Of a stretch of DNA of 48,542 nt, positions 1 to 48,542 are shown one piece after another. Numbering within the stretch: the first letter of the stretch is position 1; every line of letters begins with the position of its first letter. The position numbers and the translations under genes are program-made. This stretch comes from Acidobacteriota bacterium (lineage in GTDB: Bacteria; Acidobacteriota; Blastocatellia; UBA7656). The stretch lies in assembly GCA_016201275.1 (NCBI GenBank), contig JACQDB010000005.1, positions 1-48,542 on the forward strand, in the 5' to 3' direction. Below the pieces are notes generated by a model that was not told the origin of the DNA, ran no database searches, and saw nothing but the letters and a program-made list of their open reading frames with translations.

Positions 1-57
1 GGGGATGCTTAAAGTCCAACCTTGAGCCTCGGGCAAGGTTGGACTTTAAGCATCCCC
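1..57. repeat. perfect 23-bp inverted repeat (palindromic array, first unit)
   Basis: Positions 1-23 and 35-57 are exact reverse complements around an 11-base spacer, giving a long hairpin at the window edge. The core (CTTAAAGTCCAACCTT) recurs at 42.2-42.5 kb with the same spacer, so this is one unit of a dispersed repeat family whose left part is cut by the window boundary. Confidence 0.9.
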
Positions 58-188
58 CGATTGCCATCGGGGGGACTCGTTTCTCGTTGGCAGCGTTTCG
101 TAGGTTGGGCTTTAACCATCCCCCAACTTCCGTTGGGGGGATTGGCAAGCTCGGTTCGCCTCTGAAAAATGTACAAAGTCGAGCTAAT
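52..188. repeat. array of CCCCCGATTGCCATCGGGGG-type palindromes
   Basis: Two short G-runs/C-runs palindromes (near 53-74 and 121-141) are separated by a spacer containing CTCGTTGGCAGCGTTTCGTA. The array ends in a tail (141-186) that is repeated almost exactly at 42531-42575. The whole block is therefore a second copy of the array near 42.1-42.6 kb. No coding potential is seen. Confidence 0.85.
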
Positions 189-193
189 AATTA

Positions 194-329
194 TGGATGA
201 AATAACCGGCAAGACTTGAGAGATTTTCCCCTGCCCTGTACGGGCAACCCTGCGGTGGTTGCCCCTCCTTGGAACGGATAAGCATTTCGCGGAGGGTCGC
301 CCGTACAAGGTTGCACTTGATTTCATCCA
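194..329. repeat. 136-bp MITE-like palindromic element, copy 1
   Basis: It is bounded by 10-bp inverted ends (TGGATGAAAT at 194-203, its complement at 320-329). It contains CTGTACGGGCAACCCTGCGG and a facing GGGTCGCCCGTACAAGG. The same element occurs inverted at 6705-6852 and again, cut off, at 48440-48542. It ends seven bases before the stop codon of the response regulator gene, so it may serve as that gene's terminator. No transposase is encoded. Confidence 0.8.
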
Positions 330-335
330 CAATCT

Positions 336-1013
336 TTAGAAATCGCTTGAGGTGTGCGAACTACAGATATGCGGGATGTCTGTGACTTGCGAAGCCGCAT
401 CGCGGCGTTCCTGCAACTGACGGATTTGCGGTTCACAAATCGCCGCATAGCAATCAGGACAGATGCAATGACTGAAGCGCGTTTCGGTATGTTTGCTGAT
501 GTAACTTTCCACCCGCTGCCAATAGTTTTCATCGTCGCGAATCTTTTTACAATACGAGCAGATGGGCAGAATGCCCTGTAATTGTTTGACCTGTGACAGC
601 GCCTCTTCTAACTCCTGTACGCGGTCGGCCAAGCTGCGCTGCAATTCCACCATCTGTACGCCGACTCCTAAACGCAGGCGCAGTTCCTCGTTATGAAAAG
701 GCTTGGTCAGATAATCATTAGCCCCCGAACGAATCCCTGTGATGACATCTTCTTTTTCCTGTTTGCCGGTCAACAGAATCAGGTAAGGCGGCAACGTATG
801 CCCCATAGAACGAATCTGCCGACAAACTTCCAGCCCACTCATCTCCGGCATCATCACATCCAGGATCGCCAGATTCGGAGCCTCGGCTTTCTGAAACTCT
901 GCCCAAGCTTCCGCGCCATTGGTGGTCACGATCACTTCGTGTCCCCATTTTTTCAGATTGGTTTCCAGCATCAACCGTGATACGGGTTCATCTTCAGCTA
1001 TTAATATTCTCAT
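336..1013 (-). CDS. response regulator with C-terminal zinc-binding-like Cys motif
   Basis: This is a 225-residue single-REC-domain regulator. Residues 1-120 form a CheY-like receiver with the acidic pair near residues 8-9 (AEDE), phospho-acceptor Asp52 (ILDVMMPEMSG), the LLTGK switch Thr and TKPF lysine. A short coiled coil follows (about 130-158), then a Cys-rich segment: CSYCKKIRDD, then HCICPDCY. Such C-x2-C / C-x2-C tails are common on response regulators and PAS/GAF sensors and probably bind a metal. There is no DNA-binding or enzymatic output domain, so output is probably by protein contact. The start is the internal ATG at 1013, which begins the receiver fold and has a GGGGGAG ribosome site just upstream. 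The upstream in-frame ATG would add 13 unrelated residues. No histidine kinase lies nearby, so the partner is unknown. Confidence 0.9.
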   Translation of the reverse strand: MRILIAEDEPVSRLMLETNLKKWGHEVIVTTNGAEAWAEFQKAEAPNLAILDVMMPEMSGLEVCRQIRSMGHTLPPYLILLTGKQEKEDVITGIRSGANDYLTKPFHNEELRLRLGVGVQMVELQRSLADRVQELEEALSQVKQLQGILPICSYCKKIRDDENYWQRVESYISKHTETRFSHCICPDCYAAICEPQIRQLQERRDAASQVTDIPHICSSHTSSDF

Positions 1014-1653
1014 TTCTCCCCCCTTGCTCGTTCCACGACATTCCCTTTGCACCGGTACGACACATCCTGAATGCCGTTATTGTCGCGCAACGATACCGTC
1101 TGCTTGCAGAATCAATTATAAAAAGCGATTCGCCATCGCGCTTTGCCATCAATTGAAACCGCCGTAAGGATAGACCGCTATCCACTGCTGACGTTTCAGC
1201 TATTACATTAAAACCTGTCGATTCGATTGCGCTCAATGACACGATTATACACCGATTCTACTTCTTGCCTAGAGATTATTCATAACGGGGATGGTATCGC
1301 GTAGGCCAGATTTCCTGCGTTGACTGATTGCATTTTACGTTACTTGCCCACGCCTGTAAATTCCCCGATCAAGGCACACAATCATAGAATTTTCACGTTA
1401 TCGGCAACACTCAAATGGGGCGACTGGTCGGATGAAGGAGCAATAAAATTCCTGCCTGCACAAAAATGCAGTTGAGCGACACCACCAAACTTCATCCCTA
1501 CGAACGAATTGTAATGCCAACTCGTCCGCAGGCGAGCAAAAGTGTTCCGCTAGATCAAGCAAGGAAAACTCGTTCTGCGACAAGTTCTCCTTTGCGCCTG
1601 TTGCCTTTTCACTTTTGCCTTTTCACTTTTGTCTTGCCGCGCTTGCGTTCAGA
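1014..1653. other. 640-bp intergenic region
   Basis: No convincing gene is seen; open frames here are short and lack family features. The leader of the response regulator must lie at its left end. Close to the metG stop there are two exact tandem copies of a 14-mer (CCTTTTCACTTTTG) at 1604-1617 and 1618-1631. Confidence 0.6.
1604..1631. repeat. 14-bp tandem duplication
   Basis: Two exact adjacent copies of CCTTTTCACTTTTG lie 22 bases beyond the metG stop. On the metG strand they read as A-rich runs (CAAAAGTGAAAAGG). Similar AAAAGT-rich runs occur near 6580 and 32640. Confidence 0.85.
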
Positions 1654-3759
1654 TTATTTCAAGCGCGTACCGTTCGGCACTTCTTCGCCAAAGGTAGCAA
1701 GCACCGGACGACCGTTCTCGCCTACCGATGCCGCCAGCAACATTCCGTTCGATTCAAAGCCACGCATTTTGCGCGGCGCAAGATTGGCAACGATAACAAT
1801 CTTTTTGCCGACCACTTCTTCGGGAGCGTAATACTCGGCAATGCCCGCAAGAATCTGGCGCGGCGTGGCTTCGCCTACATCCACTTGCAAGCGCAAAAGT
1901 TTATCCGCTTTCGGCACGCGCTCGGCTTCCAGAATGGTCGCGGCGCGCAGTTCAACTTTAATAAAATCGTCAATGGCGATTTTCTCAGAACTGGCTACAG
2001 TAGCCGGTTTCGTGTCATCTGATGATGGCGTTGTTGCGGTTGCCGAAGGCTTATTCGCTGCCTCTGTAGGTGCGACAGGATTCGCCGTTGTGCCGGTTGT
2101 CGCCTTCGGCGAGGCGTCGCTTGGCGCGTTTGGCTGACTGTCGGTTGCCATCGCTTGATGGTCTTCTGAATTTTCTATTTCGCTCACGATTTTTTCCTTA
2201 TTCAATTTCGGGAAGGCTGGAGTCACATTTTCCACTTTGGCGATTTCCAAGGCTTCGCCCCAGGTCGCCTCACGCGGATTGAATTGCAAAGGCTCGCCCG
2301 CCAAACCCATTTGTTGCCAGATGGCTTTGGCGGTATGCGGCAACACCGGCGCGACCAGTAAAACGACCTGGCGCAAAGTTTCATACGCTGTCGAGATGAC
2401 CGCTTCGAGTTTGGCTCGCGCCGCTTCATCCTTTGCCAGTTTCCACGGTTGATTGTCGGTGATGAATTTATCTACATTGGCAATGCCGCTCCACGCCGCT
2501 TCCAGAGCGCGGGAAAAATTCAACGCCGCGTACTCGTCATCAAATTTTTCTTTCGCCTGCGTGAGCGCTGCACGCACGCCTTTCGCATCGTCGGCCTCCG
2601 CATCGAAAGCCCTCGGTGGTTGCCCAGCGAAATAATTTTTCACCATCGTCAAGGTGCGGCTCGCCAGATTGCCAAGCCCGTTGGCCAAGTCCGCATTGAC
2701 GCGCTCGATCATCGCTTCATAGGTCACTTCGCCATCTTGTCCGAACGGCACTTCGCGCAGCAGAAAATAGCGGATCATATCGTTGGTGAAATGCTCGTGC
2801 AGAGTTTCCAGCTTGATGGCATTGCCGGTGCTTTTGCCCATCTTCTGCCCACCTTTGAGCAACATTCCATGAACAAAAACCGTCTTGGGCAAAGGCACTT
2901 CAGCCGCCAGCAAAAACGCTGGCCAATAGACCGCGTGAAATCTCAATATATCTTTGCCGACCAGATGCAACGCATTCGACACCGGCTTTCCATCTACTTC
3001 GTTGAGCCAATATTTTTCAAAGCCATCGAAATGCTCATTGCCCCAACCCAACGCCGTGATGTAATTCGACAGCGCATCGAGCCACACATAAATCGTATGC
3101 TCGGCATCGTCGGGAACGGCTATGCCCCATTTGACTGACACGCGGCTGACCGACAAATCTTTCAACCCGCTTTTGACAAACGAAATCACTTCATTGCGTC
3201 GCGCCTCCGGCTGCACAAATTCGGGATGCGCTTCGTAATATTTCAACAGCCGTTCTTGGAACGCCGACAGCTTGAAGAAATAACTCGCTTCGGCGACGCG
3301 CTCAAGCGCTTTCAAATGTGTAGGGCAGGTAGGGTTTTCGTCGCCTGCTTCGACCTCTTTGAATTCGTTGCAATTGCCGCAGAACCAGCCTTCATAATGA
3401 CCTTTATAAATGTAGCCTTTCTCTTTCAGCAGCGTCCAAAGCTTCTGCACAGCCTCTTCGTGCGCCGCGTCGGTGGTGCGTATCCAGCGGTCATAGTTGA
3501 TGTCGAGTCGAGCAAAGGCAGTTTTGAATTTGTCAACGATTTCATCAACGTGCTGTTTGACTGCGATGCCGCGCTCTTCGGCTTTGCGCTCAATGTTGAT
3601 GCCGTGTTCATCGGTTCCCGTAAGAAAGAACGAATCAATGCCGCGCTGTCTTTTGAACTTGGTCAGCGCGTCGGCAACAATCGTCGTGTAAGCGTGGCCG
3701 ATGTGCGGCTCCGCATTCACATAATAAATCGGTGTGGTAACGTAAAAAGTATTCTTCAT
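1654..3759 (-). CDS. metG: methionyl-tRNA synthetase
   Basis: This 701-residue class I aminoacyl-tRNA synthetase charges tRNA-Met. The HIGH signature appears as PHIGHAYT near residue 18. A single zinc knuckle of the C-x2-C/C-x2-H kind (FCGNC...CPTH, about residues 125-147) marks the Thermus-type group rather than the four-Cys, two-knuckle E. coli type. The KMSKS loop reads KMGKS near residue 300. An alpha-helical anticodon domain follows. The last about 105 residues are an EMAP-II/Trbp111-like tRNA-binding OB domain (IDDFIKVELRAATI). Between these two lies an unusually long Ala/Thr/Pro/Ser-rich linker of roughly 60 residues. The start is ATG 3759, matching the conserved N-terminus (MKNTFYVTTPIYY); the longer frame upstream runs into heptamer repeats. 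It lies downstream of folE on the same strand, with a 148-bp repeat-rich gap. Confidence 0.97.
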   Translation of the reverse strand: MKNTFYVTTPIYYVNAEPHIGHAYTTIVADALTKFKRQRGIDSFFLTGTDEHGINIERKAEERGIAVKQHVDEIVDKFKTAFARLDINYDRWIRTTDAAHEEAVQKLWTLLKEKGYIYKGHYEGWFCGNCNEFKEVEAGDENPTCPTHLKALERVAEASYFFKLSAFQERLLKYYEAHPEFVQPEARRNEVISFVKSGLKDLSVSRVSVKWGIAVPDDAEHTIYVWLDALSNYITALGWGNEHFDGFEKYWLNEVDGKPVSNALHLVGKDILRFHAVYWPAFLLAAEVPLPKTVFVHGMLLKGGQKMGKSTGNAIKLETLHEHFTNDMIRYFLLREVPFGQDGEVTYEAMIERVNADLANGLGNLASRTLTMVKNYFAGQPPRAFDAEADDAKGVRAALTQAKEKFDDEYAALNFSRALEAAWSGIANVDKFITDNQPWKLAKDEAARAKLEAVISTAYETLRQVVLLVAPVLPHTAKAIWQQMGLAGEPLQFNPREATWGEALEIAKVENVTPAFPKLNKEKIVSEIENSEDHQAMATDSQPNAPSDASPKATTGTTANPVAPTEAANKPSATATTPSSDDTKPATVASSEKIAIDDFIKVELRAATILEAERVPKADKLLRLQVDVGEATPRQILAGIAEYYAPEEVVGKKIVIVANLAPRKMRGFESNGMLLAASVGENGRPVLATFGEEVPNGTRLK

Positions 3760-3765
3760 AATTCC

Positions 3766-3791
3766 ATTCGAGGACTGAGGACTGAAGACTG
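3766..3791. repeat. heptamer repeat tract (GGACTGA)
   Basis: Tandem, slightly degenerate copies of GGACTGA lie just upstream of metG. They face an inverted tract at 3871-3896, so the two could pair across the 5' leader of metG. The same AGTCCTT/AGTCCTC heptamer recurs at 18.5, 19.2 and 19.3 kb. Confidence 0.8.
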
Positions 3792-3870
3792 AGTGAATAA
3801 AAAAACGATGAAGCATAAATGAAGAAGGATGAAGCGAACGCAAGTTTCAATTCATCGTTCACTTTCTATC

Positions 3871-3896
3871 ACTCAGTCCTCAGTCCTCAGTCCTTC
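3871..3896. repeat. heptamer repeat tract (CAGTCCT), inverted partner
   Basis: Three tandem CAGTCCT-type heptamers lie between folE and metG, in the opposite orientation to the tract at 3766-3791. The pair is an imperfect inverted repeat with a loop of about 80 bases. Confidence 0.8.
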
Positions 3897-3907
3897 AACC
3901 TAAAAAA

Positions 3908-4519
3908 TTAATCGCCATTGCGTATCAACGCCATAGCCTCGGCGCGGGTGCGCGGGTCTTTCAAAAAGCCGCCGCGCAGGGCGCTGGTAATCGTCTTGGA
4001 GCCGGGTTTCTTGATGCCGCGCATCTCCATGCACATATGCTCGGCTTCTATGACCACCATCACCCCTGTCGCTTTCAATTCATCGAACAATAAATCGGCG
4101 ATCTCTGTGGTCAGGCGTTCTTGAATCTGTGGCTTGCGTGCCATCATATCGGCGATGCGCGCCAGTTTCGATAAGCCAACGATGCGCCCTTCTTTCGGAA
4201 TGTAGGCGATGTGCGCGACGCCTTTGAAGGGCAACAAATGATGTTCACAGATCGAGTTCACGGCGATGTCTTTGACGATGACCATCTCTTCGTGGGTCTC
4301 GTCGGGGATGATGTGCAGGAAGCTGCGCGCATCCGTGTGCAATCCGGCGCAGATTTCTTCGTACATACGGGCGACGCGGCGCGGCGTACCCTGCAAGCCC
4401 GGACGCTCAGGGTTTTCGCCTATGCCTTCAAGGATCAAGCGCACTCCGTTTTCGATCTTCTCCAGATCAATCCATGATTTTTTCGATTCGGTTTTTTTGC
4501 GATTCTTCAATTTTGTCAT
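3908..4519 (-). CDS. folE: GTP cyclohydrolase I
   Basis: This 203-residue protein converts GTP to 7,8-dihydroneopterin triphosphate, the first step toward folate and, in many bacteria, queuosine. Type I signatures are clear. The zinc and catalytic loop [20 protein letters not shown] supplies Cys and two His near residues 89-92. The second zinc Cys is in [11 protein letters not shown] near residue 163. The C-terminal TSALRGGF motif is intact. The first about 18 residues are a Lys/Arg-rich extension without a conserved role. It follows larC by 24 bp on the same strand, so the sirtuin, larC and folE genes are probably one transcript. Confidence 0.97.
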
Positions 4520-4543
4520 GCCATTCCCGAAAGCCTTTACGTT

Positions 4544-5746
4544 TCATTCCGAGGCTTTCTTGTTCTCCAACTCACGAAACGCCGCGCTTGCCGCCGCCTG
4601 CGCTTCAATCAACGAAACGCCCGATTTTTCGGCTATTTTCGCGCAATCTTCATACTCCGGCTGGGCGTGCAACACGCGCCCATCGCGCATCGCCAACTTG
4701 ACGCGCACCGTTCCATACGCGGTTTCGACCGCTTCAAAACGACGCTCCAGAGTTCGCCGTCTGGCTTCGTAATAACGCAGGCCAAGCGTCGTGGTCTCGC
4801 GCAACAGCAAATCCGCCAGCGCCTCGAAATCTTCGCTCGCACACAACACCGTGAGCTTCACCGCCGGGCGGTCTTTCTTCATTTGTATAGGCGTCAGAAA
4901 CACATCCAACGCGCCGAGCGCCAACGCCTTGTCCATCACATAGCCATACGCTTGCGGATTCATATCATCAAGGTTGGTTTCGATGACCAATATGGTTTGC
5001 GCCTCATCAATTTGTCGCTCAACTTCTTCGACTTCGCCCAACACGATTCTTAAAGCGTTGGGAAAGTTTTTCGGGTCGCGGCTGCCCGCGCCATAACCGA
5101 TGCGCTCCATTTGCATGGCTGGCATTGCGCCAAAACTTTCGCACAACACCGCAACCATAGCCGCGCCGGTCGGGGTGACAAATTCGCCTTCGATGTCACC
5201 GGCATAAATCGGCAAGCCCTTCAATAACTCGGCGGTTCCCGGCGCTGGCACAGGCATCAAGCCGTGTGCGACGTTGATGGAACCGAAGCCGACGCGCAGC
5301 GGCGAGGCGCAAAATTTTTCAACGCCTAATAATTCAAAACCAATTATCGCGCCGACAATATCAATGATCGAATCCACCGCGCCGACTTCATGAAAATGAA
5401 TTTGCTCGATGGTCGAGCCGTGGACGTGGGCTTCGGCTTCTGCCAATTTTTCAAAGACCTTTATCGAACGCGCTTGCACGGCTTCGCTCAATTGCGAGTT
5501 GTGAATAATTTCACGAATCACGGCAAGCGTTCGCGCCGGTTGTTTCGCTTCCTCAACGGTGACAGTGAACTTCGTAGCGCTAATGCCGCTGCGTTTCACT
5601 TTCTCAACACCAAGCTCATAACCGCTCAAGGCAAGCGAGGACAAGGGCTTTTTCAACGCCTCGAAATCAACGCCCGCATCAAGCAGAGCGCCGACCGTCA
5701 TATCACCGCTGAGTCCCGCGAAACAATCGAAATAGGCGACGCGCAT
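4544..5746 (-). CDS. larC: nickel-pincer cofactor biosynthesis protein LarC
   Basis: This 400-residue DUF111 family protein inserts nickel into the pyridinium bis-thiocarboxylate mononucleotide (CTP-dependent cyclometallase), completing the nickel-pincer nucleotide cofactor of lactate racemase and its relatives. The N-terminal signature DCFAGLSGDM and the HFHEVGAVDSIIDIVG motif (about residues 118-135) are typical. The C-terminal half, beginning near ETNLDDMNPQ, corresponds to the LarC2 part. In some lactobacilli LarC is made by programmed frameshift from two frames; here it is one continuous frame. Start ATG 5746 overlaps the stop of the upstream sirtuin gene (TGATG), with AAGGAG 8 bases upstream. 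The partner larE is at 35.4-36.3 kb; larB and larA are not in the window. Confidence 0.93.
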   Translation of the reverse strand: MRVAYFDCFAGLSGDMTVGALLDAGVDFEALKKPLSSLALSGYELGVEKVKRSGISATKFTVTVEEAKQPARTLAVIREIIHNSQLSEAVQARSIKVFEKLAEAEAHVHGSTIEQIHFHEVGAVDSIIDIVGAIIGFELLGVEKFCASPLRVGFGSINVAHGLMPVPAPGTAELLKGLPIYAGDIEGEFVTPTGAAMVAVLCESFGAMPAMQMERIGYGAGSRDPKNFPNALRIVLGEVEEVERQIDEAQTILVIETNLDDMNPQAYGYVMDKALALGALDVFLTPIQMKKDRPAVKLTVLCASEDFEALADLLLRETTTLGLRYYEARRRTLERRFEAVETAYGTVRVKLAMRDGRVLHAQPEYEDCAKIAEKSGVSLIEAQAAASAAFRELENKKASE

Positions 5747-6498
5747 CAACCACGCTCCTTGATGAATTGCGGCAACAGTTCGCCCGCTTTGCCGAGCAAG
5801 GTCACATCAACCATAAAAGAAATGTCGGTCGCTTCGGGATTCACTTCAATCACTTTCGCGCCTGCTTGTTTGGCCGTAATCGGCAAAGAGGCCGCCGGAT
5901 AAACGACCGCCGAAGTGCCGATGACAAAAAATAAATCGGCGCGTGCCGAAGCTTCTTCGGCGCGTTCATAAATGCCTTCCGACAACATTTCGCCGAACAA
6001 CACGACATCAGGCCGCGCCGCATTGCCACAACCCAGACACAACGGCGGGTTCTGTTCCAAAGGACAATCCCGCGCTTCGAAAGTGCTGCTGCACCGAAGA
6101 CAACGCGCCCGCCAGATGTTGCCGTGCAATTCCAGCAGGTTCAAAGTTCCGGCGGCTCTGTGCAGATCGTCTATGTTCTGAGTGATGAGCGTGAAGTCTT
6201 CACAGCGGCGCTCCCAATCGGCCAGCGCCAAGTGTCCGGCATTGGGTTTGGCTTCGAGCAACATTGTGCGCCGATAATCGAACCACTCCCACACGAGTTG
6301 CGGATTGGTCGCCATCAACTCTGCCGAAGAAAGTTCGCTGACGTGTTTGCCGCGCCAAGTCCACATCTCCCTGTCGCCGCCGCCGCGAAAGGTCGGCACG
6401 CCGCTTTCGGCGGAAATGCCTGCGCCGGTCAACACCGAAATGCGGCGGGCATTATCGAACATGGTTTGTAATTCGTTGGTTACTTCGGTCAACACCAT
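5746..6498 (-). CDS. cobB: SIR2-family NAD-dependent protein deacylase
   Basis: This 250-residue sirtuin removes acyl groups from lysine using NAD. The NAD-binding loop GAGISAESGVPTFRGG is at residues 25-40, TQNIDDLH near 105, and the catalytic His is in LELHGN near 121. Two Cys pairs (CLRC and CLGC) form the structural zinc site, followed by GTSAVVYPAASLP. The segment WEWFDYRR aligns with the class III desuccinylase motif Tyr-x-x-Arg; here Arg76 is kept but Tyr is Phe73. Activity toward succinyl or malonyl lysine is therefore uncertain. It is translationally coupled to larC by a TGATG overlap. Confidence 0.95.
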   Translation of the reverse strand: MVLTEVTNELQTMFDNARRISVLTGAGISAESGVPTFRGGGDREMWTWRGKHVSELSSAELMATNPQLVWEWFDYRRTMLLEAKPNAGHLALADWERRCEDFTLITQNIDDLHRAAGTLNLLELHGNIWRARCLRCSSTFEARDCPLEQNPPLCLGCGNAARPDVVLFGEMLSEGIYERAEEASARADLFFVIGTSAVVYPAASLPITAKQAGAKVIEVNPEATDISFMVDVTLLGKAGELLPQFIKERG

Positions 6499-6905
6499 AG
6501 CGATTTTTCTTTCCGCAAATAAAGCATTGATATTAGAAAGCCGCAGGAGGCGCGGTCAAGCGGCGACCGGTCGGAAGGCAAAAGTAAAAATATTAAAGTC
6601 AGAGGCTGAGGGTTCACCGATGCCGTTCAATCTTCAGACCGCAGAACTCAGGAGGGAACGAGGCGAGGGCGAATTCGACGGCTCAATGGCGAGGTTGGGA
6701 TTGTAGATGAAATCAAGTGCGACCTTGTACGGGCGACCCTGCGGTGGTCGCCCCTCGGTGAAATCATGTTGCTTCCAAGGAGGGGCGACCACCGCAGGGT
6801 CGCCCGTACAGGGTCTGGGAAAATCTCTCAAGTCTTGCAAGTTATTTCAGTCATCATCCTTGATCCGTCGAATCCATCGAAGTTGATTTTCATCAGGACA
6901 TGAAT
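6499..6905. other. 407-bp intergenic region, mostly repeat
   Basis: The right part (6705-6852) is an inverted copy of the MITE-like element seen at 194-329. The left part contains A-rich sequence with AAAAGTAAAAAT runs. No gene is supported. Confidence 0.6.
6705..6852. repeat. MITE-like palindromic element, copy 2 (inverted)
   Basis: It shares with 194-329 the TACGGGCGACCCTGCGGTGG core, the facing complement, the ATGAAATCAAGTGC end and the CTCTCAAGTCTTGC end, but in reverse orientation. The two arms around 6727-6755 and 6782-6811 are near-perfect complements, and the spacer differs from copy 1. It lies downstream of the MobB-like gene, whose stop is at 6906, and upstream of the sirtuin gene. 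Confidence 0.85.
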
Positions 6906-7556
6906 TTAGAACGCCTTCCCTTTGGTGGCGATGACTGAATGATTTTGTAGCGATTCGTTTATGGCTTCGGCAAGGCGGTCAATTTCATCTTGAAAAAAAA
7001 TCGGCTTCTCTTGGATTTGCACATTGCGCTTTGCCAGACGCTGTTGAATCGTCGCCAGCATCGTAGCATCAGGCGGCGCATCCGCAATAAAAAAAGCGTC
7101 AACGCTATCAACCACACGCAGCGCTGTTGACTTGACTTCTTCGCGTGCGGCGCTGACCACCATAATCGAAAAGGCGGTGGGAACGAATTTCAAAAAGCTG
7201 GTGCCTTCGACAAAGACACCGGCGCTCTGCACTTTGTCCAGAGCTTGGCGCGTGCCGTCTTCAAGTTGTTCACTGGTGCAAATCAGCCAGTGCACATTGC
7301 TGGCTCCGGCTTCCCAATAACGCCCTGTGTCTTTGCGCGGCACACAGGTATCGCGCGCGCCGCTGAGGAGGTGCGGGTGTTCGCCCAACAGCGGACTGAT
7401 GCAACAGGCTTGCGGGTCTTTGCCGCAGGAGCGGTAATGACCGCGTGAAATTTTGAGCGCCTCCCAGTTTTTGAAACGCTTGAGCAGTTCGCACATCAAA
7501 GTGGTTTTGCCAACGTCAGATGAAAAACCGGCAACGGCGATGATGGTCGGGCGCAT
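6906..7556 (-). CDS. MobB-like P-loop nucleotide-binding protein
   Basis: This 216-residue protein has an N-terminal nucleotide loop AGFSSDVGKTTL (residues 9-20) of the spaced Walker A type found in dethiobiotin synthetase/CobQ and MobB relatives. PRKDTGRYWEAGA (around residues 85-97) resembles the conserved KDSxRHREAGA segment of MobB, the GTPase that assists molybdopterin guanine dinucleotide synthesis. VFVEGTSFL (near residue 130) matches the MobB VEGF segment. A cluster of Cys and His in SRGHYRSCGKDPQACC is not usual for MobB. The exact substrate is unknown and no molybdenum-cofactor gene is nearby. The start is ATG 7556, preceded by AAGGA; the long frame upstream runs through repeats. 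Confidence 0.7.
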   Translation of the reverse strand: MRPTIIAVAGFSSDVGKTTLMCELLKRFKNWEALKISRGHYRSCGKDPQACCISPLLGEHPHLLSGARDTCVPRKDTGRYWEAGASNVHWLICTSEQLEDGTRQALDKVQSAGVFVEGTSFLKFVPTAFSIMVVSAAREEVKSTALRVVDSVDAFFIADAPPDATMLATIQQRLAKRNVQIQEKPIFFQDEIDRLAEAINESLQNHSVIATKGKAF

Positions 7557-7586
7557 GATCGAATCCTTGTAAATTGGGCGTTTTCG

Positions 7587-7619
7587 CTTCGCCCTTTCAC
7601 TATAACACAAAGGGCGAAG
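7587..7619. repeat. 11-bp perfect hairpin in leader of the P-loop gene
   Basis: CTTCGCCCTTT at 7587-7597 pairs with its exact complement at 7609-7619 around an 11-base loop. It lies about 30 bases upstream of the ATG of the MobB-like gene. It could be a leader structure or a repeat relic; GGGCGAAG motifs recur around it. Confidence 0.65.
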
Positions 7620-7719
7620 TCCGGGCTGTAGGAAGAGCTTTTCGCTACAGATCAAAACTTCGCCCTTGCTGGAAGCACGGATGAGTAGCGTCCTAATCGT
7701 ATGGTGCGGTTGAATAGCC

Positions 7720-8035
7720 CGCGAAGTGGGCGCAAGCATAAAGCCACAGGTGTTAGCCCGTGGACGAGTGATCATTCGTATGGTTAGCCCGCGAAGCGGG
7801 TGATAGCCAATTATCTATCACCCGCTTCGCAGGCTAAGAAGCCATCACCACCCACTTACCCAGCGCTGACGCACTGGGCTTTATGCGGTCACCCGCTTCG
7901 CGGGTTATCACCACCTGCCCACCCAGCGCTGACGCACTGGGCTTTATGCGGTCACCCGCTTCGCGGGTTATCACCACCCACGTACCCAGCGCTTTAGGCT
8001 GTCATCTGCTTCGCGGGTTCTCACCTACCACAACT
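7720..8035. repeat. 63-bp tandem repeats and GCGAAGCGGG palindromes
   Basis: From 7861 three copies with an exact 63-base period (starts 7861, 7924, 7987) carry CAGCGCTGACGCACTGGGCT followed by a CCCGCTTCGCGGG palindrome. The third copy is shortened internally and diverged. To the left (7720-7840) are CCGCGAAGCGGG and GTTAGCCCGTGG motifs, also found at 23.85-23.94 and 33.94-34.05 kb. The period is a multiple of three, so a frame stays open, but no start signal or coding character supports a protein. Confidence 0.85.
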
Positions 8036-8067
8036 TTAGGGCACTACCAACGGATGAATCGCTTGCT

Positions 8068-9216
8068 TCAGCTAATCATATCGAGCATCCCCGTAGTCGG
8101 CGTCAGCAAACCGGAGCCTGCGCCAACGTCGGAAAGTTGCAGCATCAGGTTCTGGCGGTTGGTGGCGTACATCAAGCCGTCATTCATAGAGATAATGCCT
8201 TCGCGAATCATGCGTTCGATCTCCATATCGAAGACCTGCATTCCTTCCAAATTGCCATCGCGCATGGCATCGTACAACGATTTGCCTTCGCGTTCGCCCT
8301 TCTCTACATACTCACGGGTGCGCGCCGTTGATTTCAAAATTTCGATGGCCGCAACGCGCCCCGATTTATCCACACGCGGAATCAGGCGCTGCGACACGAT
8401 GAATTTGAAAGCGCTGGACAGGCGCAAACGGATAATGTGTTCCTGACTCTTGGGGAACATACCGATCAAGCGTTCGACGGTCTTGACCGCATCCGTAGTG
8501 TGCAAAGTCGAAAGCACCAGGTGACCGGTTTCCGAGGCTTCGAGCGCCACTTCTACGGTTTCCAAATCACGAATCTCACCGACCAGAATCACCTTGGGCG
8601 CTTGGCGCAAAGCGGCACGCAAAGCATAGGCGAAGGTCGAAGTATCGGAATGCAGTTCGCGCTGATGCACGGTAGATTTTTTATGGCGATGCATGAATTC
8701 GATGGGGTCTTCGATGGTGACGATGTGGTAATAATGTTTCTCGTTGATGTAGTCAATGATGGCGGCCAGCGTCGAAGATTTTCCCGACCCGGTAGGGCCG
8801 GTCAATAACACGACGCCGTTTTTGAAATCGGCGACCTCTTTCAGCACTTGCGGCAATCCCAAATCTTCAAAGCTCGGAATGCTGTCAGGAACTACGCGCA
8901 TGACGATGGCGTGTGTGCCGCGTTGCATAAAGATGTTGACGCGAAAACGCGACAGCCCCGGCAGGCTGAACGACAAATCCGCCGAGCCGTTTTCTTCAAG
9001 CGAACGCTGCGCCGCTTTGTTCTCGCCGATCAAGGCTCTGGCAATGCCCGCCGTATGCGCCGGCGTCAACATTTCCATGCCGGGAATATTGACCGGCGTG
9101 AGTTTGCCGATCAATTCCACCTGTGGCGGACGACCGGGCGAGAAGATCAAATCGGAAATTTTGCTGGAGACCGAGAGCATCTGCTGAACAACCTGAGAGA
9201 AGTTAATCGTGGACAT
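8068..9216 (-). CDS. pilT: type IV pilus retraction ATPase PilT
   Basis: This 382-residue secretion-type hexameric ATPase powers pilus depolymerisation for twitching motility at the inner membrane. Walker A GPTGSGKSSTLAA lies near residues 139-151. The Asp box (EDPIEF) and the region LRAALRQAPKVILVGEIRD follow, then the His box LVLSTLHTTDA. The N-terminal PAS-like domain (about 1-110) and the C-terminal helical domain are present and length is normal for the family. RBS AAGGA is upstream of ATG 9216. No pilus assembly genes lie next to it; the following gene on the same strand starts 500 bp upstream and appears unrelated. Confidence 0.95.
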   Translation of the reverse strand: MSTINFSQVVQQMLSVSSKISDLIFSPGRPPQVELIGKLTPVNIPGMEMLTPAHTAGIARALIGENKAAQRSLEENGSADLSFSLPGLSRFRVNIFMQRGTHAIVMRVVPDSIPSFEDLGLPQVLKEVADFKNGVVLLTGPTGSGKSSTLAAIIDYINEKHYYHIVTIEDPIEFMHRHKKSTVHQRELHSDTSTFAYALRAALRQAPKVILVGEIRDLETVEVALEASETGHLVLSTLHTTDAVKTVERLIGMFPKSQEHIIRLRLSSAFKFIVSQRLIPRVDKSGRVAAIEILKSTARTREYVEKGEREGKSLYDAMRDGNLEGMQVFDMEIERMIREGIISMNDGLMYATNRQNLMLQLSDVGAGSGLLTPTTGMLDMIS

Positions 9217-9449
9217 AGTTTCACAATCCTTGCATAAATAATTCTATGTTTTCGTAGTCGGCAATAATCGAAAGCACAGCCGAAAGCATAAGCTGATGAG
9301 TGCAATTCACAAACGGAGATCAACACAAGGGGCAGGCAAGCATTTGCTGGCATCAAAAGCGCGGTCCGCGCTCAAGTCCGATAGTAAACGCAAATCGGTC
9401 AAAGTCAAGAGTTCTCAAGGGGCTGCCAGTGATTGCCGATTCCTGAAGC

Positions 9450-9935
9450 TTAGGGCGCGTTGCGGGTGACGACACGCGGACGCGTGACGTTCGATAAATC
9501 CTGCGTGCGTTCAAAAATATAGTAGGCTTCGCCGCGATTGGCGGTGCCTAAATAAATCCATTTTTTATTGATGAGCGCGCCGGGCTTGGCACCTTTGACG
9601 GCCTTTAATCCGTCTTCGATCAGTTGCGAGATTTCCTCGGCGGTGACGACTTGCAAATCCGGCACCAGGTCTTCGCCGTTGTCGGCAACGCGCTTGAGTA
9701 CCATCTGGCGTTGAATGGCGATGCGGTTTTTCGAGCGGATAAAATCTTTGCGTGCGATTTCGTGATGGCGGATTTGATAGTCCAACTCCACCTCTTCATG
9801 ATGGCAAAGCTCAAGAAAGGATTTTACTTCAGGGCCATACTGCACTTCTTGAAGCGCCGACGCGAGCAGTCCAAAACTGTTGAGCAGTAGAAAAAAAAGC
9901 AGGACAAAAGCTTGATAAGAAACGCTGAACTTCAT
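9450..9935 (-). CDS. small secreted protein of unknown function
   Basis: This predicted 161-residue protein has a clear signal peptide: MKFS followed by a hydrophobic run (FVLLFFLLLNSFGLLASA), with probable cleavage after ASA near residue 28. The mature part is mostly helical and charged, with a His/Glu-rich start (LCHHEEVELDYQIRHHEIA) and a C-terminal segment with Gly/Tyr/Phe (IYLGTANRGEAYYIFER). No catalytic motif or known domain is recognised. The start is ATG 9935; GTG 9941 is also in frame. GAGGTG lies just upstream. It shares the strand with glcF and begins 44 bp after the glcF stop, so the two could be co-transcribed. Confidence 0.7.
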   Translation of the reverse strand: MKFSVSYQAFVLLFFLLLNSFGLLASALQEVQYGPEVKSFLELCHHEEVELDYQIRHHEIARKDFIRSKNRIAIQRQMVLKRVADNGEDLVPDLQVVTAEEISQLIEDGLKAVKGAKPGALINKKWIYLGTANRGEAYYIFERTQDLSNVTRPRVVTRNAP

Positions 9936-9979
9936 AAGCACCTCGAAGCCTCTGCAAAATGGTTATTCAGCACCGCACG

Positions 9980-11566
9980 CTAGTTTTCATAAGCCGCGTC
10001 GAGCAGTTCAATCGGATGCACCACGGCGACTTTGAGCTTTGCCAATTTTGCGCCCGCGCCAATCTGCATAATGCAACCGGGATTGGCGGTGGCGACAAGG
10101 TCCGCGCCGGTGCTGCGGATATGTTCCAGTTTGCCAGATAAAATCTCAGCGCTCAATTCGGGATGCTGCAGATTATAAAGGCCCGCGCCGCCGCAGCAAT
10201 TTTCTGCCCCCGGCAACACTTTGTACTGCAAGCCCGGAATCGCTTGCAACAATTCCACCGGCGGCGCAGCAAGGCGCTGGGCGTGCAGCAGATGACAGGG
10301 CGCGTCATAAGTGACCAGCAGATTGACCGCGCCTGCGGGTTTGACCAGACCGCGCTCGATTAAAAATTCGGCTACATCTTTGACTTTTGCTGAAAATATT
10401 TGAGCGATGGCAGCATACTCGTCATCATCGGCGAGCCAGTCTTTGTACTCTTTCATAGCCGCGCCACAACCTGCCGAGTTGACAATGATGGCTTGGCAGT
10501 CGGCATCAAGAAACGCTTTGATATTTTTCCGCGCCAGCGTTTTGGCGGTTTCCAGATAACCGGCGTGAGCGTGCAAAGCGCCGCAGCATTGCTGGTCTTT
10601 CACGGCGACAAGTTCGCAATGATGGCGTTGCAAGACGCGCTCGGTTGCCCGATTGGTGGAGCTAAACAAACCTTCCATCACGCAGCCGCGCAATACGCCC
10701 ACGCGAGTTCGGCTTGCTGATTCTTCATCGGATGAGGGCGCACCGGTTACCAATGCGGTTCGCAAAGATGCGACGGCTCCTGATGCACTGACTTTTGATG
10801 CGCTGATTTTTGATGCACTGATTCCTGATGCACTGATTCTTGATGCACTGACTCCTGATGCGCTGACTTTTGGTGCGCTGACTTTTGATGCGCTGACTTT
10901 TGGTGCGCTGACTTTTGATGCGATGGCTCTTGAATTTTGTGAGGTTGCGGTTGTTCGTAAATCCCCACCCGCTGCCCGATATCTTCCATCACTTGCGTTA
11001 TCAGATTGTGGTTGATTCCGGGCTTGTGTCGCAAAGGGCGAACGGCTCGATAACAAAACCGCTAAGGCGAATTGCAAGCGTTCACCGAAGAGCGCGGTTT
11101 CAAAGGCAAGTTCGGCAAGGCCGCTGTCGCGGAACCATTTTGCCAGTTTCATAGACCAAGCCAGCCATCGTGGGCGCGTAAAAATTTGCTGCAAGACTAA
11201 CCGCACCAGCCCTGCCATCAAGCGATTCGCTGCACCGCGTGAGGTGACGATCTCGGCTCTGGCATATTCCAACAGATGACCGTAAGGCACGCCCGACGGG
11301 CAAGCGGTTTCGCAGGCTCGACACCCCAGACACAGGTCTATGTGACGAGTGAAGGTGTCGCCCAATTCGAGTTTGCCTTCGACGACGCCGCGCATCAGAT
11401 AGACGCGCCCACGCGGCGAATCGTTTTCATTGCCGAGCGCCTGATAGGTGGGGCAGGACGGCAAACACAATCCGCAATGCACACAGTTTAATAACTCTTC
11501 GCTGTGCGCTGCCATCAGCGCATGAAGTTTGGTCGGAGTCTCGCTGTTGGGTAAGGTGGTCGTCAT
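9980..11566 (-). CDS. glcF: glycolate oxidase iron-sulfur subunit (GlcF-like) with repeat linker
   Basis: This is a 528-residue iron-sulfur electron-transfer subunit. Two [4Fe-4S] ferredoxin motifs lie near the N-terminus: CVHCGLCLPSCP (from Cys28) and CLGCRACETACPSG (from about Cys79). Two CCG domains follow, CCGALHAHAGY and CCGGAGLYNL. This order matches GlcF of glycolate dehydrogenase, which passes electrons from the FAD subunits GlcD/GlcE to the membrane quinone pool. Those subunits are not in the window, so a lactate-type or other CCG reductase is possible. Oddly, the linker before the first CCG domain holds about nine tandem pentapeptides (SA-S/P-K/G-V/I), encoded by a 15-bp minisatellite at 10786-10920. 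GlcF is normally about 400-430 residues, so the linker explains much of the extra length. The start at 11566 is the most plausible; ATG 11584 is an alternative and neither has a strong RBS. Confidence 0.87.
   Translation of the reverse strand: MTTTLPNSETPTKLHALMAAHSEELLNCVHCGLCLPSCPTYQALGNENDSPRGRVYLMRGVVEGKLELGDTFTRHIDLCLGCRACETACPSGVPYGHLLEYARAEIVTSRGAANRLMAGLVRLVLQQIFTRPRWLAWSMKLAKWFRDSGLAELAFETALFGERLQFALAVLLSSRSPFATQARNQPQSDNASDGRYRAAGGDLRTTATSQNSRAIASKVSAPKVSASKVSAPKVSASGVSASRISASGISASKISASKVSASGAVASLRTALVTGAPSSDEESASRTRVGVLRGCVMEGLFSSTNRATERVLQRHHCELVAVKDQQCCGALHAHAGYLETAKTLARKNIKAFLDADCQAIIVNSAGCGAAMKEYKDWLADDDEYAAIAQIFSAKVKDVAEFLIERGLVKPAGAVNLLVTYDAPCHLLHAQRLAAPPVELLQAIPGLQYKVLPGAENCCGGAGLYNLQHPELSAEILSGKLEHIRSTGADLVATANPGCIMQIGAGAKLAKLKVAVVHPIELLDAAYEN
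10771..10935. repeat. 15-bp minisatellite inside glcF
   Basis: Nine clear copies of a 15-mer (CGCTGACTTTTGATG and close variants) run head to tail from 10786 to 10920, with a degenerate unit on each side. Because 15 is a multiple of three, the glcF frame is kept and gives a pentapeptide repeat rich in Ser, Ala, Val and Lys. Variation among copies is mostly at three positions within the unit, which indicates expansion from a recent ancestor. Confidence 0.95.
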
Positions 11567-11929
11567 GCGTGTCGGTCTCTTCATCGGCTCGTAGCTGCAT
11601 TCATCCTGAAAAACGAATAGTACAGGCTTTTCCGTCATTCCGCCAAATGCTCCCTCGGCACCCCAATCATACGGCATGGCAAAAGCGCGGGAGGTAATTT
11701 GAAGATCAGTTGTGATGACGGCCCGAAGATAATCGGAGTGGCAACGGGTTGCAGAGTTGTGCGATTGGTTGAGAAGCGGTCGGAGATCGCCGCTCAACCA
11801 GATGTTGTGGTCGTGAGCAAATAAAATGCGCTATATAGCGTTTGCGGTCTCTGCCCAGCGCTTCTCGGAGTTCTTGCGAAGTGCGCTTTTTACGGTTGCC
11901 TTGCGCCCTTTTTCCTAAGACCTTTCGAC
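11567..11929. other. 363-bp gap between VWA gene and glcF
   Basis: It contains one GGTTGAG...CTCAACC palindrome at 11767-11799 and otherwise no recognisable gene. The open frame that extends glcF upstream through this gap lacks any domain similarity. Confidence 0.55.
11767..11799. repeat. GGTTGAGnnGCGG palindrome, copy 1
   Basis: An imperfect inverted repeat begins GGTTGAGAAGCGG and ends CGCCGCTCAACC. It belongs to the palindrome family also at 22532, 25032, 32683, 33597 and 42613. Confidence 0.75.
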
Positions 11930-12934
11930 CTAACTTTTGGTCACGTAATACCCTTGGCGGGCGCGTATGCGTAAATCGCTACGCTTGGGGGCGCGCACCG
12001 TGATGCGACGAAAGCCCGCCTCGTTGCGTTCATCGGACGAATAGTAGCCGAACAGATATTGCGCTTGGAGTTCTGCGGTAATCTGGCGAAAGACCGCTTC
12101 CAGGTCTTCGATACGGGCGAGGTTAAAGGCTTTGCCACCGGTCTGCGTCGCCATCGCATCCATAAAGCCCTGCCCTTTGGTGCTGATGACATTCAGCTTG
12201 ATGCCGCCGCCGCTCGGATTAATCGCATAGAACAGACAATCGTTTTTCTGCAACTCTTTGAGCGCGTCATGGAGGGAACTGCGCTGGCTGTAATTTTCTT
12301 CGCCATCAGAGATGACGACGACGACGCGACGACTGCCCGGCGCGGCGGTCTTGTCCAAATAACGCGCCGCATCCACCACGGTATCAAAGAAAGCCGTAGG
12401 CTCTTTTAACGGCGCAATCGCCATGATGCCGCTAACCGCATCTGTGCCGCTGGTGGTGCGCGTCTGCATGAGCTTGGGTGTTACGCCTATGGAAAACACC
12501 GAAACCGCATCGCTGGGTTGCAACACCTCTTTGATGAACTGCACCGCCGCCTGCTGTTCAAAAGCGAACTTGCCTTGCACGCTGCCCGATACATCAAAGA
12601 GCAAGGCGATCTCCACAGGCGTCTTTCCGGGTTCGCCCAGGGCGACAACTTTTTGCGGTCGTCCCTCTTCGTCTATTTCGATGTCGTCAACTTTCAAATC
12701 CTTGACCGGCTGACCGTTGGCATCCGATACCGAAACCGGAACGACCACCAGTTTGGAAGTGAGGCGCACCGCTTCATCCTGATCTTCCGCAGGTTGCTGC
12801 GGCGGCTTGGGTTTTGCTGGTGACTGCCCACTGCCTGTCGGTTTTTCTTGTAAAGTATTTGCCGAACTCAACAGCGGCGCTGTCAGACTGCATAATAAAA
12901 ATAAAATAATAAGGTATGAAAATCCGCGCAACAC
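11930..12934 (-). CDS. VWA domain protein (VWFA-related, acidobacterial type)
   Basis: This 334-residue secreted protein has a signal peptide (hydrophobic run YLIILFLLCSLTAPLLSSA, cleavage near residue 26). A Pro/Lys/Gln-rich linker follows (PAKPKPPQQPAE). A beta-rich segment with VVVPVSVSDANGQPVKDL precedes a von Willebrand A domain starting near residue 105. The metal site begins DVSGSVQ (DxSxS); the Thr of the MIDAS is probably in KEPTAFFDTV and the Asp in VVVVISDGEEN. The C-terminus (AQYLFGYYSSDERNEAGFRRI..) is typical of the TIGR03436 family, abundant in Acidobacteriota. It probably mediates extracellular or periplasmic protein contact; the partner is unknown. Confidence 0.9.
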   Translation of the reverse strand: MLRGFSYLIILFLLCSLTAPLLSSANTLQEKPTGSGQSPAKPKPPQQPAEDQDEAVRLTSKLVVVPVSVSDANGQPVKDLKVDDIEIDEEGRPQKVVALGEPGKTPVEIALLFDVSGSVQGKFAFEQQAAVQFIKEVLQPSDAVSVFSIGVTPKLMQTRTTSGTDAVSGIMAIAPLKEPTAFFDTVVDAARYLDKTAAPGSRRVVVVISDGEENYSQRSSLHDALKELQKNDCLFYAINPSGGGIKLNVISTKGQGFMDAMATQTGGKAFNLARIEDLEAVFRQITAELQAQYLFGYYSSDERNEAGFRRITVRAPKRSDLRIRARQGYYVTKS

Positions 12935-13377
12935 AATCTACTCCTCTATCAATATACTTTCCGGCTTCTCCTTAAAGGCTATACCCGATAGATGTATTCC
13001 ACCGCTGCGGGTGTTGCAATGTGAAGCAATATTATCTTGGCAAACATCAAGGATGAAAAAGCGGCAAGAGGTCAAGGAGAAGAGCGGCTCTCCCGTAACT
13101 TCCGTGAAGGGTATCAAGATATTGTGCTATTTATCGCAATGGCGTACAACATCTTGGGACTCTTCACGGAAGTTACGGGAGAGTCAAAAGAGCCGTTTCG
13201 TCGTCCCGTCCGCAGGCGGGATGACGAAACTTTTCCCTCTCTCCATCAAAGCACGACTTGAAAAAAACCAAGAGGCGTTCCCGTAGCTGCGTAACGAAGC
13301 ACCGACGCAGCCGATGAATGGACACCATGCCGAGCGCCGCTCGTTATCCAGTTTAAGGTCACGCCTCTTTTATTGAC
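12935..13377. other. 443-bp intergenic region with a MITE-like palindrome
   Basis: The main structure is the inverted repeat at 13087-13185. No gene is supported: the + strand frames across it follow the repeat and lack domain features. Confidence 0.6.
13087..13185. repeat. inverted-repeat element with AGATATTGTG core (MITE-like, divergent copy)
   Basis: The arms CTCTCCCGTAACTTCCGTGA (13089-13108) and its complement near 13165-13184 are perfect. The centre has AAGATATTGTG and a facing TACAACATCTT. The centre, and the GTAACT...GGGTAT motif in the left arm, resemble the elements at 23731, 33667 and 46608, suggesting a divergent member of that family. Confidence 0.75.
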
Positions 13378-14424
13378 CTACTTCTTTTCGTCGTTACGCT
13401 GCGAAGTCGTCGTCTCGGTTGCCCGATTGACGTTCACAGGCGAGGTCAAGCCGCGATTGACCAGCATCTTTACTTCAACACGGCGATTCTGTTTGCGCCC
13501 TTCGAGCGTGGCATTGTCGGCTACCGGAATCGCTGCGCCGTAGCCGAACGGCAGAATGATGCGCCGCAAGGGAATCTGCTGTTGCTGCGCCAGGTAACGC
13601 ACCACCGCCTGAGCGCGCCGTTCGCTTAACCGATCATTGAGATTGGTCGAGCCATCGGAAGAAGCAAAGCCGCGAACTTCCAGCACGAAGCCGCGTTCGT
13701 TCTTGGCTTGGGTGGCAAGTTCATCCAACATAGTCTTGGCTTCGGGGGTCAACACCGCACTGCCGACTTTGAAGTTGACGGTGGTGGTTTTCTTCTCTTC
13801 AAAATCATCCAGCGAAGTGATGCGCTCGTTGGTCATGCTGACGCCTTCGAGGGCCTGGTCAGCGGACTTTTGCGCGGCAGCGGCTCCGCCTTTGGCAAGA
13901 TTGGCTACCTGCGACAACTCTTCCACCTGACCGGAGAGCCGTTGAGCATTCTGTTCGGCTTCGGCCAGACGACCTTCAGCGGTTCCCAGACGGCTTTCCA
14001 CAGGTGCCACCTGCGAGTTAATCGAAACCGCTATGCGTTGGGCGTCGGTGGAAAATTTAATCTTGTCGGCAGCCAGCGCACCGGAAGCATCGCCGCGTCC
14101 TTCGACTTCAACGAAGAGACCGCGAATCACTTGATCGGCGGTATATTTTTTCGAACCGCGAAAGGGATTGCTCTTCTTCTCTTCGATTTTGGTCGAGCCG
14201 GTAAGTTGCACGGTCATTTCCGCACCCGCCGTATCGCGCAGCGTAAAGCTGTTGGCATCACGCGTGATGACGGTGCCTTGCACTTTCATCTTTTGACCGG
14301 AAGCAACCTGGGTCTGCATACGACGTGAATCATTCGGCGTAGAAGTATTTTGCGCGAAAGCCGAACTGCACAGCGCCAGACTAAACAACAAGACTAGAGA
14401 GGTAATTATTGAATTTTTTTTCAT
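13378..14424 (-). CDS. OmpA-family outer-membrane/peptidoglycan protein with DUF5666-like domain
   Basis: This is a 348-residue exported protein. A signal peptide (MKKNSIITSLVLLFSLALCSSAFA) is followed by a DUF5666-like beta domain (about residues 45-130; VQGTVITRDANSFTLRD). Next comes a helical coiled coil (about 135-210; Ala/Gln/Glu-rich, SRLGTAEGRLAEAEQNAQ). The C-terminus is an OmpA domain (about 225-335) with NFKVGSAVLTPEAKTML and the peptidoglycan-contact segment NLNDRLSERRAQAVVRYL, ending NRRVEVKMLVNRG. It probably tethers the envelope to peptidoglycan. Start ATG 14424 has GGAG eight bases upstream; the longer frame adds non-signal sequence. It is monocistronic as far as can be seen. 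Confidence 0.9.
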   Translation of the reverse strand: MKKNSIITSLVLLFSLALCSSAFAQNTSTPNDSRRMQTQVASGQKMKVQGTVITRDANSFTLRDTAGAEMTVQLTGSTKIEEKKSNPFRGSKKYTADQVIRGLFVEVEGRGDASGALAADKIKFSTDAQRIAVSINSQVAPVESRLGTAEGRLAEAEQNAQRLSGQVEELSQVANLAKGGAAAAQKSADQALEGVSMTNERITSLDDFEEKKTTTVNFKVGSAVLTPEAKTMLDELATQAKNERGFVLEVRGFASSDGSTNLNDRLSERRAQAVVRYLAQQQQIPLRRIILPFGYGAAIPVADNATLEGRKQNRRVEVKMLVNRGLTSPVNVNRATETTTSQRNDEKK

Positions 14425-14974
14425 ATGTTTACTCCAAAAAAAGCTGAGATTAGTTTCATGTAATTGAGGGCCGGATCGCTGCATTCCGAAAGGAAACGAA
14501 ACCGACTCGGCTTAGGACCATTGGCAAGCGGATGGAGGGCTAGATTAGCCGCCGCGTCACTAGGCAGCCAGGAGGTCTGCTCTTCTCCCTTAATGCCAAA
14601 CACAACCCGGCTACCAACAGCGAGGATATGCAATTGAATCTCAAACCCGTTCATCCTGCCATAATGGAGTGCAAATGGCGTGCAACGACTTGGAGACCTC
14701 GCCCTATTCTCGCTGCCAGGCCTTAAACCGCGTGGATTCAATAAGATTTCTGCTTACCGGTCATTGGCTTTCGCAACTATAACAGCTTGCGCCTATGTAA
14801 TTTTTTCAGACCCGTGTAAAAGCAATGCCATATTTTCATACGCTGGCAACGGCGCGAAGCCAGTAATTGACCCAGCGGGGTTCACCCTAACGCAAGAAAA
14901 TTGTAAGTCGTCTGGAATGCCGAAAAGCACTTTTGTGGAGAGTATAGACAAGGCGCGAAGGAGTTTCTGCGCGA
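14425..14974. other. about 550-bp intergenic region
   Basis: It lies between the OmpA-family gene and the initiator tRNA terminator. A minus-strand frame of about 106 codons crosses it, but its composition and lack of motifs give no support. It must hold the OmpA gene promoter; I cannot place it. Confidence 0.5.
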
Positions 14975-15002
14975 AAGCAAAAGCCCGACTTACGCCGGGC
15001 TT
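14975..15002 (-). terminator. Rho-independent terminator of the ftsB-tRNA-Met unit
   Basis: On the minus strand AAGCCCG at 15002-14996 pairs with CGGGCTT at 14987-14981 around an 8-base loop, followed by a T-rich run (TTTTGCTTT). It sits immediately after the tRNA 3' end, as expected for a terminator. Confidence 0.8.
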
Positions 15003-15006
15003 GAAG

Positions 15007-15083
<77 letters not shown>

Positions 15084-15128
15084 TTATAGTTAGAAAAATC
15101 AAAACGAAAAAGCAGTATAGTGTTGCCT

Positions 15129-15482
15129 TTATCTGGGTGTCAAGTTGATTGGCGCTCCGCTGTGGCGCAAGGCGGCCTGCTCGACCGGCTCTTTTTCAAT
15201 CTTTACGACAACATCGCCGACGCGCACAAAACCCATCTGGTGGCGCGCATAATCTTCTATGGCTTTGGGATCGGTCTTGAGTTGATACACTTCGCGTTCG
15301 AGCTTATCGGCCTGCACTTTCAACGCCTCTACTTTATCTCTATACGCCTGATTTCGGGTTCTAGCGCTGGTCAATTCCATTTGCGTTCGCCAATAAAAAG
15401 AGAAGCAGGCGGCAGCAGTCGCCAAGATAATCATTAAGATCAAGGCATCGGTGATGCGGCGATTGCGCGTGCGTTTGTTCAC
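15129..15482 (-). CDS. ftsB: FtsB/DivIC-like cell-division protein
   Basis: This 117-residue bitopic membrane protein belongs to the septum-formation-initiator family, which bridges FtsQ/FtsL in the divisome. After a basic N-terminus (MNKRTRNRR) comes one transmembrane helix (ITDALILMIILATAAACFSF). A Gln/Leu/Lys heptad coiled coil follows (about residues 38-72), then the family signature DPKAIEDYARHQMGFVRVGDVVVKI. The frame is open farther upstream into the end of the phosphohexomutase gene. GTG 15482 is preferred, giving a normal length and avoiding overlap; it has a GAGG about 12 bases upstream. The start is therefore less sure than the identity. Confidence 0.82.
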   Translation of the reverse strand: MNKRTRNRRITDALILMIILATAAACFSFYWRTQMELTSARTRNQAYRDKVEALKVQADKLEREVYQLKTDPKAIEDYARHQMGFVRVGDVVVKIEKEPVEQAALRHSGAPINLTPR

Positions 15483-15507
15483 TCGATTTCCAACCCTCGT
15501 GACTGCT

Positions 15508-16911
15508 TCAATATGATTCGCCAAGTATGTATTTACGGCCTGTCCCAAGTAACACCTCCAAATCTTGTTCAGTTGCGGCTTCCGCATAAATTCGTACCAA
15601 CGGTTCGGTTCCAGACGGACGCATCAATACCCACGACCCGTCTTCGAAAATTAATTTCACCCCGTCGGTGCGGTTAATATTGACCACACGCCGGCCTGCC
15701 CAGGTCTCCGGCGCATTCTGTAATTTGCTCGATAAATTTTGTTGCAATTCCGGCGTCAAGCGCACCCCGATTCTGCCGCTTTCCAACTTTCCAACCGCCG
15801 CGTAAATCTGCGCCAGCATTTCCTGAATCGGCAACTGACGTTTGGCGACCATCTCGGCGACCAACAGGCACGCCAATATGCCGTCCTTTTCGGGATAGTG
15901 ACCGCGTATGGAAAGCCCTGCGCTCTCTTCGCCGCCGATAGCGATTTTGTCTTCATCAATCAACTGCCCGATGAATTTGAATCCCACAGGAGTCTCGATC
16001 ACCTTGATGCCGCGCTTGGCGGCCACCCGGTCAACCATATTAGTGGTCGAAACGGTGCGCGCTACGGCATCCGTCCACCCTCGCGATTCCGCCAAGTAAT
16101 CCACCAGCAAGGTGATTACCGAATTCGGCGAAATGAAAGTGCCATCGCGGTCGAGTATGCCAAAGCGGTCGGCATCGCCATCGGTTGACAAGCCCAAATG
16201 ATAACCGCCGCTGATGACCGTATGCCGCAACTCTTCCAAGTGTTTCGCCTCCGGCTCAGGAGCGTGGCCGCCGAAATAGACATCGCGCCAATCGTGCAAC
16301 ATCCTCACCTCGCAGCCCACGTCGGTCAACGCCTTATTCAAATAACCACGCCCGGTTCCCCACAGCGGATCGTAAGCGATTCGCAATCCGGCCTTGGCTA
16401 TCGCTGGTAAATCCAACTTCGCGGCAAGGTCGTGCAAATAATCTTCAAGCGGCGCAAGCGTCTTCACAGCATCCTTGGCCGACTTCGCTTCATCTATGCG
16501 GCGGTCGTCTAATCCGGCAAGCTCCTGTTCGATGCCCTGCGTCACCTCTGGCAATGCCGGCGCACCGTCGGCGGTCGAAAACTTCATGCCACAATACTGC
16601 GGCGGATTATGGCTCGCCGTAAAATTGATCGCTCCAGCCGCGCCCTGCGCTCGTATCGCATAAGAAATCGCCGGCGTCGGTGTGTCACGATCACACAACC
16701 AGGTTTCAAACCCGTTGGCCGCCAGTTGTTCGGCGCTTGCGGCGGCAAAGACTTCGGCCATAAAGCGCGTGTCATAGCCGACCAGAATTTTCCGATTCGC
16801 GCTATTGGCCTTGAGATAATTGGCTATTGCCTGCGTCACTCGGCGCACCGCGACGAAGGTAAATTCGTCGGCGATAACGGCACGCCACCCCGATGTTCCA
16901 AATTTGATCAT
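15508..16911 (-). CDS. phosphoglucomutase/phosphomannomutase family protein
   Basis: This 467-residue alpha-D-phosphohexomutase interconverts sugar 1- and 6-phosphates, probably glucose. All four family loops are visible: catalytic serine TASHNPPQYCG (Ser near residue 102), the metal loop STDGDADRFG, the sugar-specificity loop GEESAGLSIRGHYPEKDG, and the phosphate-binding loop RPSGTEPLVRIYAE at the C-terminus. The N-terminus IKFGTSGWRAVIAD is typical of the bacterial PgcA/ManB-like branch rather than GlmM. Its stop is 25 bases upstream of the preferred ftsB start, so it, ftsB and the initiator tRNA are probably one transcript. Confidence 0.94.
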   Translation of the reverse strand: MIKFGTSGWRAVIADEFTFVAVRRVTQAIANYLKANSANRKILVGYDTRFMAEVFAAASAEQLAANGFETWLCDRDTPTPAISYAIRAQGAAGAINFTASHNPPQYCGMKFSTADGAPALPEVTQGIEQELAGLDDRRIDEAKSAKDAVKTLAPLEDYLHDLAAKLDLPAIAKAGLRIAYDPLWGTGRGYLNKALTDVGCEVRMLHDWRDVYFGGHAPEPEAKHLEELRHTVISGGYHLGLSTDGDADRFGILDRDGTFISPNSVITLLVDYLAESRGWTDAVARTVSTTNMVDRVAAKRGIKVIETPVGFKFIGQLIDEDKIAIGGEESAGLSIRGHYPEKDGILACLLVAEMVAKRQLPIQEMLAQIYAAVGKLESGRIGVRLTPELQQNLSSKLQNAPETWAGRRVVNINRTDGVKLIFEDGSWVLMRPSGTEPLVRIYAEAATEQDLEVLLGTGRKYILGESY

Positions 16912-17574
16912 GGCTGAAATTGAATGAACTGCTGCGTTGCAATACCGCTGCTGGAATTGTTGTAATCCGAATCAGACCTACAGAGACAACGGGGCGTTTA
17001 GACTTAGAGGGAGTCGGATTCCTCTGACCGGTTTGCACTTTAGCACTTTCACTGAAACGATGCAAGCATTTTTTTTGCAACACTTCAATTATGTTAGTTA
17101 ATGTTTCACTTGAAGCAAACTGTTGCATAGATGAGAAGCTTTGCAGGGGAAACGGCGAGGTGATTTCAAGGGATTTCTGGGATGTCGAATATTTGAGGGG
17201 CGGATATTGGTGGATGAGAGAGTAAGAAAAGTCCGTCTCGCGCTCGTCCATTCGCCGCGTTCGATTGCGCCCGTTGACGTGAGAGAGTAAGAAAAGTCTG
17301 TCTCGCACCAAGCCGCCAAGAAACGCAAAGCGGGACAACAACTGAGGCTCGCAAAAGCAGAGTCCAGACGCCCAGGCGAACCACTGCAAACGGTTGCCCT
17401 TCACAATCGAGTTACGCTTATGCAACCCTACAGCTCCGTCCCCGCCACCAACGACCAGCAATTGCTGGTACATGAGGAAGCGACGACGCGCAAGAATGTT
17501 GCACTTTTCATTGCGGCTTTGGTTGCAACAAATTATTCTTTCAGAGCCATAAAAATTTTGGGAGGGCGAGTTCT
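16912..17574. other. 663-bp intergenic region between divergent genes
   Basis: It separates the phosphohexomutase (minus) from the MoxR gene (plus). The only clear structure is a pair of 27-bp direct repeats at 17215 and 17280. Minus-strand frames across it show no protein features and I do not annotate them. Promoters for both flanking genes must lie here but are not identifiable by eye. Confidence 0.55.
17215..17306. repeat. 27-bp direct repeat, two copies 65 bp apart
   Basis: Copies at 17215-17241 and 17280-17306 differ by one base (AGAGTAAGAAAAGTCCGTCT versus ...AGTCTGTCT). The intervening 38 bases are unrelated. Confidence 0.9.
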
Positions 17575-17577
17575 TTG
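17561..17577 (+). promoter_or_regulatory. strong Shine-Dalgarno with TTG start (MoxR gene)
   Basis: GGAGG at 17561-17565 lies nine bases before TTG 17575. The next in-frame ATG comes only far inside the AAA domain, so TTG is the real start. Confidence 0.8.
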
Positions 17578-18528
17578 GATTATCACGTAAACACACTCGT
17601 TGAACATATCCGCAACGAAGTCCGCAAAGTCATTGTCGGACAGGATCACGTAATCGAACAGGTTTTAATTGTCTTACTCACCGAAGGCCATGCTTTGATT
17701 GAAGGCGTCCCCGGCACCGCCAAGACGTTGCTGGTCAAAACGCTGGCGCGCACCCTTGGCGCACACTTTGGGCGCATTCAATTCACCCCTGACCTGATGC
17801 CTGCCGACGTGACCGGCACTAATATTTTCAACATGGCGACCTCGACGTTCACGTTGCGTTATGGGCCAATCTTTACCGATTTATTGTTGGCCGATGAAAT
17901 CAATCGCACGCCGCCCAAGACGCAGGCCGCTTTGCTTGAAGCGATGGAAGAACGCCAAGTGACCATTGACGGCGAGGTGCATAAACTTTCGCCTATGTTT
18001 ACTGTGCTGGCGACGCAAAATCCTATCGAGTACGAAGGCACCTATCCGTTGCCCGAAGCGCAACTCGACCGCTTCATGTTAAAGATACTGGTCAACTATC
18101 CTGATGAAATGGAAGAGACACGAGTGGTAGCAAACTGGAACGCCGGATTCAACGCACGGCGTCTGGATGATATGAATATTCAATCGTTGCCCGACCCGGC
18201 CTTGATGTTGCACAGTCGTTCCCAGGTGCGAAACATCATTGTGGAAGAAGGCATACAACGCTACATCGTCGCCATCGTGCGCGGCACGCGCTCGGCCTTG
18301 AATATTTCGTGGGGCGCAAGTCCGCGTGCCTGCGTCGCGTTATTGCTCTGCGCCAAAGCTCTGGCGGCGATTCGCGGACGCTCGTTTGTCACGCCCGACG
18401 ATGTGAAAGATATAGCCAAGCCGGTGTTGCGCCATCGCATAGTTTTGCGCTCAGAAGCCGAAATCGAAGGCGCTTCGGCAGACGAAGTTTTGGATGAAGT
18501 GATAGCAAGTATTGAAGTGCCTAGATAG
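17575..18528 (+). CDS. MoxR-family AAA+ ATPase
   Basis: This 317-residue chaperone-like ATPase has Walker [16 protein letters not shown] (about residues 43-57) and the MoxR insert [15 protein letters not shown]. The Walker B region reads [24 protein letters not shown]. Sensor 1 is in [24 protein letters not shown], with the arginine finger in LDRF. The C-terminal helical lid is present. MoxR ATPases usually act on a partner with a VWA or DUF58 domain and are encoded next to it; the DUF58 gene here follows after one NUDIX gene. The start codon is TTG with a strong GGAGG. Its normal size and intact motifs suggest an active enzyme. Confidence 0.95.
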
Positions 18529-18558
18529 TCCGTAGTCCGTAGTCCCTAGTCCTTAGTT
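18527..18558. repeat. heptamer repeat tract (AGTCCTT/AGTCCGT)
   Basis: Four or five tandem AGTCC-containing heptamers start at the MoxR stop codon and precede the palindrome at 18574. Same family as 3766, 3871, 19181 and 19274. Confidence 0.85.
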
Positions 18559-18573
18559 TTTGACTACGACCCT

Positions 18574-18600
18574 TGAAACGGGCTACAGGAGCCAGTTTCA
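18574..18600. repeat. TGAAACGGGCTACAGGAGCC palindrome, copy 1
   Basis: A 27-base inverted repeat reads TGAAAC(G)GGCT, then ACAGG, then AGCC(A)GTTTCA. Copies occur at 19229 and within 48367-48418. It sits between the MoxR and NUDIX genes, immediately after the heptamer tract. Confidence 0.8.
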
Positions 18601-18664
18601 AGACTTCGAGAAAAATCTATCTCCGGCTGAGAGCGCAGGACGCACGACCAGAAACGAAGTACGA

Positions 18665-19180
18665 ATGACCAGAGAAGTTCCCATACCCGCCGCCGCCGTA
18701 GCGTTTGTGCGCGACACGGAACGCGGCATTGAAGTGTATCTCAATCGTCGTCCGGCGCACTTTCGTTATTATCCCGGCGCGTTTGTTTTTCCCGGTGGAC
18801 GGCGCGATGAAGAAGATAGTGATTTGCAAGCGGCGGCTTGTCGCGAAGTCAAAGAAGAAATCGGCGTGGAGATTGAGGCCGCCAATCTGGTGTTGCTCCG
18901 CCAAGTGCATACCAATCCGAAAGCCGGACCGGTTTACGATATGCACACCTACGCGTATCGGATTGAAGCTGAATTTCACACCGCGTTGAACCGCGAAGAG
19001 GTTGACGAAGAACTTTGGATAAGCGCAAACGCAGCCTTAGAGAAACTCTACTTGCCGTATCAAATCAGCGCGGCGATTTATACCATCTCGCGCTTTGCAA
19101 CCGTTGCGGAGTTGTTGCAAGCCTTAGCCAACGGCAGCATCAGCGATGAATATCGTCTGCATAAAGACTACTGGCTATAA
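18665..19180 (+). CDS. NUDIX hydrolase (CoA-diphosphatase/NUDT19-like)
   Basis: This 171-residue hydrolase would split a nucleoside diphosphate linked to another group. The NUDIX helix reads FPGGRRDEED...ACREVKEEIGVE. The REVKEE metal ligands are intact. The glycine-rich front is of the GGxxDxxD type seen in CoA pyrophosphatases and NUDT19, rather than the classic G-x5-E. The substrate is not certain. Start ATG 18665 (MTREVPIPAAAVAFV) fits the NUDIX fold; the frame extends back to 18560 but that part overlaps a repeat element. It sits between the MoxR and DUF58 genes, both gaps being filled by the same repeat pair, and it interrupts the usual MoxR-DUF58 pairing. Confidence 0.85.
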   Translation: MTREVPIPAAAVAFVRDTERGIEVYLNRRPAHFRYYPGAFVFPGGRRDEEDSDLQAAACREVKEEIGVEIEAANLVLLRQVHTNPKAGPVYDMHTYAYRIEAEFHTALNREEVDEELWISANAALEKLYLPYQISAAIYTISRFATVAELLQALANGSISDEYRLHKDYWL

Positions 19181-19204
19181 AAGTCCTTAGTCCTTAGTCC
19201 TTAG
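19181..19204. repeat. heptamer repeat tract (AGTCCTT)
   Basis: Three tandem copies of AGTCCTT follow the NUDIX stop codon directly. They mirror the inverted tract at 19274-19302, with the 19229 palindrome between them. Confidence 0.85.
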
Positions 19205-19228
19205 CTTCTCGCCATCCGTGCCTTGCCT

Positions 19229-19254
19229 TGAAACCGGCTACAGGAGCCAGTTCT
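19229..19254. repeat. TGAAACCGGCTACAGGAGCC palindrome, copy 2
   Basis: Nearly identical to 18574-18600. It is flanked on both sides by heptamer tracts of opposite orientation, so the region 19181-19302 could fold into one compound hairpin between the NUDIX and DUF58 genes. Confidence 0.8.
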
Positions 19255-19273
19255 AGGGCATATCGTTTTCTGC

Positions 19274-19302
19274 TAAGGACTAGGGACTAAGGACTAAGGA
19301 CT
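19274..19302. repeat. inverted heptamer tract supplying the DUF58 ribosome site
   Basis: Tandem CTAAGGA heptamers end with AAGGA at 19296-19300, six bases before the DUF58 ATG at 19307. This is the only ribosome-binding-like sequence there, so the repeat itself probably serves as the Shine-Dalgarno. Confidence 0.7.
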
Positions 19303-19306
19303 GTTC

Positions 19307-20629
19307 ATGTTGAATTTTGTTTTTACAAATAGGTTTTTCGTCTTGCTCGCTTCCGGCATTGCGTTGCTGTCGCTTGGCTGGTTCAGTCGCGGGGCGCTCT
19401 ATCTGACGATTGCCTTTGACGTGATGCTTTTTGTTGTTGCCGCCATTGATTATTTCACTTCGGAAAGCGCCAAAGATTTTCAGGTCGAGCGTTTGATGGA
19501 CGAGCGTTTTGCGATGGGCGCGGAAAATCAGGTGAGCATCAAGATTCGCAATCGCCGCCGCCGCTCCGTGAAGTTCATCGTCAAAGATGAATATCCGCCG
19601 CAGATGGAATTGCTCAACCCGCGCACCGCCAGCCTCACGGTTCCTCACAGTCGGTCGCGCACTTGGACCTATGAATTGCTACCGACCGGGCGCGGCAAAT
19701 ACAACTTCGGCAACACCGCTTTGCGTTTTCGCACCAGGCTAGGTTTGCTGTGGAAACAGTACAGCTATCCGACCAATTGCGATGTCAAGGTCTATCCCAA
19801 TATCCGCGAAGCCAAAAAGAACGAGTTGTACGCGCATCGCAATCGCCGTCCAGACCCCGGCATACGGCGTATGCAGTTGCGTGGGCAGGGGCGCGAGTTT
19901 GAGTCTATGCGCGAGTTTGTCATGGGCGACGAGATTCGCCACATTTCCTGGCACGCTACGGCACGACGCGGCAAAGTCATCACCCGTCAATACACCATTG
20001 AGCGCAGTCAAAACGTCGTCGTCTTATTAGACACCGGGCGTTTGATGACGGCACGCATCGGCAAGCTGTCGAAGCTGGACCACGCCATCAACGCCGCGCT
20101 TTCGATTGCTTACGTAGCCGCATCGGGGGGCGACAACGTCGGCCTGCTGGCGTTTGCGCGGCGGGTGATCGCGTATTTACCGCCGCGACGCGGACGCGAA
20201 CAAATCAATCGCATCATGGAATCGCTGTACAATCTGGAGCCGCAATTGATCGAGCCGAGTTATGCGCGCTCGTTCAATTTTTTCAGCAGCAATTGCAAGC
20301 GCCGGTCGCTGGTGATTATTTTGACCGATCTGGTTGACCGCGACGCTTCGGCAGAGTTATTGATGCACACCTCGAAACTGATTCCGCGTCATCTGCCGCT
20401 GATTGTCACCATCGGCGATACCGATTTGCGCGAACTGGTTCGCACGGTTCCAAACAACGCGGCAGAGGTGTATCAACAAGGCGTCGCTGAAGAAATTCTA
20501 CGCCAACGCGAAGAGGCGCTTTCGAGGATACGTCACGCCGGAGGCTTGGCGCTTGACGTTCCCGCCCACCAGCTTTCGATTGCTTTGGTGAACAAGTATC
20601 TCGAAGTCAAAGAGCGCGGCTTGTTGTAA
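19307..20629 (+). CDS. DUF58 domain membrane protein
   Basis: This 440-residue protein has two N-terminal hydrophobic helices (about residues 8-28 and 31-47). A beta-rich periplasmic-type domain (about 60-150) follows. The DUF58 signature is GREFESMREFVMGDEIRHISW near residue 205. A VWA-like fold comes next: VVVLLDTGRLMT, then ASGGDNVGLLAFARRV and LVIILTDLVDRD. DUF58 proteins pair with MoxR ATPases, in envelope or stress contexts in several bacteria; the biochemical role is not settled. It follows the MoxR and NUDIX genes on the same strand and its SD lies in a repeat tract. Confidence 0.93.
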   Translation: MLNFVFTNRFFVLLASGIALLSLGWFSRGALYLTIAFDVMLFVVAAIDYFTSESAKDFQVERLMDERFAMGAENQVSIKIRNRRRRSVKFIVKDEYPPQMELLNPRTASLTVPHSRSRTWTYELLPTGRGKYNFGNTALRFRTRLGLLWKQYSYPTNCDVKVYPNIREAKKNELYAHRNRRPDPGIRRMQLRGQGREFESMREFVMGDEIRHISWHATARRGKVITRQYTIERSQNVVVLLDTGRLMTARIGKLSKLDHAINAALSIAYVAASGGDNVGLLAFARRVIAYLPPRRGREQINRIMESLYNLEPQLIEPSYARSFNFFSSNCKRRSLVIILTDLVDRDASAELLMHTSKLIPRHLPLIVTIGDTDLRELVRTVPNNAAEVYQQGVAEEILRQREEALSRIRHAGGLALDVPAHQLSIALVNKYLEVKERGLL

Positions 20630-20703
20630 TTGGCTCGAAGCCAATTACAGAACTATCCGCCTAATCGGCGTGAGACAAAGATGGAATTGCCATGTCAAAG
20701 TAG

Positions 20704-20838
20704 TAATGCGAATCAAGAGTTGAAATCAGCAATAAAAAATCAACGATTGACAAACTACAACTGGGCAAAAACCCAAAAGCCGAGTTGATAAGTCCCTTCC
20801 TTTCAACTCGGGCATTTTTCAACTCTTGATTCGCATTA
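20704..20838. repeat. 135-bp palindromic element with nested hairpin
   Basis: The outer arms are perfect 22-bp inverted repeats: TAATGCGAATCAAGAGTTGA.. at 20704-20725 and its complement at 20817-20838. Inside, CCGAGTTGA at 20780-20788 pairs with TCAACTCGG at 20803-20811, followed by a T-rich run, which looks like a terminator. The right arm ends only 5 bases before the ATG of the CPCC-type gene. Confidence 0.9.
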
Positions 20839-20843
20839 TTAAG

Positions 20844-21152
20844 ATGTCAGATAAAGAGCCAATTTGGTATGAGCCATCCGCCTCAACGCCACAAGCGCAA
20901 TGCCTTTGTTGTGATTATATTTCTTTACCTGAGCGCGGAACTTATCTCATCTGTCCGATTTGCTTTTGGGAAGACAGCGGACAAGATATAGACGAGTTGG
21001 ATCTGCCATCAAGTTCTAATCATGGGCTGACACTACGTGAAGGTAGAAATAATTTCATACGACTTGGGGTCTGCCAAGAGGCTATGGTGAAATATCTCCT
21101 GTCGCTGGAAAGGCGAAAGAGGTTTGCTTATCAGCTTAGAAAAATTGATTGA
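20844..21152 (+). CDS. CPCC-type cysteine-rich protein
   Basis: This 102-residue small cytoplasmic protein resembles the cysteine-rich CPCC family. An N-terminal Cys cluster (CLCC, replacing the usual CPCC) is followed by SLPERGTYLICPICFWEDSG, giving two Cys pairs likely to bind zinc. Next comes the family's SNHGLTLREGRNNFIRLGVCQE segment. The function of the family is unknown; it often occurs as immunity-like or orphan genes. The start is ATG 20844. The frame also begins at TTG 20826, but that codon lies inside the right arm of a long palindrome. No clear SD is visible because the palindrome occupies the leader. Confidence 0.8.
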   Translation: MSDKEPIWYEPSASTPQAQCLCCDYISLPERGTYLICPICFWEDSGQDIDELDLPSSSNHGLTLREGRNNFIRLGVCQEAMVKYLLSLERRKRFAYQLRKID

Positions 21153-21219
21153 GTAGCAAAATGGAACTGACCCTTTGAGGGTTGATCGAGTAAGGCTGCG
21201 GCTTACCGTGCGATGCCGA

Positions 21220-22188
21220 TTATTTCGCGCCTGCGGTTGACGATTGGCGCAAATCGGGTTTGAGAAAATAGACGACTAAAAATATGGCGCTCAAAATTGA
21301 GACCGCGAATTTGTAGTACGGCGAAATGTTGGCGGGTGACAAAAAGCCTTCGATGATGCCAGCCACCACCAGCATCGGTATGCAGCCCAAAATCAATTTG
21401 ATGGCCAACAAGCCGTTGGTCACCAGCGCGTCTTTGCGTTTCAAATCGCCCGGCATCAACATGGCTTTGCCGATTAACAACCCCGCGCCGCCGGAAATAA
21501 AAATCGCCGTCAATTCGATGACGCCGTGCGCGCTAACGAATATCGGCACATCGGCGAATTTATATTTCAAACACAAGCCCATCACCGCACCAAACATCAA
21601 ACCGTTGCTTGCTTCTATCCAAATAGTTCCGAGTCCCGCCAATATGCCACCCACAAACGCTAAGAAGGTGACTTGAATATTGTTGGTCTGAATGCCTGTG
21701 GACGCCACAGGATTTTGTCCGCCTTGATTGATGCGTGCCGTCCAATTTTCATGGGCGATGATCTGTCGGCGCATATCTGGATAGGTCTTTTCGGTGAAGC
21801 GTTCATCCAGAAACGAGATGCCGAACCCAAAGGCCGCCGTGACTAGAAAAATCAGAAACGAGGCCAGCGTATAAAAAAAGGTCTGGCGAAAAATGACCGG
21901 AAATTCATAACGCAAAAAATCCTTGATGATGCCAAAGCCCGAAGATTCGCTGCGATAAATCGCGCCGTGAGCGCGTGCCACCAGATGATTGAGATAATTG
22001 ACCAAACGCTGGTCGCGCACCTCTTCGCGAGCTATCGCCAAATCGGCAGCCGTGCGCCTATAAAGTTGCCCGAACTCTCTGACCTCTTCGCCCGATAAAC
22101 CGGTCAGATGATACTTGGAAGCGCGTGACGTGAGATATTCCAAACGCTTCCATTTTTCGAGCCGTGTCTTCAACAAATCTTTCAGCAT
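21220..22188 (-). CDS. SpoIIM-like (stage II sporulation protein M) membrane protein
   Basis: This 322-residue integral membrane protein begins with a soluble helical region (residues 1-95; KTRLEKWKRLEYLTSRASK). Five or six transmembrane helices follow (for example VIFRQTFFYTLASFLIFLVT and AVSILSAIFLVVYFL). The family core contains NNIQVTFLAFVGGILAGLGT, PIFVSAHGVIELTAIFISGG and GAGLLIGKA. In non-sporulating bacteria SpoIIM-like proteins are often encoded near MoxR and DUF58, as here though on the opposite strand. The precise role is unknown. ATG 22188 (MLKDLLKTRLEKW) is taken as start; the longer upstream frame is unlike a membrane protein. Confidence 0.9.
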   Translation of the reverse strand: MLKDLLKTRLEKWKRLEYLTSRASKYHLTGLSGEEVREFGQLYRRTAADLAIAREEVRDQRLVNYLNHLVARAHGAIYRSESSGFGIIKDFLRYEFPVIFRQTFFYTLASFLIFLVTAAFGFGISFLDERFTEKTYPDMRRQIIAHENWTARINQGGQNPVASTGIQTNNIQVTFLAFVGGILAGLGTIWIEASNGLMFGAVMGLCLKYKFADVPIFVSAHGVIELTAIFISGGAGLLIGKAMLMPGDLKRKDALVTNGLLAIKLILGCIPMLVVAGIIEGFLSPANISPYYKFAVSILSAIFLVVYFLKPDLRQSSTAGAK

Positions 22189-22531
22189 AGCCGCTAGATT
22201 ATCATGAGCATCGAAAAAGCCGAAGTCAGAAGTCCGAGGTCCGGGGTCAAGAGTCAAGAATCGCACTTGTTGATCGAGCGTTCCCCTCCTGTTGAAAGCT
22301 GCACGACGCACCTTCGCGCTTGCCCGGCTTTTTGGGCAAAGGCTGTTTTCACATTTTGTCACGCCAGCGACGCACGCTGGTCATGTCCAAGCGTGCGCCT
22401 TTGAACTCGATCTGTTTCACAGGCTTCCTACTGTTCTGGCTTTCGCGCTTCAAGTAGCTGCTGATCTCCACCCAACCGACTTCGGTAAACTCTAGAGCGG
22501 TTTTGGTTTGAGATTACGGAAACCTCAAACC

Positions 22532-22564
22532 CGTTGAGCGGCGGTCGAAGACCGCTGCTCAACG
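22532..22564. repeat. CGTTGAGCGGCGG palindrome, copy 2
   Basis: An inverted repeat of arms CGTTGAGCGGCGGTC and its complement, with a loop of a few bases. Member of the GTTGAG-GCGG family. Confidence 0.8.
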
Positions 22565-22675
22565 ATAGGGGGGCAGTACACACATATGCAAACCACTCTA
22601 GCTTATCTTTGCCGACAGCACGCTCGTCATCTTCGGCGAAAGTGCGGATGGCATCAACAGCTTGCCACAGGGTAA

Positions 22676-22900
22676 AGCATACGCTTTCAATCAGCGGTGG
22701 GGAGTAGTCGAGCCGGGTATGGCATTGGGCAGCCAGTAAAAATCCTTTATACTGCCCAAAATCCTCAAGAAGCTGAAATTGATTCTGTGACCTCAATGTG
22801 GCTTCTACCAAGCTGTATGGTTGGCATGGGGTTACTCTTCATAATCACTGGCGCGCTCTTATCCGTCCTGATGATTCTTGTGGCGCTCAATCAAGCTTGA
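22676..22900 (+). pseudogene. C-terminal remnant of a DUF3592-like membrane protein
   Basis: A frame opens only after a stop at 22673 and reads GYGIGQPVKILYTAQNPQEAEI, then a hydrophobic helix (MVGMGLLFIITGALLSVLMI), ending LVALNQA. The first part matches the C-terminal half of DUF3592 proteins (a YxVGxxVxVxYdPxNPxxAxI pattern before a transmembrane helix). The N-terminal half is not found upstream in any frame. There is no good start or RBS (only GTG 22697). I regard it as a decayed fragment; a very small membrane protein is less likely. Confidence 0.5.
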
Positions 22901-23021
22901 AGCGTGGTTTTTGTTTTTTACCTGTAGAGCGCAACTGCGCTTGAGGTGGTTTCGGTTTGGTTGATGGTCGCCTTCTCGTTTCTGAGCAGGCGATGAAGTT
23001 TCAGGCGCTGGCTGATTGCCG

Positions 23022-23636
23022 TTATTCGGAATTCCTTAGCTCTCTGGTCGTATGTTCAGTCACGCTGGGTCTAGGGGAATCGGCAGCATACCAATCGGCA
23101 GAAGGGAGCGAGGGGTCTTCTATGCTTTTTGTGGGTGTTTCAAGCGCCTTGAGAGTTTCTTTCGCCTGCAACTCTTGCTTGGCGATTTCGACGAGTTTTT
23201 TGCTTACGAACACGCCGTTAAGTAGCAGACCTAAGCCAATGAAAAATGGAATTACTCCCGCAACCCATATCCGACTCAGAATCTCTTTTTCACTCTGCGG
23301 GATATTCTCGCCTAAAATAATGCCATTCATGAAAACATAAAGAAAAAGCATGACGCCGAGGCCCACGCAGCTGGTAATAACGCCCGCCTTAATTTCGTTG
23401 TACCTTTTCACTTCGGGATTGACACTGCGTTGGCGCTCCTGTCGGCGTCTCTTTTGCTCCTCGCCTGAAAGCAGTATCTCGGCGACCCAAGTTTTGCTCC
23501 AATCAATTTTTCCATCGGTTTTTTTGTCCGTGTCGCGTGTGGCAACGACTTGCCGAACGGCTTTTAGATTCGCGCCACATGATTTACAGAATTTCAATTC
23601 CTCGCTTTGGCTGATGCCGCATTGTGGACAAAACAT
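23022..23636 (-). CDS. zinc-ribbon membrane protein of unknown function
   Basis: This predicted 204-residue protein starts with a zinc ribbon (MFCPQCGISQSEELKFCKSCG; CxxC-x13-CxxC). A charged stretch follows, including Arg-rich EEQKRRRQERQRS. Two transmembrane helices are spaced by a short loop (VITSCVGLGVMLFLYVFMNG, then AGVIPFFIGLGLLLNGVFVS). The C-terminus is polar and probably disordered (LETPTKSIEDPSLPSADWYA). The architecture is common in Acidobacteriota and other bacteria without assigned function. Its ATG is at 23636, preceded by AGGAGC a few bases upstream. Confidence 0.85.
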   Translation of the reverse strand: MFCPQCGISQSEELKFCKSCGANLKAVRQVVATRDTDKKTDGKIDWSKTWVAEILLSGEEQKRRRQERQRSVNPEVKRYNEIKAGVITSCVGLGVMLFLYVFMNGIILGENIPQSEKEILSRIWVAGVIPFFIGLGLLLNGVFVSKKLVEIAKQELQAKETLKALETPTKSIEDPSLPSADWYAADSPRPSVTEHTTRELRNSE

Positions 23637-23730
23637 TTGCTTGCTCCTTTCGTGTTCGCTAAAGATTACGCCAATTATTGCCTCCAGGTTCAGGGGATTG
23701 CTAAGGCGGGAGCTTTTTCAATTAAAAAAA

Positions 23731-23840
23731 GGTAACTGGAGGGTATCGCATAAATGGATTTTCTATCCAGATATTGTGTGTGGTGGTATAACCATCTACA
23801 AGATATGGGTGGTTTCTGGAATTCTGCGACACGCTCTAGC
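23731..23840. repeat. MITE-like element with AGATATTGTG core, copy 1
   Basis: A 110-bp block runs from GGTAACTGGAGGGTATCGCA to TGCGACACGCTCTAGC. It has an internal inverted core (CCAGATATTGTG / CTACAAGATAT). It aligns along its length with 33667-33775 and 46608-46719. No coding capacity. Confidence 0.85.
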
Positions 23841-23845
23841 TAATT

Positions 23846-23937
23846 GGCGATCACCCGCGACGCGGGCTAGATTAGTCTAGCCGCCACGGGTGTCAGCCCG
23901 TGGCTTTATGCTACCACCCGCTTCGCAGGCTAAAAGT
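23846..23937. repeat. CCCGCTTCGC / GTCAGCCCGTGGC palindromic repeat
   Basis: Contains CACCCGCGACGCGGGCTAG, GTGTCAGCCCGTGGCTTTAT and CCACCCGCTTCGCAGGCTA, each related to the repeats at 7720-8035. It lies just before holB. Confidence 0.75.
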
Positions 23938-24030
23938 CCGCAACACATGATTTAGGACACTACTTCTGATTCGCAATCCAGCAGCCATCGTTTATACTTC
24001 ACCAGTCTTTGGGATTCTGGGTTTTGGTAT

Positions 24031-25011
24031 ATGAAATTTTCATCACTCATTGGCAATGAACCAATCAAGCGGCGGTTGCAACGGTCGGTTGCTGACGGGC
24101 GCATCGGGCAAAGTTTGATCTTTGCCGGGCAGCGCGGCATCGGCAAGCATCAATTTGCATTAGCCTTGGCGCAGGCGGTGAATTGTCTGCAACCGCTTGA
24201 AGGCGATGCTTGCGGCGTCTGTACGAACTGCAAAAAATTTGCGGCGCGCGAATTTACCGATGTGAAGACCATAGAGCCGATTGGTCAGTTCATCAAAGTA
24301 GAACAGATGCGCGAGATGTCGGAAGAAGCGAATTTCATGCCTTATGAAGGGCGACGCCGCGTGTACATACTCGATGAAGCCGAGCGCTTGAATCTGGCGG
24401 CGGCGAATTCGATTTTGAAAATCCTGGAAGAACCGCCGGACACCTCGCTGCTCCTGCTGATAACCGCAAAACCTTACGCGCTGTTGGAGACCATTCGTTC
24501 GCGTTGTCAGATGCTCAATTTTGCGCCGCTGGCGACCAGCGCGCTGGAAGCTTATTTACAGGCCAACTACAAACGCCCACTTGCGGAAACCACACTGTTG
24601 GCGCGACTGGCACGCGGCAGCATCGGTCGCGCCCTGGAAATTGACTTGGGCGAATACAAAGAGAAACGCGGCGCAATGATGGAATTGCTCGAAGCCTTGA
24701 CCGTAAGCCGCGACAGCATTCGCTTGATGAGTTTCGCCGAGATGCTGGGGCGCAAGCTCGATAAAGCGGGGTTTGAAAATCATGTAGATTTACTGCTGCT
24801 GTTGCTGGAAGATTTGTTTCATTTGAAACTTGGCAAAAGCATAGACGCGCTGACCAACGCTGATATTTTGCCGCGCCTCGAAGCCGTAGCCGAAGTTACC
24901 TCGCTTGAAAAAATCATGGAGTGGGTGGAAAAACTCGAAGCGGTGTTGCAGAACCTGGCGCGCAATATCAATCGTCACATCGCTATGGAAGCGCTGTTGA
25001 TTACGGCTTGA
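24031..25011 (+). CDS. holB: DNA polymerase III delta-prime subunit
   Basis: This 326-residue clamp-loader subunit has an AAA+ N-terminus (LIGNEPIKRRLQRSVADGRI). A degenerate Walker A (GQRGIGKHQFA, His replacing Thr/Ser) is expected for delta-prime, which does not hydrolyse ATP. The zinc module is CLQ...CGVCTNC near residues 48-65. Walker-B-like YILDEAERLNLAAANSILKILEEPP and sensor IRSRCQ (SRC motif) follow, with a helical collar domain at the C-terminus. The start ATG 24031 fits. It is followed by a strong palindrome at 25032 that probably ends transcription in both directions. Confidence 0.93.
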   Translation: MKFSSLIGNEPIKRRLQRSVADGRIGQSLIFAGQRGIGKHQFALALAQAVNCLQPLEGDACGVCTNCKKFAAREFTDVKTIEPIGQFIKVEQMREMSEEANFMPYEGRRRVYILDEAERLNLAAANSILKILEEPPDTSLLLLITAKPYALLETIRSRCQMLNFAPLATSALEAYLQANYKRPLAETTLLARLARGSIGRALEIDLGEYKEKRGAMMELLEALTVSRDSIRLMSFAEMLGRKLDKAGFENHVDLLLLLLEDLFHLKLGKSIDALTNADILPRLEAVAEVTSLEKIMEWVEKLEAVLQNLARNINRHIAMEALLITA

Positions 25012-25031
25012 TGTAAAATTCAAATCTATGG

Positions 25032-25101
25032 GTTGAGAGGCGGCCTGTGACCGCCGTATTTTCATATTTGCAAATACGGCGGTTACAGACCGCCTCTCAA
25101 C
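25032..25101. repeat. GTTGAGAGGCGG palindrome, copy 3 (bidirectional terminator-like)
   Basis: Arms GTTGAGAGGCGGCCTGTGAC and its near-complement pair over about 30 bp around a short AT-rich loop. It lies between the converging holB and radical SAM genes, a position that suits transcription termination from both sides. Confidence 0.85.
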
Positions 25102-25112
25102 ATTTTGATAAC

Positions 25113-27017
25113 TCAACTTCTGGAAAGCACGGTCAAGGTTTTCGGAGCCTTGTGCTTCTGCACCTGTTCGTGCCAGCCATCGGGCAAATCGCCGTTGTCT
25201 TCTCTGAGGTATTGCCACTGATTCGGCTTGATGGTGGCCAGCAATTCTTTGCGCGTTTTCACCTCTATGGGCTTGCCTACATAAATCTTGCCCATCTTGT
25301 CCATCAACCATTCGGGGATGGCGCTAGAAAACATAAACAGCGGCCACTTGAAACTTGGCCCGTTGGTCTTTCGCAATTTCCACGCCCACAATCCCAACGC
25401 GCCCATGCGCCAAGCCGTAGGCGCCCACCAACTGTATTGACCGGGGCGCAGATTCATCTTCCAACATTTCATAATCAATTGCCATTGCAAAGGCGTCAAT
25501 TGCAGAGTCTCGGTGACGCCCTCTTTATCCTGCATACGCGTGTCGTGCAGCGGCGTGAAGATCGAAGGAATGAAGAAAGCGAATTGTCCGCGTCGCTCGA
25601 CTTCGTAAATTAAATCGAGCGTCGCTTTGGTGTCTTCATCGGTTTCGCCGGGATTGCCAACAATCAAAGTCACCGCCGGAAACCAGTTGTTGCGGTTCAA
25701 CACTTCGAGTCCGCGTATGAAGACGCTCGGCCAGTCTTCAATGGAAAACGGCACGCCTTTGCTCGGCATAATCTGCTTCGCCATACGCACCGAACCAGTC
25801 TCCAAACCGATCAACGGCGTCAACGATTTCTTCAACGGATGGGTACTGAGCATAGGCAGATGAATCGGGCTTTTATCGAGACAAACTTCCGACAGCTTTT
25901 CAATCAACAACGGATCAACCACTGCCGGAGCAATGGTCGAATGGCTGAGGACGTGTTGCTCGACGCCCGGCGTGTTAACGATGTCGGCATACAGATCAAG
26001 CAAGGCTTCGCGGTTGGGAAAATAGAAAGGCGTTTCGGTATGCACCTGCCCCCAGATGAACATATCTTCGGTGGCCAGAGAAATCTGTTTGTTGCCATCG
26101 CGCACGTTGGCGCGCACGGCGTTCATGATTTTGTCCTTCGGCATATCAATCTGCGGGTTCAAATCCGGCACGCAGAATTGACAGCGCCGCCCGCATCCGG
26201 TGGTCATCTCGACCACGCCGAAAGTGGTGCGCTTGTCGGGAAACAGAATTTCATTGCGATCTTTGGGATGCGCGACATCAATTTGACGCGGCAAGGTTTC
26301 TCCGGCAATCGCCTGACGAAACAGTTTCAAAGTGTCTGTAGATTCGCTGCGCCCTTCGACGACGCAATCCACGCTCAGTTCCTCAAAGCTGTTGGTCTGG
26401 GTAATCTGCCAACCGCCAGAACCGCCGACGATGACTTTGAAATTTTCACGGTGCGGATTGGCTTTGATGGTGGCAAACATTTCGCGTGAATAGTGCGAAT
26501 TGATGGGCATTTTCGACGATCCGAAGATCGAAGTATAAACTCCTGCGGCAAACGTCACGCCTAACGGATTGTGCGTAGAGACCGCCACAACGCGGGTGTT
26601 TGCGCCGATGAATTTATCAAGGTCTTGCGGGAAACAACAAACCACGTCGTCTTCAGCGAATTCGCGCAGTATGGATTTTTCCAGCACGCGCACACCGGCG
26701 GGCATATAGCGCGCCGAACCATCATCGTTGTATTCGACGTTGCGCCAGTCGGGATATTTTTTATTGAGTATGCCTTCCAACCAGATGGGCAAAGACGCCA
26801 TGCTCATCTGAATGAAATACCCGGCGTGGTCTATGGTCTCGGTAAGCGGTGCGGTGATGACGATTAATTTGCCGCCACTTTGCGGAGCCGCATCGCCGTG
26901 AGATTCCAATGTCGCAGCTTGGCGGTTGCCATTGGCTTTCCCATTGGTAGGAAGATGCCCGTTCGCTTTGCCGTTTACAGACGGCGATGGAGTCGCCTGC
27001 GAATTACTCAAACTCAT
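25113..27017 (-). CDS. radical SAM protein of unknown substrate
   Basis: This is a 634-residue enzyme. Residues 1-50 are low complexity (NGKANGHLPTNGKANGNRQ). A Rossmann-like N-terminal domain, of the kind that binds cobalamin in many such proteins, spans about 55-240, but the base-off DxHxxG motif is not clearly present. The [4Fe-4S]/SAM cluster motif is CGRRCQFC (C-x3-C-x2-C) near residue 266, followed by a TIM-barrel core with GNPGETDEDT as a typical SAM-binding segment. The C-terminal about 120 residues, with SWWAPTAWRMGALGLWAWKL, are Trp-rich and perhaps membrane-associated. The reaction is unknown; anaerobic ring-forming or methylating chemistry is possible but unsupported. ATG 27017 is the likely start, with GAGGTAAATC upstream. 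The same strand carries the beta-propeller, pdxA and hfq genes upstream. Confidence 0.85.
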   Translation of the reverse strand: MSLSNSQATPSPSVNGKANGHLPTNGKANGNRQAATLESHGDAAPQSGGKLIVITAPLTETIDHAGYFIQMSMASLPIWLEGILNKKYPDWRNVEYNDDGSARYMPAGVRVLEKSILREFAEDDVVCCFPQDLDKFIGANTRVVAVSTHNPLGVTFAAGVYTSIFGSSKMPINSHYSREMFATIKANPHRENFKVIVGGSGGWQITQTNSFEELSVDCVVEGRSESTDTLKLFRQAIAGETLPRQIDVAHPKDRNEILFPDKRTTFGVVEMTTGCGRRCQFCVPDLNPQIDMPKDKIMNAVRANVRDGNKQISLATEDMFIWGQVHTETPFYFPNREALLDLYADIVNTPGVEQHVLSHSTIAPAVVDPLLIEKLSEVCLDKSPIHLPMLSTHPLKKSLTPLIGLETGSVRMAKQIMPSKGVPFSIEDWPSVFIRGLEVLNRNNWFPAVTLIVGNPGETDEDTKATLDLIYEVERRGQFAFFIPSIFTPLHDTRMQDKEGVTETLQLTPLQWQLIMKCWKMNLRPGQYSWWAPTAWRMGALGLWAWKLRKTNGPSFKWPLFMFSSAIPEWLMDKMGKIYVGKPIEVKTRKELLATIKPNQWQYLREDNGDLPDGWHEQVQKHKAPKTLTVLSRS

Positions 27018-27258
27018 GATTTACCTCTTTACCACTTGCTGGTGCAAGCGGTGGATTGACGGTTGAAAACTTGTATCGAAACTGAGGCTGAAAGACTTTG
27101 TATGTTACATGGATGCGGCACAAAATGCTATATCAAAACAGGATTTTTTCAGTGCCATAGGGCGGCGCAGCGAGCCGGGAAAAATCTCGTCAAGCCGCAA
27201 GTCGAAAACGGAGCGCGCAAAATTTTTTGTCGTTCGGCTCCGCTTTCGCCTCGGCAAT

Positions 27259-28323
27259 TTACTCTACCCAATCGGCGATAAAGACATTGGTATCGCCGAG
27301 TTTGGCATCGTGGCGATTGGAAGCAAAGACGAGTTTTTTGCCATCCGGCGAAAACATCGGAAAGCCATCAAAGGTGTCATTATAAGTGATGCGCTCCAAC
27401 CCTGTGCCATCCACGTTGATGGCATAGAGGTCGAAAGTCCGGCCTTTCGGATCATCCATGTTGGAAGCAAAGATGATGCGTTTGCCGTTCGGAAAAAAGT
27501 ACGGCGCAAAATTGGCTTTGCCATTGCTGGTCACTTGCCGCTTGGCGGTGCCGTCGGCTTTCATCACCCAGATTTCCAGCGTCGTCGGACGAATCAAATT
27601 CTCTTTCAACAAGGCTTGATAATCGGCTATAGCTTTGGCGCTTTTCGGATGGTGCGCGCGATAGACGATCCATTGATTGTCGCTGGAATAAAACGCGCCG
27701 CCATCATAACCAATCTCCGTGGTCAGGCGTTTCACCTGCTTGCCGTTCATATCCATCGTGTAAATATCCAGGTCGCCATTTCGCAGCGCCGTGAACACAA
27801 TCTTTTTGCCGTTGGGCGAAATCGTCGCCTCGGCGTCGTAGCCAGCGGAATGCGTCAGTTGACGTATATCGGAACCATCCGGTTTGGCGGTGAAAATTTC
27901 ATAACCCGGATACAACGCCCAGACGTAGCCTTTCGAGTAATCAGCGCGTGGCGGGCACTTGGCATCGGTCAGATAAGTCGAAGCGTACAGGAGGCGCGAA
28001 CCGTCGCGATAAAAATAGGCACAAGTGGTGCGGCCTGTGCCTGACGACAGCATTCGCAAGCCGGAGCCATCAATATTCATTTCATAAATCTGATCGCACT
28101 CGTGGCCTTCGCGGGTAGATTGAAAGATCAATTTTTTGCCATCGGCGGAAAAATAGGCTTCGGCATTTTCGCCACCAAAAGTTAATTGCCGGATATTTTT
28201 CAGGTGCTTTTCATCGGGCAGACGCAGCGGGTCTTGAGCGGTTTGCGAAGCAACGCCGAGCGGTTGCGCCAGCGAAATCAACAACGCCCACAGGCTCAAA
28301 AAAATTGCCAGAAAAAATTTCAT
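27259..28323 (-). CDS. secreted TolB-like (PD40) beta-propeller protein
   Basis: This 354-residue exported protein has signal peptide MKFFLAIFLSLWALLISLA. It carries six or so WD40-like PD40 repeats of the pattern FSADGKKLIFQSTREG, ISPNGKKIVFTALRNG, FFPNGKRIIFASNMDD and FSPDGKKLVFASNRH, each preceded by D-x-Y-x-M/I. Such propellers bind proteins or sugars in the periplasm or outside. No enzymatic domain is attached. ATG 28323 is chosen (GGAG nine bases upstream) because it directly precedes the signal peptide. It follows pdxA by 25 bp on the same strand, so the two are probably one transcript. Confidence 0.9.
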   Translation of the reverse strand: MKFFLAIFLSLWALLISLAQPLGVASQTAQDPLRLPDEKHLKNIRQLTFGGENAEAYFSADGKKLIFQSTREGHECDQIYEMNIDGSGLRMLSSGTGRTTCAYFYRDGSRLLYASTYLTDAKCPPRADYSKGYVWALYPGYEIFTAKPDGSDIRQLTHSAGYDAEATISPNGKKIVFTALRNGDLDIYTMDMNGKQVKRLTTEIGYDGGAFYSSDNQWIVYRAHHPKSAKAIADYQALLKENLIRPTTLEIWVMKADGTAKRQVTSNGKANFAPYFFPNGKRIIFASNMDDPKGRTFDLYAINVDGTGLERITYNDTFDGFPMFSPDGKKLVFASNRHDAKLGDTNVFIADWVE

Positions 28324-28348
28324 GCGGATCATCTCCAAAATATTTTTA

Positions 28349-29365
28349 CTACTGCCGATAGCGCGCAAGCTGCGCCGCAAGCTTGATGGCTTCGATCAGG
28401 CTTTGCGCTTGGGCGATGCCTTGACCGGCTTTATCGAACGCCGTGCCGTGATCTACCGAGGTACGAATAATCGGCAATCCCAAAGTCACATTGACGGCTT
28501 CGCCAAACGCCAGACACTTGACGGCGATCAAGCCTTGATCGTGATAACCGGCGATGACTGTATCAAATTCCCCACGCGCAGCGCGAACGAATATGGTGTC
28601 GGCAGGAAAAGCTCCCGACACGTCAATCTGCAATTGGGTTCGACAATACGCAATCGCCGGTTCGATTTCGTCAAGCTCTTCGCGCCCGAACAAACCGTGT
28701 TCTCCGGCGTGCGGATTCACTCCGGCCACTGCTATGCGCGGTTGCGAAATCCCAAAACGGCGCATCTCCTGGTCGGTCAAGGCAATCGCTGCGATGACGC
28801 GCTCTTTGCGTATAGAGCGAATGGCGTCCTGCAAACTCTGATGAATGGTCAACAGCACGACGCGCAGATTCCCGGCAAAAAAACACATCAGCGATTGCGC
28901 TGCGCCGCACCACGCCGTCAGCATTTCGGTATGACCGGGAAACGGCGAGCCCGCCAGTTTCAAAGCCTCTTTGTTAATGGGCGCAGTGGCGATGGCATCA
29001 AGATGCTGTGCCAGACACAAACGCACGCCGGTTTCGATAAAGGCAATGGCGGCGCGCCCTGCCGCTGCCGACAGCTTGCCGAATGCCACCCCTGCACAGC
29101 GCCTCCCGACGTCACAGATGACGACCTCTGCGCCTGCCATTGCCGTCATCTCCGCTTCGCGGACTAGCGGGTAATCGCAAGGCAGTTTGAGAAGTTGCGC
29201 CTGCCGGCGAAGCTCTACGGCGTCGGCGATGATGATCAGTTGGCAGGCAGACCTCAAGCGTGCATCGGCGACGGCTTTCAAAACGATTTCCGGGCCGATG
29301 CCAGCAGGGTCTCCGAGGGTAATTCCGACACGCGGCTTGTTGGGACTGTCTGGTTCTGAAGTCAC
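28349..29365 (-). CDS. pdxA: 4-hydroxythreonine-4-phosphate dehydrogenase
   Basis: This 338-residue enzyme of the DXP-dependent pyridoxal phosphate pathway makes the ketoamine precursor for PdxJ. It shows the PdxA start VGITLGDPAGIGPEI. The metal and substrate His are in FPGHTEML (about residue 147) and PHAGEHGLFG (about 221). YHDQGLIAVK and GLPIIRTSVDHGTAFD complete the PdxA signature. Length is normal. It is followed by the propeller gene at 25 bp and preceded by hfq, 52 bp upstream on the same strand. Confidence 0.95.
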   Translation of the reverse strand: MTSEPDSPNKPRVGITLGDPAGIGPEIVLKAVADARLRSACQLIIIADAVELRRQAQLLKLPCDYPLVREAEMTAMAGAEVVICDVGRRCAGVAFGKLSAAAGRAAIAFIETGVRLCLAQHLDAIATAPINKEALKLAGSPFPGHTEMLTAWCGAAQSLMCFFAGNLRVVLLTIHQSLQDAIRSIRKERVIAAIALTDQEMRRFGISQPRIAVAGVNPHAGEHGLFGREELDEIEPAIAYCRTQLQIDVSGAFPADTIFVRAARGEFDTVIAGYHDQGLIAVKCLAFGEAVNVTLGLPIIRTSVDHGTAFDKAGQGIAQAQSLIEAIKLAAQLARYRQ

Positions 29366-29417
29366 AAGGTTAAGCCATTAAGGTGAGTACATGGTGGAGC
29401 GTTTCGGCTCGGCACAT

Positions 29418-29834
29418 TTATTCATCGGACTCTTCATCGCTGTCGTCGTTTTCCTCTGTGGCGTCCAGATCATCGGTCTCTTCGGTTTCATCCGGTGCGT
29501 CGCTTGTGTTGTCGCCGTTCAATTCTTCGTCACTCTTGAAGATATATTTGACGTTGTGTTTCAAGACCAGCAGATTGGGGCCGCTGGCGCGATGCAACTT
29601 GATGCAGTTGCGGTCATACCATTCGATAGTGCCGCGCAGTTCTTCGCCGTCCTGCAAGACCAGCACCATTTTGGTCTTGTTATCCATCTGCTTTTTGTAA
29701 TAGAAGCTTTCGGCGTGCGTTTGTTCGGGCGGCACACGCTTGCGGTTTTGATCCGCAGGACCGCCGCGCCGTGAATCGCGCTCGGCCTTCTCGCGGATTT
29801 CCGCCAGCGTCGGCCTGATCAGTTTCCTATTCAT
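29418..29834 (-). CDS. hfq: Hfq-like Sm protein with basic N-tail and acidic C-tail
   Basis: This predicted 138-residue RNA chaperone has its Sm fold at residues 48-100. [22 protein letters not shown] corresponds to Sm1. [12 protein letters not shown] and [13 protein letters not shown] correspond to the Hfq beta4 and Sm2 KHA strand. Residues 1-47 are basic ([21 protein letters not shown]) and residues 101-138 are very acidic, with about half Asp or Glu. Hfq in E. coli is about 102 residues with a weakly acidic C-tail. Here the C-tail is a strong polyanion and could act as a nucleic acid mimic, as inferred for the Hfq C-terminal tip. The gene begins with GGAGG eight bases upstream of ATG 29834. 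Confidence 0.82.
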
Positions 29835-30221
29835 GACACATCCTCCAATGAAGATTTACTTTCCAAACGATAGCCTATGGTTGCGCCCCGTGCCTCTTCG
29901 CTTCCGCTGCCGGAACGCTACACGATACGCAAGCACTCGCCGACGCCTAGACCTTACGAATCTTCAAGCTATTAAGTAGCGTGGGTTTGCTTTAACCGTT
30001 CAGAATAGTCAGATAGTAGCGTAAGCCTTCAGCAAAAGTCAAAACGCAGTTTCCAGTTTTTCAATTTTTCTCAAGCGGCAATAGAGAAAACCGAAAATGC
30101 CAAAATTCTGTAATCACAAAACTCTTTTTTCACTCAAGATGAGGAAGCGCTAGTTTGCTTTCCCAGGCTGGCTGAACCTTCACAACGGAAAACTCTTTGC
30201 CTTTTGCGGCGCGCCTCTTCT
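29835..30221. other. 387-bp region between divergent hfq and hflX
   Basis: It must carry both promoters. No hairpin, repeat or gene is recognised. The first half is moderately GC-rich and the second AT-rich. The hfq ribosome site is at its left edge. Confidence 0.5.
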
Positions 30222-32048
30222 ATGATGATTCAGGTTCCAGAGCGTTCGGTTCGGCAACTTCCGAATCACTTGGAGGTGAAGGCGATTAGTAACATAGAAG
30301 GCAACACTCAGGGGCTGAAACCCAATCAGCTTCAACGCATTGAAAAACTCTACAACCGCCGCATTCCGCCGCGTGACATCGTGACACAGGAATTTGCCCG
30401 GCACCTCAGCGAGTTATCACGCGAAATCAATCGTCAAATTGGCGTGCTGGTCAATCGCAACGGCTATGTGGAATATGTCGTCGTCGGCAACGCGAACGCC
30501 ATCGTGTTGCCCGACCTGAAGCGTGTACGCATGAGCGCCGAACGCTTTCGCGGCCTGCGTTGTCTGCACACCCATCTGCTCGGCGAAAAGCTTACACAGG
30601 ACGACTTGACCGACTTGGCTTTGCTGCGCCTGGATTTAATGGCCGCCATCGAAGTCAAAGCCGATGGCCTGCCCGGTGTGGTGCGCGCCGCGCATCTATT
30701 GCCCGCCAATGGCAATCAAGCAGGCGAAGCGCGCCAAAAATCTCTTGAAGCAGATAGCGACGAAGACCACAGCGAAGCAGCCGCCCAGCCGTGGGCATTT
30801 CTAGAGCCGCGTGTGCCATCGCAACTCGAGGTTGATTTTCTTGACCTGATTACTTCGCTTGAAGAAGAGTTGGCGCGCTCGCGTCACGTTCGCAATCCGC
30901 GCGATCAGCGCGACCGCGCCATCCTCGTAGGCGTCACTACCGGTAGCCTCGCCGAGGCACAGGAATCTTTAGACGAGTTGAAAGAACTGGCGCGTTCTTC
31001 CGACGTGGTGGTGCTGGATTCGGTCATTCAACGACGGCAGAAACTCGACCCGCGCTCCTTGATCGGACGCGGCAAACTCGAAGAGTTAATTATACGCAGC
31101 CTGCAACTAGGCGTGGACGCCATCATCTTCGACCAGAATTTAAGCTCGGCTCAAGTCCGCGTCATCAACGATGCGACCGATTTGAAAATCATAGACCGCA
31201 CGCAATTGATCCTCGACATCTTCGCGCAACGCGCCCAGAGCCGCGAAGGCAAGATTCAAGTCGAGTTGGCGCAGTTGAAATATATGTTGCCGCGCCTGTC
31301 GGGTTCGGGCACCGAAATGTCGCGCTTGATGGGCGGCATCGGCGGCAGAGGCCCCGGCGAAACCAAACTCGAAGTTGACCGTCGCCGCGTGCGTGACCGC
31401 ATCCATCATCTGGAAAAACAGATTGAACAGCTTCGTACCAGTCGCAAGGTGCAACGCATGAAGCGATTGCGCCGCGAGGTGCCGATTCTTTCCATCGTCG
31501 GTTATACCAATGCCGGTAAATCAACTTTGCTGAACGCGCTGACGCAATCAACGGTGACAGCGGAAGACTTGATGTTCGCCACGCTTGATCCTACGAGTCG
31601 GCGTTTGCGCTTGCCACGCGAGCAAGAGGTCGTCATCAACGACACCGTAGGCTTCATCAAAGATTTGCCGCCCGATTTGATTACCGCCTTTCGCGCTACC
31701 TTGGAAGAGATGGAAGGCTCGGATTTGCTGATTCATCTGGTGGACGCCAGCAATCCGCAATTTGAAAATCACATCGCATCGGTCAAGAAACTTTTAGAAG
31801 AATTGAAATTGTCAGACATACCGCACCTCCTCGTCTTCAACAAGTCCGATTTACTGAGCGAAGATGAAATCATGAATTTGCGGCGCGCTTTCAACGCCGT
31901 GATGATTTCGGCCATCCGGCGCGAGACGCTGGCACCGATGCTGGAACGCATCGGTGAATTGCTCGACAGCGCCGCCGCCGCACGCACCAGCTTGCGCGAG
32001 GCGAAGCAGCAAATCGAAACAGCGTCCCCGGCGACGCAAAAAATTTAA
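30222..32048 (+). CDS. hflX: ribosome-associated GTPase HflX (long form)
   Basis: This 608-residue GTPase binds 50S/70S ribosomes and splits stalled ones. After an N-terminal extension of about 195 residues, common to long HflX proteins, comes the HflX domain (about 230-420: AILVGVTTGSL, then DPRSLIGRGKLEEL and IFDQNLSSAQVRVI). The GTPase domain has G1 GYTNAGKS near residue 428, G2 TVTAEDLMFATLDPT, G3 DTVG, and G4 NKSD. The signature SGSGTEMSRLMGGIGGRGPGE, before G1, is intact. A coiled coil precedes the G domain. The start is the ATG pair at 30222/30225; the RBS is weak. It lies divergent to hfq, as hfq-hflX are neighbours in some other bacteria, and lemA follows by 13 bp. Confidence 0.93.
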   Translation: MMIQVPERSVRQLPNHLEVKAISNIEGNTQGLKPNQLQRIEKLYNRRIPPRDIVTQEFARHLSELSREINRQIGVLVNRNGYVEYVVVGNANAIVLPDLKRVRMSAERFRGLRCLHTHLLGEKLTQDDLTDLALLRLDLMAAIEVKADGLPGVVRAAHLLPANGNQAGEARQKSLEADSDEDHSEAAAQPWAFLEPRVPSQLEVDFLDLITSLEEELARSRHVRNPRDQRDRAILVGVTTGSLAEAQESLDELKELARSSDVVVLDSVIQRRQKLDPRSLIGRGKLEELIIRSLQLGVDAIIFDQNLSSAQVRVINDATDLKIIDRTQLILDIFAQRAQSREGKIQVELAQLKYMLPRLSGSGTEMSRLMGGIGGRGPGETKLEVDRRRVRDRIHHLEKQIEQLRTSRKVQRMKRLRREVPILSIVGYTNAGKSTLLNALTQSTVTAEDLMFATLDPTSRRLRLPREQEVVINDTVGFIKDLPPDLITAFRATLEEMEGSDLLIHLVDASNPQFENHIASVKKLLEELKLSDIPHLLVFNKSDLLSEDEIMNLRRAFNAVMISAIRRETLAPMLERIGELLDSAAAARTSLREAKQQIETASPATQKI

Positions 32049-32061
32049 GGAGACAAAACTT

Positions 32062-32631
32062 ATGAAATGGGCTGTAGGTATTGTGGTCGCACTTGTGCTT
32101 TTGTTGATGATTGTCGGCGGCTCCGCTTGTGGCACTTATAACAGTTTGACGACGAAACGCAACGAAGTGACCAACGCTTTCTCGAACGTGGATACGCAGC
32201 TACAGCGGCGCGCCGATTTGGTGCCAAACCTGGTCAACACCGTCAAGGGGTATGCCAAGCACGAAGAAAAAGTATTTGGCGATATTGCCGAAGCGCGTTC
32301 GCGTTTGCTCGGTGCCAAAACCGTTGATGAAAAATCACAGGCCAATGATCAGTTGACAGGAGCCTTGGGGCGACTGCTTGCCATCTCGGAAAATTACCCG
32401 AATCTGAAAGCCGACCAGAGCTTTTTGCGTTTGCAGGACGAGCTTGCAGGCACAGAAAATCGCATACAGGTTGCGCGCCGCGATTACAATAAAGTAGTGC
32501 TGGCATACAACAATATGCACGATAGATTTCCGACGGTGATTTTCGCCAATATGCTGGGCTTTCAACGCGCCGAAGAGTTCAAGGCCAGCGAAAGCTCACG
32601 CCAAGTGCCAAACGTAGATTTCGGCAAATAA
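32062..32631 (+). CDS. lemA: LemA family protein
   Basis: This 189-residue protein has one N-terminal hydrophobic helix (WAVGIVVALVLLLMIVGGSAC). A long helical cytoplasmic or periplasmic domain with LVPNLVNTVKGYAKHEEKVF and YPNLKADQSFLRLQDELAGTENRI follows, both classic LemA motifs. Its role is unknown across bacteria. The ATG at 32062 has AAGGAG ten bases upstream; the frame is open farther back but overlaps hflX. It is downstream of hflX by 13 bp, so they may be one transcript. A Cys at the end of the helix (GSACGTY) could be a lipid attachment site, but the lipobox is imperfect. Confidence 0.95.
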   Translation: MKWAVGIVVALVLLLMIVGGSACGTYNSLTTKRNEVTNAFSNVDTQLQRRADLVPNLVNTVKGYAKHEEKVFGDIAEARSRLLGAKTVDEKSQANDQLTGALGRLLAISENYPNLKADQSFLRLQDELAGTENRIQVARRDYNKVVLAYNNMHDRFPTVIFANMLGFQRAEEFKASESSRQVPNVDFGK

Positions 32632-32682
32632 GCACAAAAACAAAAGTAAAAGTAAAAAGTAAAACCGCGCATCAGCGATTCC

Positions 32683-32743
32683 CGTTGAGAGGCGGTCGCG
32701 GACCGCCGCTTGAATTACGGCGGTCCGCGACCGCCGCTCAACG
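32683..32743. repeat. CGTTGAGAGGCGG palindrome, copy 4
   Basis: Two strong arms (CGTTGAGAGGCGGTCGCGGA.. and complement) with a short loop, between lemA and the crotonase gene. It probably terminates lemA transcription. Confidence 0.85.
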
Positions 32744-32771
32744 ATTGACCGCACAATCAAAGGAAAAACCT

Positions 32772-33545
32772 ATGTCTATTCGCGTCGAAAAAAATGGCGT
32801 CGTCACCACCGTCATTCTCAATCGCCCGGAGGTTCGCAACGCCGTTGACCGACAAACTGCCGCAGCCCTTGCCGACGCCTTCCGCGAATTTGAGGCCGAC
32901 GCTGCGGCATCGGTAGCCGTGCTGTACGGCGAAGGCAGCACCTTTTGCGCTGGCGCAGATTTGAAAGCCATCGCCGCAGGCACTGGCAATCGCAAAGAGT
33001 TGGACGGCGATGCGCCTATGGGGCCTAGCCGCATGGGGTTAAAAAAGCCCGTCATTGCGGCGATTTCCGGCTTCGCCGTAGCCGGTGGTTTAGAGCTTGC
33101 GCTGTGGTGCGATTTGCGCGTGATGGAAGAAGACGCCATCGTAGGCGTGTTTTGTCGGCGTTGGGGCGTGCCTTTGATTGATGGCGGCACCATTCGTCTG
33201 CCGCGTTTGATTGGCCTCAGCCGCGCTCTCGATTTAATTCTCACAGGTCGCCCGGTTGACGCTAACGAAGCGTTGCAGATAGGACTGGCGAATCGCGTCG
33301 TCGCCAAAGGCACGGCCAGAGCAGCGGCGGAAAAATTGGCAAAGGAGATTGCCGCTTTCCCGCAGGCTTGTATGCGCGGCGATAGGCTGTCGGCTTATGA
33401 GCAATTCGATTTGAGTTTCATTGACGCCATCGCCAACGAATTTCAACACGGCTTGGAATCCTTGAAAGCCGGAGCCGCCGAAGGCGCAGCGCGTTTCGCC
33501 AGCGGCGCAGGTCGCCACGGCAGCTTTACCGAAAACGATGAATGA
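32772..33545 (+). CDS. crotonase / enoyl-CoA hydratase family protein
   Basis: This 257-residue crotonase-fold enzyme would add water to, or isomerise, an acyl-CoA. The oxyanion-hole segment FCAGADLKAIAAG (near residue 62) and CoA-binding motif ISGFAVAGGLELALWCD (about 96-112) are intact. However, the positions of the two catalytic glutamates of rat enoyl-CoA hydratase are not Glu here: the second segment reads FCRRWGVPLIDGGTIRLPR with no Glu in place of the usual PE. This pattern is shared by a subgroup of crotonases, so activity other than hydration is possible. ATG 32772 is preceded by AAAGGA. The protein ends RHGSFTENDE and does not overlap downstream repeats. Confidence 0.85.
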   Translation: MSIRVEKNGVVTTVILNRPEVRNAVDRQTAAALADAFREFEADAAASVAVLYGEGSTFCAGADLKAIAAGTGNRKELDGDAPMGPSRMGLKKPVIAAISGFAVAGGLELALWCDLRVMEEDAIVGVFCRRWGVPLIDGGTIRLPRLIGLSRALDLILTGRPVDANEALQIGLANRVVAKGTARAAAEKLAKEIAAFPQACMRGDRLSAYEQFDLSFIDAIANEFQHGLESLKAGAAEGAARFASGAGRHGSFTENDE

Positions 33546-33596
33546 TGAATATAGCGAACTTCATTTGCCCACGACCACAGCACCTAGTTGAGAGGC

Positions 33597-33656
33597 GGTC
33601 TTTGCCCACCATCTTTGCAAATCCTGAACCTCGGCGGTTGAAGATCGCCTCTAAAC
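33597..33656. repeat. GTTGAGAGGCGG palindrome, degenerate copy 5
   Basis: Begins GTTGAGAGGCGGTC and ends GATCGCCTCTAAAC, but the centre is not self-complementary throughout. The upstream segment ATAGCGAACTTCATTTGCCC is shared with 42578, showing a larger duplicated unit. Confidence 0.75.
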
Positions 33657-33666
33657 AAAAAATATT

Positions 33667-33775
33667 GGTAACTAGAGGGTGGCGCAGAAATGGATTTTCT
33701 GTCCAGATATTGTGTGCGATGGTTTGACTATCTACAACATATAGGCGGTTGCTGGAATTTTGCGACACGCGCTAA
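33667..33775. repeat. MITE-like element with AGATATTGTG core, copy 2
   Basis: GGTAACTAGAGGGTGGCGCA to TGCGACACGCGCTAAC aligns with 23731-23840. The centre has CCAGATATTGTG facing CTACAACATAT. No coding capacity. Confidence 0.85.
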
Positions 33776-33799
33776 CGACCCAGCCTGCTTTGCCCCGCA

Positions 33800-34050
33800 G
33801 GGGCGTAGGAGATTAGCCAGTGCTGACAGGCACTGGAACCAAGTTGGGCAAACGCGGCGCGCCCTGAAAGGGTGCAGGAGAGGCGACGCTGCAAGCCTCC
33901 GGCGCTCCTTCAGAGCGCGACCGTCATGCCAACTGCGCCTTCCCGTGGCTTCACCACGGGCTAATCTCCTGTGCGCCTCTGGCGCAAAAACTAATCCCCG
34001 TGGCTCTACCACGGGCTAATCTCCTGTGCGCCTACGGCGCAGAAACTCAT
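33800..34050. repeat. short palindromes with CGTGG / CACGG arms
   Basis: At least four hairpins: CCAGTGCTGACAGGCACTGG (33820-33840 region), CCCGTGGCTTCACCACGGGC (33944-33963), and CCCGTGGCTCTACCACGGGC nearby. Two are followed by TAATCTCCTGTGCGCCT and a GGCGCA hairpin. They resemble the 7720 and 23846 repeats. Confidence 0.75.
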
Positions 34051-34165
34051 AGACCTGCAATTTTCAACCAAGCTGGGTAGTTACAAATATTCAAAAACCA
34101 AAAAACATTTTCATGACTTCTATAGATTCTTCATTCAGCTTGCAATTCATTCTGCATTCTTCGTT

Positions 34166-34957
34166 TCACTTGCGCGCCCAGAATAATATTCGCTTGTAGG
34201 TGTAGAGAAACGGGCGCGTGTCTTCCAGTCTTTCCATCAAGCGTTCGCGGTAACGCTCCAGATAAGTTTCGTACATCGCTTCGGGCATACGCTTTTGATA
34301 ATCGGTCAGGCGCGTTCCCTTCACCCATTCGACCACCGCCTCCCGCGATTCCAGCAGATGCGTATAAATCTGCACACGCACCAACTGTTCGCGGTAACCG
34401 AGTTGGTATAACAGCACGGCGTATTGTTCCGGCGTCAATAAAGGATTATCACGAATGTAACCGGCGAGCGCTTCACGAAAAGGGCTTTCGTTGGCCACTT
34501 CATCCGCCACGAGGTGCGAAGCGTGATGATGATTGGCCGGAATCTGCACGGCGAGTTGGCCGCCATCGGCAACGGCTGTAGTCAAGCGGCGCAATAACGC
34601 GGCGTGATTATCCACCCAATGCAGAGCGGCGTTGGAAAAGAGCAAATCGAATTGCCCATACGCCAAAAACTTTTCGCTCTCTTCGGCAAAGGTTTCTATG
34701 TCGCTGTTTTCAAAACGCAGTCCGCCGCTCGCCAACTCCCGCGCCTTGTCCAGCATCGCTTCGGAATTATCGAAGCCCAGAGTTTCCCGCGCCTGCAACA
34801 AGCGATGCAGAGTGGCGCTAGGCGCGCCAGTGCCGCAACCTAAATCAGCGACGCGCATATTTTCTTGCGGCTTCACCAGCGCCAGCAAATCAAAGAATGG
34901 CCGCTGACGCTCATCTTTGAATTTGTCGTATTGCTCAGGATTCCAAACGTCTTTCAT
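34166..34957 (-). CDS. tam: trans-aconitate 2-methyltransferase-like
   Basis: This 263-residue SAM-dependent methyltransferase resembles Tam, which methylates trans-aconitate in E. coli. Motif I is VADLGCGTGAPSATL (residues 36-50). The acidic ribose-binding residue is in LGFDNSEAML, and the post-motif NAALHWVDNH and GGQLAVQIPANHHHASH match Tam relatives. The C-terminal helical region (YETYLERYRERLMERL) is typical. Whether the substrate is trans-aconitate is inference from family resemblance. ATG 34957 is used. It lies 63 bp downstream of the toxin-stub stop codon on the same strand. Confidence 0.88.
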   Translation of the reverse strand: MKDVWNPEQYDKFKDERQRPFFDLLALVKPQENMRVADLGCGTGAPSATLHRLLQARETLGFDNSEAMLDKARELASGGLRFENSDIETFAEESEKFLAYGQFDLLFSNAALHWVDNHAALLRRLTTAVADGGQLAVQIPANHHHASHLVADEVANESPFREALAGYIRDNPLLTPEQYAVLLYQLGYREQLVRVQIYTHLLESREAVVEWVKGTRLTDYQKRMPEAMYETYLERYRERLMERLEDTRPFLYTYKRILFWARK

Positions 34958-35020
34958 ATCAGCCCTTGATTTTTTCGGTTACTCCCAGTCTTCTATTTGA
35001 AGTCCCACAACACGACTGAT

Positions 35021-35062
35021 TTAAAACCGAATACAAACATTGGTGTCGAGCAGATATTTCAT
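35021..35062 (-). pseudogene. VapC toxin stub (13 codons)
   Basis: An ATG at 35062 overlaps the last bases of the antitoxin gene (ATGA overlap, typical of vapBC). It opens MKYLLDTNVCIRF, the first strand of a PIN-domain ribonuclease with the first catalytic Asp. TAA at 35021 then ends it, where VapC would continue with another about 115 residues. The next 60 bases lead directly into tam and encode no remainder in any frame. This is a deleted toxin, so the antitoxin alone remains. Confidence 0.85.
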
Positions 35063-35340
35063 AGCAAATCTTCACGCAACGCATACTCGCCTTGCGGCTC
35101 TCTTTCCGACAAATCCGGCATACAGCCGAAAAATTTTAAGATGTCAGGATCAGCAACCTGCGGAAAAGAGATTTGCATCTGCGCCACGTTGTGAATTTCT
35201 TTCTCAAGCGGCTCCACGTTTTCTATTTCATCAAGCGGTAAGATAATCAACTCTGCCCACCGATGTTGCAACCCAGGCGGAACCGCAAGCGTCAACGTCT
35301 CCGGCATATCCTCATAAATCTTGCGGGCAACTTTTTCCAT
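35059..35340 (-). CDS. VapB-like antitoxin
   Basis: This 93-residue protein starts MEKVARKIYEDMPETLTL, then HRWAELIILPLDE, the pattern of VapB-type antitoxins whose N-terminal part binds DNA and whose C-terminal part wraps around VapC (here PLEKEIHNVAQ, then PDILKFFGCMPDLSE). Start ATG 35340 has GGGAGG seven bases upstream; the longer frame would begin inside the end of larE. The companion toxin gene is reduced to 13 codons. In an intact module the antitoxin would repress the operon and neutralise the RNase. Here it may be a free repressor or simply surviving debris. Confidence 0.72.
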   Translation of the reverse strand: MEKVARKIYEDMPETLTLAVPPGLQHRWAELIILPLDEIENVEPLEKEIHNVAQMQISFPQVADPDILKFFGCMPDLSEREPQGEYALREDLL

Positions 35341-35384
35341 TTCAAGCCTCCCGTAAATCACCACCAGGGTTTGCTGCCAGCCCA

Positions 35385-36260
35385 TCAAAACGGTTTCAAC
35401 GCTTCATTGAGCGAGCCTGTGCGATAGCCTTCTAAATCAAGCGCGACATACTTGAAGCCAATCGCTTTGAGCGTCGCAGAGATTTGCTTTGCGGTTTCCA
35501 CGTTCAAGGCTTTGGCCATTTCGTCTTCGGCAATTTCGATGCGTGCCATCGCTTCGTGATGGCGCACCCGCACCTGGCGAAAACCCATTCTTCGCAAAGC
35601 GCTCTCGGCGCGATCTACTGCCGACAGTTTTTCCAGCGTCACCATCTGACCGTAAGGCACACGCGATGACAGGCACGCCGAGGCCGGTTCGTCCCAGGTT
35701 GGCAACCCGGCCTGATGCGACCTCTCGCGTATATCGGCCTTCGTCATGCCACATTCCAGCAAAGGCGATTGCACGCCGCGTTCCCGCGCCGCTTGACGAC
35801 CGGGGCGATAATCGCCCACGTCGTCGGCGTTCGTGCCATCGCAAATCACTTGCAGTTTGCGTGCGGCGGCGACCTCGTGCAAACGGGTGTAGAGTTCCGC
35901 TTTGCAAAAGTAACAACGGTTGGGCGGGTTACTCGTATAATTTGTGTCGTTGAATTCTTCGGTGAAAACGATTTCGTGACGTATGCCGAATTGCGAAGTC
36001 AGTTGATCGGCAAGCTCGCGCTGAAAAGTTGGATACGAGGCGCTGTCGCCGGTCACTGCCAACGCCTTGTCACCGAGTTCATCGTGCGCCACATAGGCTA
36101 AATAAGCGCTGTCCACACCACCCGAAAAGGCAATGATGACCGAGCCATATTGGCGCAGCAAGGCTCTGAGCTTCTGCTCTTTGACGATGGCGGCAAGTGG
36201 GCTGTTGGCCTCGCTTGCTTCCGGCTCTTGCGTAGTTGAATCAATCCCTGCTGAACTCAT
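35385..36260 (-). CDS. larE: LarE: ATP-dependent sulfur transferase for nickel-pincer cofactor
   Basis: This 291-residue PP-loop ATPase (SGGVDS at residues 46-51) adenylates the pyridinium carboxylate and provides sulfur for the nickel-pincer nucleotide. Cys116 and Cys119 (RCYFCK), with Cys196 (SACLSSRVPYG), form the three-Cys set of the subgroup that holds an [4Fe-4S] cluster, in contrast to the single sacrificial Cys of the Lactobacillus enzyme. The C-terminal domain (FRQVRVRHHEAMARIEI and FKYVALDLEGYRTGS) is typical of LarE. ATG 36260 has AAGGA five bases upstream. It is followed by the VapB-like gene. The partner larC is at 4.5-5.7 kb. Confidence 0.92.
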   Translation of the reverse strand: MSSAGIDSTTQEPEASEANSPLAAIVKEQKLRALLRQYGSVIIAFSGGVDSAYLAYVAHDELGDKALAVTGDSASYPTFQRELADQLTSQFGIRHEIVFTEEFNDTNYTSNPPNRCYFCKAELYTRLHEVAAARKLQVICDGTNADDVGDYRPGRQAARERGVQSPLLECGMTKADIRERSHQAGLPTWDEPASACLSSRVPYGQMVTLEKLSAVDRAESALRRMGFRQVRVRHHEAMARIEIAEDEMAKALNVETAKQISATLKAIGFKYVALDLEGYRTGSLNEALKPF

Positions 36261-36292
36261 ATTTTTCCTTGCAGCAAAAACCCTGTATCAGG

Positions 36293-36361
36293 GAGCCGTT
36301 GGCACTTGCTGGAACGGATGACCCAATGAAGATCGCCCGTTCCAGCAAGTGCCAACGGCTC
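36293..36361. terminator. 25-bp perfect hairpin
   Basis: GAGCCGTTGGCACTTGCTGG.. at 36293-36317 pairs perfectly with 36337-36361 around 19 bases. It lies between the DUF442-like gene (stop at 36379) and larE and is a likely terminator for the former. It has no clear T-tract, so this is a structural prediction. Confidence 0.6.
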
Positions 36362-36378
36362 GGAATCCTGAATCCTGT

Positions 36379-36933
36379 TTATCGGTGGGCGGCAATGTAA
36401 TCTTGCGCGAACTTGGTCAACACGGGGCTGGTCAAGCCGACCTGTTTGGCTTCTTCCAAGGCTTTGTCTTCCGGCCACTTGTCATCAAGGACGCGATAAA
36501 TCATCCAGAAAGCTCCGGCACGATTGGCGCTGGCGCAATGAATCAACAGCGGATGATTGGCTTTATCTTTGACCACCTTCATGAAGGCTTCGACATTTTC
36601 CGCGCTCGGAGCGGTGCTGGTCACCGGCACATTAAAATATTTCATTCCGGCTTTTTCCACTAACTCCTGTTCATGTTTTAGATCAACGCCCTCGTTGGCG
36701 GTGCGTAAATTCAACACCGCGTGAAAGCCGTCGGCGGCGAGCTTGGCAAACGCCGCGTCGTTTGGTTGGGCGGCGGTGGCAAACGCTTCATTGACGCAGA
36801 GAATTTTCGGCACGTCATCTTTCAGCGCCTGTTCGATCTTGGTCAACTTTTCGCTCTTCGGTTGTTGCGCGAAAGCGGTTGAAATGAAGGCCATAAAAAT
36901 CAGCATGCAAATTGTACCCAGATGTTTTTTCAT
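36379..36933 (-). CDS. DUF442/beta-lactamase-hydrolase-like phosphatase, exported
   Basis: This 184-residue protein has signal peptide MKKHLGTICMLIFMAFISTAFA, so it acts outside the cytoplasm. A cysteine phosphatase fold follows, with active-site loop HCASANRAG: Cys133 and Arg138 separated by four residues, as in DUF442/BLH-type proteins, not five as in classical tyrosine phosphatases. An upstream Asp in DGFHAVLNLRTANEG is a candidate general acid. The substrate is unknown. RBS AAAGGAAG lies just before ATG 36933. The upstream open frame has no protein features. Confidence 0.8.
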   Translation of the reverse strand: MKKHLGTICMLIFMAFISTAFAQQPKSEKLTKIEQALKDDVPKILCVNEAFATAAQPNDAAFAKLAADGFHAVLNLRTANEGVDLKHEQELVEKAGMKYFNVPVTSTAPSAENVEAFMKVVKDKANHPLLIHCASANRAGAFWMIYRVLDDKWPEDKALEEAKQVGLTSPVLTKFAQDYIAAHR

Positions 36934-37270
36934 AAAAATCTTCCTTTCTATAGTGTAAGGAAAAATATAGCACGCCAACGCCTTGAAAGAAATTTCCCAA
37001 ACTCGGCGAGCGAAAAACCCTGCTTGCCGAGCGCGCCGCTGATGCAAAAGTCGTGCGGTTGCCGCAGCAAATTCTGCCGAGCGATAAGGGCAATGCAGAT
37101 GCGGTCGTTGCAGCGATTGTGAAAATTTAACTGCTCGCGCCAAGCCGCCAAGTCATGCCTAGGCACGCCAATATTTTTTCATCTGCCGATCTTGTGCGCT
37201 GCGGTAAAGTGAATGTTATTTTGCCACACGCAGTTGTTCATTCTCTCGCGGATGTTGATAATAAACGACG

Positions 37271-37879
37271 ATGCAAGGTTATGCTTCTCACATCACGCCT
37301 GAACAAATCATTCAAGCCTACCGGCAGGGCATCTTTCCCATGGCGACCGGACTGGAAGGCGAGATTGACTGGTTTATTGCCGACCCGCGCACCGTCGTCC
37401 CGATTGATGAGCGCTTCCGGGTGCGGCGCTCGCTGCGTCAGGCGATGCGAAAGATGAGCTATGAAATCCGCATCAACACGGCCTTTGCAGAAGTCATACG
37501 CGCCTGTGCGCGACACGACGAGAAAAGCGAAGATGGCGTGTGGTTGAGCGAAGAGATGATCGCGCTTTACACCGAATTGCATCGTCGCGGTGTGGTGCAT
37601 TCGGTCGAGGTGTGGATGAATCAAGAATTGATTGGCGGCCTCTACGGCGTGGCCATTCAAGGCGCGTTCTTCGGCGAGTCCATGTTCACGCGGGTTTCGT
37701 ATGCGTCGCAAATTGCCCTGGTCGCGTTGGTGGAACGGCTGCGCGAGCGCCGCTACCGGTTGTTGGACGCGCAGATGCGAACCCCACACATCGCGCATTT
37801 TGGAGCGCTGGATATTTCGCACGACGAGTATCTGGATTTGCTTTTCGACGCCCTGCAATACGATTGCCGGTTTGTTTAA
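37271..37879 (+). CDS. aat: leucyl/phenylalanyl-tRNA-protein transferase
   Basis: This 202-residue enzyme adds Leu or Phe to proteins bearing N-terminal Arg or Lys, marking them for ClpAP. Conserved blocks are YRQGIFPMA, IADPRTVVPID, DGVWLSEEMI, GLYGVAIQGAFFGESMF and DAQMRTPHIAHFGA. The catalytic Asp and nearby Gln lie in the final block. ATG 37271 fits the known N-terminus. It is followed by a promoter and tRNA-Arg on the same strand. Confidence 0.96.
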   Translation: MQGYASHITPEQIIQAYRQGIFPMATGLEGEIDWFIADPRTVVPIDERFRVRRSLRQAMRKMSYEIRINTAFAEVIRACARHDEKSEDGVWLSEEMIALYTELHRRGVVHSVEVWMNQELIGGLYGVAIQGAFFGESMFTRVSYASQIALVALVERLRERRYRLLDAQMRTPHIAHFGALDISHDEYLDLLFDALQYDCRFV

Positions 37880-37929
37880 GACGACGGCTAAAAAGTGAAA
37901 TCGCGCAAGACTTTTTGGCATCGAGCAGA

Positions 37930-37935
37930 TATAAT
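37930..37935 (+). promoter_or_regulatory. -10 box (TATAAT) of tRNA-Arg
   Basis: An exact TATAAT lies 12 bases before the tRNA 5' end. A good -35 hexamer at the expected spacing is not clear, so only the -10 is claimed. Confidence 0.55.
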
Positions 37936-37946
37936 CTTCGCGTCAA

Positions 37947-38019
37947 GGCCCTGTAGCTCAGTGGATAGAGCGACAGCCTCCGGAGCTGTAGGTCGTAGGT
38001 TCGATCCCTACCAGGGTCA
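37947..38019 (+). tRNA. tRNA-Arg (CCG)
   Basis: This 73-nt cloverleaf has acceptor GGCCCTG pairing with CAGGGTC (one G:U), D arm GCTC...GAGC, anticodon loop CTCCGGA with anticodon CCG, and T arm GTAGG TTCGATC CCTAC. Discriminator A73 is present and CCA is not encoded. It reads CGG codons. Confidence 0.95.
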
Positions 38020-38114
38020 CTTCATTCAACCTCATCTTTCCGCATACTCAAGCATTTCGCAACTCAACCCTCATTCGACTATCGCATCGCATCAACCGCT
38101 CTGAAGTACGAAAA

Positions 38115-38147
38115 CAAGAGGCGAGACCGAATTCATCTCGCCTCTTG
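38115..38147 (-). terminator. Rho-independent terminator of M36 gene
   Basis: CAAGAGGCGAGA at 38115-38126 pairs exactly with 38136-38147 around a 9-base loop. On the minus strand it is followed by TTTTCG, just beyond the M36 stop. Confidence 0.8.
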
Positions 38148-38167
38148 AGCCAACAAACTTTTACGTT

Positions 38168-40738
38168 TTATTGTTGGGTGATACGCACATCATCTATGCC
38201 TGCTTCAACGAGGCTGGCGGTGGCCGCGTCGGCTGCTTCGATCAATATCCGCACCGTCTGTCCGGCGAAGGCATTCAAACTGACGCTGTTGGTCGTCCAC
38301 GCGCCGTTGACGTTTGCCGCCTGACCGAGCTTCTGGAACACCACGGTGGTGGTCGTGCCACTGACGATGCTGACGCGCAGAAAGTCGGCACTGGTCGCAT
38401 TACTGCCGTGCGCCAGGTATGAACTAAACGACAGGGTTAGGGTTCCGGTGGTCGGCAGCGTAATCACCGGTGAATGAATCGAAGTCACGCCGCCATCTAT
38501 ATCGTTGACTCCGGCGGAAGCGCCAGCCAGTCGCCCGGTCACCAAATCATTGACTCCACTGATGGTGGTGCCGAGTTGTTTAGCCCCTCCGGAGTTGGTG
38601 TCTTCAGGATTGCCGCGCTCCCATTGCCCTGTGGTCGCTGTGTCTGTGGCGTTCAGATTCGTCGTCCAGCCTAGACTGGTCTCGAAATTATCAAAGAAGA
38701 CTTCCGTGCTGCTGCCGCCGCTGCAATCCACTGGCACATCGGTCGCGGCGTTGTGCGTCGTGCCGTTGTTGCCGCTGGCCGACACCCCCATGCCGTGCCG
38801 CGCAAAGACCGTCCAGATACGACAGCGATTGGCGCTGGCGTTGAGGCTTTGATCGGCCTGCAATATGCCATCGCGGGCATTGAGAAATGACGGGCTGCAA
38901 GGCGTAAACTTCATGCCTTCCAACACCAGACGGTCGGCAATCGCTGCGCCCAAGTCATTACGCAAATCCCACAACGTCGCCGCCCACACTTCGCCATCGC
39001 GATGCACTTCAAACCCGCCCACCCCCAAATCGGCATACGAATCATGAACCGCATTGGCAGGCACTGTATAAGCGGCGCGCCGTATGCCATTGGTAGTGTT
39101 GTTGGTGACGTATTCACCGACGCGACCATCGTTGTAAAAGCTAATCGCCCAGTAATCCGACCAGCCTTCGCCCATCGCGCCCGCCTGTGTGCCGCCCAGA
39201 CAATTGGTGTTGGCCGGGCCACCGACTAAACGATTCGAGACGCCGTGACCATATTCGTGCAACACCACATCGCCATCTTGTGAACTGTCGCGGTCATCCG
39301 CCAGACTGGTAGTTCCCTGCGTGAACAAAAACTGCTGCATACGCGGACGACTGCCATCGGGCGGCGTAGCAAAGTTGGCGTTGTTGGTTCCTGAACCGTC
39401 TTGCGCTTCGGCATTGACCGGATCGTTACCCGCACCGCCGCGCCCGAAATTGTTGGTCTGAAAATTTCCCGCCGCTTCGGTAAAGCCGAGCCGATAAACA
39501 AAGTCATGCATGACATTGCAGAAGTAGAAAAGATTGGTCACCACCGCCGGTTTTTCAGTGCGCGGGTCAACTCCTAGCGTGAACGGAAAAGTGAAATCCT
39601 GGGTGGCCGAAAACGCATGACCATTCGATAGCCCTGTGGTGTTATTGGCATCGGGAACATTGTTGGCATCGGTGTCGAGATAGGCATCTACATTGTTGCC
39701 TGTGGTCACTGTCGAAGTTCCCATCCAGCCCGTAGCGGTGTTGATGGTGGTGTCGCCGACCAACGATTGCAGCGTGCGCGGTGTGGCAAGCGGGTCGCGT
39801 GTGGCCACAGTTCCCTGCGCCGCATCCGCATACAGGTTATAGCGAAACAGCAACGCGCCGGTGTTGGCATCCACACAGATTTCGTACCATTCGCTGGGCC
39901 CGGCTTCAACATAGCTGTGCCAGACCAACACACCTGTAGCGCCGACGCGCATGACGCGCAGTTCAGAGAGGATGTCCTCGAAGCCTGCGCCGAGCGGGTT
40001 GCGATAACGGGCGCGCTCGCCGGGTTCGGTACGCGCTTCGACCAAGGCGAAATCATCCGGCGCGGGGCGTCCCGAATACCGGCGGGCGGCGGTCAGGGCG
40101 GCGGCTTCTGTAAGCGCCGCAGTGGTCTCCACTCTGGCCTGAGGAATCACCCAGCCTTCCATAACCGAAAGCGTTTCGCCGACTGCGCCGATAGCAATTT
40201 GAACCTGGCCTTGAAACACCTTGATGCCATCAATCATTTGATTGTAGGTCAGAAAAGTAGTGCCTTGATCGTTGTCCTCGTTTTCGAGTTTCAAGCGGCG
40301 CGTTTCGCGGCTGGTCAAGCCAAAAATATCGCTGTGCTGGCGGAGAAAGTTGCGGGCGATGTGATCGGCAGAACCGCTGGTGGCAGGCGACAACGCCGCC
40401 GCTAGATTGAAGAAAACTTTGGGAGTTCCGGCGGCGCTCATCTCATAACGCAGCGCCTCGCGGCTTGGCGGCGCAAGCGTGGCGCGAAACTCTTCGATGG
40501 CTTGATGCCGCGCGGTCCAGGCCGGGCTGTCACCGGTCGCCTGGGCATTGGCAAGTTCTTGTCGAACGACAGCGCGGCGGATGTCAACATCGGGCAGGCC
40601 GATGATGGCGGTTTGCCAGGGATTGAGGGCGCTCTCGTCCACTGTGCCGGAATCAACGGTGGCGGCGTTGATCTTGATGAACGAGGGCGCAAGTAGCGCC
40701 ACAAGGAATACTACAAACCAGATTTTACGCATAAACAT
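38168..40738 (-). CDS. secreted M36 (fungalysin-type) metallopeptidase
   Basis: This 856-residue exported zinc endopeptidase has a signal peptide near residues 3-24. An FTP propeptide (about 95-200; TFLTYNQMIDGIKVFQGQVQ) is followed by the catalytic domain with zinc motif HEYGH near residue 494 and the third ligand Glu in GEGWSDYW near 520. A C-terminal beta-sandwich (about 690-856; FFDNFETSLGW and TLTLSFSSYLAHGS) looks like a MAM- or P-domain-type binding module. Such enzymes degrade proteins such as elastin or collagen outside the cell. It is preceded by AAGGAG; the first ATG (40738) or ATG 40732 could be used. The terminator follows at 38115. Confidence 0.93.
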   Translation of the reverse strand: MFMRKIWFVVFLVALLAPSFIKINAATVDSGTVDESALNPWQTAIIGLPDVDIRRAVVRQELANAQATGDSPAWTARHQAIEEFRATLAPPSREALRYEMSAAGTPKVFFNLAAALSPATSGSADHIARNFLRQHSDIFGLTSRETRRLKLENEDNDQGTTFLTYNQMIDGIKVFQGQVQIAIGAVGETLSVMEGWVIPQARVETTAALTEAAALTAARRYSGRPAPDDFALVEARTEPGERARYRNPLGAGFEDILSELRVMRVGATGVLVWHSYVEAGPSEWYEICVDANTGALLFRYNLYADAAQGTVATRDPLATPRTLQSLVGDTTINTATGWMGTSTVTTGNNVDAYLDTDANNVPDANNTTGLSNGHAFSATQDFTFPFTLGVDPRTEKPAVVTNLFYFCNVMHDFVYRLGFTEAAGNFQTNNFGRGGAGNDPVNAEAQDGSGTNNANFATPPDGSRPRMQQFLFTQGTTSLADDRDSSQDGDVVLHEYGHGVSNRLVGGPANTNCLGGTQAGAMGEGWSDYWAISFYNDGRVGEYVTNNTTNGIRRAAYTVPANAVHDSYADLGVGGFEVHRDGEVWAATLWDLRNDLGAAIADRLVLEGMKFTPCSPSFLNARDGILQADQSLNASANRCRIWTVFARHGMGVSASGNNGTTHNAATDVPVDCSGGSSTEVFFDNFETSLGWTTNLNATDTATTGQWERGNPEDTNSGGAKQLGTTISGVNDLVTGRLAGASAGVNDIDGGVTSIHSPVITLPTTGTLTLSFSSYLAHGSNATSADFLRVSIVSGTTTTVVFQKLGQAANVNGAWTTNSVSLNAFAGQTVRILIEAADAATASLVEAGIDDVRITQQ

Positions 40739-41198
40739 TTCTCTCCTTTATTCTGAGCGGCAGAATGAGCAAGCTGTAAAGCCTCACGCCTTACAATAAA
40801 TTTTCAGGATTGTGGTACACCGTTCACGCGCGGAGCGCGCGGTTTCCCAAGGGCACGGGGTACGGCGAATCTGCACTTCCACCAGCGTTGTTGACGCATA
40901 GCACGCCGCGCAACGCCCACCAGCATTCTCTATGTCCCGTATTGTTCGTATCCCGTTTGAAAGAAAGTCGCGGTTTGTTGTGAGTTTTTATTTCCGCTTT
41001 GTGATGCCTAACGAGGCGCACTTATATCACAAAAAAAACCTCCGGCTCAAGGGCAAAACTGTAACGCCGAATTGGCCACAGCGCCGCACCGATTTTTTTT
41101 ACCTGGCACAGGCCACCTTTGCCCTGTGGTTAGCAATCCTAGAAAGGCAAGGGGTGTTCAGAAATCGCAAGGCTTACAGTTTGAAAGGATCAGAAACC
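40739..41198. other. 460-bp region between divergent M36 and secreted-repeat genes
   Basis: It holds a GCGCGGAGCGCGCGG hairpin near 40829-40846 and a TTTGTGAT/ATCACAAA inverted repeat near 40998-41035 with a 20-base loop, which could be an operator. No gene. Both promoters must lie here. Confidence 0.5.
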
Positions 41199-41783
41199 AT
41201 GAAAATATCGCAATTGAAAAAAGGCGTGGGGGGAGCGCTCATTGCCCTCAGTTTAGTGGTTGGCAGCGGCCTTCTGCTCGGCGCTACGGCGCAGGCGCAG
41301 AACTGGCCGTGGCGACGCGACCACGACGACCGCCGTGATCATCGCCGCGACGACCGCCGTGATGAGCGCCGCGACGACCGCCGCGATGAGCGCCGCGACG
41401 ACCATCGCAATGACCGTTATCAAGATCATGATCGGTATCGTCATCAACAGGACGAAGAGGCCAGAGAGCAAGCGCGGCGGCGTGAGCAAGCGCGGCGCGA
41501 GTGGGAATGGCGCAGACAACAGGAACGCAATCGCAATTATGGCGGCTATGGCAGCTATGGCGGCTACGGCAATTATGGTGGCTATGGCAGCAGTTCGAAT
41601 TATGAAGTGCAGAAAGGCTATCGCGACGGTCTGGACCGAGGGCAGGAAGATGCGCGGGATCGTCGCTCGCCCAATCCCAACAACTCCAGCCATTATCGTG
41701 ATGGCAATGGCGCGTACCGCGAAGGTTTTCGGCGCGGCTACCAACAGGGCTATCGCCAATACTCAGGCTATCGAAGATGGTAA
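41199..41783 (+). CDS. secreted Arg/Asp-repeat and Gly/Tyr-repeat protein
   Basis: This 194-residue protein has a signal peptide (GGALIALSLVVGSGLLLGATAQA, cleavage near residue 33). A strongly charged tract of DRRDERRDD-type repeats (residues 40-75) follows, then a Glu/Arg helix (QARRREQARREWEWRRQQE). Next is a Gly/Tyr-rich segment (NYGGYGSYGGYGNYGGYG), and a C-terminal part (YEVQKGYRDGLDRGQEDAR, then YREGFRRGYQQGYR). No enzyme motif is seen. It looks like an extracellular or surface low-complexity protein able to self-associate or bind polyanions. ATG 41199 has AAAGGAT nine bases upstream and directly opens the signal peptide. Confidence 0.8.
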   Translation: MKISQLKKGVGGALIALSLVVGSGLLLGATAQAQNWPWRRDHDDRRDHRRDDRRDERRDDRRDERRDDHRNDRYQDHDRYRHQQDEEAREQARRREQARREWEWRRQQERNRNYGGYGSYGGYGNYGGYGSSSNYEVQKGYRDGLDRGQEDARDRRSPNPNNSSHYRDGNGAYREGFRRGYQQGYRQYSGYRRW

Positions 41784-41831
41784 GCAACGCGACTCCTGCG
41801 TAAAGCAGCAAGCGCGTCTCTACCATAAAGC

Positions 41832-41870
41832 AACCGGGCGAGGGGAACTGTACATTCCCCTCGCCCGGTT
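41832..41870 (+). terminator. strong Rho-independent terminator
   Basis: A 16-bp perfect stem (AACCGGGCGAGGGGAA at 41832-41847 and its complement at 41855-41870) with a 7-base loop and ATTTTCG after it. It ends the secreted-repeat gene. Confidence 0.9.
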
Positions 41871-41995
41871 ATTTTCGTCAGCGCGCTATTAATTTCGTCA
41901 GCGCCTACGCATATTCTTTTACAACCTTATCTCGACTTTGTTCAATTTCAGATTGAACCACACCAATCAAGCGCTGCCGTTGCGGTTCGCGCTTG

Positions 41996-42038
41996 GAATT
42001 ATTGAACCTCAGCTTGTTGAGGTGAGGTTCAATAATTC
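41996..42038. repeat. 16-bp perfect hairpin
   Basis: GAATTATTGAACCTCA at 41996-42011 pairs with 42023-42038 around an 11-base loop. It lies at the start of the repeat-rich region. Confidence 0.85.
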
Positions 42039-42092
42039 TAGGGGCTGAAAAAGCCAATGAAATCAGGCTGCTTCGCCTCTGAAAAATCTAGC

Positions 42093-42575
42093 AACGGAGA
42101 GCCGAGGCAGTGAGGCAATTCATCTGAATCCCCCAACGGGAGCCGAGGCAGTGAGGCCATTCATCTGAATCCCCCCAACGGCAGTTGGGGGGATTCTTAA
42201 AGTCCAACCTACACACCCAGCAAGCAAAGTTTTTTTGCAATCCCCCCAACGGCAGTTGGGGGATGGTTAAAGTTCAGCCTTGAGCCTCGGGCAAGGTTGG
42301 ACTTTAACTATCCCCCGATTGCCATCGGGGGGATTCGTTTCTCGTTGGCAGCGTTTCGTAGGCTGAACTTTAACTATCCCCCGACTGCCATCGGGGGGAT
42401 TCGTTGAGCTTTGGCGGCGTTTTCGTAGGCTGAACTTTAACTATCCCCCGACTGCCGTCGGGGGGATTGGTTTCTCGTTGGCAGCGTTTCGTAGGTTGGA
42501 CTTTAACTATCCCCGACTGCCATCGGGGGGATTGGCAAACTCGGTTCGCCTCTGAAAAATGTACAAAGTCGAGCT
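42093..42575. repeat. tandem array of palindromic units
   Basis: Two direct repeats (GAGCCGAGGCAGTGAGGC.., about 41 bp apart near 42099 and 42140) are followed by four units of 66-67 bp starting at 42301, 42367, 42434 and 42500 (ACTTTAACTATCCCCCGA). Each unit has a CCCCCGACTGCCATCGGGGG palindrome and a CGTTGGCAGCGTTTCGTAGG spacer. The tail at 42531-42575 matches window 141-186. This is the same family as the array at 1-188, and its order of parts is the same. Confidence 0.9.
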
Positions 42576-42612
42576 TATAGCGATTTTCATTTGCCCACGA
42601 CCACAACACCTG

Positions 42613-42666
42613 GTTGAGAGGCGGCCTGTGACCGCCGCACGGCGCTCACAGGCCGCCTCTCAACCA
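42613..42666. repeat. GGTTGAGAGGCGG palindrome, copy 6
   Basis: Perfect-looking arms (GGTTGAGAGGCGGCCTGTGA and complement) with a tight loop, preceded by the shared ATTTTCATTTGCCCACGACC segment also at 33551. It lies downstream of the SAM hydrolase gene and may terminate it. Confidence 0.85.
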
Positions 42667-42736
42667 AGCGCATACATCTGCAACCCGCTATAACACTTCA
42701 CTTTTTCCCTTCACCTGACGATTCCTGATACACGAT

Positions 42737-43537
42737 TCACGGCAAGGCGATTTCGATTTCCATGCCGCGCCGCGCTTCCACCAGACGCGCCGCGTTTTGT
42801 CGCGCCACCGCTAGTTCCAAAAAACCGGCGCTGCCGAAATAAGCGAACAGTTCGTTGTTCGCCGCTTCGGAAAAGTTCTTCAAGCAACGTGCCGCTTCGT
42901 GTTTGCCTATGCGAAGCCGCATCCCTTGCGCCGCTCTTTCCGGCGGCAATTCCGCGCTCGTGATGTTGGTGATGATGTTGCCGAAACGATCCACCTGAAT
43001 AACGTGACCGCGAAGTTGTTTTGCCGACACCACAGCCGGAGTTGGCAGGTTGAATTTCACATAGTCGCTGATCTCTGCGCCCATCTTCGTCCAGTCCACC
43101 TGTTTGGCAACGTAAGCGGCGATGGGCGCAAAGACATCGCGCCCGTGAAATGTATTCGATACCTCGGCGCGAAAATAATGCGATTCGGTCAGATGCACAA
43201 CGCGATTGATATTTTCTCTTTGATAGATGTAGCTGAAGATGCCGTTATCCGGGCCGATGAAATAATACTCGTCGGTCATCACAAAAATCGGACGACGACT
43301 GGAGCCTACGCCGGGGTCAACCACGGCAACATGAATCGTCCACTTGGGAAATTCTCTGTAGCAGCACAACAGATTGAAAGCCCCCGAAAAAACATCGTGC
43401 GGCGTTATCTGATGCGTCAAGTCTATGATTTCCACATCGCGATTGAGGCAGTAAATGGCTCCCTTCATCGCCGCAACAAAATAATCGGCCTCGCCGAAAT
43501 CGGTCAACAACGTAATGATTGGTCTTCTTTCCGCCAT
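42737..43537 (-). CDS. SAM hydroxide adenosyltransferase (DUF62)
   Basis: This 266-residue S-adenosylmethionine hydrolase makes adenosine and methionine, and is related to fluorinase and chlorinase. The family start TLLTDFGEADYF is clear. The catalytic triad is visible as Asp74, Arg81 and His131 (VVDPGVGSSRRP and FHGRDVFAP), consistent with the water-activating subgroup. QVDRFGNIITNI contacts the adenosine. The biological role is unclear. It is on the same strand as the upstream NUDIX, 50 bp away. Confidence 0.92.
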   Translation of the reverse strand: MAERRPIITLLTDFGEADYFVAAMKGAIYCLNRDVEIIDLTHQITPHDVFSGAFNLLCCYREFPKWTIHVAVVDPGVGSSRRPIFVMTDEYYFIGPDNGIFSYIYQRENINRVVHLTESHYFRAEVSNTFHGRDVFAPIAAYVAKQVDWTKMGAEISDYVKFNLPTPAVVSAKQLRGHVIQVDRFGNIITNITSAELPPERAAQGMRLRIGKHEAARCLKNFSEAANNELFAYFGSAGFLELAVARQNAARLVEARRGMEIEIALP

Positions 43538-43587
43538 GCCATTCTCCCGGAAAAAGCTGTAAAATTGGGCCTCATTTTGTCTGCCAG

Positions 43588-44004
43588 CTATTGGTCCATC
43601 ACCTCGCCCAACAAATCTCTATCGCCTTGATAACTCAATAAACTCGCGGCTTCTTCGCGCTTGCACCAACGCGCCTGGTCGGTCTCTTTGCCATCGGCGA
43701 ACAGTTGCCCGCCCACAATCTTCAGCAAAAAATAATGCACCTCTTTGGCTATCGTCCGGCCTTGACGATTCTGAAACAGATAGCGCGACGAGGAAAGCTT
43801 GCGAACGATTTGGCATTCCAATCCGGCCTCTTCTTTTACTTCGCGGAGCGCCGCTTGCTCAATCGTTTCGCCAGCGTCCACGCCGCCTTTCGGAAACGAC
43901 CAGTCATCATAACGTCCGCGATGCACCAGCAACACGCGGCCTTCATCGTCCTTCACTACGCCGCCCGCCGCAACTTTTTCTTTCGCTGCCGATTGCTCTT
44001 TCAT
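43588..44004 (-). CDS. NUDIX hydrolase (MutT/Ap4A-type)
   Basis: This 138-residue hydrolase has a canonical NUDIX box: GGVDAGETIEQAALREVKEEAG, with G-x5-E-x7-REUxEE. The fold begins AAGGVVKDDEGRVLLVHRGRYDDWSFPKGG, as in diadenosine tetraphosphatases and RppH-like or MutT-like enzymes. The substrate is not certain. The start ATG 44004 is chosen; GTG 44022 would add six residues. It precedes the SAM hydrolase on the same strand and lies back to back with the thioesterase gene. Confidence 0.9.
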   Translation of the reverse strand: MKEQSAAKEKVAAGGVVKDDEGRVLLVHRGRYDDWSFPKGGVDAGETIEQAALREVKEEAGLECQIVRKLSSSRYLFQNRQGRTIAKEVHYFLLKIVGGQLFADGKETDQARWCKREEAASLLSYQGDRDLLGEVMDQ

Positions 44005-44074
44005 AGGTTTTGAAATTATCACATCGCTCGGTGAATTGACACTCTTCGCGCAAAACGGCTAGGCTCATAACACG

Positions 44075-44482
44075 ATGAAGGAAAGCGTAGAGATGACAAC
44101 TCCCGGCACCGACCCGGCCATACGCGTGGTCTTGATGCCCAAAGATACCAACGCCCACGGCACGATTTTCGGCGGCGTAATTTTAAGCCACATAGACATC
44201 GCCGCCGCCATCGAAGTCCGCAAGCACACGGCAAAAAAAATCGTCACCAAAGCCATGCACGAAGTCGTGTTCGTCGCTCCGGTCTTCGTCGGCGACATCG
44301 TCAGTTTTTATACCAGCCTGGTCCGCACAGGCCGCACTTCTATCACCGTCAAAGTCATCGTCGAAGCCGAGCGCGTCAGTCATCCGTATGAATATGCTCG
44401 CGTCACCGAAGCCGAAGTCGTGTACGTGGCGATTGATGATAACCGCAAACCGATTCCCATACGCGATGAAGCGAATCCATAA
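44075..44482 (+). CDS. acyl-CoA thioesterase (YciA-like hotdog)
   Basis: This 135-residue single-hotdog thioesterase hydrolyses acyl-CoA. The BFIT/YciA pattern [21 protein letters not shown] (about residues 21-41) contains the catalytic-type Asn and Asp residues. [18 protein letters not shown] and the C-terminal [13 protein letters not shown] complete the fold. The ATG at 44093 (MTTPGT) has AAGGA about ten bases upstream and could be the real start, giving a protein six residues shorter. The deacetylase-like gene starts 2 bp after the stop, implying one operon. Confidence 0.92.
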
Positions 44483-44484
44483 TC

Positions 44485-45384
44485 ATGCAGGCGTTTCACT
44501 CCAATCAATATGTCATAGCGCTGCCCGATGATCACAAATTCCCGATCATCAAGTACGCGAAAATCCGCGAGCGGCTGGTCGCTGAAGCGACGCTTGATGA
44601 AAAAAATATTGCAGAGCCGAAGTTGGCCAGCCGTGAAGAAATTCTGCTGGTTCACACGGCAGATTATTACGACCGCTTCATCGCCGGAGACTTGACCGAA
44701 CGCGAAATTCGCCGTTTGGGTTTGCCGTGGTCACAACCCTTGGTGCAGCGTTCGCGTTACTCCGTAGCCGGGACGCTGGCCGCAGCGCGGTTGGCCTTGC
44801 AGCAAGGCGCGAGTGCCAACTTAGGCGGCGGCACGCATCACGCTTTTGCCGATCACGGCGAAGGTTTCTGCGTCTTCAACGACATCGCCGTAGCCATCAA
44901 GGTGCTGCGCGCCGAAGGCCGCATTCATCGCGCTGCGGTGATGGATTGCGACGTGCATCAAGGCAACGGCACGGCGGCGATTTTTGCTCATGACCCGGAA
45001 GTCTTCACGCTCTCGCTGCACGGCGAAAAAAATTATCCGCTCATCAAACAACACAGCACCATTGATGTCGCGCTCGCCGACGGCACACAGGATGAAGAAT
45101 ATTTGTCTTTGCTGGAAGAAAACCTCGCGCACGTATTGGCGCGTTTTCGCCCCGACGTGATGTTTTATCAAGCGGGAGTTGACCCCTTGCGCGAGGATCG
45201 TTTGGGCCGCCTGGCGCTTTCGCATGAAGGCTTGTTGCGCCGCGATGCGATGGTGTTCGCGGCTTGCCGGTCGCGCTCTTTGCCCTGCGTCATCACGCTG
45301 GGCGGCGGCTACGGCAAGCGCGTCGCCGATACGGTTGAAGCGCATTGCAACACCATTCGCGCCGCCTGCGAAATTTTCGTTTAG
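44485..45384 (+). CDS. histone-deacetylase-family amidohydrolase
   Basis: This 299-residue zinc amidohydrolase of the arginase/deacetylase fold resembles AcuC and acetylpolyamine deacetylases. The active site has GGGTHHAF (two catalytic His, about residues 115-119) and DCDVHQGNGT (zinc Asp and His). The third zinc ligand is the Asp in QAGVDPLREDRLG, and LGGGYGKRV forms the C-terminal loop. Its start ATG is 2 bp after the thioesterase stop, so the pair is translationally coupled. The acyl-CoA thioesterase neighbour suits a link with acyl or acetyl turnover, but the substrate is unknown. Confidence 0.92.
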   Translation: MQAFHSNQYVIALPDDHKFPIIKYAKIRERLVAEATLDEKNIAEPKLASREEILLVHTADYYDRFIAGDLTEREIRRLGLPWSQPLVQRSRYSVAGTLAAARLALQQGASANLGGGTHHAFADHGEGFCVFNDIAVAIKVLRAEGRIHRAAVMDCDVHQGNGTAAIFAHDPEVFTLSLHGEKNYPLIKQHSTIDVALADGTQDEEYLSLLEENLAHVLARFRPDVMFYQAGVDPLREDRLGRLALSHEGLLRRDAMVFAACRSRSLPCVITLGGGYGKRVADTVEAHCNTIRAACEIFV

Positions 45385-45479
45385 CCTTTGACGAACAGAA
45401 GCGCCAGGAATGGCGTATCAAACTTTGATAGCAAAAAGGCCGGCTATCCGATTAAGATTTTCAGCGAGGAGTATTTCAA

Positions 45480-46568
45480 ATGCCCAGCAAGCTAGATGAT
45501 TTGCGAAGACGCGCCGCCGACGCTGCTCGACAAGCCACGGAAGCCGCTAAAGAGTTCGATAAAAAATTCGAGATTACCGACCGCCTCAATCAAGGCGCAC
45601 GCATCGCCACCGACGCTTTGCGAAAAGGTGCGGACGCCGCGACTTCCACTTTGGACAAAACCCGCGAAGAAGTTTCGCGCCTCGACCGCGAACATAAAAT
45701 CAGCGAAACGATGCGGGGCGCGGCAAAGCAAACCGCCGATGCGGTCGGCGAGGCTGCCCAAAGCGTTGTCAATGTAGCGGACGAAGTAGCGACGCAGACC
45801 GGCGCGAAAGAGACGGCTTCGGAAGTCAAAGAAAAAGTCGGCGAAGTTTTTGATGACGCCAAAAAAAAAGCCGATGAATTCGTCGGCGACGCGAAAGCCA
45901 AAACCGGCGACCTGTTTGGCAGCGCCAGAAAATTTTACGACAACGCGGCGGGCGCGGCACAAAGCGGCGTCGCGGCGGCTCGCCTTCCGGCTTCGGTTTT
46001 AAGTGCGGTTGCCAGCGCTAAAAAATGGGTGCAAGAAAACCCCGGCAAGACCGCCGTAGTGTCGCTGGCCTTCATCGCCGGAACCCGCGCCGGTTCAGCT
46101 TTTGCCTCGCTCGATGTCGCGCTGCTGGGCGCGGGCGGCGCAGGCAACTGGCTGTTTCATTCGGCCATCGTGCCGTATGGCTTGCGGAAACTTTCGGAAA
46201 AATACGCAGCTTATTTGCAGAAACAGGAAGCGCTGTTGCAAGACGGCAAGCTGACCGAAGCCGAAACCGAGCGCGTCAAATTCGAGCGCAATCTGGCGAA
46301 GTACGTAGGCGCGCCGCTCTTGGGAGCCTTTTCGGTAGCGGCAGGCGCGGGATTAGTTTACGAAGCCTTCACGGGCGGCATCGTCGGCGGCTTGCCGATT
46401 AACTTGGTGTTGGGCGGCAATCCCCTGTTGTCGAGCCTATGGTTATTCGGCAACGGCTTGATTTGTTTCCACAACGGCTACAAATTTTTCATGATGGCAT
46501 TAGGCGAACAAGAAGAAGTGGCGAAAGTCGTGCGCGACATCAAAGGCTTGCTGCCTGCGATGGCGTAG
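45480..46568 (+). CDS. amphipathic-helix (LEA/apolipoprotein-like) membrane protein of unknown function
   Basis: This predicted 362-residue protein has a first half (residues 1-165) of long Ala/Lys/Glu/Asp-rich helices with repeated patterns (DALRKGADAATST, KQTADAVGEAAQSV, DAKKKADEFVGDAK). These resemble LEA and apolipoprotein-type amphipathic helices. The second half contains several hydrophobic stretches (TAVVSLAFIAGTRAGSAF, VGAPLLGAFSVAAGAG, LPINLVLGGNPLLSSLWLFG) that look like membrane helices. No catalytic motif is recognised. RBS GAGGAG precedes ATG 45480. It stands alone, about 95 bp after the deacetylase, and is followed by a MITE-like element. It may belong to a desiccation or membrane-stabilising role, but that is inference. 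Confidence 0.75.
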   Translation: MPSKLDDLRRRAADAARQATEAAKEFDKKFEITDRLNQGARIATDALRKGADAATSTLDKTREEVSRLDREHKISETMRGAAKQTADAVGEAAQSVVNVADEVATQTGAKETASEVKEKVGEVFDDAKKKADEFVGDAKAKTGDLFGSARKFYDNAAGAAQSGVAAARLPASVLSAVASAKKWVQENPGKTAVVSLAFIAGTRAGSAFASLDVALLGAGGAGNWLFHSAIVPYGLRKLSEKYAAYLQKQEALLQDGKLTEAETERVKFERNLAKYVGAPLLGAFSVAAGAGLVYEAFTGGIVGGLPINLVLGGNPLLSSLWLFGNGLICFHNGYKFFMMALGEQEEVAKVVRDIKGLLPAMA

Positions 46569-46607
46569 AAAAACTTGGAGGTCAATGATGCGAGGCAATG
46601 AAATTCG

Positions 46608-46719
46608 CTATATAGAGCGTGTCGCAGAAATAGAGGTTCTGTCCATATATTGTAGGTGATGGTGTAACTATCTACAACATATAGGCTATTTCTGGAATTC
46701 TGCCACACGCTCTATATAG
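46608..46719. repeat. MITE-like element with 19-bp terminal inverted repeats, copy 3
   Basis: CTATATAGAGCGTGTCGCA at 46608-46626 matches the complement of 46701-46719 with one mismatch. Internal core ATATTGTAG...CTACAACATAT. It aligns with 23731-23840 and 33667-33775 but has the best preserved ends. Non-coding. Its left end is 40 bp after the stop of the preceding gene. Confidence 0.9.
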
Positions 46720-46826
46720 GTTCAATGGTTCCCGCTTCCGCGTTACTTTTTTAGCACTGCCACTTTGTGTTCTGTGCGTCTTTGTGGCAAAAATAAAGTT
46801 TAGAGAAAACCGTTTGAAAGCGAGTT

Positions 46827-47309
46827 ATGATGCACACAATTGAGTCCTTGCGGCAGTTGGTGGAGTTTAATAGTTGGGCGAATCGGCGGATGATTGCATC
46901 GCTCAGGGCTTTTGAAGGCGAAAGCGCCAAGGCCATGCGCGCACTGGCGCATCTGTTGATTACCGAAAAAGCATGGCTGACGCGAATCTTGAGCAACGCA
47001 GATTCTACGGGAGCCGATTACTGGCCGACCGCAACGCTCGATGAATGCGAAGTAGTGGCCAATGAAATGGCGAACGCCTACACCAATTTTGTCAACGCCT
47101 TGACCGAAGAAAACCTCGACCACACGGCTGCCTATAAAAACAGCCAGGGCATAGCGTACACAACTTCATGCCGCGACATTTTAACGCACGTTCTTTTTCA
47201 TTCGATGGCGCATCGTGGACAGGTACAAATGGCTTTGCGTGCAGATGGCGGCACGCCTGTGTGGAGCGACTACATTGTGTTTGTTCGCGAGCAGAATTTG
47301 CCTGATTAA
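46827..47309 (+). CDS. DinB-family (four-helix bundle) protein
   Basis: This 160-residue protein is of the DinB/YfiT-type metal-binding four-helix superfamily. NSWANRRMIASL is helix 1. The metal His set is expected at a position near HLLITEKAWL (about residues 47-56) and in HVLFHSMAHRGQV (about 124-136). Members act in thiol-dependent transfer or stress reactions; the exact reaction is unknown here. ATG 46827 or 46830 starts it. Homoserine dehydrogenase follows by 27 bp on the same strand, so they may be one transcript. Confidence 0.9.
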   Translation: MMHTIESLRQLVEFNSWANRRMIASLRAFEGESAKAMRALAHLLITEKAWLTRILSNADSTGADYWPTATLDECEVVANEMANAYTNFVNALTEENLDHTAAYKNSQGIAYTTSCRDILTHVLFHSMAHRGQVQMALRADGGTPVWSDYIVFVREQNLPD

Positions 47310-47336
47310 ATTGACCGCGAACTTCTTCCATTCAAC

Positions 47337-48344
47337 ATGAAAGAAATCAACATCGCCCTGCTGGGGTTTGGCAACGTCGGTCGCGCTTTGCTTCGCCAAC
47401 TCGAAAAGATCGGCGAAGCGCAAGACCCGAAAATCAACCTTCGCGCTATCGCCGATTCGAGCGGCGCGTTAATGATTCACACGCCGGAACTCGTCAACGT
47501 CCTGCTCACTCACAAAGAAGCGGGGCGCACCATCAAAGCCTTCGCGCCTGCCGCTTTTCTCGCTCATCCCGCCGATATTCTCAAAGCTTTTCAGCGCGAA
47601 CATATTCACTGCATCGTCGAATCGCTGCCGACCAATATCCGTGACGGACAGCCCGCGCTCGATTGGCTCACAGCGGCTTTGTCGCAAGGCCTCAACGTGG
47701 TCACGGTGGATAAAGGGGTAATGGTTCACGGCTTCGACGCTCTGCAACAAGCGGCGGCAAGCGGCAACTCGCGCCTCGCTTTCACCGGCACAACTGGTGT
47801 GGCGATACCGGATGAACTCGCCGATGACCAAGTGGTAGAAATTCGCGGCGTCCTGAACGGCACTACCAATTACATTTTGACAGCGATGCAGGAACAGCGT
47901 TTATCTTTCAATGAAGCTTTAGGCATGGCCCAGCGCGATGGCATAGCCGAGCCTGACCCGTCGCTTGATGTCGAAGGCTGGGACACCGCCTGCAAAATTC
48001 TCATCCTCGCCAACGCCTTGATGAAAGCCGACGCCAAACTCGCCGAGGTGTCGCGCCTCGGCATCAGCGACGCCACGCAAAGTCTGATTGATAACGGACG
48101 CACGACCAATCGCGTCGTGCGCCTGGTTGGTCGCGCACGCCTCTGGCAAGGCCGTGTGCGGGTGAGCGTCGCGCCGAAATTGCTCGACAAAGATTCGCCG
48201 TTTTATGCGCTGTCGGGAACCGCGAAAGCGGCGGTCTTTCGCACCGCAGAGCGTGGCGAATTTTTTTCCTATGCGCGTTCAGGCCGCGACGCCATTTCGC
48301 AGATTATTCTCGACGATGTCCGGTCGGTTGTCGGCAGTCAGTAA
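47337..48344 (+). CDS. hom: homoserine dehydrogenase
   Basis: This 335-residue enzyme of threonine, isoleucine and methionine synthesis reduces aspartate semialdehyde to homoserine. The NAD(P) Rossmann start is LLGFGNVGRALL. The catalytic segment has GVLNGTTNYILT, then GIAEPDPSLDVEGWDTACKI, with the Lys and Asp residues typical of the family. It lacks the C-terminal ACT regulatory domain, so it is the short form that is not inhibited through ACT. The terminator-like palindrome at 48367 follows. Confidence 0.95.
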   Translation: MKEINIALLGFGNVGRALLRQLEKIGEAQDPKINLRAIADSSGALMIHTPELVNVLLTHKEAGRTIKAFAPAAFLAHPADILKAFQREHIHCIVESLPTNIRDGQPALDWLTAALSQGLNVVTVDKGVMVHGFDALQQAAASGNSRLAFTGTTGVAIPDELADDQVVEIRGVLNGTTNYILTAMQEQRLSFNEALGMAQRDGIAEPDPSLDVEGWDTACKILILANALMKADAKLAEVSRLGISDATQSLIDNGRTTNRVVRLVGRARLWQGRVRVSVAPKLLDKDSPFYALSGTAKAAVFRTAERGEFFSYARSGRDAISQIILDDVRSVVGSQ

Positions 48345-48366
48345 TCAGGATTTCATAGCGAATCAA

Positions 48367-48418
48367 TTTGGCATAGACGTGAAACCGGCTACAGTAGCCA
48401 GTTTCACGTCTATGCCAA
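48367..48418. terminator. palindrome ending hom (GAAACCGGCT family, copy 3)
   Basis: Arms TTTGGCATAGACGTGAAACC (from 48367) and its complement (to 48418) pair over 24 bases with one mismatch around a four-base loop. It has the GAAACCGGCT core of the palindromes at 18574 and 19229. The position just after hom fits a terminator, though there is no strong T-tract. Confidence 0.75.
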
Positions 48419-48439
48419 AATTTCCGTAAGGATGGTGGA

Positions 48440-48542
48440 GGAAATAAAGTGCAGCCCTGTACGGGCGACCCTGCGGTGGTCGCCCTTCCTTGAAATCCAT
48501 TAGCTTTCAAGGAAGGGCGACCACCGCAGGGTCGCCCGTACA
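48440..48542. repeat. MITE-like palindromic element, copy 3 (cut by the window)
   Basis: Contains CTGTACGGGCGACCCTGCGG and the facing GGGTCGCCCGTACA, with the same core arms as 194-329 and 6705-6852. Its far end is lost at the window boundary. Confidence 0.85.

Follow-up and report, generated by a model that had tools for sequence, protein, structure and literature searches.

A probable ancient Hfq paralogue of Acidobacteriota with replaced RNA-contact residues and a conserved N-terminal motif

The window is the whole stretch of DNA that was analysed, positions 1-48,542 (48,542 nucleotides) of contig JACQDB010000005.1 from Acidobacteriota bacterium GCA_016201275.1 (Blastocatellia; UBA7656). 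It contains a gene for an Hfq-like protein, HfqL, whose parts and nearest neighbours are collected in Table 1. The boundaries given for this gene in an earlier note, 29418-29834, proved exact, the reading frame being on the minus strand; a plus-strand frame across the same interval is not Hfq-like and was rejected. The earlier note had described a basic N-tail of about 47 residues and a very acidic C-tail of 38, and had remarked that canonical Hfq lacks a long N-tail. The C-tail was found as described. The N-tail is basic but only mildly (the translation has 12 K/R and 7 D/E among residues 1-47), and its length is closer to 38 residues, with a net charge of about +4, as the Sm domain begins at about residue 39. 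N-extensions of canonical Hfq are indeed short, usually about 4 residues (PMC6561178). The acidobacterial canonical Hfqs have 7-16 residues before the conserved (I/L)Q(D/N) of helix a1.

Table 1. Parts of the HfqL gene and its adjoining genes in the window
Feature	Position	Strand	Remarks
HfqL gene, 138 aa	29418..29834	minus	ATG 29834-29832, stop 29420-29418; profile match in own genome
N-terminal motif, residues 2-16	29787..29831	minus	Phylum consensus NRKLIRPxLSE
Variable linker, residues 17-33	29736..29786	minus	4-14 of 17 residues identical in close relatives; low-to-middling pLDDT
PPEQTHAE a1 segment and Sm core, residues 34-100	29535..29735	minus	55-62 of 67 residues identical in close relatives
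Acidic C-tail, residues 101-138	29421..29534	minus	Net charge -21; 8-38% identity to close relatives
pdxA	28349..29365	minus	Pfam PdxA 7e-102; 52 bp downstream of HfqL stop
hflX-type GTPase	30204..32048	plus	Pfam GTP-bdg_N/M, MMR_HSR1; divergent from HfqL, likewise in L003

The pdxA gene is a probable operon partner of HfqL. It was found directly downstream of HfqL at 38 of 79 loci, and holB, often behind tmk, was found upstream at 28 of 69. A PSP1 (RicT-like) gene was found upstream at seven, in a few lineages between holB and hfqL, and at two of the loci examined, L034 and L041, the order tmk-holB-PSP1-hfqL-pdxA is entire. Given the role of RicT, the adjoining PSP1 gene is a weak hint to RNA processing; a search of the literature for Hfq with RicT or with Holophagae gave nothing useful. 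The recurrent gene order points to old vertical inheritance and is not alone evidence of shared function. In other parts of the phylum hflX often comes next after canonical hfq, and tmk-holB precedes HfqL; in the class to which the window belongs, canonical hfq is followed by tmk(-holB), and hflX lies divergent beside hfqL-pdxA in the window and in L003. This exchange of neighbours was compared between window positions 28349-32048 and loci L001, L003, L091-L111, L114, L115 and L122. Terminator-like sites at the locus were no more numerous than in shuffled sequence, and a single promoter-like match upstream of hfqL (30042-30013) carries no evidence of function. The window also encodes a radical SAM protein of 634 residues with a long Asn/Gly/Lys-rich front (25113-27017; Pfam Radical_SAM) and a PD40 beta-propeller (TolB-like) frame at 27259-28380. 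With the TTG start listed for the latter, it would share 32 bases with the 3' end of pdxA; its true start probably lies further in.

The description of the Sm core as Hfq-like was borne out. The Hfq-type domain covers about residues 39-101, and the protein matched Pfam Hfq_1 (PF21979, 'Hfq related') with 34.3 bits, passing the gathering cut-off of 27; the same model matched 43 of 43 members of the HfqL alignment at E<=0.01. Scores against other Hfq models were under their cut-offs, namely 24.2 bits for Pfam Hfq (PF17209; cut-off 27), 23.7 for TIGR02383 (61.7), 29.1 for NF047718 (Hfq_rel_Cyano; curated cut-off 52) and 21 for PRK14091 / NF010691 (270). AlphaFold2 was run for monomers only, with the 43 family members as the input alignment. 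The core, residues 40-100, was predicted with pLDDT of about 90-97 as helix a1 (residues 40-51) followed by five strands, which is the canonical arrangement. The N-tail (about 56-77) and the C-tail (52-65) had lower values, and the linker includes the end of a weakly predicted helix at residues 10-23. The 50 structural matches listed were all Hfq proteins, and structure alignment (VIA) to Hfq gave a Z of about 12. A second model, of an HfqL from Aminicenantes, had the same fold and a weak N-terminal helix at residues 10-29. HfqL is therefore predicted with high confidence to keep the Sm/Hfq fold. The window protein has the EWYD core motif that defines HfqL, with E42, K92, K/R96, Y97 and K100, together with the defining NRKLIRP motif near its N-terminus.

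The earlier note took the protein to be an Hfq with tails. This was not borne out. A canonical Hfq scoring 95.7 bits is encoded on a different contig of this genome, directly upstream of tmk, and with the tree this second Hfq led to rejection of a mere tail variant of canonical Hfq. In a tree of 82 sequences, built on just 65 columns, HfqL is divided from every canonical Hfq, those of E. coli, Caulobacter, Bacillus and Acidobacteriota included, by a branch of 7.4 changes per column with support of 100/100. Anabaena Hfq floats in this tree on a very long end branch of 10. By these comparisons HfqL is placed as a deep sister family, separate from the canonical Hfq with which it shares genomes.

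HfqL was present in 198 of 297 sampled Acidobacteriota genomes. Counting as canonical any recognisable Hfq, that is, a PF17209 match with E of 1e-12 or better, 93 genomes had both proteins, 105 had HfqL alone, 51 had canonical Hfq alone and 48 had neither. This threshold divides the genomes cleanly: best E-value exponents between -9 and -14 do not occur among the 297. Mutual exclusion of the two proteins was rejected over the same genomes (Fisher p 0.46). Blastocatellia keep canonical Hfq, and in Aminicenantes no canonical Hfq was found. Where the records of the 80 kept contig loci give a title it is Acidobacteriota or Aminicenantes, apart from one Acidimicrobiia (L020), which is probably mislabelled because its protein is nearly identical to that of L010. 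A mobile origin was rejected, there being no plasmid match and no relative in viral contigs. A long frame in genome G153 (L086) suggesting fusion of HfqL to another domain was also rejected; its upstream part looks like frame read-through, and a start codon precedes NRRLIRP. Some Blastocatellia (G303, G321, G306 and G132; loci L161-L164) have an extra, shorter HfqL-like paralogue of about 50-64 bits to the HfqL profile and without the NRKLIRP motif, one of these having a glycine/lysine-rich front and an acidic end. The best explanation of HfqL itself is an ancient, mostly vertically inherited Acidobacteriota paralogue of Hfq.

The residues through which Hfq contacts RNA were compared between 102 HfqL and 26 acidobacterial canonical Hfqs, using structure alignment and sequence alignment for the equivalences to E. 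coli Hfq. The position of Q8 is E in 102/102 HfqL (E42) and Q in 26/26 canonical proteins, and that of R16 is M in 98/102 (M50) against R in 26/26. Asparagine replaces F42 in 81/102 (N76; Y/F in 26/26 canonical), leucine replaces Q52 in 96/102 (L88; Q in 24/26), tyrosine replaces T61 in 97/102 (Y97; T in 24/26) and K or R replaces S60 in 102/102 (K96; S in 23/26). Other distal swaps are Y25 to V59, N28 to D62 and I30 to E64. Within the proximal set that marks canonical Hfq (Q8, F42, K56, H57), the window protein therefore differs at two positions, E42 and N76; K56 is kept, as is H57, which is variable across HfqL. At the rim, the canonical R16/R17/R19 patch is reduced in the window protein to R19 alone, kept as K53, with M50 and D51 at the other positions. 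In the family as a whole R16 is mostly M/I, R17 mostly N/Q/D/E and R19 K/R in most members. The equivalents of D40, G34 and K56 are retained in HfqL, and the acidobacterial canonical Hfqs retain standard or similar residues at nearly all contact sites. Loci L003-L082 were fetched by exact 8-mers (e.g. IEWYDRNC), which biases the invariance seen there; a recount on 43 profile-found HfqL gave the same replacements, with a more varied F42 site (N 19, G 9, S 5, others). HfqL has in addition a conserved basic set of its own: K48, K53, R75, K79, R82, K92, K96 and K100. Judged from the alignments, nearly all the classical proximal, rim and distal RNA-contact residues are replaced in HfqL by other conserved residues, which is no proof of lost RNA binding.

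The motif NRKLIRPxLSE was found in 106 of 113 HfqL members, and a looser form of it in 36 of the 43 profile-found ones. The window protein was compared with six relatives, most of them members of its own family and order, whose synonymous sites are saturated or close to it. In these pairs the motif keeps 11-14 of its 15 residues, compared with 2-14 of 23-38 residues in the C-tail. The dN values were 0.08-0.22 for the motif, 0.05-0.15 for the core and 0.59-1.54 for the C-tail, suggesting that the motif is nearly as constrained as the core; the a1 segment, too, is under strong constraint. It is diverged or absent in a few families (L126, L149-L152, L141, L160). In the Blastocatellia families f5, f81 and f82 (L149-L155) it is altered, e.g. 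VNKRTLRSTYTDY and VTKKTVRATYTDV, and the partner, if any, may have changed along with it. The motif is probably a docking peptide that links the ring to a partner protein, perhaps one of RNA processing; alternatively it could pack on its own ring or, having R3, K4 and R7, itself bind RNA.

The C-tail behaves differently. Its net charge is -9 to -24 in the six relatives and -20 to -29 in family f5, and acidity recurs in every examined relative of the same family or order. Other Blastocatellia have short or moderate tails and those of Aminicenantes reach +6. Of the tail architecture whose spread the earlier note had wished to see checked, the N-motif is phylum-wide, but strong acidity is nearly confined to Blastocatellia and tails elsewhere are mostly short, neutral or even basic. 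The N-motif is thus a trait of the HfqL family and the strongly acidic tail a trait of a lineage. These features of the two ends are more than chance because the motif is present in 106 of 113 members and the acidity recurs in relatives. That charge is kept without sequence in the Blastocatellia tail fits some electrostatic role.

What that role might be bears on the proposal of the earlier note that the acidic tail could compete for the Sm surface with RNA, giving faster exchange, and may touch the basic N-tail. In E. coli and Caulobacter Hfq the acidic tips compete in this way, docking on basic rim residues in the known auto-inhibition (PMC5606850, PMC6561178), and the core of HfqL carries a basic charge (median net +4 per protomer). 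However, because R16 and R17 of the rim are replaced family-wide, the tail would have to compete without most of the usual docking site, and Hfqs that have no such arginines have been proposed to pair RNAs poorly (PMC6561178). Most HfqL moreover have no strongly acidic tail, and as it was put the competition is not supported. Contact between the tails has a parallel in models of P. aeruginosa Hfq, which place the acidic tail close to an N-terminus of weakly basic character (PMC5606850), but in HfqL the N-tail charge stays at about +1 to +5 whatever the C-tail charge, and the two hardly vary together (rho -0.27, a weak value not corrected for phylogeny), which gives pairing of the tails little support. 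Taken as a whole this explanation is rather unlikely. That the tails are neutral disordered padding and the Sm core alone matters is very improbable; conservation of the C-tail is indeed poor and its prediction has low confidence, as is usual for disordered segments, but the N-motif is conserved phylum-wide and between relatives at or near synonymous saturation, and the acidic make-up persists in relatives.

The 105 genomes with HfqL and no recognisable canonical Hfq could suggest that HfqL is a diverged working Hfq, its RNA sites re-coded for the same matchmaking, which replaces the canonical protein. This is improbable, as 93 genomes keep both without any sign of exclusion and the same kinds of replacement occur in Blastocatellia, where canonical Hfq is kept, and in Aminicenantes, where none was found. 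HfqL might instead resemble cyanobacterial Hfq as a protein-binding Sm ring largely off RNA that serves some other machine as subunit or adaptor. At the base of the pilus, Synechocystis Hfq binds PilB1 (PMC4390875), an example of an Hfq lineage that did change its job in this way. HfqL and cyanobacterial Hfq both lack most RNA-contact residues, share W..D..C and match Pfam Hfq_1, and the constrained N-motif resembles a docking peptide. Against this, the two families are far apart by NF047718 score and by the Anabaena branch, and the eight conserved basic positions favour a remaining nucleic-acid role, so that we consider this reading doubtful too. The explanation to which we lean, with somewhat better than even confidence, is an ancient Hfq paralogue forming a probable ring with other ligands, held by its N-motif and not acting as a classical sRNA matchmaker. 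From the lost R16/R17, the kept basic set and the N-peptide, we infer such a ring with different ligands and an N-motif tether. The ring is probably a hexamer and would not be a classical sRNA-mRNA matchmaker. It probably still binds nucleic acid with another specificity through its own conserved basic set, while the N-motif probably holds it to a protein partner. The acidic tail of Blastocatellia would be an add-on to this mechanism, a charge brake probably tuning non-specific nucleic-acid binding. More tentatively, and with less than even confidence, the rebuilt RNA faces (E42, D62, E64, R75, K79, K96, Y97) and an N-peptide tether to a machine of its own could make HfqL an unrecognised, phylum-wide Sm-ring system, and about a third of the sampled genomes would have no other Hfq-type protein.

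No paper on the HfqL family was found in the open library searched, which covers only a minority of subscription journals. The kind of protein is known, its Sm domain being already covered by the Pfam 'Hfq related' model. Apparently new, in that no description was found in that library, is a phylum-wide family with an N-motif, a rebuilt surface and conserved neighbours. Nearly all studies of Hfq concern cases in which it pairs sRNAs with mRNAs, and here a large soil phylum has an old second Hfq-type family in which the matchmaking residues are gone and another set is nearly invariant. Because the contact residues are nearly all lost and the N-end tag is conserved, HfqL probably has a job different from that of ordinary Hfq. 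The work of an Sm ring that has no classical sites can thus be tested directly, and 'Hfq present' in Acidobacteriota should not be read as 'sRNA matchmaking present'.

Among known systems, canonical Hfq (PF17209, TIGR02383; E. coli, Caulobacter, S. aureus, B. subtilis) shares with HfqL the Sm fold of a1 and five strands and the D40 and K56 equivalents, and gives the top structural matches. HfqL differs from it in the contact residues of all three faces, in its long conserved N-motif, in scoring under the PF17209 and TIGR02383 cut-offs and in its separate branch. PRK14091 / NF010691, the second Hfq of Burkholderia, is likewise a longer, second-type Hfq with an extended tail, but its similarity to HfqL is weak (21 of 270 bits). 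The acidic-tipped Hfqs (E. coli DSEETE, Caulobacter DADD; PMC5606850, PMC6561178) also have a disordered acidic C-terminus beside a basic core, whereas the HfqL tail has 38 residues and a net charge of -21, is nearly confined to Blastocatellia and faces a rim from which the docking site is mostly missing. Cyanobacterial Hfq (NF047718; 3hfn, 3hfo) resembles HfqL in missing most classical RNA-contact residues; the Synechococcus elongatus protein also matches Pfam Hfq_1, and Anabaena Hfq shares W72, D74, C77, K92 and Y97. However, HfqL is far under the NF047718 cut-off (29.1 vs 52), and the cyanobacterial structures, of 65-72 residues, are without its long NRKLIRP N-extension.
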